Virus record (IMG/VR): IMGVR_UViG_3300042879_000370 | Coordinates: 1-34,232 of that record | Origin: a virus | Direction: 5' to 3' (one strand) | DNA length: 34,232 bases | Shown: piece after piece, positions 1 to 34,232 of the stretch | Numbering within the stretch: position 1 is the stretch's first letter | Layout of the letters: each line of letters starts with the position of its first letter | Notes under the pieces: model-generated | The model's input: only the letters and a program-made list of their open reading frames with translations | Database searches by the model: none | Told to the model about the DNA's origin: nothing | Made by a program: the position numbers and the translations under genes

Positions 1-44
1 CTGGGGAACGGGGCAAAGCAGCAAGAGCAAGGTGGAAATGTTAA
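1..44 (+). CDS. 3' end of the DUF6321-like protein (start lies at the other end of the contig)
   Basis: The first 44 bases encode the last residues (ending GKAARARWKC) and the TAA stop of the gene complete at 33862-34128. Reading is in frame from base 3. It is a partial copy created by the contig overlap, not a second gene. Its stop overlaps the ATG of the next gene by one base (TAATG). Confidence 0.85.
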   Translation, partial: GERGKAARARWKC

Positions 45-148
45 TGAAACCAGGACTATACGCAAATATTCATGCTAAACGGGCTAGGATTAAAGCCGGT
101 TCAGGCGAAAAGATGGCTAAAAAGGGTGCAGAAGGCAGACCCAGCGCA
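1..148. repeat. Terminal direct repeat, left copy
   Basis: These 148 bases recur at the right end of the window (34085-34232) with two mismatches: T at 127 against C at 34211, and C at 142 against T at 34226. Both fall in third codon positions of the small gene at 44-226 and are silent. The overlap shows that the contig closes on itself. It may reflect a circularly permuted headful-packaged genome, a true direct terminal repeat, or an assembly overlap of two population variants. Confidence 0.97.
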
Positions 149-226
149 CAAGACTTTAAAGACGCTGCTAAGACTGCCAAGCCTACTCGTAAAGAAATGA
201 TTGCTTCTAAGATGAAGGATATGTAA
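44..226 (+). CDS. Small basic conserved phage protein (KPGLYANI family)
   Basis: A 60-residue, lysine-rich protein beginning MKPGLYANIHAKRARIKAGS. From memory, small proteins with this KPGLYANI...AGSGEKM opening are widespread in uncultured aquatic phages, and I know no assigned function. I chose the ATG at 44 rather than the in-frame GTG at 32 because it overlaps the upstream stop as TAATG, the coupling used throughout this genome. The preceding AGGTGG can act as ribosome binding site. It ends in a TAATG overlap with the next gene. Being short, basic and near the terminase genes, it could bind nucleic acid or capsid, but that is inference. Confidence 0.8.
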   Translation: MKPGLYANIHAKRARIKAGSGEKMAKKGAEGRPSAQDFKDAAKTAKPTRKEMIASKMKDM

Positions 227-450
227 TGAAACATATGAGCCGAAGCTACAAGAAAGAAGATGCCATGCTTAGACCTGAGCATGAGTCTACGCTTGAGAAA
301 CAGCAAAAAGAGCGTATGAAACCTAAACCACAAGAATTAGCAGTAGGTGGTAAAGGTGACATCCTCAATAGAAAGACCAATGAGCGCATGAAGCGTAAGG
401 TAGCGTTACTTGCCGCGATGAACAAGATACATGACGCCGATATAGCGTGA
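226..450 (+). CDS. Hypothetical small basic protein
   Basis: A 74-residue protein rich in Lys, Glu and Met, with no signal peptide or membrane segment. I do not recognise a family. The start ATG overlaps the stop of the preceding gene, and AAGGA sits six bases upstream. It belongs to a run of four very small basic genes (33681 through the contig junction to 450) just ahead of the methyltransferase and terminase genes, so it is probably co-transcribed with them. The 38 bases to the next gene hold only a GGATATAT-type ribosome binding region. Confidence 0.7.
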   Translation: MKHMSRSYKKEDAMLRPEHESTLEKQQKERMKPKPQELAVGGKGDILNRKTNERMKRKVALLAAMNKIHDADIA

Positions 451-488
451 TAGAATAAAAGCATTACTATTCAAATACTTGGATATAT

Positions 489-1601
489 ATGCAAATCAAA
501 GATGTTGCTGTAGATAAGTTAATCCCTTACGCAAAGAACAGCAGAACCCATAGCCCTGAACAAGTAGGGCAAATTGCCGCCAGCATTAAAGAATTTGGGT
601 TTAGAAACCCTATATTGGTAGACGGGGTCGGCATTATTGCTGGGCATGGCAGATTAATGGCCGCCCAAAAACTAGGGTTAGACAAAGTTCCCACAATTGA
701 TTGCTCAGATATGACTGAAAGCCAAAAGAAGGCTTACATCATTGCTGACAATAAGCTGGCATTAAACGCAGGGTGGGACACGGCCATGCTATCAATTGAA
801 ATGAAAGACCTAGAAGATGAAGGCTTTGACCTTGCATTGTTAGGGTTTGACGATAAAGAACTAAACGCATTGCTTGAGCCTGAAGTAACTGAAGGGCTAA
901 CAGACGAAGATGCTGTGCCTGATATTCCAAAAGAGCCTACAACTAAACTAGGCGACATATATATCCTTGGAAATCATAGGCTTATGTGCGGGGATAGCAC
1001 AATGTTGCATGATGTTGAAAAGCTGATGGTTGGCGTTTATCCTGATTTAATACATACAGACCCCCCATACGGCATGAACGCTGTAAGCAAATCATCGGTA
1101 TTAAAGGCAAATTACGGCACAGACATTATGGGTGACGATAACCCTGATGTGGCTAAAGATGCATTTAATTTGATAAACGGCTTATATCCTGATGCCAAAC
1201 AGATATGGTGGGGTGCAAATTATTACTGTTCCGTATTGCCTGACAGCGAATGTTGGCTGGTATGGGATAAAAACAATGGTCAATCAGACCAAACTGATTG
1301 TGAACTTGCATGGGCAAACTTCAGAAGTGTTGTTCGTCAATTTACCCAAGCATCAGAAAAGACTAATCGGGTACACCCAACCCAAAAACCTGTATCTTTG
1401 ATGGAATGGATTATCAAACGATTCAATCTGTCATCCAAGACAATTGCCGATTATTTTGGTGGGTCAGGGTCAACCCTCATTGCGGCTGAAAAGAATGGGT
1501 TACAGGCATTTATTATGGAATTTGACCCTAAATTTTGCGATGTAATTGTTAAGCGTTGGGAAGATTTTACTGGAAAACAAGCTATTTTAGCGGAGTTATA
1601 A
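489..1601 (+). CDS. ParB-like N-terminal domain fused to a DNA methyltransferase
   Basis: A 370-residue protein with two parts. Residues 1-115 resemble the ParB/Srx-like domain: a DKLIPYAKNSRTH opening, GHGR at 52-55 and ADNKLAL. Residues about 155-365 form an amino-methyltransferase with catalytic DPPYG at 191-195 and the SAM-binding loop FGGSGST at 323-329. The catalytic motif precedes the SAM motif, which is the beta-class order, giving N6-adenine or N4-cytosine methylation; DPPY is more usual for adenine. This fusion is common in phages. No matching restriction endonuclease is visible, so it is an orphan enzyme. It could protect phage DNA from host restriction or mark it for packaging, since the terminase genes follow at once. 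The ParB-like part may guide DNA binding. Confidence 0.93.
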   Translation: MQIKDVAVDKLIPYAKNSRTHSPEQVGQIAASIKEFGFRNPILVDGVGIIAGHGRLMAAQKLGLDKVPTIDCSDMTESQKKAYIIADNKLALNAGWDTAMLSIEMKDLEDEGFDLALLGFDDKELNALLEPEVTEGLTDEDAVPDIPKEPTTKLGDIYILGNHRLMCGDSTMLHDVEKLMVGVYPDLIHTDPPYGMNAVSKSSVLKANYGTDIMGDDNPDVAKDAFNLINGLYPDAKQIWWGANYYCSVLPDSECWLVWDKNNGQSDQTDCELAWANFRSVVRQFTQASEKTNRVHPTQKPVSLMEWIIKRFNLSSKTIADYFGGSGSTLIAAEKNGLQAFIMEFDPKFCDVIVKRWEDFTGKQAILAEL

Positions 1602-1603
1602 AA

Positions 1604-1939
1604 ATGGCTGAAAAAGGTAGACCCCCACATAAACCGACAAAAGACACCCAAGAGCAGGTTAAACGCCTTTCTGCGTTGGGTTGCCCACATGAGGACATAG
1701 CAACACGGTTAAAGATTAGTGCCGATACCTTGGTCAAGTATTACAAGGATGAGTTAGACGAAGGGCGTATAGACGCCAATGCTGCCATTGCAGGCACATT
1801 GTTTAGCCAAGCCAAGAAGGGTAATACCGCTGCGGCTATCTTTTGGTTAAAGACAAGGGCTAGATGGAAAGAAACCCAAGTAAATGAGGTAACTGGCGCT
1901 GATGGTGGCGATTTAAAAATATCTTGGGCAGATGAGTAG
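1604..1939 (+). CDS. terS: Terminase small subunit
   Basis: A 111-residue protein with a helix-turn-helix in its first half (about residues 20-45, LSALGCPHEDIATRLKIS). Its C-terminal half, with IAGTLFSQAKKGNTAAAIFW followed by LKTRARWKE, is typical of phage small terminases. It should bind the packaging site and direct the large subunit. The ATG at 1604 was chosen over an upstream in-frame start at 1556 because it lies two bases after the methyltransferase stop and gives the usual family N-terminus (MAEKGRPP). It overlaps the large-subunit gene by eight bases. Confidence 0.88.
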   Translation: MAEKGRPPHKPTKDTQEQVKRLSALGCPHEDIATRLKISADTLVKYYKDELDEGRIDANAAIAGTLFSQAKKGNTAAAIFWLKTRARWKETQVNEVTGADGGDLKISWADE

Positions 1940-3269
1940 GGTAATTAAGCTCAAATACCGCCCTAGAAGCGTTTTTGAGGACTTTCACAAGCGTACACAG
2001 CGTTGGGCTATTGTTGTGGCACACAGGCGTTGTGGCAAGACCGTAGCGTGTATTAATGACTTAATCGTCAAGGCATCGCTAGAAGGCAAAAAAGACGGTA
2101 GATATGCCTATGTTGCCCCGTATTACAGCCAGGCTAAAAACATTGCTTGGGACTACTTAATGCGATTTGCCGAGCCTGTATTGGCTAAGGCTAACCAATC
2201 TGAGCTATGGGTAGAACTTATTAATGGCAGCCGTATAAGGCTATTTGGTGCTGATAATCCTGATGCGCTTAGGGGTTTATACCTAGATGGCATTGTTTTA
2301 GACGAATATGCCGATATGCGACCAAGAATATGGGGCGAAATCATACGACCTTTACTAGCTGACCGCATTGGTTGGGCTGTATTTATTGGTACGCCTAAAG
2401 GCCACAATGCTTTTTGGGACTTATACAACAACGCAAGCAAAGATGACCGTTGGTATGTTAGAACCCTTAGAGCAAGCCAAACGGGGTTGTTACTAGACGC
2501 TGAATTAGTTGATGCTGCTAAATCTATGTCACAAGACCAATATTTACAAGAGTTTGAGTGCGACTTTGAATCAGCCATACTTGGGGCGTATTACGGCAAA
2601 GAGATGCGGCAGCTTACCGACCAAGGCAGAATTACCGAAGTTAAGCATGACCCTATGTTTAAAGTGCATACGGCATGGGATTTGGGGTATTCAGACGATA
2701 CCGCTATATGGTTCTTTCAGGTTATACATGGGGAAATCAGGCTATTGGACTACCATTATTCCAATGGGCAACCAGTCGCTTTCTATGCCGGCATAGTGGA
2801 ATCAAGGGAAATGGAACGGGGTTATGAATATGGCTATCACTACCTGCCCCATGATGCTAGAGCCAAGACTTTAGCTTCTAATCGCTCAGTAATCGAGCAG
2901 CTAGGCGATAAGCTACCCGTCAAAACCCTACGCATAGTTCCAAATTTGGGACTGCAAGATGGTATTCAAGCAAGCCGTTTAGCCTTGACTAGAGCTTGGT
3001 TTGACCATAAATGCGAGGATGGCATTGAATGTTTGCGTCAATACCAACGGGAATATGACGAGGACAAGAAGGTATTTAGAGATAAGCCAAGGCACGATTG
3101 GACAAGTCACGGTGCGGATGCTTGGCGGTATTTGTCTATCGTATGGAAAGATGAAGCCAAGATTGTCACCAAGGATGAACCAATTAAAGGACTGTTTATT
3201 GGCAAGACCGATGTAACAATTAATGATATGTGGAAAGAAACTAAGACAAAAATGAACCAAAGGTATTAA
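1932..3269 (+). CDS. terL: Terminase large subunit (packaging ATPase/nuclease)
   Basis: A 445-residue DNA-packaging motor. The Walker A-type loop AHRRCGKT is at residues 30-37, and a Walker B segment with acidic D124-E125 (GIVLDEYADM) follows. The nuclease domain begins near TAWDLGYSDDTA, where D250 is a likely metal ligand, and HGADAW near residue 396 is the typical last acidic motif. Length and motif order are those of a complete terminase, so both ATPase and nuclease parts look intact. It uses ATP to fill proheads through the portal encoded next. Family-level packaging strategy (headful or fixed ends) cannot be decided from these motifs alone. Confidence 0.95.
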   Translation: MSRVIKLKYRPRSVFEDFHKRTQRWAIVVAHRRCGKTVACINDLIVKASLEGKKDGRYAYVAPYYSQAKNIAWDYLMRFAEPVLAKANQSELWVELINGSRIRLFGADNPDALRGLYLDGIVLDEYADMRPRIWGEIIRPLLADRIGWAVFIGTPKGHNAFWDLYNNASKDDRWYVRTLRASQTGLLLDAELVDAAKSMSQDQYLQEFECDFESAILGAYYGKEMRQLTDQGRITEVKHDPMFKVHTAWDLGYSDDTAIWFFQVIHGEIRLLDYHYSNGQPVAFYAGIVESREMERGYEYGYHYLPHDARAKTLASNRSVIEQLGDKLPVKTLRIVPNLGLQDGIQASRLALTRAWFDHKCEDGIECLRQYQREYDEDKKVFRDKPRHDWTSHGADAWRYLSIVWKDEAKIVTKDEPIKGLFIGKTDVTINDMWKETKTKMNQRY

Positions 3270-3324
3270 CTTTAGGTAAAATAAGACAACATTTCGCCAA
3301 AATCTTCAACATTAGGGCAACATT

Positions 3325-5592
3325 ATGGCAAACGATAAAGCTACGGTTAATCACACATACGAGGATTGGTACAAAACAATCGGTGGATATGAGCGTCAAT
3401 ACAAGCGTTGGGAAGCTAGAGCAGACCGAATCGTTAAGAAATACAAAGACGATAGCCGCTATGACCGTAACCCTAATGCTCGCTTTAATATCCTTTGGTC
3501 AAATGTACAGACGATTCAACCAGCTATCTTTGCCCGACTGCCTAGACCCGATGTAAGCCGTAGATTCCGTGATAACGACCCGATTGGTCGTGTAGCGTCA
3601 ATGATGCTAGAACGGGCTTTAGAGTTTGAGATTGAGCATTATGGTGACTATAAGTCTGCAATGAACAACGCAGTCCTAGACCGTCTTTTGGGTGGTCGTG
3701 GTGTATCTTGGGTGCGTTACGAGCCACACTTTGCAGTCGATGAAGTAGGCGAACCCGATGATGGATTCCAAGTAACCGAAGATTCAGACGAAGCAGAAAC
3801 GCCTGAAGGCATGGAGAATGAGAATCCTGAGCGTATTGAGTATGAGTGCGCCCCTGTAGACTATGTGCATTGGAAAGAGTTTGGACACTCGCCAGGTGCT
3901 AGAACATGGGAAGAAGTAACTTGCGTATGGCGTAAGGTTTATATGTCACGCTCTGCACTTGTTGAGCGTTTTGGTGAGGAAATGGGTTACAAAATCCCAT
4001 TGGACACCAAGCCTTCTGACGATAAGAACTCCTACAAACCGATGGATGGCAACTACGAAGCCGTCATTTATGAAATTTGGGACAAAGAAACAGGTAAAGT
4101 CTTATGGCTTTCCAAGTCCTTAGGCAAGATTATTGACGAGCGTGATGACCCATTGCAACTTGAGTGCTTCTTCCCTTGCCCTAAACCCCTGTATTCAACA
4201 CTCACAACGGATTCATTAGAGCCAATCCCTGACTTTGTAATCTACCAAGACCAAGCTAGGGAATTAGACACTTTATGTGACCGTATTGATGGCCTGATTA
4301 ATGCCCTTAGAGTGCGTGGCGTATACGATGCGAGTGCTAGTGAATTGCAGCGTTTATTCTCTGAAGGTGAAAACAACACCCTGATTCCTGTAGATAACTG
4401 GATGGCTTTTGCTGAGAAGCAAGGCATGAAAGGGGCGATTGACCTTGTAGACATTACCCCATTTGCACAGGCTTTAGCCCAATGCTATACCGCAATGGAG
4501 CAAGTAAAGGGTCAAATCTACGAATTGATGGGTATTGCCGATATTCAGCGCGGTCAATCTAACCCCAATGAAACCCTTGGCGCACAGATTATTAAGTCTA
4601 ACAACGCAAGTGGTCGATTAAAAACCATGCAACACGCAGTCGTAGACTTTGCAACTACCCTGTTAAGCATTAAAGCGCAGATTATTTGCAATCACTTTAC
4701 CGATGAAACTTTGGTACAGATTAGTGGAGCAATGCAGTTAAGCCCACAAGACCAGCAGCTTATTCCCCAAGCCATTGCATTGTTGCGTAACGAATCGTCT
4801 AAGAACTTCCGTATTGAAGTAACTAGCGATTCCATGATTTATCAAGATGAGCAGCAAGAAAAGCAAGACCGAATCGCTTTCCTGTCATCTGTAGGTACAT
4901 TCTTACAAACCGCTATGCCTGCCGTACAAGGCGCACCTGAATTAGCCCCATTATTGATGGAAATGCTCAAGTTTGGTGTAACTGCGTTTAAAGCCGGTAA
5001 ACAGTTGGAAGGCATTATTGACCAAACAGCCGATGAAATCCGCACTCAAGCAGAACAAAGCAAAGGTCAGCCTAAGCCACCTTCACCTGAGATGCAGAAG
5101 CTACAAATGCAAGCGCAGCTAGAACAAGCCAAGATGCAGAATACTGCTCAATTAGAGCAATTAAAGATGCAGAACGCTATGCAGGTAGAGAAAGCCAAAC
5201 AAGAGTACCAAGCTCAAGAGAATCAATTAAAGTTCCAACTTGAAGAACAACGCAATATGATGGACAGAGAGATGGAAGTTAAGGTAGCTCAGATGAAGAT
5301 GATGACTGAGCGCAATACCCAAGTCTTGTTAGCCCATATTAACAACGGGGCAAAGATTGAAGTTGCCCGTATTGGTTCAGATGAATCCGATGGCGCAATG
5401 GCTTACATGACCGAAATGGACATGGCTAAGTCGATGGAATCCCCAATGCAACCGATTGCAGACGCTATTGGACAAGGAAATATGCAGATGGCACAGGCAA
5501 TTTCAGCCTTGGTAGACACAATCAATGCTCAGCACAGTAGACCTAAAACGGTAATTAGAGGTCAAGACGGAAAGATTATTGGCGTACAGTAA
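3325..5592 (+). CDS. Portal protein
   Basis: A 755-residue protein directly after the terminase. It starts with a YEDWYKTIGGYERQYKRWEAR segment, and its central part (about 300-460) includes YELMGIADIQRGQSNPNET, both usual in large podovirus portals. Residues about 588-675 are a Gln/Met/Glu-rich coiled coil, which in related portals forms the long C-terminal extension. It should form the dodecameric ring at the capsid vertex through which DNA passes and to which the adaptor (15081) attaches. The 55-base gap before it holds a weak AGGG ribosome binding site. Its stop overlaps the homing endonuclease start by one base. Confidence 0.9.
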   Translation: MANDKATVNHTYEDWYKTIGGYERQYKRWEARADRIVKKYKDDSRYDRNPNARFNILWSNVQTIQPAIFARLPRPDVSRRFRDNDPIGRVASMMLERALEFEIEHYGDYKSAMNNAVLDRLLGGRGVSWVRYEPHFAVDEVGEPDDGFQVTEDSDEAETPEGMENENPERIEYECAPVDYVHWKEFGHSPGARTWEEVTCVWRKVYMSRSALVERFGEEMGYKIPLDTKPSDDKNSYKPMDGNYEAVIYEIWDKETGKVLWLSKSLGKIIDERDDPLQLECFFPCPKPLYSTLTTDSLEPIPDFVIYQDQARELDTLCDRIDGLINALRVRGVYDASASELQRLFSEGENNTLIPVDNWMAFAEKQGMKGAIDLVDITPFAQALAQCYTAMEQVKGQIYELMGIADIQRGQSNPNETLGAQIIKSNNASGRLKTMQHAVVDFATTLLSIKAQIICNHFTDETLVQISGAMQLSPQDQQLIPQAIALLRNESSKNFRIEVTSDSMIYQDEQQEKQDRIAFLSSVGTFLQTAMPAVQGAPELAPLLMEMLKFGVTAFKAGKQLEGIIDQTADEIRTQAEQSKGQPKPPSPEMQKLQMQAQLEQAKMQNTAQLEQLKMQNAMQVEKAKQEYQAQENQLKFQLEEQRNMMDREMEVKVAQMKMMTERNTQVLLAHINNGAKIEVARIGSDESDGAMAYMTEMDMAKSMESPMQPIADAIGQGNMQMAQAISALVDTINAQHSRPKTVIRGQDGKIIGVQ

Positions 5593-6074
5593 TGATTACA
5601 CAAAAATTTCTTTTAGAGCATTTTGATTACAAGGATGGGCATTTGTATTGGAAAGCAATGCCTTATAAGCGTAATGACTTAATTGGGACAGAAGCTGGTA
5701 CATTTGACGGTGACCGCAGGCAAATTACTATTAGCAAAAAACATTACAAAACACATCGTCTTGTATATTGTATGTTTCATGGATATATGCCGAACGAAGT
5801 AGACCATATTGATGGAAACCCATTAAACAATAAAATTTCAAATTTAAGACCAGCCACAAGGTCAGAACAACTTTGCAATACTGGATTAAGAAAAACCAGC
5901 AAAAGTGGTGTTAAAGGTGTTAGCTGGGATTCAGGTAGAAATAAATGGACTGTAGTTGTTACAAAAAATAAACAAACCATGTTTAGAGATAGATTTGATG
6001 ATTTAGAGCTTGCACAGCTTGTAGCCATTGAAGCTAGAGATAAATATCATGGTTCTTTTACGAGGCATAAATAA
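5592..6074 (+). CDS. HNH homing endonuclease with AP2 DNA-binding domain
   Basis: A 160-residue protein. The HNH_3-type core spans about residues 50-92, with H55, VDHIDGNPLNN (D71, H72, N80) and NLRPATRSEQ. An AP2-like DNA-binding domain covers about 105-150 (SGVKGVSWDSGRNKW). Free-standing HNH-AP2 enzymes are mobile genes that cut a related genome lacking them and are copied in during repair. It is wedged between portal and fibre genes with one-base overlaps on both sides. Its coding sequence looks more AT-rich than that of the portal, consistent with separate arrival. It is unlikely to be part of the virion. Confidence 0.92.
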   Translation: MITQKFLLEHFDYKDGHLYWKAMPYKRNDLIGTEAGTFDGDRRQITISKKHYKTHRLVYCMFHGYMPNEVDHIDGNPLNNKISNLRPATRSEQLCNTGLRKTSKSGVKGVSWDSGRNKWTVVVTKNKQTMFRDRFDDLELAQLVAIEARDKYHGSFTRHK

Positions 6075-8047
6075 TGGCTATAACAGTCAAACATACTAAG
6101 GTTTCGCTAATACCTGACGGTGATGACACATCTGTAGTTAGACCAAGTGATTGGAACGCTGACCATACTTTAGTTGGCCTTGGTACGATGGCAGAGCAAA
6201 ATGCCAATGCCGTAGCTATTACTGGCGGTACGATTAGCGGTGTAACAATCCCTGCATCCAACATTACCGGCACTCTTGGAGTTCCTAATGGCGGTACGGG
6301 TGCTACCACTCTGACAGGTTATGTAAAAGGTACTGGTACTGCCCCTTTAACCGCATCGGCAACCATTCCGAACACGGACATTACGGGTTTAGGCACAGCT
6401 TCTACTAGAGATGCAGGTGCAGCATTAGGCGTTGCTACCCTAGATGCTGGGGGTAAAGTGCCTGTTTCTGAACTCCCTGCCGCAGTATTGGGCGCACTTA
6501 GCTATCAAGGAACATGGGATGCAGCAACTAATACCCCTACTCTTACTTCTTCTGTTGGCACTAAAGGTTATTACTATGTGGTCAATGTTGCTGGTAATAC
6601 TAACCTTAACGGGATTACTGATTGGCTTGTGGGCGATTGGGCAGTCTATAACGGCACAGTTTGGCAGAAGGTAGACAATACCGATGCAGTAACTAGCGTA
6701 AACGGTCTTACCGGCACAGTCGTATTGACCACAACCAATGTAGCCGAAGGTACAAACCTTTATTACACCGATGTACGGGCTAGGGCAGCAATTAGCGCAG
6801 GTACAGGCATTAGCTATGACAATGCCACAGGCGTAGTAACAAACGCTGCCCCTGACCAAACCGTAGTTTTAACGGCTGGAACAGGCATAAGCACTAGCGG
6901 CACTTACCCTAACTTCACAATTACCAACACTAGCCCATCTTTGGGTGGTGATGTAGTTGGGCCAGCAAGTGCTACCGATAACGCCATTGCCCGTTACGAC
7001 ACCACAACGGGTAAATTGATTCAAAACAGCGTAGTAACAGTAGGTGACACAGGCGCAATAACAGGCGTTACCACATTAGCGGCTTCTACAAGCGTTACTA
7101 CTCCTATTGTTCAGGCTACCAATTCTGCTGGTTTAGCCCTTAGAAATTCCGCAGGTACTACCCAAATCAGTATGGGTGGCGGTGGTGGCGATAATGTCAC
7201 TATTGCTGTAGCTACAAATATTAATGGTGCAAACGCACAAATTGATATTAGCCCTACGGGTACTGGTCATGTCCACATTAAGCCTACAGGCACAGGGTCG
7301 CTTGAAATTGCACCTACAAACGCTGGAACAATGAACAACATGGTTATTGGTGGAGTTACACCTTTAGCCATTACAGGCACAACCATTACGGCTACTAGCT
7401 TTGTAGGTTCAGGTGCAAGTCTTACTAATGTGGTTAATTCATTAACTGCAAGCACCGGCATCAGCGTATCAGGCTCTACTGGCGCAGTAACGGTCACAAA
7501 TACTGCACCTGACCAAACCGTAGCGATTGCTAGTGGTACAGGCATAAGCGTTACTGGTACTTACCCTAACTTTACCGTAACCAATACAAGCCCAAGTTCA
7601 GGTGGTACGGTAACTAGCGTTGCTGCGCTGACACTTGGCACTACAGGTACAGACCTTAGTTCTACCGTAGTAAACAGCACTACTACCCCTGTAATCACCT
7701 TAAATGTACCTACGGCTTCAGCAGCCAATCGTGGTGCGTTAAGTAGTACAGATTGGACTACCTTTAACAATAAAGCCCCAGCCGTAACCTATACGACTAA
7801 CTATGTACCTTTTGGTCAAGGCACGACTACACCGAACCAATCGGCTAGTTTTACTTACACCACAGGCACAGGCGCATTACGAAGCCCTGCGGTAGAAGCA
7901 TCTAATGGCCTGGTAGTCAATAACATGACTATTGCTGCTAATTACAGTATTCCAAGCGGATATGCTGCTAGTTCTGTTGGCCCTGTTGTAGTATCGTCAG
8001 GGGTAACAATTACCGTTCCAAGTGGAAGTCGTTGGGTCGTTCTTTAA
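6074..8047 (+). CDS. Tail fibre / receptor-binding repeat protein
   Basis: A 657-residue protein rich in Thr, Gly, Ser, Asn and Val, with almost no Cys and only a few short runs of charge. The N-terminus (SDWNADHTLVG, then TMAEQNANAVAITGG) is typical of phage fibre proteins. Many GTGIS and PNGGTGATTLTGY-like beta repeats follow. The C-terminus (SIPSGYAASSVGPVVVSSG, then VTITVPSGSRWVVL) is a common phage tail-fibre ending. A 31-residue unit is repeated at residues 259-289 and 478-508. It probably forms a trimeric beta-fibre that contacts the host surface. There is no S74 or other chaperone domain at its own end. It opens a block of five fibre-type genes. Confidence 0.85.
   Translation: MAITVKHTKVSLIPDGDDTSVVRPSDWNADHTLVGLGTMAEQNANAVAITGGTISGVTIPASNITGTLGVPNGGTGATTLTGYVKGTGTAPLTASATIPNTDITGLGTASTRDAGAALGVATLDAGGKVPVSELPAAVLGALSYQGTWDAATNTPTLTSSVGTKGYYYVVNVAGNTNLNGITDWLVGDWAVYNGTVWQKVDNTDAVTSVNGLTGTVVLTTTNVAEGTNLYYTDVRARAAISAGTGISYDNATGVVTNAAPDQTVVLTAGTGISTSGTYPNFTITNTSPSLGGDVVGPASATDNAIARYDTTTGKLIQNSVVTVGDTGAITGVTTLAASTSVTTPIVQATNSAGLALRNSAGTTQISMGGGGGDNVTIAVATNINGANAQIDISPTGTGHVHIKPTGTGSLEIAPTNAGTMNNMVIGGVTPLAITGTTITATSFVGSGASLTNVVNSLTASTGISVSGSTGAVTVTNTAPDQTVAIASGTGISVTGTYPNFTVTNTSPSSGGTVTSVAALTLGTTGTDLSSTVVNSTTTPVITLNVPTASAANRGALSSTDWTTFNNKAPAVTYTTNYVPFGQGTTTPNQSASFTYTTGTGALRSPAVEASNGLVVNNMTIAANYSIPSGYAASSVGPVVVSSGVTITVPSGSRWVVL
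6848..6940 (+). repeat. Fibre-gene internal repeat, copy 1
   Basis: Encodes residues 259-289 of the fibre, from APDQTVVLTAGTGIS to NTSPS. It matches 7505-7597 closely at protein and base level. The flanking GISYDNATGVVTNAAPDQ region also resembles the second copy's flank, so the true repeat unit is longer. Confidence 0.85.
7505..7597 (+). repeat. Fibre-gene internal repeat, copy 2
   Basis: Encodes residues 478-508, from APDQTVAIASGTGIS to NTSPS. The unit is the same length as copy 1, with mostly conservative changes. The two copies lie 657 bases apart, giving a possible site for recombination or length variation of the fibre. Confidence 0.85.
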
Positions 8048-8056
8048 GGAATTACT

Positions 8057-8587
8057 ATGAGCTTAGTCTTACAATCAAGCGGTGGTGGACAAATCACCAT
8101 TCAAGAACCAACAACTGCTAGTAACTTTACGCAGACATTACCTGCTGCTAGTGGTGAAGTCATGGTTAGCGGTAATCAGCCAGCGTTTAGTGCTTATTTA
8201 TCTGCAAATCAAAGCGTTACATCAAATGTGGCAACAAAAGTAACAATGGATACAGAAGAATTTGATACTAATAATAATTTTGCTTCAAATAGATTTACTC
8301 CAACTGTTGCTGGTTATTATCAAATTAATGGTGGTGTAAATTTTGGCGGCACTGGTATTTCTTACGCTTTTGTTGCTATTTATAAAAATGGTTCAGTTTA
8401 TAAATATGGAAATATTCTTGGATTTACTCAAACTGCTCAATCGCTTGCCGTAGTTAATTCTATTGTTTATTTAAACGGCTCTACTGACTATGTAGAGCTA
8501 TATGCTTTAGATATTGCTACATCTCCAATTTTTGTAGGCGGTTCTGCACCTACATATTTTAATGGTTGTTTAGTAAGGGCGGCATAA
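8057..8587 (+). CDS. C1q/TNF-like fibre-tip protein
   Basis: A 176-residue protein. The first 50 residues are a short fibre-like segment (IQEPTTASNFTQTLPAASGE). Residues about 52-176 resemble the C1q-like jelly-roll: FSAYLSANQSVT, then FDTNNNFASNRFTPTVAGYY, then AIYKNGSVYKYG, and a final FNGCLVRAA. In this fold the domain usually forms a trimeric globular head. It is probably a receptor-binding tip or capsid/tail spike subunit. TAAGGA lies shortly before the ATG, and the gene starts ten bases after the large fibre. The assignment rests on pattern recognition of the FTP-x-AGYY motif. Confidence 0.78.
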   Translation: MSLVLQSSGGGQITIQEPTTASNFTQTLPAASGEVMVSGNQPAFSAYLSANQSVTSNVATKVTMDTEEFDTNNNFASNRFTPTVAGYYQINGGVNFGGTGISYAFVAIYKNGSVYKYGNILGFTQTAQSLAVVNSIVYLNGSTDYVELYALDIATSPIFVGGSAPTYFNGCLVRAA

Positions 8588-8588
8588 A

Positions 8589-8750
8589 ATGACATTACCT
8601 GAAAAAATCATGGCTCTATATCCTAGCCTTACACAACAAGATTTTATGACTGTAATCCATTTACAAAACGATTCAGACGGTAAAGGCGATTACATTGCTA
8701 AATGGGAACACCCAACACTAGCTAAACCAACTGCGGAACAATTAGCATGA
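8589..8750 (+). CDS. Small XkdW-like tail-associated protein
   Basis: A 53-residue protein with MTLPEKIMALYPSLTQQDF at its start, then QNDSDGKGDYIAKWEHP and PTAEQLA at its end. The pattern YP-L-DF / LQNDSDG-YI-W / PT-EQL is typical of the short XkdW-like proteins found beside phage tail fibre genes, whose role is unknown. It starts one base after the previous stop and overlaps the next gene by four bases (ATGA), so it is surely part of the fibre operon. Confidence 0.75.
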   Translation: MTLPEKIMALYPSLTQQDFMTVIHLQNDSDGKGDYIAKWEHPTLAKPTAEQLA

Positions 8751-9850
8751 GTACAGTTAATGTCAATAGAGTAGTCGATGCAAGCGGTGGAGTTCTAGCA
8801 CCCATTAGTTCAGTCATGCGGAATCGCATCATAAACGGTGCGATGGTTATTGACCAAAGGAACGCTGGTGCTAGTGTTACTGTGACCTCTGATTTTACAT
8901 TTTCAGTAGATAGATGGATGATGCGTAATACCGCTTCATCAAAACTTAGTGTTCAACAAAATGCTGGTTCAGTTACTCCACCATCGGGGTTTAGAAATTA
9001 TGTTGGTGTAACGTCTTTATCTTCTTATTCTGTAGGCTCAACAGACTTTTTTGCTATTGAACAACGAATTGAGGGTTTTAATTTTGCTGATTTAATGTTT
9101 GGAACTGCAAATGCTCAAACCGTCACAGTTTCGTTTTGGGTTCGTTCAAGTTTGACAGGAACTTTTGGTGGTTGTTTACGAAATGGAGCATCGGATTATA
9201 ATTATCCTTTTACCTATAGTATTTCATCAGCAAATACATGGGAATATAAAACGGTAACAATTGCTGGAGCAACTGCTGGTACTTGGGTTACAAATAACGG
9301 AATTGGTGCAATTCTTGGCTTTAACCTTGGTTTGGGTTCAACATATACTGGAACTGGTAATACATGGAACTCAGGCGCAAACGGCCCATATAATCCCACA
9401 GGAGCAACATCCGTAGTCGGAACAAACGGTGCTACTTTCTATATTACTGGAGTTCAGCTAGAGGTAGGTACACAAGCTACTTCATTTGAATACAGACAAT
9501 ATCAACAGGAATTGGCTTTGTGTCAGCGGTATTATGTAAGGTTTACTACAAATGCTGCTTCTTATACAGCCTATGGATGTGGAGTATCTAATGGTGCTAG
9601 TTCTATTTCAAGATGGGGAATGAATTTATTTGTTCCTATGAGAACAAAACCATCAACATCTTTTACAAGTTGTGTTGCTTTTAATGGTACTTTAGGCGGT
9701 GCAGCATCTGTTGGAACTGATTATAGTACACCACAAACAATTGATATGGATGTATCTACTTCAGGTATGGCTGCAACCGTTGGATTTATTGCAAAAGTTT
9801 TGCCGACATCAAACAATACTGGATGGATAGAATCGAGTGCAGAATTATGA
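8747..9850 (+). CDS. Tail protein with carbohydrate-binding-like domain
   Basis: A 367-residue protein. The segment NRIINGAMVIDQRNAGASVT, followed by FSVDRWMM, is a hallmark of phage tail proteins with a jelly-roll domain related to carbohydrate-binding modules. That domain extends to about residue 245 (GVQLEVGTQATSFEYRQYQQE, then LALCQRYY). A second beta-rich region follows to the end. It is likely a receptor-recognition or spike protein binding cell-surface glycans. No hydrolase motif is visible. It starts within the ATGA of the small upstream gene and ends within the ATGA of the next. Confidence 0.8.
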   Translation: MSTVNVNRVVDASGGVLAPISSVMRNRIINGAMVIDQRNAGASVTVTSDFTFSVDRWMMRNTASSKLSVQQNAGSVTPPSGFRNYVGVTSLSSYSVGSTDFFAIEQRIEGFNFADLMFGTANAQTVTVSFWVRSSLTGTFGGCLRNGASDYNYPFTYSISSANTWEYKTVTIAGATAGTWVTNNGIGAILGFNLGLGSTYTGTGNTWNSGANGPYNPTGATSVVGTNGATFYITGVQLEVGTQATSFEYRQYQQELALCQRYYVRFTTNAASYTAYGCGVSNGASSISRWGMNLFVPMRTKPSTSFTSCVAFNGTLGGAASVGTDYSTPQTIDMDVSTSGMAATVGFIAKVLPTSNNTGWIESSAEL

Positions 9851-10071
9851 TTACAAAAGCTAAATTATGTAAAGATAGCATTTCAGGAAATGTTATTTCT
9901 GCTGTCATAACTAAAGATGATGGTAAAGAATGGGCTATTCCATTCGACCCTGACAATACCGACTACGCTAACTTCAAAAAAGACCTTGCTAACGGTGCTG
10001 AACTTCAAGATGCAGAAGGCAATGTTTTTACTCTTGAAAAGGTTAAAGAATATTTAGGAACTTTGCCTTAA
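9847..10071 (+). CDS. Hypothetical protein of the fibre block
   Basis: A 74-residue acidic protein (ITKAKLCKDSISGNVISAVI, later DPDNTDYANFKKDLANGAEL). No family is recognised. Short proteins of this kind often follow tail fibre genes and may be chaperones or minor tail parts, but I cannot show that. The ATG at 9847 is preferred to the in-frame ATG at 9823 because it gives the ATGA overlap used by its neighbours. The next gene begins directly after its stop. Confidence 0.7.
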   Translation: MITKAKLCKDSISGNVISAVITKDDGKEWAIPFDPDNTDYANFKKDLANGAELQDAEGNVFTLEKVKEYLGTLP

Positions 10072-10539
10072 ATGTTTCAGACTGCCTTTCAGCCTAATGC
10101 GTTTCAAAATAACGCATTTCAAATTGTCATTACTCCTGTAGATAAAAAGCCTACAGGCGGTGACGGTTGGACTAAAGAGGAATGGAAACGAGCGCAGGCA
10201 TTAGATAAGAAGCTGCGCCAGGCTGAAGAAAAGCGGATTGCTGCCCTAAAAGCAGACCAAGAAGCCCGTAAAGATTTTATTCGTGAGCAAATTAGCCCAA
10301 CACCAAAAGTAAGTAAGCGCAAACAAGTTAATGTAGAATCTGTAAGCGAAGAAAAACAGTCAGATGTTGTTAAATACGATGCCCTAATAGCTAATTTAGA
10401 GCGTCAAAGACAAGATTTATTTAATGCAGTATTAATTCGCCAAGCTAAAGAGCGTTTAGAGCAAGAAATTGCAATATTAGAAGCTAAACGGCTTGCTGAA
10501 GAAGATGATGAGGATGGAATTTTAGCGTTGTTTTTATAA
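10072..10539 (+). CDS. FQ-repeat / coiled-coil hypothetical protein
   Basis: A 155-residue protein. It begins with a short repeat (FQTAFQPNAFQNNAFQ) that I have seen at the start of other phage structural-region proteins. It continues as a highly charged coiled coil from about residue 35 to 145, with many Lys, Glu, Arg and Ala and heptad-like leucines, and ends EEDDEDGILALFL. It has no membrane segment. It could be a fibre assembly chaperone or a minor virion part; there is no direct evidence for either. It has zero spacing to the upstream gene. Confidence 0.7.
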   Translation: MFQTAFQPNAFQNNAFQIVITPVDKKPTGGDGWTKEEWKRAQALDKKLRQAEEKRIAALKADQEARKDFIREQISPTPKVSKRKQVNVESVSEEKQSDVVKYDALIANLERQRQDLFNAVLIRQAKERLEQEIAILEAKRLAEEDDEDGILALFL

Positions 10540-10566
10540 AGGAGAAGGCGATTACTTGCCTGAAAC

Positions 10567-11460
10567 ATGACAGCTTATAGACAGTACAAAAAAGGTGTAG
10601 ACCTACTGCACATGGGGCATTTCCAATCAGGATTTCGCCTATTTGAGTTCCGTTGGCATCCCCTAGTAATGCAGGCAACTGGGGAAAACTGGCAAAAATG
10701 GATAAAAGCACCTAAATGGGATGGCGAAAGGCTTATTGGTAAGCATATTACTGTCCAAATGGAGCAGGGATTTGGCGATATTATCCAATTTGCTCGATTT
10801 TTACCCATGCTTAAAGCCTGGGGAGCTAAGACTTTAAGCGTTATGTGCCATGAATCCATGATGCAACTGCTAGGAACGATGGATTGCATAGATTACATCT
10901 CTTGTTCTAAGACCGATGGCCCACCTTTAGAAGCAGATTACTGGATTGGCTCTATGTCACTCCCCCATTTTGCGACTTATGCACCCCCTTTTGTAAAACA
11001 GTCTTTTCCTATAACGACCCATAAGATTGTTGGCTCAGAAGGCTATTTTGAAGCTAGACCATCCAATATTGAACGCAAAGTAGGGGTAAATTGGTCAGCA
11101 TCTAATGGCCCATTGCACTACACCAAGTCAATTCCCTTAGAAACCATGCGAGAACTCGTTGGCGATGATGTTTATTCACTTCATGTAGAACTAGACGATA
11201 TATTTGACCCATTACCCAATGACGGATGGAAAAAGAACTTTTATAAGACTGCTTGCCACATGAAGGCAATGAAAGCCGTAGTAGCCCCTGATACTGCAAC
11301 CGCACATTTAGCCGGTGCATTGGGTGTAAAGTGCTTTTTATTGCTTCCTGAAGATGATTACATCTGTTGGCGTTGGAAAAACGCAACATGGTACGACTCA
11401 GTATTAACCCTTAGAAAAGATGAATGGAACACATTACCTAGCTTATTGGAGAACCTATGA
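10567..11460 (+). CDS. TPR/GT9-like glycosyltransferase (heptosyltransferase-type)
   Basis: A 297-residue protein. Residues 1-35 resemble one tetratricopeptide repeat (GHFQSGFRLFEFRW). Residues about 57-110 (HITVQMEQGFGDIIQFARFL) match the N-terminal half of GT-B enzymes related to ADP-heptose:LPS heptosyltransferases. Residues about 235-275 (VVAPDTATAHLAGALGVKCF, then LLLPEDDYICWRWKNATWY) match the donor-binding half. It probably transfers a sugar, either to host surface glycans or to a virion protein; its place between fibre and capsid genes fits both. An in-frame TGA at 10561 fixes the ATG. The strong AGGAGAAGG lies unusually far upstream and better fits a four-codon TTG reading frame at 10556-10570 that overlaps the ATG as ATGA. 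It overlaps the next gene by four bases. Confidence 0.82.
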   Translation: MTAYRQYKKGVDLLHMGHFQSGFRLFEFRWHPLVMQATGENWQKWIKAPKWDGERLIGKHITVQMEQGFGDIIQFARFLPMLKAWGAKTLSVMCHESMMQLLGTMDCIDYISCSKTDGPPLEADYWIGSMSLPHFATYAPPFVKQSFPITTHKIVGSEGYFEARPSNIERKVGVNWSASNGPLHYTKSIPLETMRELVGDDVYSLHVELDDIFDPLPNDGWKKNFYKTACHMKAMKAVVAPDTATAHLAGALGVKCFLLLPEDDYICWRWKNATWYDSVLTLRKDEWNTLPSLLENL

Positions 11461-11831
11461 TTTGCCCTAAATGCGGCTATGCCGAATCAAACCATATAGA
11501 AGCCAAGACAGATAAAGAGCATTACTTAGAGTTTTGGGGATATACCCTTGGAAGCCCTGAAGCAGAACAAGCCTGGAAAGAAAAACAGGAAATGACCCGT
11601 AGAGAAGCACCTATGGTTATGTCGGATATTCAGCCCTATATTTCGCAAGTAGATGGTTCAGTTATTGAAAGCCGGTCTAAGCACAAAGCACACCTAAAAC
11701 AACACAAAATGATTGAATTAGGCAACGATGTACCAACGCAACACAAAGCCCCTGAGTTAAGCAGAAAGTCTATGGAAGCTAGGAAGCGCCAAATAGCTGA
11801 ATTGACCTATGCAAAGCTCAATTACCGATAA
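11457..11831 (+). CDS. Zinc-ribbon conserved phage protein
   Basis: A 124-residue protein. A single CPKCGY pair at residues 3-8 suggests half of a zinc ribbon. The core PYISQVDGSVIESRSKHKAH, then LKQHKMIELGND, is a conserved segment in phage proteins found near portal and scaffold genes, with no known role. The C-terminus is basic and helical. It overlaps the glycosyltransferase by four bases and is followed by the scaffold gene after 20 bases. Assembly or DNA-binding roles are possible but unproven. Confidence 0.75.
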   Translation: MICPKCGYAESNHIEAKTDKEHYLEFWGYTLGSPEAEQAWKEKQEMTRREAPMVMSDIQPYISQVDGSVIESRSKHKAHLKQHKMIELGNDVPTQHKAPELSRKSMEARKRQIAELTYAKLNYR

Positions 11832-11851
11832 TCCGATACCTTGGAGATACC

Positions 11852-12901
11852 ATGTCAGAAGAACAGTTAGACCGTAGAGAGCAGTTAATGGCAGCAATGG
11901 AAGCCGCAGAAGAAGGCACTTTAGAGCCAGTAGAGGAAGCTCCTGCTGAACTAGAGCCTGTAGACGATATAGCTGAAGAAGCTCAATCAGAAACTACAGA
12001 CGAGCCTATTGAAGCCGCGCAAGAGGAAGAAGCAGAAGAAGAAGTTAAAGAAACCCCTCAAGAATCTGCCCTACAACGCCCTTCTACATGGAAAAAGGAA
12101 TATTTGCCTATTTGGGACAAATTGACTCAAGGAGAGCAATTAACCAAAGAAGAATCTATCAAACTAGCCCAGTATTCCAACCAAAGGGAGTCAGAATATA
12201 AGAAAGGTGTAAGCACCTATAAGGCTGAAGCAGACCGAGCTAAAGAGCTAGAAAGTGCCATTGCACCATTCCAAGCAGAGTTCCAACAACAGGGAATTAC
12301 CCCTGCCGCTTGGATTAATAACCTTGGTCGGGCGCACATGATTTTGTCTAAAGCAAACCATCCTCAAAAAGTTCAAGTATTCCAAAGACTTGCACAAGAT
12401 TATGGTATACAATTAAATCAAGACGGACAGTTTGCTGCTCCACCACAAGTTGATGCGTATACACAACAACTTATGAATCAGCTAAACATGGTCAATCAGG
12501 AAGTAAGCTCTATTAAGGGCAGATTCCAGCAAGAAGAACAAGCTCGATTGAATAATGAGATTGAGCGTGTCAGAAGTGATGTGGAGAAGTTTCCGCATTT
12601 TGATGTGGTAAGGGAAGAAATGGCTCAACTACTTGAGCTAGGGAAGGCCCAAGACCTAGAAACGGCCTACAAGAAAGCCGTGCGTATGAATGATGATGTA
12701 TGGGCATTAGAACAGGACAGACTCCTGAAGGAAGCCAAACAATCAACAGTCAAAGCACAGCAAGTAGCGAAGGCTAAGGCTGCTGCGGTAAGTCCTAAAT
12801 CCGTTACACCTAGCGGAAAAGTGGCTGACACAGGAGATAAAAAGGATAGACGGTCTTTAATTGCAGAACAAATGGGTGATGCAATGAGCCGTAGGGTTTA
12901 A
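11852..12901 (+). CDS. Head scaffolding protein
   Basis: A 349-residue protein directly upstream of the major capsid gene. The first 75 residues are very acidic (Glu/Ala/Pro rich). The middle is helical and Gln/Glu/Lys rich. The C-terminus is basic (KDRRSLIAEQMGDAMSRRV), as in phage scaffolds whose positive tail docks on the coat protein. It would guide prohead assembly and then leave or be degraded. No protease motif is present. TTGGAGATACC supplies the ribosome binding site. Confidence 0.85.
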   Translation: MSEEQLDRREQLMAAMEAAEEGTLEPVEEAPAELEPVDDIAEEAQSETTDEPIEAAQEEEAEEEVKETPQESALQRPSTWKKEYLPIWDKLTQGEQLTKEESIKLAQYSNQRESEYKKGVSTYKAEADRAKELESAIAPFQAEFQQQGITPAAWINNLGRAHMILSKANHPQKVQVFQRLAQDYGIQLNQDGQFAAPPQVDAYTQQLMNQLNMVNQEVSSIKGRFQQEEQARLNNEIERVRSDVEKFPHFDVVREEMAQLLELGKAQDLETAYKKAVRMNDDVWALEQDRLLKEAKQSTVKAQQVAKAKAAAVSPKSVTPSGKVADTGDKKDRRSLIAEQMGDAMSRRV

Positions 12902-12904
12902 CTA

Positions 12905-12924
12905 GCCAATTTTGGCGATTTTTT
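12905..12924 (+). terminator. Weak intrinsic terminator between scaffold and capsid genes
   Basis: A short hairpin GCCA-ATTT-TGGC (12905-12916) is followed two bases later by six T residues (12919-12924). The stem is only four to five base pairs, so termination would be partial. It may lower scaffold read-through or mark an RNA processing point. Confidence 0.5.
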
Positions 12925-12939
12925 AACTAAGGATATATC

Positions 12940-13926
12940 ATGGCATTTGCTAACTCAGCTATTACCGATATTATCGCTACCACTATTCAAAGTCGTAGCG
13001 GTGAACTCGCAGACAACTTGACAGAAAACAATGCGATTCTGACTCGTTTAAATCAAAAGGGCAATGTACGCCCATTCTCAGGTGGTAATGTGATTTTGGA
13101 AGAAATCATGTACAACGACCCAAATACTAACAACGCTAACTCGTATAGCGGATATGAAGTATTGAACATTTCTCCTGATAGCCCAATCTCGGCTGCTCAG
13201 TTCAAGATTGCTCAGTACGCTGATTCCGTAACGATGTCCGGCCTAGAAATGTTGCAAAACAGCAGCAAAGAAGCAATCATCGACCTCTTAGATGGTCGTA
13301 TGCAAGTTTCCGAAGCTCGTCTGCTTAACCGCATTTCGGGTGACTTGTTCCTTGACGGTACAGGTAACGGCGGTAAGAACCTTGACGGTCTAGGCGCTGC
13401 TGTTTCAGCAACTCCTACTACTGGCACTTACGGTGGTATTAATGCCGCTAACTGGGACTTTTGGCGTAACCAAATCACGACTGGTGTAACCACAACTCCT
13501 GCAACAACCAACATTCTTGCCAAGATGACTGAAGCTGCTATCAAGCAGATTCGTGGTACTGACAAGGCTGACCTGATTGTTGCTGGTAACACCATGTATC
13601 AACTGTATGTAAATAGCCTACAAGCTATTCAGCGTATTGCTTCTGAGGAATCAGGCGCAAGCGGTTTCGCTTCCTTAAAGTTCTACGGTGGCGGTACATC
13701 TGCTGATGTGGTATTGGGTGGTGGTTATGGTAATCAGGAAACAGCTACTTATATGTATATGCTGAACACCAATTACATCTTCTTCCGACCACACAAAGAG
13801 CGTAACTTTGTACCTATCGGTGGTGAGCGTCAGTCTATTAACCAAGACGCTATCGTGAAGCTCTATGGCTGGGCGGGCAATCTTACAACCAGCAACCGCT
13901 TCTTGCAAGGTTTGTTGACAACCTAA
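12940..13926 (+). CDS. Major capsid protein
   Basis: A 328-residue protein after the scaffold gene. It begins MAFANSAITDIIATTIQSRS and has an N-terminal region with ENNAILTRL and GGNVILEEI. The central part includes LLDGRMQVSEARLLNRISGD and LFLDGTGNGGKNLDGL. The end contains RNFVPIGGERQSINQDAIVK, then LYGWAGNLTTSNRFLQGLL. Size, position and these segments fit an HK97-fold coat protein. Its codon choice looks smoother than its neighbours', as expected for the most abundant product. AAGGATATAT precedes the ATG. Hairpins on both sides suggest its mRNA is handled as a separate unit. Confidence 0.92.
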   Translation: MAFANSAITDIIATTIQSRSGELADNLTENNAILTRLNQKGNVRPFSGGNVILEEIMYNDPNTNNANSYSGYEVLNISPDSPISAAQFKIAQYADSVTMSGLEMLQNSSKEAIIDLLDGRMQVSEARLLNRISGDLFLDGTGNGGKNLDGLGAAVSATPTTGTYGGINAANWDFWRNQITTGVTTTPATTNILAKMTEAAIKQIRGTDKADLIVAGNTMYQLYVNSLQAIQRIASEESGASGFASLKFYGGGTSADVVLGGGYGNQETATYMYMLNTNYIFFRPHKERNFVPIGGERQSINQDAIVKLYGWAGNLTTSNRFLQGLLTT

Positions 13927-13930
13927 TAAG

Positions 13931-13952
13931 TAGGGGGAAACCCCTATTTAAT
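13931..13952 (+). terminator. Hairpin after the capsid gene
   Basis: TAGGGG-GAAA-CCCTA forms a six-base-pair stem closed by a GNRA-type tetraloop (13931-13946), followed by a short, interrupted T stretch. It lies just after the capsid stop. It may be a leaky terminator or a stabilising 3' hairpin. Confidence 0.6.
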
Positions 13953-13984
13953 CTTGTCCACTCAATTAATTTAAGGAAATAATC

Positions 13985-14281
13985 ATGGCATATTCAACAC
14001 TTCCCATCGCTGGTATTAATTTAGACAGCATCCAATCGGCGGCAGATGTCGCAGCTTACGGTGAGCCAGTAGACTTTGGCCCACTCGGTACACAAACTTT
14101 CGCTTCTGACGGTTTGCGTTATGTTTGGGCTGTAGCAGCAGCTACTATCGCTCCAAGCACAACTGCTTGCAATATCAACACAACAGCCTTTACTGTTGCT
14201 GCTACTGGTGGAGCTTATATCTCCCCAGCAGTTTCAATGGTTTCAGGTGATTATGGTTGGTTCGGTAAAGCATCTGTTTAA
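13985..14281 (+). CDS. Putative head decoration protein
   Basis: A 98-residue protein rich in Ala, Thr and Ser, beginning MAYSTLPIAGINLDSIQSAA. The ending (AYISPAVSMVSGDYGWFGKA) resembles small beta-rich phage head proteins. It lies between two hairpins right after the coat gene, where decoration proteins are often encoded. It has a clear TAAGGAAATAATC ribosome binding site. The role is inferred from position and composition; it has no recognised catalytic motif. Confidence 0.65.
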   Translation: MAYSTLPIAGINLDSIQSAADVAAYGEPVDFGPLGTQTFASDGLRYVWAVAAATIAPSTTACNINTTAFTVAATGGAYISPAVSMVSGDYGWFGKASV

Positions 14282-14300
14282 GCTATACCTGTAGTACCAT

Positions 14301-14337
14301 AGGGATACCCTCAAAAGGGGTGTCCCTTTTTCTTTTT
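14301..14337 (+). terminator. Strong intrinsic terminator
   Basis: AGGGATACCC (14301-14310) pairs with GGGTGTCCCT to 14327, giving about ten base pairs including one wobble pair. A T5-C-T5 tract follows. It ends the capsid/decoration transcript. Reading continues into 14367, so either read-through occurs or a promoter follows. Confidence 0.88.
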
Positions 14338-14366
14338 ATAACCCTAACTACTTAGGAGAATTAAAG

Positions 14367-14996
14367 ATGGCATTACCATCCGATGAAATGGGCGCAGACA
14401 GCCGCCTAGCAGTAACTTTTTACAAACGCTCAATGAAACAAGATGATGAATCTATGGCTGCGGGTAGACCAATATTCAAAGAGTTTGACTTTATCCGTAT
14501 TTGCGTACCTGGCGATTCATTAACTGAAATTGACACTTACGCTCAAGAATCACACAAGGCTCGTTTCCCACGTCAATGGGCGCATTATCAGAATCAAAAT
14601 GCAGGCCATGAGCAGATTGTTGGCACACCGATTGAGGAATGGACAATCATTAGTCGCTCGCAAGCCGATGAATTAAAAGGAATAAAATTCCATACAGTAG
14701 AGTCCGTAGCTAATGCTTCAGACCTACAAATTCAGCGTATTGGCATGATTGCAGGCATGAATCCTTACTCGTTTAGGGACAAAGCCAAAGCCTTTTTAAA
14801 CCTAGCTAACCAAGTTGGCGAAACTAACCAAAGGGAAGAAGAACTATCTAAATTACGGCAAGAAAACGCTGCAATTAAGATGGAAGCAGACGCTAAATTA
14901 GCTAAACAACAAGAGCAAATTGATGCTCTGATGGCTATGATGGCAGAAAAAAAGCCCAAAGGTCGTAAGCCAAAACAAGAAGCAGAAGTAGAATAA
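14367..14996 (+). CDS. Conserved phage structural-region protein
   Basis: A 209-residue protein. The N-terminal two thirds hold conserved segments (RLAVTFYKRSMKQ, FIRICVPGDS, RFPRQWAHYQNQ, GTPIEEWTIISRSQADELK). These are shared, to my recollection, with proteins near the capsid genes of many uncultured podoviruses. The last 50 residues are a coiled coil (REEELSKLRQENAAIKMEAD) and then a basic tail. No enzyme motif is seen. It lies between two terminators, with TTAGGAGAATTAAAG as ribosome binding site, so it may be made in its own amount. It is probably a minor head or assembly protein. Confidence 0.72.
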   Translation: MALPSDEMGADSRLAVTFYKRSMKQDDESMAAGRPIFKEFDFIRICVPGDSLTEIDTYAQESHKARFPRQWAHYQNQNAGHEQIVGTPIEEWTIISRSQADELKGIKFHTVESVANASDLQIQRIGMIAGMNPYSFRDKAKAFLNLANQVGETNQREEELSKLRQENAAIKMEADAKLAKQQEQIDALMAMMAEKKPKGRKPKQEAEVE

Positions 14997-14998
14997 AT

Positions 14999-15024
14999 AA
15001 AAGGGGGATATTTCCCCTTTTTTT
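14999..15024 (+). terminator. Intrinsic terminator
   Basis: AAAAGGGG (14999-15006) pairs with CCCCTTTT (15014-15021) around a seven-base loop, ending in seven T residues. The A-rich left arm means it could also work on the opposite strand. It follows directly after the stop codon of the 209-residue protein. Confidence 0.85.
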
Positions 15025-15027
15025 GTT

Positions 15028-15033
15028 TATAAT
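15028..15033 (+). promoter_or_regulatory. Perfect -10 hexamer (TATAAT) after a terminator
   Basis: TATAAT stands four bases after the T tract of the preceding terminator and 48 bases before the adaptor start. No good -35 hexamer is present at normal spacing, because that place is inside the terminator stem. A similar TTATAA follows the terminator at 14301-14337. It may restart transcription after each terminator, but this is uncertain. Confidence 0.35.
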
Positions 15034-15080
15034 TGCAACAAATACCCAACTACTTGGGAAAAACCAAGTAAAGGATATAT

Positions 15081-15989
15081 ATGTCATCTACGATGTTACA
15101 ACTCGTAAACCAAGTACAGAATGAGCTTAATTTAGCCGTTTCTACTAGCGTTGCCGGAAACCCAAATACTGATGTTCAGCAAATATTAGCGTTAATGAAC
15201 GCTGCTGGATATGAATTAGTTAAAGAATATGATTGGCAAGCCCTTCAAGTTCAGTACCGCTTTTACACACAAGCGATTACTACCGATGCCACTTCTACAA
15301 ATGGTTCTACTACCCTCACTATTGTAGGTGGAACAAGTTTAGCTGGCGTTACTAATCAATGGGGCATTACAGGTACTAACATTAACCAAGATACCCAAGT
15401 AGTAACCGTTAATAGTCCTAGCATTATTACCATGAGTCAACAGGCTTCAGGAACGGGTACTGGGCAAGTTGTTTTAGCCCAAACAGCCTATGATTTACCT
15501 GCTGATTTCGAGCGTATTACCAATAGAACTCAATGGGATAAGACGAAAAGATGGGAAGCTCTTGGCCCTGAAGATGCACAGCAATGGCAATGGCTAAAGT
15601 CGGGCTATATTGCAACAGGCCCTAGAATCCGTTGGCGTATCTTTGACAACCAGTTCCAAGTATGGCCGCCAATGAATACCCAAGAGTATATTGGTTGGGA
15701 ATACAAGTCTAGTGGTTGGGTTAGAAGTGCCACAAATCAGATAAAGACTAGCTTTACTACCGATACAGACACAAGTGTATTGGATGACCGTATTATCGTT
15801 TTATATACAAAACTCAAGTATTTCCAAATTAAAGCGTTTGACACTACTGCATTGCAACAAGATTATCAGCGTTATTTAAGCGTTGCTAAAGCGGCAGACA
15901 AAGGCGCACCTAACCTGTCATTTGCACCGTACCCAGCTAAAGTTCTCATTGGTTACGCAAACATTCCTGATACGGGTTATGGAACATGA
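15081..15989 (+). CDS. Head-tail adaptor protein (P22 gp4-like)
   Basis: A 302-residue protein. It begins STMLQLVNQVQNELNLA and contains ILALMNAAGYELVKEYDWQA, then LQVQYRFYT. This pattern of helix, WQ-L and T-F-T beta region is typical of podovirus tail adaptors joining the portal to the tail hub. A TAYDLPADFERITNRTQWD segment and RWRIFDNQFQVWP also fit. It overlaps the hub gene by four bases. Upstream AAGGATATAT matches the box before the capsid gene. Confidence 0.82.
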   Translation: MSSTMLQLVNQVQNELNLAVSTSVAGNPNTDVQQILALMNAAGYELVKEYDWQALQVQYRFYTQAITTDATSTNGSTTLTIVGGTSLAGVTNQWGITGTNINQDTQVVTVNSPSIITMSQQASGTGTGQVVLAQTAYDLPADFERITNRTQWDKTKRWEALGPEDAQQWQWLKSGYIATGPRIRWRIFDNQFQVWPPMNTQEYIGWEYKSSGWVRSATNQIKTSFTTDTDTSVLDDRIIVLYTKLKYFQIKAFDTTALQQDYQRYLSVAKAADKGAPNLSFAPYPAKVLIGYANIPDTGYGT

Positions 15990-18016
15990 TATTTGGTCAA
16001 GCTAAACGCTATACAGCTAATACAGCATCTATAACTGCGCCTATTGGTGGATGGAACGCTAGGGATTCTATCGCCCAAATGCCTGCTACAGATGCAGTTA
16101 CCTTAACCAATTTATACCCTACACCAACGGATGTTCAGTTAAGAAAAGGCTATACAAGGTACTCTCAGCTAACCACTTCTACTGGCGTTCAAACCATTTC
16201 AAGCATTACCTTTAGTGGCACTACAGCTACTTTAACTACTGTTTCTGCACACGGTTTAAGCGATGGTGACCGAGTATCTATTACAGGAACAACACCTTCA
16301 ACTTATAGTGGTATTTACATCATTACGGTAACGGGGGCTACCACTTTTACTTATACAATGGCTGTTACTCCAAGCGGTAATGCTTCAGTCGTAGGTGCGT
16401 ACACCATAGGTATAACAACACCTGTAAACACCTTAATGAACTACGCAGGGGTTACAAACCAACAAATATTTGCTGTTGCAGGAACAACTATATACGATTG
16501 CGATACACCAACAGCTAGTCAAGTCTTTACTGTTGCTAACGATAAATTTCAATATGTAAACTTTTCCAATATTGGTGGTGATTACATTGTTGCTTGTAAT
16601 GGCGTAGACCCAGTTACCGTTTTTGATGGAACTGTTTGGTTTACGATGGCAACTACTACTACAGCAGCAGCTATAACTGGTATTTCTCGTACAAGCCCAT
16701 CCAATGTGGCAACTGTTACTACAGCAACAGCACATGGTTTAGTTACTAATAACCGAGTTACCATTACTGCATCTAGCGAATCTAGCTTTTTAGGTGGTTT
16801 TGTTATCACAGTAACAGGGCCAACAACCTTTACTTTTGTATCTACCGGCACTTCTACGGTAGTTGCCGCGACTGGCACATATACGGTATTAGGGATTAAA
16901 GGTGGCACTACTGGCGGCACAACCTACAACATTAATTCCAATACTTTTGTTCATGTAAACCTGTTTAAAAATCGCTTGTATTTCACACAAGAAAACAGCA
17001 TGAATGTTTGGTATTTGCCTGTTGATTCGCTTGGTGGTGATGCTTTTCCATTGGATTTTGGTGGAATAGCTAAAAGCGGTGGTTTTATGCAAGGTATGGC
17101 TACATGGACTCTTGACGCAGGTCAAGGCGCAGATGATTACGCTGTATTTGCTACAAACATGGGTGAAGTTATAGTCTATAACGGAACAGACCCATCAAAC
17201 GCTTTAACATGGGCTTTAAAAGGAGTATGGCAGCTAGGTTACATATTTAGCCGTAGATTCTTTTATAAGTTTGCTGGGGATATTCTTTTGCTTACCCAAG
17301 GCGGTTTAGTTCCCCTTGCAGGCGCGCTTCAATCTAGCAGGTTAGACCCTAGAATTAACATAACAGATAAGATTTTCTACGAAATTAGCAAAGACGCAGA
17401 CGCATACTCTACTGAATTTGGTTGGCAAGTTATACATTTTCCAAAGCCAAATATGTTATTAATCAACATTCCCAACCCATCGGGAACTGAACAATATGTA
17501 ATGCACACCATATCTAAGGCTTGGGCTAACTTTGTAGGCATAGATTCAAATGTGTATGAAATACACAATGATAATTTGTATTTTGGTGGAAATGGCTATG
17601 TAGGTAATTTTTGGAATGGTTATGCAGATGACGGAGAGCCTATTTCAGCTACCTGCCAACAGGCTTATACCTACTTTGATTTGCCAGGGCAGCAAAAACG
17701 ATTTACTATGATTCGCCCTACTTTCTTGGTGGATGCTGGCGCACCTGGCGTTTATGCTGGTATTAATACCGACTTTCAGACCCAAAACAACCTTGGTCAA
17801 GTGTCATTCCAATCAGTCCCAACAACCGTAGGCGTATGGGATGCAGCTACTTGGGACAACTTTAACTGGGCAGGAAACCTTATTATTTACCGTAATTGGC
17901 AAGGTGTAAGTGGAATTGGGTACTCTGCCGGAATCAACTTAAACATTGTTTCTCAAGGGATTGATGTGCATTGGGTATCTACCGACTATGTAATGGAAAA
18001 AGGCTCAGTCATTTGA
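15986..18016 (+). CDS. Tail hub/stabilisation protein (P22 gp10-like)
   Basis: A 676-residue protein. The opening (APIGGWNARDSIAQMPATDA, then VTLTNLYPTPTDVQLRKGY) and the later NVWYLPVDSLGGDAFPLDFG are typical of the large tail-hub proteins of P22-like podoviruses. Residues about 71-141 and 230-301 are two copies of a beta domain with an AHGL core and an ITVTG-TTFT strand. These look like an inserted, duplicated Ig-like module. It would close the portal channel and carry fibres. It overlaps the adaptor (ATGA) and the next gene (TTGA). Confidence 0.82.
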   Translation: MIFGQAKRYTANTASITAPIGGWNARDSIAQMPATDAVTLTNLYPTPTDVQLRKGYTRYSQLTTSTGVQTISSITFSGTTATLTTVSAHGLSDGDRVSITGTTPSTYSGIYIITVTGATTFTYTMAVTPSGNASVVGAYTIGITTPVNTLMNYAGVTNQQIFAVAGTTIYDCDTPTASQVFTVANDKFQYVNFSNIGGDYIVACNGVDPVTVFDGTVWFTMATTTTAAAITGISRTSPSNVATVTTATAHGLVTNNRVTITASSESSFLGGFVITVTGPTTFTFVSTGTSTVVAATGTYTVLGIKGGTTGGTTYNINSNTFVHVNLFKNRLYFTQENSMNVWYLPVDSLGGDAFPLDFGGIAKSGGFMQGMATWTLDAGQGADDYAVFATNMGEVIVYNGTDPSNALTWALKGVWQLGYIFSRRFFYKFAGDILLLTQGGLVPLAGALQSSRLDPRINITDKIFYEISKDADAYSTEFGWQVIHFPKPNMLLINIPNPSGTEQYVMHTISKAWANFVGIDSNVYEIHNDNLYFGGNGYVGNFWNGYADDGEPISATCQQAYTYFDLPGQQKRFTMIRPTFLVDAGAPGVYAGINTDFQTQNNLGQVSFQSVPTTVGVWDAATWDNFNWAGNLIIYRNWQGVSGIGYSAGINLNIVSQGIDVHWVSTDYVMEKGSVI

Positions 18017-18453
18017 GGGTTGTTACTACTGAAAATCAAGCTGATTTGGCTCGATGGATAAGCAACAAATTAGGTGGTGGAACATCTAAAAACTTGATGT
18101 GTATAGGGCAGAAAATAGATGGTGAATTAAAAGCGGTAGCAAGTTATAGCAATTTTCAAGGTAAATCGTGTAATTTTAGTCTTGCAGGTGAAGGCAATTT
18201 TATGAATAAAGATTTTCTTTGGGCTATGTTTGATTACCCTTTTAATATTTTGAATCTGAAGGTTATAATAGCGACAATAGCAGGGAATAACGAAAAATCC
18301 CTGAAATTAAGCCGACACCTTGGTTTCAAAGAAATAGCCAATATTGCTGATGCCCACATAGATGGTGATTTAGTAATAATGACTATGAAGCGTGAAAATT
18401 GTAAATGGTTACAGTTAAACGCAGATTTGAACAAGGTAAGGAGATTAACATGA
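18013..18453 (+). CDS. GNAT-type N-acetyltransferase
   Basis: A 146-residue protein. The segment IIATIAGNNEKSLKLSRHLG, then FKEI, is the acetyl-CoA-binding A motif and following helix of GNAT enzymes (N-S-LS-LGF). VGI-like strands around CIGQKIDGELKAVASYSNF precede it. I take the TTG at 18013 as start: AAAAAGG lies nine bases upstream and TTGA overlaps the hub stop exactly as ATGA does elsewhere. A longer TTG start at 17971 is possible but less likely. Target unknown: a virion protein, an aminoglycoside-like small molecule or a host protein. It overlaps the next gene by four bases, so it is made with virion proteins. Short GNATs at this place occur in other podoviruses. Confidence 0.78.
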   Translation: MRVVTTENQADLARWISNKLGGGTSKNLMCIGQKIDGELKAVASYSNFQGKSCNFSLAGEGNFMNKDFLWAMFDYPFNILNLKVIIATIAGNNEKSLKLSRHLGFKEIANIADAHIDGDLVIMTMKRENCKWLQLNADLNKVRRLT

Positions 18454-19472
18454 GTTTTATTGCTGATGCAGTTAGTAGTATTTTTGGTGGTGGCCCTGAA
18501 GCCCCACCTGCCCCTGATTACGCAGGGGCAGCTACCGCTACTTCACAAGGTAACTTAGACGCTGCCCGTGCAGCCACAGCAGCTAACCGTGTAAATCAAG
18601 TTACCCCTTACGGTAATGTTAATTACGAGCAAACTGGTACTGACCAATACGGCAATCCAACTTGGACAGCAACTCAGACTGCTTCTAGTGCATTAGAGCC
18701 TGCCATTAATCAATCAATGGAAGCTGTAGGAAATTACGATTTTAGCCAGTTTGACCCTTCCAACTTACCTTCTGTTGGTATTAACCCTGGCGAAACTTAT
18801 TCTGACGCTATTATGCGTAGATTGCAGCCACAGATTCAGATGCAAAATGAAATGTCAGACCAACAATTAGCAAATCAAGGCATTATGCCTGGTTCGCAAG
18901 CCTACAATAATGCTAAACAGTTGTTGCAACAAAGTCAAAACGACAAGCTAACAAGTGCAATTACTAGCGGTTTTGATGTTGGATTGCGAGCAAATGCCAA
19001 CCAATTTGGTCAAGATTTAAAAACATATAACACTAATTTAGCTGCCCCATTTACTTATGCAAGCAATGTAAAAGCATTGGCTACTCCTAATTATGTAAAC
19101 CCTACAAATCAAGCAACTACGGCTGGTCCTGATATTTTAGGTGCTACTACTGCTACTGGTAACTACAATTTAAGCAATTACAACGCTGAACAAGCTAGAA
19201 ATGCTGCTATGACAAGTGGATTAATGAATTTAGGTGGTGCAGCAATTATGGCTTCAGATATTCGCACTAAAGAAAACATTGTTGAAATTGGCGTTTCTAA
19301 GATTGGTTTGCCTGTTTATATATACGAATACAAGCCTGAATGGAAAAACGAAGCAGGTCATGGCAAGTTTATGGGTTACATGGCTCACGAAGTTGAAGAA
19401 TTTATGCCTGAAGCAGTTATTACAAGACCTGATGGCATCAAAATGGTTAATTATGGAGCTTTAAATGGCTGA
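18450..19472 (+). CDS. Internal virion protein with C-terminal S74-type autoprotease/chaperone domain
   Basis: A 340-residue protein. The N-terminus (MSFIADAVSSIFGGGPEAPP) and the Gln/Asn/Ala-rich body with NEMSDQQLANQGIMPGSQAY, then NNAKQLL, are typical of podovirus ejection proteins. The end is a short S74 peptidase (intramolecular chaperone) segment: SDIRTKENI at 269-277, GYMAHEVEEFMPEAV, and MVNYGALNG. The known Ser/Lys dyad spacing of this family (S, then K five residues on) is kept as S269 and K274, so self-cleavage is possible. AAGGTAAGGAG and the ATGA overlap support the start at 18450. It overlaps the next gene by eight bases. Confidence 0.82.
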   Translation: MSFIADAVSSIFGGGPEAPPAPDYAGAATATSQGNLDAARAATAANRVNQVTPYGNVNYEQTGTDQYGNPTWTATQTASSALEPAINQSMEAVGNYDFSQFDPSNLPSVGINPGETYSDAIMRRLQPQIQMQNEMSDQQLANQGIMPGSQAYNNAKQLLQQSQNDKLTSAITSGFDVGLRANANQFGQDLKTYNTNLAAPFTYASNVKALATPNYVNPTNQATTAGPDILGATTATGNYNLSNYNAEQARNAAMTSGLMNLGGAAIMASDIRTKENIVEIGVSKIGLPVYIYEYKPEWKNEAGHGKFMGYMAHEVEEFMPEAVITRPDGIKMVNYGALNG

Positions 19473-20742
19473 TATAAATCTAACAGGCACTTTGCCACCT
19501 GAAATTTTACAACAACAACAGCAATTAAATCGCCAACAACAACTGGCGCAGTTGTTAATGCAACAGGGTTTTCAGCAACCACAAGGCCAAATGGTTAGTG
19601 GTCGTTATGTTGCCCCTAGCATCTTTCAGAACCTTGCTCCATTACTTCAGACTTATCTTGGCTCACGCATGGCTGAAAAAGGTGATAAACAAGCGTTAGA
19701 CCTTGCTAAACAACTGCGTGACCAACAGCAACAAATGGGTCAAAATTACTTTGAAGCAATTAGCCCAACTCAAACTGAATTAGCAGGCCCAACTCCAACA
19801 GGCGCACCATTAACTACGGTTAATCAGCCTGATTATCGTAAAGCTTTTGGTATTGCGACAGACCCTTATGCACCTTCTTGGCTTAAAGCCCAAGCTGCTG
19901 AAATGCTTAAACCACAAAAAGTGGCTGAAGGTGAAAAGGTTGTTCGTTTTAACCCTGCAACTGGTAAAAATGAAGTAGTTGCTGAAGGTGGTGAAAAGTT
20001 TAAAGCCCCTATACAAGTAGATACAGGAACAACAATTGAGTTCCGTGACCCAAGAAACCCAACGGTAGTATTGCAAACTATTCCTAAAACACAAATGCCT
20101 ACTGCTGGACAAGTAGTAGAGCGTGACGATGGAACTTTCTTAATAAATACTCGCACAGGTCAAGCTACACCAGTAACGGGAGCAGGTGGACAGCCATTGC
20201 AAGGTGGCGGCAAACCATTAACAGAAACTCAATCCAACGCTGTAGCGTTTGGTGCTAGAGCAATAGCCGCAAATAAAATAGCAACTGATTTGGAAAAACA
20301 AGGGGTTACTAATACTGGCGTTATTCGTTCTGTTTTGGGTGGTATTGTAGGTCAAGCACCTATTGTTGGTGAAAAATTAGAGCAAGGTGTTCGTTCTGCA
20401 TTTAATCCAATTCCATCTGTTTTAGGTGGCCCAAGTAGCGAACAACAACAAGTAGACCAAGCTCGTAGAAACTTTATTAGCGCAGTTTTGCGTAAAGAAT
20501 CAGGCGCGGCTATTGCAGCAAGTGAATACGCAAACGAAGAAAAGAAATATTTTCCGCAAATTGGCGATACTCAGAAAACAATTGACCAAAAGCAAGAAGC
20601 TCGTAGATTGGCTATTAAAGCTCTTGAAGCGCAAGCTGGCCCAAGTGGAACACGCCAAATTAATAAGATTACAGATGAAATGGGAACTAGTGGTACAGGT
20701 GGTGTAGTGGACTTTAACCAGCTACCTACAGGAAGAAGATAA
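19465..20742 (+). CDS. Internal virion (DNA ejection) protein
   Basis: A 425-residue protein. It has a Gln-rich helical N-terminus (ILQQQQQLNRQQQLAQLLMQ). A middle region (residues about 150-235) is rich in short beta segments. The C-terminal helical domain contains QARRNFISAVLRKESGAAIA followed by YFPQIGD. That last pattern recurs, to my knowledge, in ejection-type proteins of many podoviruses. No enzyme motif is seen. It would sit inside the capsid and leave with the DNA to help it cross the envelope. It lies between the other two internal proteins. Confidence 0.75.
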   Translation: MADINLTGTLPPEILQQQQQLNRQQQLAQLLMQQGFQQPQGQMVSGRYVAPSIFQNLAPLLQTYLGSRMAEKGDKQALDLAKQLRDQQQQMGQNYFEAISPTQTELAGPTPTGAPLTTVNQPDYRKAFGIATDPYAPSWLKAQAAEMLKPQKVAEGEKVVRFNPATGKNEVVAEGGEKFKAPIQVDTGTTIEFRDPRNPTVVLQTIPKTQMPTAGQVVERDDGTFLINTRTGQATPVTGAGGQPLQGGGKPLTETQSNAVAFGARAIAANKIATDLEKQGVTNTGVIRSVLGGIVGQAPIVGEKLEQGVRSAFNPIPSVLGGPSSEQQQVDQARRNFISAVLRKESGAAIAASEYANEEKKYFPQIGDTQKTIDQKQEARRLAIKALEAQAGPSGTRQINKITDEMGTSGTGGVVDFNQLPTGRR

Positions 20743-20743
20743 C

Positions 20744-22624
20744 ATGGATGTACGGATGCCGGATGGTACTGTTGTTAAAAATGTGCCTGACAACATAACG
20801 CAAGCCGACCTATTGGCTCGCTACAACTCATTTAAAACCCCTGATACACGGGGTAATATTATTACGAGTGATGTACCTACGGTAGCCGGTCAAGTACCTA
20901 ATCCACCTGTAGTGCAAGAACCACCACGCACTATGATGGATAAGTTAAAAGCCATCTATGAAGTGCCATTAGCGGCAGGTAGCGCTATGGTGGCAGCCCC
21001 CGTAAGTTCTGCTTATGGTGTAGCCAAATCACTTGCAAGTCCTGAATTTGGTACACAAGCTGGAGTTCAACAGGGTCAACAAGCGGCAAATAGATTAGCT
21101 CAACAAATGACTTACCAACCTACTTCACCTGTTAGCCAAGATGTGCTTCAAGGCATTAGTAATGTTGCAGAAGCTACAAAAATTCCTGTAACACCTGGCG
21201 GCATTGGTCAAATTCCTTCTTTTGCTCAACAAGCTAGTAATGTAGGTCAAGTTATTCGCCCGATGGCTAATCAAGCTATGCAAACTGTTAGACCAACAGT
21301 AAACAACATGGTTCAAGCCTTACGCAGAGAGCCACAACCAACTATGGCAGGTGTTGGTGCAGCACAAACTCCTGAAGCCGTTACTCGCACCCAAATGGCA
21401 CAACAGTTGCGTGTTCCAGTAGAGTTAAGTAAAGGTCAAGCTGAACGGGATTTAGGACAACAAAAGTTTGAAATTGAAACTCCTAAACAGTTTCCAGAGT
21501 TAGGCAAACCCTTAATTGAAGCCCAAGCCAAACGAAATGATGCTATTTTACAGAACTTTGATGCGTTTGTTGATGCTACAGGCAAAGAAACCTATGGATT
21601 GCGTGAAACTGGTCGAGTAGTAGATAAAGCCCTTGTAAACGCTGCTAATAAAGCTAAACAACAAATTAATACTGCTTATACAGCCGCAAGAGAAGCTGGT
21701 GAAACGCAACAACCATTAGATTATGCACCTTTAAAAGCCTATATTGACCAACAAACACCTACCGTTAAGCGTAAATTAGCACCAATTCTTAGCGCAGTAG
21801 ATGAAGAAATTGCTCGTAATGATTTATCTAAAACAGGTCAAATTTCTATCAATCAACTTGAAGATATTTACCAATTTATTAATAAAAACTACGAACCTGG
21901 CACACCTGCTGGTACTTATGCCAAAGAAATGAAAGACTTGATTAATCAGATTACTGAAGGTCAAGGCGGTAAATTGTATAAAGAAGCTAGAGCATTACGC
22001 ACTAAATATGGTCGTGAATTTGAAAATGTCGGATATGTAGACAAATTGTTACGCACCAAACCTGGCACTACAGACCGAGCCGTAGGTTATGAAGATGTGT
22101 TTGACCATGCAATTCTAAATGGCACAAAAGACGATATGGCTGCTATTGGCAGAACTTTAAAGAAAGCAGGCCCTGAAGGTCAACAAGCATGGAAAGAGTT
22201 ACAAGGTCAGACTATTCAATACATGAAAGACCAAGTATCTAAATCTGTTGATGTTGATTCTTTTGGAAACCCTGTAGTTTCCCCTGCTAAATTTAAAGCT
22301 GTAGTTACTCAATTAGACCAAGACGGCAAACTAGACTATTTGTTTGGTAGAAAGGGAGCGCAAGAGATTCGTGACCTTTTAGAAACCACAATTAATGTCA
22401 ATGCGCCATTAAAGGGTGCTGCTAACTACTCTAATACCTCTAGTGCATTAATAACCGCTTTAGACAAGGTAAATCAGACTCCATTGGGTAGAATACCAGG
22501 CATAGGTACTATTTCTAAGTTCATGGTAGAAAAAGGCAAAGAATCTGCTTTAAAGAAACAAATAGAAGAATCTATTAATTATTCGCCAAATAATATGGCA
22601 AATCAGTTAAGAAAAGGGAAATAA
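20744..22624 (+). CDS. Large internal virion (DNA ejection) protein
   Basis: A 626-residue protein. Its opening MPDGTVVKNVPDNITQADLL, then ARY, is a common N-terminus of phage ejection-type proteins. Residues about 70-200 are Gln/Ala/Pro rich and the remainder is long and helical, with many Lys and Glu. A short hydrophobic, Ala-rich stretch (AAGSAMVAAPVSSAYGVAKS) near residue 77 could touch membranes. No transglycosylase or protease motif was found. It follows the second internal protein after one base. Third member of the set, as in P22 (gp7, gp20, gp16), by analogy of order only. Confidence 0.75.
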   Translation: MDVRMPDGTVVKNVPDNITQADLLARYNSFKTPDTRGNIITSDVPTVAGQVPNPPVVQEPPRTMMDKLKAIYEVPLAAGSAMVAAPVSSAYGVAKSLASPEFGTQAGVQQGQQAANRLAQQMTYQPTSPVSQDVLQGISNVAEATKIPVTPGGIGQIPSFAQQASNVGQVIRPMANQAMQTVRPTVNNMVQALRREPQPTMAGVGAAQTPEAVTRTQMAQQLRVPVELSKGQAERDLGQQKFEIETPKQFPELGKPLIEAQAKRNDAILQNFDAFVDATGKETYGLRETGRVVDKALVNAANKAKQQINTAYTAAREAGETQQPLDYAPLKAYIDQQTPTVKRKLAPILSAVDEEIARNDLSKTGQISINQLEDIYQFINKNYEPGTPAGTYAKEMKDLINQITEGQGGKLYKEARALRTKYGREFENVGYVDKLLRTKPGTTDRAVGYEDVFDHAILNGTKDDMAAIGRTLKKAGPEGQQAWKELQGQTIQYMKDQVSKSVDVDSFGNPVVSPAKFKAVVTQLDQDGKLDYLFGRKGAQEIRDLLETTINVNAPLKGAANYSNTSSALITALDKVNQTPLGRIPGIGTISKFMVEKGKESALKKQIEESINYSPNNMANQLRKGK

Positions 22625-22625
22625 T

Positions 22626-23294
22626 ATGTCTAGGAATGGTTCGGGTACTTACCTATTACCAGTAGGAAACCCTGTTGTTACAGGAACAACTATTACCTCA
22701 AATTGGGGTAATACTACTATGAGCGACATTGCTACTGCTCTTACAGGAAGCGTGGCTGCTGATGGTCAAACGCCTATTACTGGCAATTTGCAGATGGGTG
22801 GCAATAAAATTACCGGCATGGCTAACGGTACAGCTTTAACAGATGCAGCTACGGTAGCCCAATCTGTTCCTACTGGTTGCATTTTAATGTGGTCAGGTTC
22901 GATTGCTACCATTCCAACCGGTTGGTTAATTTGTGATGGTACAAACGGCACTCCTGACTTGCGTAGTCGATTTATTGTTGGTGCTGGTTCTACTTATGCG
23001 GTAAATGCTACAGGTGGTTCTGCTGATGCAACCCTAGTAAGTCATAGCCATACCGCTTCATCTTCTTCTTCTGTAACTGATAATGGACACAGTCACGCAG
23101 GTGTTCCAGCCATTGACGGGTCGGTAAATCCAGGTTCAACCCCAAATCGTTTGGTAAACGGAACTACAAACAGTTCTTCAGCAACAACAGGAATTAGCGT
23201 AGCTACTACTACATCTATTAGCACCGAAGGTAGCTCTGCAACTAACGCAAACTTACCACCATATTTAGCCCGTGCGTACATTATGAAGTCGTAA
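22626..23294 (+). CDS. Tail collar-domain fibre protein
   Basis: A 222-residue protein. The first half has the fibre-type GNLQMGGNKITGMANGT and an ATVAQ segment. Residues about 80-125 are the tail collar domain (GCILMWSGSIATIPTGWLIC, then DGTNGTPDLRSRFIVGAG). His-rich SHSHTAS and NGHSHAG follow, as in collar fibres where histidines bind metal in the trimer. The end NANLPPYLARAYIMK is the usual family ending. It is probably a second type of host-contact fibre, encoded far from the main fibre block. Confidence 0.88.
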   Translation: MSRNGSGTYLLPVGNPVVTGTTITSNWGNTTMSDIATALTGSVAADGQTPITGNLQMGGNKITGMANGTALTDAATVAQSVPTGCILMWSGSIATIPTGWLICDGTNGTPDLRSRFIVGAGSTYAVNATGGSADATLVSHSHTASSSSSVTDNGHSHAGVPAIDGSVNPGSTPNRLVNGTTNSSSATTGISVATTTSISTEGSSATNANLPPYLARAYIMKS

Positions 23295-23296
23295 TT

Positions 23297-23530
23297 ATGG
23301 ATGACGGAAAAATAGACCTTGTCCGTTATGGCGTACTTTGGCAAAAAGTTGAGAATTACGAAGATAAGTTTGATGCTATGCAAAAAAAGATGGACTGCAT
23401 GGAATCCGACCTTAAAAAGTTGGTGCTTATGGCTGAACGGTCAAAAGGTAGCCTTTGGGCTTTAATGGGTGTAGCTTCCGTTGTTGGCGGTGCTATTTCA
23501 ATTCTTACTGATTTTTTTTTCAAAAAATAA
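23297..23530 (+). CDS. Small membrane protein, possible holin/antiholin (XhlA-like layout)
   Basis: A 77-residue protein. Residues about 10-50 form a charged amphipathic coiled coil, and one membrane helix spans about 52-75 (LWALMGVASVVGGAISILTD), followed by a KK tail. This coil-plus-one-helix layout matches hemolysin XhlA-type and other accessory lysis proteins. It stands beside the holin candidate and endolysin. The last codons contain a run of nine T residues (23512-23520). Confidence 0.65.
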   Translation: MDDGKIDLVRYGVLWQKVENYEDKFDAMQKKMDCMESDLKKLVLMAERSKGSLWALMGVASVVGGAISILTDFFFKK

Positions 23531-23556
23531 AAACAGATAATAGCTAAAGGGCTAAT

Positions 23557-23958
23557 ATGTTAGGACTAGACACCATTGTTGGCGTAGGCATGAAGCTAAT
23601 TGACAAGCTGATACCTGACCCTGAAGCTAAAGCACAAGCCCAGCTAGAACTAGCCAAACTTGCCCAAGAAGGCAAACTGGCTGAAATACAGGCTGATACC
23701 GCAGAAGCCCAAGAAGTTACCAAGCGGGCGCAAGCGGACATGGCTAGTGATAGCTGGCTATCAAAAAACATTCGGCCCATGACTTTAATTTTTATTCTTG
23801 GTGGTTATTTTGTATTTGCCATGATGAGCGCTTTTGGCAATAACGCTAATGAAAAATATGTGGAGCTACTGGGGCAATGGGGTATGTTGGTAATGTCATT
23901 CTATTTTGGTGGTCGTACTCTTGAAAAAATCATGGACATGAAATCTAAAGAAAAATGA
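23557..23958 (+). CDS. Holin-like membrane protein (3TM/GTA-type)
   Basis: A 133-residue protein. An N-terminal amphipathic region (VGMKLIDKLIPDPEAKAQAQ), then a charged helix, is followed by two clear membrane segments (about 75-95 and 105-122). The PD-EAKA-AQLEL and IRP-TLI pattern is that of the holin family with up to three membrane helices found in phages and gene transfer agents. It would open the inner membrane to release the endolysin encoded downstream. It overlaps the next gene by four bases. Confidence 0.78.
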   Translation: MLGLDTIVGVGMKLIDKLIPDPEAKAQAQLELAKLAQEGKLAEIQADTAEAQEVTKRAQADMASDSWLSKNIRPMTLIFILGGYFVFAMMSAFGNNANEKYVELLGQWGMLVMSFYFGGRTLEKIMDMKSKEK

Positions 23959-24548
23959 AGGATTTAGTACCTCAGATTCTTGAGTATGTTCAAAGCCCAT
24001 TTAAATTGTTTGCTATTGTAGTTATGGCGGTACTTGCCTTTAGTGGGCATTTTATTTACTCAAATCAATCGTTTTTACTAGCTGCATACGACAAAAACAA
24101 GACTTTACTCCGTATTGATGTATCTAAAGCAGACGATGTTGCCAAGCTGCTTTTTAAAGAAACCAACGCTGATGTGGTAGCCATATTTGAAGTAGACATT
24201 ATGTTAGGTACACGAGTTTTGGTACGGGCATACACCAAAGAAGGCAGGGATAAAGCCCATGACGGCATAGATGTAGGGATGCTGTCAGCCAATCAAGAAA
24301 ACAACGCAGACCTGTTAAGCCTTTACGGTGGCTCTATTCCTTGTGGAAGTTACACTAGGGCGCAATCTTTGGTCGGCTTTTGGTATTTACAGCAAGGTGC
24401 GACTTTTCTTTGCCGTTCCAGTATGCCTACAACCGCAGGATTATTCGCTGGACAGCTAACAGTAGGCTGGAAAACCCCACCTGAAAACATTAACAAAATC
24501 CAAGATATGATGGCTATTGCCGCTAACATGATGATAAGGAAACCATGA
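23955..24548 (+). CDS. Membrane-anchored hypothetical protein of the lysis cluster
   Basis: A 197-residue protein. One N-terminal membrane helix spans about residues 17-36 (KLFAIVVMAVLAFSGHFIYS), followed by a soluble domain with a NADVVAIFEVDIMLGTRVLV strand pair and two Cys (GSIPCGS, TFLCRS) that might form a disulfide in the periplasm. I do not recognise the family. Its place between holin candidate and endolysin suggests a role in lysis or superinfection control, but its length and lack of a lipobox do not match usual spanins. It overlaps the endolysin by four bases. Confidence 0.65.
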   Translation: MKDLVPQILEYVQSPFKLFAIVVMAVLAFSGHFIYSNQSFLLAAYDKNKTLLRIDVSKADDVAKLLFKETNADVVAIFEVDIMLGTRVLVRAYTKEGRDKAHDGIDVGMLSANQENNADLLSLYGGSIPCGSYTRAQSLVGFWYLQQGATFLCRSSMPTTAGLFAGQLTVGWKTPPENINKIQDMMAIAANMMIRKP

Positions 24549-25132
24549 TTGAATCCCAATTATTAGCCCTAGGCATTGAAGGCAGGTGGCTAGAACCCCT
24601 TTTGGAAACCTTTGAGAAGTACGATATATCTACCCCCAAACGCCAGGCTTACTTTATTGGTCAATGTATGCACGAATCAGGTGGTTTTAAACAGTTAAAA
24701 GAAAACCTAAACTATTCTGCAAGAGGTTTAATGGCTACTTGGCCTAGCCGATTCCCTGACATTGATACCGCAGAAAAGTTTGAGCGTAACCCTGAAAAGA
24801 TAGCCAATAAGGTCTATGCAGGTCGTATGGGCAATACAGAAGATGGGGATGGCGCAAAGTACATTGGTCGTGGACTTATCCAACTTACCGGCAAAGAGAA
24901 CTACGCTAACTGCGGAAATGCCATAGGAGTCGATTTAGTGGCTAATCCTGACCTTTTATCAACACCTAAGTACGCTGCCCTATCCGCAGGTTGGTTTTGG
25001 AACAGGAAGGGTTTAAATGCCCTTGCTGATGCAGATGACATTGACACCATAACAAAACGAATTAATGGTGGATTAATCGGCCTTGCTGATAGAAAAGCCA
25101 AAGTTGAAATGGTGTCAAAGTACCTAGTCTAA
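24545..25132 (+). CDS. Endolysin, GH19 chitinase-like muramidase
   Basis: A 195-residue protein. The segment QAYFIGQCMHESGGF (E44 as likely catalytic acid) and GAKYIGRGLIQLTGKENYAN are those of glycoside hydrolase family 19 lysins of phages of Gram-negative bacteria. GWFWNRKGLNALAD and KRINGGLIGLADR complete the fold. It lacks a signal peptide and cell-wall-binding domain, so it depends on a holin. Last gene of the long rightward unit: its TAA (25130-25132) directly abuts the stop of the convergent gene. Confidence 0.92.
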   Translation: MIESQLLALGIEGRWLEPLLETFEKYDISTPKRQAYFIGQCMHESGGFKQLKENLNYSARGLMATWPSRFPDIDTAEKFERNPEKIANKVYAGRMGNTEDGDGAKYIGRGLIQLTGKENYANCGNAIGVDLVANPDLLSTPKYAALSAGWFWNRKGLNALADADDIDTITKRINGGLIGLADRKAKVEMVSKYLV

Positions 25133-25396
25133 CTACTTGGTTAAACCGCTTGCTAGTCTGTTGGCTTTAAACAGGTAATCATTGCGTACCGTAGATGGCG
25201 GCACAAAACCATACGCTTTCCAAGTCTTGAGTACATCACTACCTGAACTGTATTTAAAGGTACTTTTAGGTGCTATTGCTAGTTTATCGTTTTCCATAAC
25301 TTTCTCTACGCTAATGGTTAAAGAACCATCTTCTTCTTTGTAAATGCCCAAAAAAGGGATTGGATGCTCTAAATCGGATAATGTAAAAGTTGCCAT
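25133..25396 (-). CDS. Hypothetical protein, last gene of the leftward unit
   Basis: An 87-residue protein with no membrane segment. It starts MATFTLSDLEHPIPFLGIYK and contains SVEKVMENDKLAI. I do not recognise it. A TAGGAG site lies before the ATG and eight bases separate it from the upstream gene. Its TAG stop lies base-to-base against the endolysin stop on the other strand, with no terminator between. Confidence 0.7.
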   Translation of the reverse strand: MATFTLSDLEHPIPFLGIYKEEDGSLTISVEKVMENDKLAIAPKSTFKYSSGSDVLKTWKAYGFVPPSTVRNDYLFKANRLASGLTK

Positions 25397-25404
25397 GCTT
25401 TCTC

Positions 25405-25743
25405 CTATGCGGTTGATTTATCAATTAATCGGTTGTTTGCTTGTAAAGTACGCCAAATCTCTACCCTAAGTTGTGCTGCTGTCATCTTCCACTTCAATGT
25501 TTCCTCTACTTCTACTGCTTCCTTCAAACCATCCAATAAGTCACGATATTCTTGCCTAGCATACGCATCTCTTTCCTGTCCTGCCATAGTATCTACCCCA
25601 GCAAAGAAGGCTTCTTGCATTAAAAGGGCCTTTTTAGACTTACGGAACTCCTCTAAATACACCCGTTCAGACTTGGCTTTAGCAAATAAACTAGCATTTT
25701 TAAGTAAAAAGTCTACTGCTGCGTTTGGGTTAATTTCTTCCAT
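25405..25743 (-). CDS. Conserved helical phage protein of unknown function
   Basis: A 112-residue, mostly helical, charged protein. The pattern FLLKNASLFAKAKSERVYLE, EFRKSKKALLM, EYRDLLDGLKEAVE and LRVEIWRTLQANNR recurs in proteobacterial phages and prophages near replication genes, to my knowledge without a known role. It starts directly after the helicase stop, with GGAGAATTAA bridging the two, so translation is likely coupled. An interaction with the replication machinery is possible, by position only. Confidence 0.75.
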   Translation of the reverse strand: MEEINPNAAVDFLLKNASLFAKAKSERVYLEEFRKSKKALLMQEAFFAGVDTMAGQERDAYARQEYRDLLDGLKEAVEVEETLKWKMTAAQLRVEIWRTLQANNRLIDKSTA

Positions 25744-26652
25744 TTAATTCTCCAAATAACGGTGTATTGGTGTATCTGCTTCTTCAATAAACTGCTGACT
25801 CTTGTAATCAAACCATAGTTTTAACTTGCCTTCCCACTCGCCATTTCGTTGTTTTTCACAGACCAATACGGCATCCGGCACTTCTCTATCAAAATGATGT
25901 GGGTTTTCTGCAACAATCTGCGCTTTTTCCTTGTTTTTCCAAACAATGAACACATTGTCTGCCTGGTCAGTAATCGAACCTGAACCCTTTAAATCAAACT
26001 TTCCACCTATGGATTTCTCGTCACTTCCTTTTCTCATGTGATGAACTAGGTGTATATGCACTCCTGAATCCCTTGAAAGGGCGCACAAGGCGTTTACGAA
26101 GTCCTTTTGACCATTCATATCATCCTCACCCTTAACGCACTTCATAAGGCTATCTATGACGATTTGGGTAATTCCTAGTTCTGTAGTGGCATACCGGCAA
26201 ACTGCAAGCATTTGCTGAACATCAATCATCCCATGATGGTCGTATAAGTAAAGCTGGTCTTTTTTCCAGTTAGAAAAGGCTTGTGTTGCAGTAGGAGCAG
26301 GCTTTTTTTGACCTGCGGCCTGTCTTACCATTCGCGCTAAAGTAATCTCAGGGCGCATTTCAAAGCTAGCAATAAGGCACTTTTGACCCTGTTCTACTAA
26401 TCCAAGCACGACTTGACCCAATAATAACGACTTTCCATGCCCGTTTACCCCAGCCCAAAGACTGACTTCAGACGGTCTAATAGAGATATTTCTAGCCTTT
26501 TGCCAAGGTAATGCACAGCCTTTGGCGTATAAATTACCTGCAAAGTAATCATCCAAAGACCCTTGATAGTCCGATTTTTCCCTAATCTTGCGTTTAACAT
26601 TGGTTTCTTGGCTGTATTTCAACCAGTCAATATCATCCTTTTCTATAAACAT
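25744..26652 (-). CDS. Replicative helicase, DnaB/RepA-type RecA-fold ATPase
   Basis: A 302-residue protein counted from the ATG at 26652. I chose it because GGAG stands seven bases upstream; longer in-frame starts (26664, 26700) run far into the preceding gene. Walker A is GVNGHGKS at 68-75 and Walker B IVID at 164-167. HLVHHMRK at 201-208 matches the His motif (H4) of hexameric helicases. GSGSITDQADNVFIVWKN carries the late arginine/sensor region. The N-terminal primase of Twinkle or T7 gp4 is absent, so priming must come from the host. It unwinds DNA ahead of the host polymerase and is presumably loaded by the initiator encoded upstream. Confidence 0.88.
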   Translation of the reverse strand: MFIEKDDIDWLKYSQETNVKRKIREKSDYQGSLDDYFAGNLYAKGCALPWQKARNISIRPSEVSLWAGVNGHGKSLLLGQVVLGLVEQGQKCLIASFEMRPEITLARMVRQAAGQKKPAPTATQAFSNWKKDQLYLYDHHGMIDVQQMLAVCRYATTELGITQIVIDSLMKCVKGEDDMNGQKDFVNALCALSRDSGVHIHLVHHMRKGSDEKSIGGKFDLKGSGSITDQADNVFIVWKNKEKAQIVAENPHHFDREVPDAVLVCEKQRNGEWEGKLKLWFDYKSQQFIEEADTPIHRYLEN

Positions 26653-26947
26653 TAATCTCTCCATCGTTATCAAGACCGATGATTGTATTGACTTCAGCAT
26701 CTACCAAGGCAATCCACCACTTTGTAAACTGAGCAATGTCTTTAGCTGGCATTAGTTGGATGTTTAAGTCTTTAGCCCAACTCAAATCCACCAGTTTTTG
26801 ATGGTCTCTATCGTCTATCCATACCGTAGGAATAATTCCGTCAGATACATCCTTTTCTGCGTTAAAGGTCTTGCCAAACTGCACAAATACCGATTTAGGT
26901 TTGTTACCGGCCATACGCATTGCAATTATTTGATTATGTCCAATCAT
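26633..26947 (-). CDS. Hypothetical protein between initiator and helicase
   Basis: A 104-residue protein (MIGHNQIIAMRMAGNKPKSV at start, WIDDRDHQKLVDLSWAKD inside). No family recognised and no membrane segment. The repeated box GGAGTAAGTGATG supplies its ribosome binding site and fixes the ATG at 26947 rather than the GTG three bases before. The TAA inside the box is also the stop of the upstream initiator gene. It overlaps the helicase start by 20 bases. Helicase loading or inhibition would fit the location, but nothing in the sequence proves it. Confidence 0.72.
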   Translation of the reverse strand: MIGHNQIIAMRMAGNKPKSVFVQFGKTFNAEKDVSDGIIPTVWIDDRDHQKLVDLSWAKDLNIQLMPAKDIAQFTKWWIALVDAEVNTIIGLDNDGEINVYRKG

Positions 26948-26957
26948 CACTTACTCC
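26945..26957 (-). promoter_or_regulatory. Repeated initiation box, copy 4 (minus strand)
   Basis: GGAGTAAGTGATG on the minus strand. It starts the gene at 26947, and its inner TAA is the stop codon of the replication initiator. Same sequence as the three rightward copies. Confidence 0.85.
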
Positions 26958-27592
26958 CAAGGTTTTTTAGTTTGTACTGCATTTTTTGTACCACCTGAAT
27001 CTTGACACCTAGAAAGCCAACCACTTAAAAACTTGTTGTAATTGCTCTTGGTTTTGGTAGGGTTAGCTTTTAGCCATACAACTGCTTTTGATAGTTCTGC
27101 ATCAATATTTGTAGCTGGATAGGCTTTGCTCCAAAGTTCTTTTTGAGAATCATCAATATTTTCAAAACAGTTACTTTCGGCATTGAAGCTAATTGCGTTC
27201 AATGCACCCTTACCCTTCCCCTTACCCTTACCCAAGCCGTCATCTGACTGACTAATGACCGTCACTTGTCCGCAATCTGCTGACGGATACTTGCCTTTGC
27301 TTCTAACTCGTTGTTCCCATTTAAGAATTTGCAAATATGGTTTGTCATCTACTTGATAACGGATTGCTAACTCTTGTCTGACAAGTGACTGCAAATGGCT
27401 GTCAATTTTATCTAGTTTTACGCTATCTTTTAATGGATAGCAGCGTGATTTAAGTATTGGAAGCCTGGCATCCATACGACCAAAATCATCACTAACCACT
27501 AACAACCGATAAAAAAAGACTTCTTCTTCAGGTGTAAGGCCGTCTATTGCTGAGGAATCAACAATACCCTCTTTTAGTAACCTATTCGGCAT
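26951..27592 (-). CDS. Phage replication initiator / replisome organiser
   Basis: A 213-residue protein from the ATG at 27592. The N-terminal domain (about 1-105: MPNRLLKEGIVDSSAIDGLT, FYRLLVVSDDFGRMDARL, LQILKWEQRVRSKGKYPS) matches phage replication proteins that bind the origin. A central linker GKGKGKGKG (121-129) joins a C-terminal part (about 150-197) with WLKANPTKTKSNYNKFLSGW, seen in helicase-recruiting proteins. An upstream in-frame ATG (27613) has a poorer site; AAAAGG precedes 27592. The first 11 bases overlap the HNH gene. The linker DNA is a G-rich hexamer repeat that may be the origin itself, as in lambda O. Confidence 0.83.
   Translation of the reverse strand: MPNRLLKEGIVDSSAIDGLTPEEEVFFYRLLVVSDDFGRMDARLPILKSRCYPLKDSVKLDKIDSHLQSLVRQELAIRYQVDDKPYLQILKWEQRVRSKGKYPSADCGQVTVISQSDDGLGKGKGKGKGALNAISFNAESNCFENIDDSQKELWSKAYPATNIDAELSKAVVWLKANPTKTKSNYNKFLSGWLSRCQDSGGTKNAVQTKKPWE
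27207..27233 (-). repeat. G-rich hexamer repeat (GGGTAA-type), candidate origin / G-quadruplex
   Basis: Read on the minus strand, five runs of three or four G are separated by TAA, TAA, AA and TAA, i.e. nearly five tandem copies of GGGTAA with one changed unit. It lies inside the initiator gene and encodes the GKGKGKG linker. The neighbouring 27135-27200 is AT-rich. Iterons plus AT-rich DNA within an initiator gene recall the lambda origin; the G runs also meet the simple four-run rule for G-quadruplexes. Confidence 0.8.
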
Positions 27593-27989
27593 AAAATTTA
27601 GTACCTTTTTCATATCTGTATTGAAAATGTTTGCAATCTTCAGCATCGCCCCATTCAAGCATTAATTCGTAAGGTATTCCAATAGCGCCACCTATAAACC
27701 AAGCAAATTCATGCCTACTGTATGGGCCATCCATGTGGGCATAAGAACAAACTTTTTTTAAAAAATCTTCCATAGAATGTTGATGTTCATGGCAATTTTC
27801 GCAAAGTACAGCAAGTTGTTTAGGACTGTATTCCCAAGGTTCACGACCTTTAAAATATTCCTTGTGGTGAACATTTAAAGTTGATTCGCCATCACCACAT
27901 CGCTCACAATGAAAATCAGCCTTTTGCATAGCCTCAAGCCTGAGTTTTTGCCATCTAGGGTCTTTTAACTTTTCCCAATATGCACTCAT
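27582..27989 (-). CDS. HNH endonuclease (zinc-finger type)
   Basis: A 135-residue protein from the ATG at 27989, chosen because AAAGGAC lies six bases upstream; the start five codons earlier would overlap the regulator gene. Zinc ligands CERC (28-31) and CENC (63-66) flank the LNVHHKEY motif (H41, H42), and HEHQH follows: an HNH nuclease with a cross-braced Cys4 site. The C-terminal 60 residues are of unknown role. It may be a homing endonuclease or a DNA-processing enzyme of the replication unit. It overlaps the initiator start by 11 bases. Confidence 0.88.
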   Translation of the reverse strand: MSAYWEKLKDPRWQKLRLEAMQKADFHCERCGDGESTLNVHHKEYFKGREPWEYSPKQLAVLCENCHEHQHSMEDFLKKVCSYAHMDGPYSRHEFAWFIGGAIGIPYELMLEWGDAEDCKHFQYRYEKGTKFYAE

Positions 27990-27990
27990 A

Positions 27991-28191
27991 TCAGTCCTTT
28001 GCAAACAAGTCTGGTCTAAGCATTTCCTTAGTCAAGCGACCTTCTGATAGTTCTAAAATGCGTTTTAAATGCTTTATTGGCACTCTGCCCCTATCAGCCC
28101 AGTTGTAAACAGCAGATGGTCTTATTTCTAAATGTTCTGCTAACTGCGTAATACTGCCAAATTCGGCTTTTATTAAATTTAATTGGTGCAT
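27991..28191 (-). CDS. YdaS/Cro-like helix-turn-helix regulator
   Basis: A 66-residue DNA-binding protein. The segment GSITQLAEHLEIRPSAVYNW (about 12-31) is a helix-turn-helix, followed by ADRGRVPIK and a C-terminal EMLRPDLF. RGRVP and LRPD are hallmarks of the YdaS/Cro-like family. A strong GGAGG six bases ahead fixes the ATG at 28191, not the in-frame GTG at 28218. First gene of the leftward unit, facing the rightward promoter, so it probably regulates the divergent region. With no integrase here it is better seen as an early-to-late switch than as a lysogeny repressor. Confidence 0.85.
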   Translation of the reverse strand: MHQLNLIKAEFGSITQLAEHLEIRPSAVYNWADRGRVPIKHLKRILELSEGRLTKEMLRPDLFAKD

Positions 28192-28240
28192 AAATCCTCC
28201 TTTTCCACACTCTACCACAAAATGAACAAAAGTGTTGTAT

Positions 28241-28255
28241 TAGGGAAACTCCCTA
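28241..28255. promoter_or_regulatory. Inverted repeat, likely operator in the divergent control region
   Basis: TAGGGA-AAC-TCCCTA is a perfect 6-base inverted repeat with a three-base centre. It lies in the 133 bases between the divergent regulator (28191) and the first rightward gene (28325), nine bases before the -35 of the rightward promoter. Its size suits a dimeric helix-turn-helix protein, most simply the adjacent YdaS/Cro-like regulator. No second full copy was found. Confidence 0.6.
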
Positions 28256-28263
28256 TAAAATAA

Positions 28264-28293
28264 TTGAATTAAAGTAGAACATTAGTGTATAGT
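28264..28293 (+). promoter_or_regulatory. Rightward early promoter (sigma70-type)
   Basis: TTGAAT (28264-28269) and TATAGT (28288-28293) are separated by 18 bases. They match the -35 and -10 consensus at four and five of six places. Transcription would start near 28300, 25 bases before the first rightward gene. I could not find an equally good leftward promoter in this interval. Confidence 0.65.
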
Positions 28294-28314
28294 GGAGTCT
28301 AGTTCAACAGTAAA

Positions 28315-28327
28315 GGAGTAAGTGATG
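28315..28327 (+). promoter_or_regulatory. Repeated initiation box, copy 1 (GGAGTAAGTGATG)
   Basis: Ribosome binding site and start codon of the gene at 28325. The identical 13-mer starts the genes at 28696 and 30172 and, on the minus strand, 26947. Confidence 0.85.
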
Positions 28328-28405
28328 AAACCAACAGTATTTGATGTACTTTGCGCCTTAGTTTTGGGTGCAGTCTTAGGCGCGATGTTTGCGATGGGTG
28401 TTTAA
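28325..28405 (+). CDS. 26-residue membrane peptide
   Basis: Encodes 26 residues: a polar MKPT start, then a single hydrophobic helix (LCALVLGAVLGAMFAMGV). First gene of the rightward unit, with an excellent ribosome binding site in the repeated box. Small Gly/Ala-rich membrane peptides can act in superinfection exclusion or host takeover, but no family is recognised. The next gene begins two bases after its stop. Confidence 0.65.
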   Translation: MKPTVFDVLCALVLGAVLGAMFAMGV

Positions 28406-28406
28406 C

Positions 28407-28685
28407 ATGAACAGCCACGATGCGTACTACGAACCCGAAGATGACTACACGGACTCTGACGAGTTCCAATGCGAAGTTGCAGAACTAATGAAAGACGAGT
28501 ACAACCCATGCAACTGGGGTAATTTCTGCGAAGCGTTTGAGGGTGTACAAGACCCCGAAGTTGTAGCCCAATTAGAAGAACTGTTAGAAAAGCGTGACTT
28601 TATGGCTTTAGGCCGTAAGTTATGGAATATGTCGTATGAGTACCAAGAGCGTTTTGCCACAGATGCAGTATTAGATAACCAATAA
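28407..28685 (+). CDS. Hypothetical acidic early protein
   Basis: A 92-residue, strongly acidic protein (DAYYEPEDDYTDSDEFQCEV at the start), with helical stretches (DPEVVAQLEELLEKRDF) behind. The ATG at 28407 is preferred to an upstream TTG. No family recognised. Acidic early phage proteins may mimic DNA and block host DNA-binding proteins, which can only be suggested here. Its TAA stop runs into the repeated initiation box of the next gene. Confidence 0.68.
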   Translation: MNSHDAYYEPEDDYTDSDEFQCEVAELMKDEYNPCNWGNFCEAFEGVQDPEVVAQLEELLEKRDFMALGRKLWNMSYEYQERFATDAVLDNQ

Positions 28686-28698
28686 GGAGTAAGTGATG
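28686..28698 (+). promoter_or_regulatory. Repeated initiation box, copy 2 (GGAGTAAGTGATG)
   Basis: Ribosome binding site and ATG of the annealing-protein gene at 28696. Identity with copies 1, 3 and 4 decides for ATG 28696 over the GTG at 28693. Confidence 0.85.
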
Positions 28699-29229
28699 TC
28701 ATATTTAGAACTACGCAAGATTAATGTAAACGAACACACAGAAAAGAAGGGTAAATTTACCTACCTTTCATGGGCTTGGGCGGTTGACCAACTGTTACAA
28801 GCAGACCAAATGGCAACATGGGAATACCAGTCACCTATGCAGTTTGGTGATACTTTGATGGTATTTTGCTCAGTTACCGCATTTGGCAAGACTATGACAG
28901 CCCAATTACCTGTCCTAAATGCCCAAAACAAAGCCATTGCTAATCCTGATGCGTTTGCGGTTAATACTGCAATGCAGCGTTGCCTGGCTAAAGCGATTGC
29001 CCTGCATGGTATTGGACTGTACATCTATGCCGGTGAGGACATTCCTACTGAAGAACCTGTAGATTTAACCGCAGAATCGAAGTTATGGGTAGATTCAATC
29101 AAGAATTGCACCACCATTGACGAACTAAAGTCCACATACGGTAAGGCATACGCAGTACTAAGTAAGGACAAAAACGCAGTCCAAATCATCGCAAACGCTA
29201 AAGACCTAAAGAAAGTGGAACTGACATGA
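28696..29229 (+). CDS. DUF1071-type single-strand annealing protein (Sak-like)
   Basis: A 177-residue protein. YLELRKINVNEHTEKKGKFT with YLSWAWAVDQLL is the characteristic opening of DUF1071 proteins. These are regarded as Sak-type single-strand annealing recombinases of phages. SVTAFGKTMTAQLPVLNAQN and NPDAFAVNTAMQRCLAKAIA, then LHGIGLYIYAGED, complete the family core (about 1-120). The C-terminal 55 residues are helical. With the overlapping YqaJ exonuclease gene (ATGA) it forms a classic exonuclease/annealase pair for recombination or end processing. Confidence 0.87.
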   Translation: MSYLELRKINVNEHTEKKGKFTYLSWAWAVDQLLQADQMATWEYQSPMQFGDTLMVFCSVTAFGKTMTAQLPVLNAQNKAIANPDAFAVNTAMQRCLAKAIALHGIGLYIYAGEDIPTEEPVDLTAESKLWVDSIKNCTTIDELKSTYGKAYAVLSKDKNAVQIIANAKDLKKVELT

Positions 29230-29831
29230 TTGAACAAGGCACACCTGAATGGCATGAACTCCGCAGGGGCAAAGTAACCGCTTCTAGGGTAGCTGACATA
29301 CTTGCAAAGACAAAGACTGGGCCTTCAGCGAGTCGGCAAAACTATCTGATTGAGCTTGCCTTGCAAAGAACTACCAAGACCATAGAAGAATCATATACCA
29401 ATGCCGCGATGGAATGGGGAACTAATACCGAACCCCAGGCTAGAGTTGCCTACGAAGTTAAAACAGGTAATTTTGTAGACCAAGTGGCATTTATTGACCA
29501 TCCTACGATTGCAGGGTTTGGATGTTCACCCGATGGCTTGGTTGGCGAAAACCTTATTGAAATCAAATGCCCTAACTCAGCAACCCATTGGGAATACTTT
29601 AAGGCCAAAGAGCCACCTAAAAAGTACTTTATTCAGATGCAGGCTCAAATGGCAGTGACTGAAGCTAAATGGTGCGACTTTGTATCTTTCGACCCAAGGA
29701 TGCCGGAACGCAGTCAACTCTTGATAGTTAATGTCCCTAGAGATGATGTGTTTATATTAATTATGGAATCAGAAATAAAGCAGTTTTTAAGTGAAGTAGA
29801 TGCAGAAGTAAAACTTATGGAGAATCAATAA
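29226..29831 (+). CDS. YqaJ-type (lambda exonuclease family) recombination nuclease
   Basis: A 201-residue protein. The start QGTPEWHELRRGKVTASRVA is the signature of YqaJ exonucleases. The nuclease core is GCSPDGL with D103, then E112-I-K114 (NLIEIKCP), the PD-(D/E)XK metal site. FIQMQAQMAVTEAKWCDFVS is the conserved Q-containing motif. It resects double-stranded ends to give single strands for the annealing protein next to it. Length is normal for the family, so it looks functional. Confidence 0.92.
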   Translation: MIEQGTPEWHELRRGKVTASRVADILAKTKTGPSASRQNYLIELALQRTTKTIEESYTNAAMEWGTNTEPQARVAYEVKTGNFVDQVAFIDHPTIAGFGCSPDGLVGENLIEIKCPNSATHWEYFKAKEPPKKYFIQMQAQMAVTEAKWCDFVSFDPRMPERSQLLIVNVPRDDVFILIMESEIKQFLSEVDAEVKLMENQ

Positions 29832-30082
29832 TGGCAATTCAATATTTTGTAAAAGCAGCAGTATCAGAGTACGAAGATAAAAACGATGGCAAGATGAAAA
29901 AACGCTATCAAAGTATTGGCGTAATCATGGACACTAAACATGGCCTTATGCTAAAACTTGAAACATTACCGTTGTTTGCCTTAAAAGAAGGCGGTTTAAT
30001 TGCTTATTTAAACCCCCCTGAAGATAAAGCAATTCCTACGCAACAGGTAAGTAAAGAATTTAAGGAAGATGTGCCATTTTGA
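29831..30082 (+). CDS. Single-stranded DNA-binding-like protein
   Basis: An 83-residue protein, beginning AIQYFVKAAVSEYEDKNDGK and rich in beta-forming residues. It ends KEDVPF, resembling the acidic-proline-Phe tip (DDDIPF) by which SSB proteins recruit partner enzymes. Its place after annealase and exonuclease genes fits such a role. It is shorter than usual SSBs, so this is an SSB-like call and not a firm one. A TAATG overlap links it to the exonuclease. Confidence 0.65.
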   Translation: MAIQYFVKAAVSEYEDKNDGKMKKRYQSIGVIMDTKHGLMLKLETLPLFALKEGGLIAYLNPPEDKAIPTQQVSKEFKEDVPF

Positions 30083-30171
30083 TAACGGGGCGAAAGCGGA
30101 TGCTATCAGCCAATTAAGTTTGTGCTTCAATGATAGATGCAGCGAGTAGCTCCACCTAATAGGAGTAAGTG
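30083..30171 (+). promoter_or_regulatory. 89-base structured leader without a gene
   Basis: The longest gap in the early unit. CTATCA (30103-30108) can pair with TGATAG (30131-30136) around an inner TTAAG (30114-30118) / CTTCAA stem with one bulge. CTCC (30150-30153) can pair with the GGAG (30162-30165) of the next ribosome binding site. It may control translation of the downstream gene or be a processing site. No tRNA pattern is seen. Confidence 0.4.
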
Positions 30172-30174
30172 ATG
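30162..30174 (+). promoter_or_regulatory. Repeated initiation box, copy 3 (GGAGTAAGTGATG)
   Basis: Ribosome binding site and ATG of the secreted-protein gene at 30172. The only copy that is not attached to a preceding gene but to a structured leader. Confidence 0.85.
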
Positions 30175-30456
30175 AAAGAACTGATTATTTTTCTAGTAGG
30201 ATTTACCATTGGCGGTTGGGCCGTGCAGTCAGAAGCACAAACTTATGTCATAACTAACCCACAAGGTTATAGCCAAGGAACTGTACAAGTACAAGGTAAC
30301 CAGGCGCAGGTCGTAAACAATGCAGGCTACATAACTCAAACCTTGACTATTTACCCCAATCAAGTTGTAACCCCACAAGGGTACGCCATTGGAACTCCTA
30401 GCTATACAGTCCCATCCGTACCCATGTCACCCCCATCCCCAAGGGTGCTGCAATGA
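30172..30456 (+). CDS. Secreted or membrane-anchored small protein
   Basis: A 94-residue protein with an N-terminal hydrophobic segment (KELIIFLVGFTIGGWAVQSE) and a likely signal-peptidase site after SEAQ. The rest is Gln/Val/Tyr/Pro rich (TNPQGYSQGTVQVQGNQAQV) and ends with PP-rich residues. No family recognised. Expected in the periplasm or held in the inner membrane. Early expression suggests a role at the host envelope, e.g. superinfection exclusion, which is only a guess. Confidence 0.65.
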   Translation: MKELIIFLVGFTIGGWAVQSEAQTYVITNPQGYSQGTVQVQGNQAQVVNNAGYITQTLTIYPNQVVTPQGYAIGTPSYTVPSVPMSPPSPRVLQ

Positions 30457-30554
30457 TTGAAACCGTAATGATTGTGTTTGCAATAGGCGTATTTGCCATG
30501 TTTGCAACCGTTATGGTACTTGCCGCTATATTTCTTTTTTGGATAAATAAATGA
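30453..30554 (+). CDS. 33-residue membrane peptide
   Basis: Encodes 33 residues, nearly all hydrophobic (MIVFAIGVFAMFATVMVLAA, then IFLFW) and ending INK. One transmembrane helix. It overlaps both neighbours by four bases (ATGA at each end), which strongly supports that it is translated. No family recognised. Confidence 0.65.
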   Translation: MIETVMIVFAIGVFAMFATVMVLAAIFLFWINK

Positions 30555-31189
30555 CATTTTTAGTAGTTAACATACCCCCAGTTAAATGCTTTGTGCGTAA
30601 AGAGTACCTTTACAACCATGAGAAGGGCCACGGAGAACTAGAACCTTGCGTATGGATGACCGCCAAGGCTATAAAGGGCCAAGCCTTTAGAATTGAGTCT
30701 ATGCTTACTAACTATGGGGCTTTGTACGATAAGCTGCCAATTAGTGCTTATGTATGGAAGGAAGTTGTTGACCCCCTGCCATTGGATTATTTGCAAATAT
30801 GGGATTGCCTGTCATACGATATGGCGGTGATTGAAAAGTCTAACTTGCGTGGCCTGAAGGTGAAATACTTTGGTAAAGACAGGCAGTTTCACTTTGGCAA
30901 CTACTTGTTTACAGTCGATTTTGCCAGTCCTGATGCTAACCGTTTAGATACTAGCTTTAGCGAGGGGGTCGAGGAACACAAGTCGTACAACTTTATCAAG
31001 CTAGATAACGGTCAATTTGCTTGCCAGCCGAACAACCGTTGCCTTTGGTACGATGTTTCGCTTGTGCCAGCAGAACTCAAAACACCTGATTTTAAAATAC
31101 CAACCGAAATCTACAGCGTTGAAAACCATGCCAAGTGGTCAGCTAAAGACGAATGGTTCTACAACTTTGACGAGATAAAGCATGACTGA
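30551..31189 (+). CDS. Conserved hypothetical phage protein
   Basis: A 212-residue protein. Segments such as FVRKEYLYNHEKGHGELEPC, then VWMTAKAIKGQAFRIESML, and NYGALYDKLPISAYVWK recur, to my memory, in proteins of uncultured aquatic phages next to recombination genes. Function unknown. LPLDYLQIWDCLSYDM and LYNHEKGHGE show no clear active-site motif. It overlaps the following zinc-finger gene by eight bases. Length and conservation suggest a real enzyme or binding protein, not a small accessory. Confidence 0.72.
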   Translation: MTFLVVNIPPVKCFVRKEYLYNHEKGHGELEPCVWMTAKAIKGQAFRIESMLTNYGALYDKLPISAYVWKEVVDPLPLDYLQIWDCLSYDMAVIEKSNLRGLKVKYFGKDRQFHFGNYLFTVDFASPDANRLDTSFSEGVEEHKSYNFIKLDNGQFACQPNNRCLWYDVSLVPAELKTPDFKIPTEIYSVENHAKWSAKDEWFYNFDEIKHD

Positions 31190-31334
31190 AAAACGCTATT
31201 GCACAAGCTGTGAGGTTATGCGCCCAGCAGACTACGGCAAGATGATTAAGGCTGGAAAGATTAACAGGTGGAAATGTACTGCCTGTTTTGAACGAATTAA
31301 CATACCAAAATACGCAAAAAAGGTGTCTAAATGA
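31182..31334 (+). CDS. Small zinc-ribbon protein
   Basis: Encodes 50 residues with two CxxC pairs: CTSC (7-10) and CTAC (32-35), so one zinc atom is likely bound. The rest is basic (RINIPKYAKKVSK at the end). It probably binds nucleic acid or protein. It overlaps the previous gene by eight bases and the next by four. Confidence 0.7.
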   Translation: MTEKRYCTSCEVMRPADYGKMIKAGKINRWKCTACFERINIPKYAKKVSK

Positions 31335-31471
31335 ACGCTTATGACCTTGCAGATAGATTAGAACAGTTTTATACAGGTACGCATATTCAAAAAGCTGCTG
31401 AAGAATTGCGTAAATTGCAAAAAGAAAATGAAGAATTAAAAGAAAGTTTAAGAAAGGCACAAGAGAAATGA
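31331..31471 (+). CDS. Short coiled-coil protein
   Basis: Encodes 46 residues. From residue 22 on it is a continuous charged helix (AAEELRKLQKENEELKESLR) with leucines at heptad spacing, so a short dimeric coiled coil is likely. ATGA overlaps on both sides support translation. No family recognised. Confidence 0.65.
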   Translation: MNAYDLADRLEQFYTGTHIQKAAEELRKLQKENEELKESLRKAQEK

Positions 31472-31623
31472 AAGACGATTACGCATTACCCCTTATTGTT
31501 TTACGCAGATTAAGCCAAGAATATGAGGATGCCATGCTTAAACGGCAGACTGCTTTGGCCTACCAAACGGCTGAGAAGATGGTTGAAATGGCATTAAAGC
31601 TGCAAGATGTAGCTGATGACTAA
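31468..31623 (+). CDS. Short helical hypothetical protein
   Basis: Encodes 51 residues (starting MKDDYALPLIVLRRLSQEYE), helical and mildly acidic at the end. It starts in the ATGA of the previous gene and overlaps the next nuclease-like gene by eight bases. Function unknown. It may form a small complex with the coiled-coil neighbour, but this is guesswork. Confidence 0.65.
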   Translation: MKDDYALPLIVLRRLSQEYEDAMLKRQTALAYQTAEKMVEMALKLQDVADD

Positions 31624-31978
31624 TGCCGCAATGCGTAATCCAAACGCAAAACATATAGATTATGGGTTTTTACAGGGAGAAATACCTGACAATCCTAACT
31701 TTATGCCTAGCAACATTGACGGGATTATTGAACGCAATGGTTCGTTTATGGTGCTTGAATGGAAACGCAGAAACGAGAAGATTAGCAAAGGCCAAGAACG
31801 CTTACTAAAAGCACTAGCCCAAAACAATATTACCGTAGCAATAATATGCGGTGATACTGATAACGGGCTTAATTTTGACCATTGCTGGCTATTGAATAAC
31901 AAAGGTGAACCCGAAGTAAAATACACCAAATACGAAGATTTTTTGGAATACTACAAGTTTTGGTATAGCCTGGCATGA
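31616..31978 (+). CDS. PD-(D/E)XK nuclease-like protein
   Basis: A 120-residue protein. NIDGIIERNGSFMVLEWKRR holds D35 and E48-W-K50, the pattern of the PD-(D/E)XK nuclease fold. KGQERLLKALAQ follows, with Q60 in the usual helix. IICGD and a KYEDFLEYYKFWY tail end it. Such short proteins occur in phages beside RusA and HNH genes and may process recombination intermediates. Activity is inferred from the motif only. It overlaps both neighbours. Confidence 0.75.
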   Translation: MTNAAMRNPNAKHIDYGFLQGEIPDNPNFMPSNIDGIIERNGSFMVLEWKRRNEKISKGQERLLKALAQNNITVAIICGDTDNGLNFDHCWLLNNKGEPEVKYTKYEDFLEYYKFWYSLA

Positions 31979-32244
31979 ACAAAGAGAAAAAACAACATTA
32001 TGATAGAGTGGCGAGATTGGGTTGCATCTTGTGCAAAAGACAAGGCAACGAGGGAACACCGTGCGAAATTCATCACATTAGACGAGGTGGCATACGAAGC
32101 AGCAGTCCTGTTATCGGCCTTTGTCCCTATCACCATCGAGGAGCAAATACCAGTATTCACGGCATGGGTAGACGGCGCTTTGAGCGAGAGTATTCTGTCA
32201 CGGAAGAAGAATTACTTGAAGAAACACTTGCGCTGATATGCTAG
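31975..32244 (+). CDS. Ref-type (RecA-dependent) HNH nuclease domain protein
   Basis: An 89-residue protein. LGCILC (C17, C20), CEIHHIR (C30, H33, H34), VIGLCPYHH (C50, H53, H54) and SIHGMGRRRFEREY match the Ref family. P1 Ref cuts DNA at sites where RecA holds a displacement loop. Only the catalytic core is present; P1 Ref has a longer N-terminus. With no phage recA, a host RecA filament would be its partner. It overlaps both neighbours (ATGA; seven bases with RusA). Confidence 0.85.
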   Translation: MNKEKKQHYDRVARLGCILCKRQGNEGTPCEIHHIRRGGIRSSSPVIGLCPYHHRGANTSIHGMGRRRFEREYSVTEEELLEETLALIC

Positions 32245-32597
32245 TTCTTAACCTGCCGCTACCCCCTAGCGTAAACAGCTACCGCACCATATTCCGTAAC
32301 AGGATGGGTATAAGTAAGGCTGGCAAAGAGTTTAAATCTCAGGTTTTTGACTATGTAATGGAGTACAAAGTACCCAAACTAGGTACTGCCAGGTTAGAGA
32401 TGAAGGTTATCTTGTACCCCCGTGACCGCAGAAAGCAAGATATTGACAACAGAATTAAGGCCTTATGGGATGCTTTAGGCGATGCCGGTGTATTTGACGA
32501 TGACGAGCAGATTGATGTTTTAATGATTGAGCGTGGTGAAATCAAAAAAGGCGGTGGGTGTCTTGTAATGATTGAAATATTGGAAGATAATAAGTAA
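32238..32597 (+). CDS. rusA: RusA Holliday junction resolvase
   Basis: A 119-residue protein. LPLPPSVNSYRT is the family start. RRKQDIDNRIKALWDAL and DDDEQIDVL hold the active site. D68, D70, K74 and D89 have the same spacing as the E. coli RusA residues D70, D72, K76 and D91. It cleaves four-way junctions from recombination or replication, which also clears branched DNA before packaging. It closes the early nuclease cluster and is followed by a terminator. Confidence 0.93.
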   Translation: MLVLNLPLPPSVNSYRTIFRNRMGISKAGKEFKSQVFDYVMEYKVPKLGTARLEMKVILYPRDRRKQDIDNRIKALWDALGDAGVFDDDEQIDVLMIERGEIKKGGGCLVMIEILEDNK

Positions 32598-32612
32598 AAG
32601 CGTGAGGCTTTT

Positions 32613-32638
32613 AGCCCCCCTAAAAAGGGGCTTTTTTT
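32613..32638 (+). terminator. Strong intrinsic terminator ending the early unit
   Basis: AGCCCC (32613-32618) pairs with GGGGCT (32627-32632) around an A-rich loop, and seven T residues follow (32632-32638). It lies just after RusA. Genes from 32651 on need read-through, antitermination or a separate promoter. Confidence 0.9.
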
Positions 32639-32650
32639 AAAGGAAAAACC

Positions 32651-33010
32651 ATGAACGATAATGTTGCTCTATTTGCTGCCACCCTGTTGCACTCAGCAAC
32701 GAACACCCATTTCTTTCATTGGTCTACGGATTCCTACGCTAAACACAAGGCTTTGCGCCAATACTATGATGGAATTGTGCCATTGGTAGATGATTATGTT
32801 GAAGCCTTTTCGGGTGCGTATGAACAGATAAAGACTTTTCCAAGCGTGTATCACCAGCCTAAAGACCCAATCAAATACCTGCAAAGCCTGCAAAAGTTTG
32901 TAAAAGAAGCAAGAGATGACCTGCCAAAAGACGAACAACTTTGCAATTTGGTTGATGCTATTGCAGACCAAATAGATTCAACAACCTATAAACTGCGTTT
33001 CCTTAAGTAA
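32651..33010 (+). CDS. Dps/ferritin-like protein (DUF5856-type)
   Basis: A 119-residue helical protein. LHSATNTHFFHWSTDSYAKH, then a YYDGIVPLVDDYVEAF helix, resemble Dps-like proteins carried by some phages. H20, H32, D47 and E51 have exactly the spacing (11, 14 and 3 residues between) of the H31, H43, D58 and E62 ferroxidase ligands of Listeria Dps. It is shorter than Dps (about 150-170 residues), so cage formation is open. It may bind iron, protect DNA against oxidation or only keep the fold. AAAGGAAAAACC is a good ribosome binding site. It ends in a TAATG overlap. Confidence 0.75.
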   Translation: MNDNVALFAATLLHSATNTHFFHWSTDSYAKHKALRQYYDGIVPLVDDYVEAFSGAYEQIKTFPSVYHQPKDPIKYLQSLQKFVKEARDDLPKDEQLCNLVDAIADQIDSTTYKLRFLK

Positions 33011-33678
33011 TGCAATTAGTAGGTTTATCTGCTTTAGAGTACGATGAACAGTATTATTCAGAGCATAAAGAAGCCAACCTAGATTACCTTGGACATGGGT
33101 ACTGGCAAGAAGAATACGCCAAGATGGTGTCTAAGGGTTTACCCCAAGGCTCTACTGTATTTGATGGTGGATGTGCTTGCGGCTCAATTCTCAATGGATT
33201 CAAGAAGTTAGGCTACAAAACCATAGGTATGGACTTATCGTCTTACATGGTTGAACTGGGTACAGAAAACTTTGATAACGATGAACTTATCTGCGGTTCA
33301 CTTACCAAAATCCCATTAGCAGATAATTCAGTAGATTTAGTCCATTCTGCACAGGTCTTAGAACACATCCCGCAAGAGCTTATGGATGACATTATTTCTG
33401 AGTTTGAGCGCATCTTAAAGCCTGGCGGTAGAATGTTTTTATGTTTAGATGCAATACGAGATGGTGAAACCAAAGATATGTATATGGGTGACCCTACCCA
33501 TGTAAATATCCAACCTATTGAATACTGGGCAAAATTAGTTAAAAAAGGTAATTTACTATTTGATGTTCAAAGGTATAATGATTTCGTACGCTCAGAGTAC
33601 CGACCCACAGAAGGGGAAAACTCCAACTTCTACCAGGCATACCCTTATTGGAGCGTGTTTACTTTAATTAAGGAATAA
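33010..33678 (+). CDS. Class I SAM-dependent methyltransferase
   Basis: A 222-residue protein. VFDGGCACGSIL (about 50-61) is motif I, with a second Cys where GCGxG is usual. GMDLSSYMV is motif II, NSVDLVHSAQVLEHIPQE motif IV and ILKPGGRMFLCL the post-IV strand. The layout is that of small-molecule or protein methyltransferases of the UbiE/type-11 kind and not of DNA enzymes, since no DPPY is present. Target unknown: host surface sugar, virion protein or metabolite. It is coupled by TAATG to the Dps-like gene. Confidence 0.85.
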   Translation: MQLVGLSALEYDEQYYSEHKEANLDYLGHGYWQEEYAKMVSKGLPQGSTVFDGGCACGSILNGFKKLGYKTIGMDLSSYMVELGTENFDNDELICGSLTKIPLADNSVDLVHSAQVLEHIPQELMDDIISEFERILKPGGRMFLCLDAIRDGETKDMYMGDPTHVNIQPIEYWAKLVKKGNLLFDVQRYNDFVRSEYRPTEGENSNFYQAYPYWSVFTLIKE

Positions 33679-33680
33679 CC

Positions 33681-33872
33681 ATGCCACTTGACAAATCAGG
33701 GTCAGTTCAATCAGTAGGTAAGAACATTAAAGCCGAAATGAAAGCTGGAAAGCCTAAAAAACAGGCAGTCGCTATTGCTCTTAATGTAGAACGGGACAAT
33801 GCTAAAGGCAAACGCAAGGCCAAGCTAGAAGAAGCCTATGGTCGTTTCTTAGGTGAGCGAAGTGAGTCGTAA
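33681..33872 (+). CDS. Small basic protein (DUF6496-like)
   Basis: Encodes 63 residues. MPLDKSGSVQSVGKNIKAEM, then KAGKPKKQAVAIALNVERDN, follow the pattern I know from DUF6496 small proteins of phages and bacteria (S-K-I-NI---GKPKKQAVAIA). Very basic, possibly nucleic-acid binding. TAAGGAATAACC precedes the ATG, two bases after the methyltransferase stop. Confidence 0.75.
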   Translation: MPLDKSGSVQSVGKNIKAEMKAGKPKKQAVAIALNVERDNAKGKRKAKLEEAYGRFLGERSES

Positions 33873-34128
33873 AGACCAAATCCGTGCCGCAGTAGAAAAG
33901 CACGATAAACCCATACCCAAGACAACAACGGGTAAGGACAAGAATTACCTGCCAACTGAGCAGGGCGCAGGAATGACAGCAAAAGGAAGGGCGGCTTATA
34001 ACCGCAAGAACAACGCAAATTTACAAGCACCCCAATCTAGTGGGCCAAGACACGATAGTTTCTGTGCAAGGTCAGCAGGATGGACTGGGGAACGGGGCAA
34101 AGCAGCAAGAGCAAGGTGGAAATGTTAA
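33862..34128 (+). CDS. DUF6321-like small basic protein
   Basis: An 88-residue protein. GAGMTAKGRAAYNRKNNANL and SFCARSAGWTGERGKAARAR, then WKC, match the conserved parts of DUF6321-type phage proteins, whose role is not known. I prefer the GTG at 33862, five bases after AGGTGA; the GTG at 33853 is possible and would add three residues. It overlaps the upstream gene by 11 bases and ends inside the terminal repeat with a TAATG overlap. Confidence 0.72.
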   Translation: MSRKDQIRAAVEKHDKPIPKTTTGKDKNYLPTEQGAGMTAKGRAAYNRKNNANLQAPQSSGPRHDSFCARSAGWTGERGKAARARWKC

Positions 34129-34232
34129 TGAAACCAGGACTATACGCAAATATTCATGCTAAACGGGCTAGGATTAAAGCCGGTTCAGGCGAAAAGATGG
34201 CTAAAAAGGGCGCAGAAGGCAGACCTAGCGCA
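34085..34232. repeat. Terminal direct repeat, right copy
   Basis: Matches 1-148 at 146 of 148 bases. It includes the end of the DUF6321-like gene and the first third of the KPGLYANI gene, proving continuity of reading across the contig ends. Confidence 0.97.
34128..34232 (+). CDS. 5' part of the KPGLYANI-family gene, second copy
   Basis: The first 35 codons of the gene complete at 44-226, cut by the end of the window. The two base differences from the left copy are silent. This is a contig-overlap duplicate, not a second gene. Confidence 0.85.
   Translation, partial: MKPGLYANIHAKRARIKAGSGEKMAKKGAEGRPSA

Follow-up and report, generated by a model that had tools for sequence, protein, structure and literature searches.

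A short GGGTAA repeat lies in the middle of the replication initiator gene of a virus whose DNA, a stretch of 34,232 nucleotides (hereafter the window), was analysed, and the question it raises is whether this repeat is simply the coding sequence of a protein linker or a DNA element in its own right. A sequence-only reading had described five G runs at 27207-27233 of the minus strand, and these were found exactly as described, as GGG TAA GGG TAA GGGG AA GGG TAA GGG T. The minus strand at 27206-27233 reads GGGTAAGGGTAAGGGGAAGGGTAAGGGT, a short tandem array with a period of 6 (GGGTAA GGGTAA GGGGAA GGGTAA GGGT) that encodes GKGKGKGKG and holds one G3+ quadruplex motif. The pattern (GGGNNN)3GGG has a single occurrence in the window, and it appeared in 0/100 dinucleotide-preserving shuffles (mean 0.00). 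The repeat had been called telomere-like, which is apt for the sequence resemblance and for nothing beyond it. When a repeat finder was run over the whole early region, it returned two-copy families at chance level only.

The array is located inside the ORF at 26951-27658 of the minus strand, between two predicted domains, and indeed codes for the Gly-Lys linker of the initiator. This ORF of 235 aa is the longest version of the gene and matches PHROG 5810, 'replication initiation protein', in a profile search (E 7.3e-16, residues 23-129, N-terminal domain). The true start is probably at 27592, because the relatives begin at the conserved sequence MPNRLLKEG, so that the gene would span 26951-27592 (minus strand) and encode 213 aa. 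An AlphaFold model, built from 27 sequences, has an N-domain of helices and strands (residues ~1-103) and a helical C-domain (residues ~135-200). The DNA of the low-confidence linker between them (residues 108-131, pLDDT <50, predicted to be disordered), at 27200-27271 of the minus strand, nearly coincides with the array and the boxes discussed below. A Pfam search of the initiator did not find an AAA+ domain, and the RepA_N Pfam domain was not found either, with matches considered up to E 1 for the window protein and up to E 0.1 for the relatives. A PDB sequence search with the initiator gave no match, and the PDB fold matches, among them an initiator N-terminal domain and a Rep-DNA complex, were weak (E 0.02-0.2). 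Further along the operon, downstream of the initiator, lies a gene for a DnaB-like helicase (25744-26700, minus strand; Pfam DnaB_C, E 1.3e-13; PHROG 239/19), which is the likely loading target of the initiator, and the gene between the two (26633-26950, minus strand) encodes a 105-aa protein without a Pfam or PHROG family match. Directly upstream of the initiator is an HNH endonuclease gene (27582-28004, minus strand, profile match), and phages Louie, Mx8, and Mwe-JY08 likewise have an HNH gene adjoining the initiator or close to it.

The simplest explanation would be a low-complexity protein linker and nothing else, in which case either selection for a flexible, charged linker or neutral slippage would have produced the repeat as a side effect. 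Low-complexity linkers are common, this one is predicted to be disordered, and the homogeneous units of one relative (L182) suggest that slippage takes part. However, the close relatives vary in their residues and keep the DNA unit. The 18 distinct linkers of the window subgroup have the peptide GXGXGX, in which X can be K, L, M, V, R, W, E, S, N, Y, or G, and the codons for X end in G in 112/119 cases, whereas the residues, together with the codon usage of these genes, would predict 44.2 (z 14.9); elsewhere in the genes, third-base G accounts for only 20%. The GGG columns are invariant in the alignment of close relatives, and L182 has methionine (ATG) in every unit with all G runs intact (GGGTAT). 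Relatives that keep the residues and break the G runs had been put forward as the outcome that would speak against a role for the DNA; what the close relatives show is the reverse, with varying residues and constant G runs. Judged from these alignments, it is the DNA rather than the peptide that is conserved in close relatives, and conservation beyond the need for Gly-Lys codons is further borne out by shifts of reading frame and strand in other relatives.

To keep the linker from biasing the result, remoter relatives were searched with the N-domain alone (A1, A2), which yielded 160 loci in IMG/VR and 38 in bacterial genomes, most of them Clostridia. At the same place, these carry arrays of AATCC (period 5), AATCCG or AATCCT (period 6), CGAGAAT (period 7), and GGGAA (period 5). 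Periods of 5 and 7 are not codon multiples, and these arrays are therefore no simple peptide repeats. AATCC words occurred in frames 0, 1, and 2 in 144, 150, and 61 cases, with all three frames used in 43/57 genes, and GGGAA words in 99, 89, and 70 cases, with all three frames used in 42/55 genes; consequently, AATCCG is read as NPNPNP in one phage and as ESESES in another. With array anchors defined after inspecting the sequences, and in relatives that share descent and hence are not independent, arrays with a score of at least 12 were present in 40/57 and 47/62 dereplicated initiators (70-76%) versus 3/325 and 3/332 neighbouring ORFs (~1%), which were other ORFs of 150-430 aa from the same loci. 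The arrays begin approximately halfway along the initiator ORF, and the result was replicated in Clostridial prophages and in named phages. The threshold was missed by about a quarter to a third of the initiators, in many of which the array is short or degenerate, and a minority was without a clear array (L268, L318, L330, L335). A linker that is nothing but protein is difficult to reconcile with a conserved DNA unit that is read as GK, GM, GL, NP, ES, NPIQS, PL, PT, or EG, with the third-base G and the three-frame use of the array words, with the rarity of arrays in neighbouring ORFs, and with the phased dyad boxes that adjoin the array, and we consider this explanation highly improbable.

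The stretch of interest in fact reaches 27276, with boxes spaced by 11 bp located 5' of the repeat. From 27276 down to 27233 on the minus strand, four 11-bp boxes directly precede the array, ATTGCGGACAA, GTGACGGTCAT, TAGTCAGTCAG, and ATGACGGCTTG, which are supported by the lag-11 self-match in the window, by that in the subgroup, and by the alignment. On their own, the boxes of the window are modest (lag-11 self-match 0.46, top 1% of 50-nt windows), and the case for them therefore rests on the relatives. The box consensus TGNCNGNCA alone was not significantly enriched in the window (10 versus 7.4 expected). In the 50 nt upstream of the array, lag 11 was dominant in the window subgroup (0.503 versus 0.265, z 9.4, with only half of the modules individually above the 99th control percentile), in A2 (0.419, z 7.7), and in group D (0.554, z 6.5), and lag 10, with 20, was dominant in the Clostridial group (0.535, z 14.7) and in bacterial genomes (0.504, z 16.8); some groups also had a few smaller lags (5, 6, 9, 20) above the null. 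Perfect 8-bp palindromes are ~3-11 fold enriched in the boxes. Individual modules illustrate this layout: L181 has ATGACGGACAA TTGACAGACAA TTGTCAGACAG ATGACGGCTTG followed by GGTAAG, L212 has TGATATCATC TGATATCAAA TGCAATCAAC TGCAATCAAA followed by CGAGAAT, L259 has CCACGCGTCGG repeated and then GGGAAGGG, L342 has TCAACGGTTGG CCAACCGTTGG TCAACGGTTCT and then TACCCTTACCC, and L337 has ATGCCGCGGCA repeated and then CCCTTACCC. The periodicity of an amphipathic helix (10.8 nt) was rejected as the cause of the box spacing in view of the predicted disorder, the self-match of ~0.5 at one main lag, and the palindrome enrichment. There is a second possible cluster of 11-bp-spaced boxes, TTGACAGCCAT TTGCAGTCACT TGTCAGACAAG, at 27370-27410 of the minus strand in the part of the initiator gene that codes for the N-domain, and in L205 the array is followed downstream by another series of TTGTCAGACAA-like boxes and another short G-rich linker.

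Another explanation is that a G-quadruplex, formed by DNA or mRNA, is what works here, by stalling or timing the fork, by marking the origin or by regulating translation of the initiator. The array certainly scores well with a G-quadruplex predictor (G4Hunter 1.86), as had been anticipated from its G runs, and the canonical G3+ motif is present in 18/18 near relatives, that is, the window subgroup, and in 29/62 A2 genes. Yet only 1/73 of the remoter Clostridial-type genes has the motif, despite having the same module at the same place with arrays of AATCC, AATCCG, and CGAGAAT that lack G3 runs, and the quadruplex is therefore not the shared principle; as a general rule, the proposal that it is the working element is unsupported. 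Moreover, the G-rich strand is the coding strand in some families and the template in others, which disfavours a general role through mRNA or an R-loop. Altogether, a working quadruplex seems quite unlikely to us; going by the repeat units of the different groups, the capacity to form one is probably a by-product of the unit used in this lineage, within which folding may occur. A further G-rich stretch (C-rich on the plus strand; G4Hunter -1.92) was noticed at 30416-30441 of the minus strand, where the ORF at 30169-30456 codes for its proline-rich end.

Similar arrays were found in other initiator families. When IMG/VR was scanned at the DNA level for GGGTAAGGGTAAGGGNAAGGG, 37 stretches were returned, 18 of which are inside replication-initiator genes: nine belong to the window's family, including some near-identical viruses, and nine ORFs belong to other PHROGs (L021, L022, L026, L028, L035, L038, L043, L050, and L055, with L026, L035/L038, and L055 assigned via the same loci under the labels L344, L348, and L342), which comprise replication initiators, replisome organizers, and DnaD-like loaders. 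L021, L026, and L055 have the G-rich strand as template, which gives PLPLPL in the protein. Since roughly half of the matches were unrelated, being structural or noncoding, the repeat by itself does not identify an initiator. GGGTAA arrays outside clear long ORFs were seen in L020, L046, L047, L049, and L052, with a long (GGGTAA)n in L047. A broad scan for (GGGNNN)4GGG returned mostly GC-rich and low-complexity sequence, yet initiators matched again when inspected by eye (L059, L110, L112, L125). As to named phages, Mycobacterium phage Bernal13 has TCGCGAGACA-like boxes at 11 bp and then GGAACAGG repeated, and Psychrobacillus phage PVJ1 has ATACAGTATCG boxes and then AAGAGAA repeated. Arrays with less clear boxes occur in Microcystis phage Mwe-JY08 (CCCTAA), VvAW1, Azospirillum phage Cd, Austintatious, HK639, yong1, and Louie.

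The N-domain and the module stay together when the remainder of the protein changes. In 8 relatives of the window initiator, the N-domain is 80-83% identical and the C-domain only ~10-14% identical, with the linker as the swap point, so that N-domain and module travel together. Compared to the window, L186 and L190-L197 have C-domains exchanged at the linker and nearly identical N-domains. The tandem array may itself serve as a recombination joint for this exchange. The joint inheritance bears on a further alternative, namely that boxes and array are not an origin but a site for autoregulation (a transcription roadblock involving the initiator or another protein), packaging or partition. Boxes of this kind can be operators, but their retention with the N-domain while the C-domain changes, and their placement in the middle of the initiator gene, which agrees with that of proven origins such as the iterons of lambda O, the annotated origin in P22 gene 18, and SPP1 oriL in gene 38 (PMC6316719), make a non-origin site unlikely. 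From the comparisons described above, and from the gene order that joins initiators to a helicase or a loader, we consider it likely that the 71 bp at 27206-27276 constitute a two-part replication origin of the phage, placed within its initiator gene where the linker is encoded. The earlier suggestion that the initiator gene holds a candidate origin between the parts for its two domains, in a lambda-like layout, is well supported by the DNA-level repeat, the frame and strand changes, and the phased dyad boxes.

How such an origin would work can be outlined by analogy. The four dyad boxes, one helical turn apart, would be bound as duplex DNA, most likely by the N-domain of the initiator, given their dyads and the example of lambda O (PMC7466680). 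The short tandem repeat would be a second origin element, most likely for opening the strands and gripping one of them, and the C-terminal domain would then deliver the DnaB-like helicase encoded downstream. The Gly-Lys linker would be of low complexity because both DNA parts, readable as protein, sit where the protein needs no structure. Relative to the boxes, the G-rich strand is oriented oppositely in different families, and any strand preference would therefore be family-specific.

Intragenic origins in initiator genes are already known for lambda, P22 (where the record annotation places the origin in gene 18), SPP1, and several plasmids (PMC6316719; PMC3155836). Lambda O and the lambdoid origins, including those of P22 and Stx phages, also have repeated sites in the middle of the initiator coding sequence, between two domains, and extra iterons lengthen the lambda-type O protein (PMC7466680). 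However, the four iterons of lambda measure 18 bp each, are spaced by 20-24 bp, and are succeeded by an AT-rich tract (PMC7466680), whereas here the boxes recur every 10-11 bp and lead into a tandem array of 5-8 bp units, and no AT-rich tract is consistently present. The lambda-like order of initiator and loader genes is exact in HK639, and a P-like or DnaC-like helicase loader gene comes next after the initiator in HK639, F10, Mx8, and Louie. SPP1, likened here by description, has the direct repeats for its initiator gp38 within the initiator's own gene, at oriL (PMC6316719), but differs in that an AT-rich unwinding element adjoins them. RepA_N-type plasmid replicons such as pAD1 and pSK41 have an origin with iterons inside the initiator gene (PMC3155836), and the V. 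cholerae PLE satellite, in which the RepA_N N-domain and the origin covary and the C-domain is separate (PMC8263062), resembles the module described here. Nevertheless, the initiator here lacks the RepA_N Pfam domain, and the pTZ2162/pSK41 iterons are described as semi-palindromic with 9- and 8-bp repeats (PMC7145576), with no description there of turn-spaced boxes plus a 5-7 bp array. A functional analogy is with the bacterial DnaA boxes and DnaA-trios, in which duplex-binding boxes adjoin a short tandem repeat, the single-strand binding here being hypothetical. DnaA-trios are 3-nt units recognised by DnaA (PMC10797057), with the sequence 3'-G/AAT-5' beside a DnaA box, whereas the units here are 5-8 nt with another sequence, and the initiator is without an AAA+ domain. 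In the open-licence literature, intragenic iterons are known for lambda, SPP1, and plasmids, and neither the two-part pairing of boxes spaced by 10-11 bp with an array of 5-8 bp units, nor its occurrence in several initiator families, nor the explanation of low-complexity linkers was found there.

By the same analogy, turn-spaced dyad boxes and a tandem repeat of 5-8 nt in the disordered linker of otherwise different initiators could represent a widespread, undescribed origin design of tailed phages, in which duplex docking is followed by single-strand engagement; this generalization is tentative and somewhat less probable than its opposite. Mapped origins are known for very few phages. If the design is real, the low-complexity linkers of phage initiators would be a readable map of phage origins, and a low-complexity linker together with phased boxes would then predict the origin within ~100 bp in phages of Proteobacteria, Actinobacteria, Firmicutes, and cyanobacteria. 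It would also explain the GKGKGK, EGEGEG, PLPLPL, NPNPNP, and ESESES linkers of phage initiators, which are seemingly meaningless as protein repeats, provide a testable non-AAA+ counterpart to the DnaA-box/DnaA-trio mechanism, and supply a swap point for the evolution of phage replication modules, with N-domain and origin kept and the C-domain exchanged.

Base composition around the array was also compared. The sequence-only reading had placed the repeat beside AT-rich DNA, which holds mildly for the window (GC 0.33-0.35 over 40-120 nt downstream versus 0.42 overall) but not for the relatives, as a consistent AT-rich tract beside the array was not found across their groups. Among the 3-kb flanks of the relatives, a clear step in GC skew was limited to the window subgroup (n=8, from 0.00 to 0.12), in which the divergent promoter is a confounder, and the small group D (n=4). 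GC skew was set aside as an origin test, since in the window it tracks gene direction and reaches its local minimum at the divergent promoter region near 28,300. This divergent early promoter region, at 28219-28320, contains the inverted repeat AGGGAAACTCCCT, which likely represents operators.
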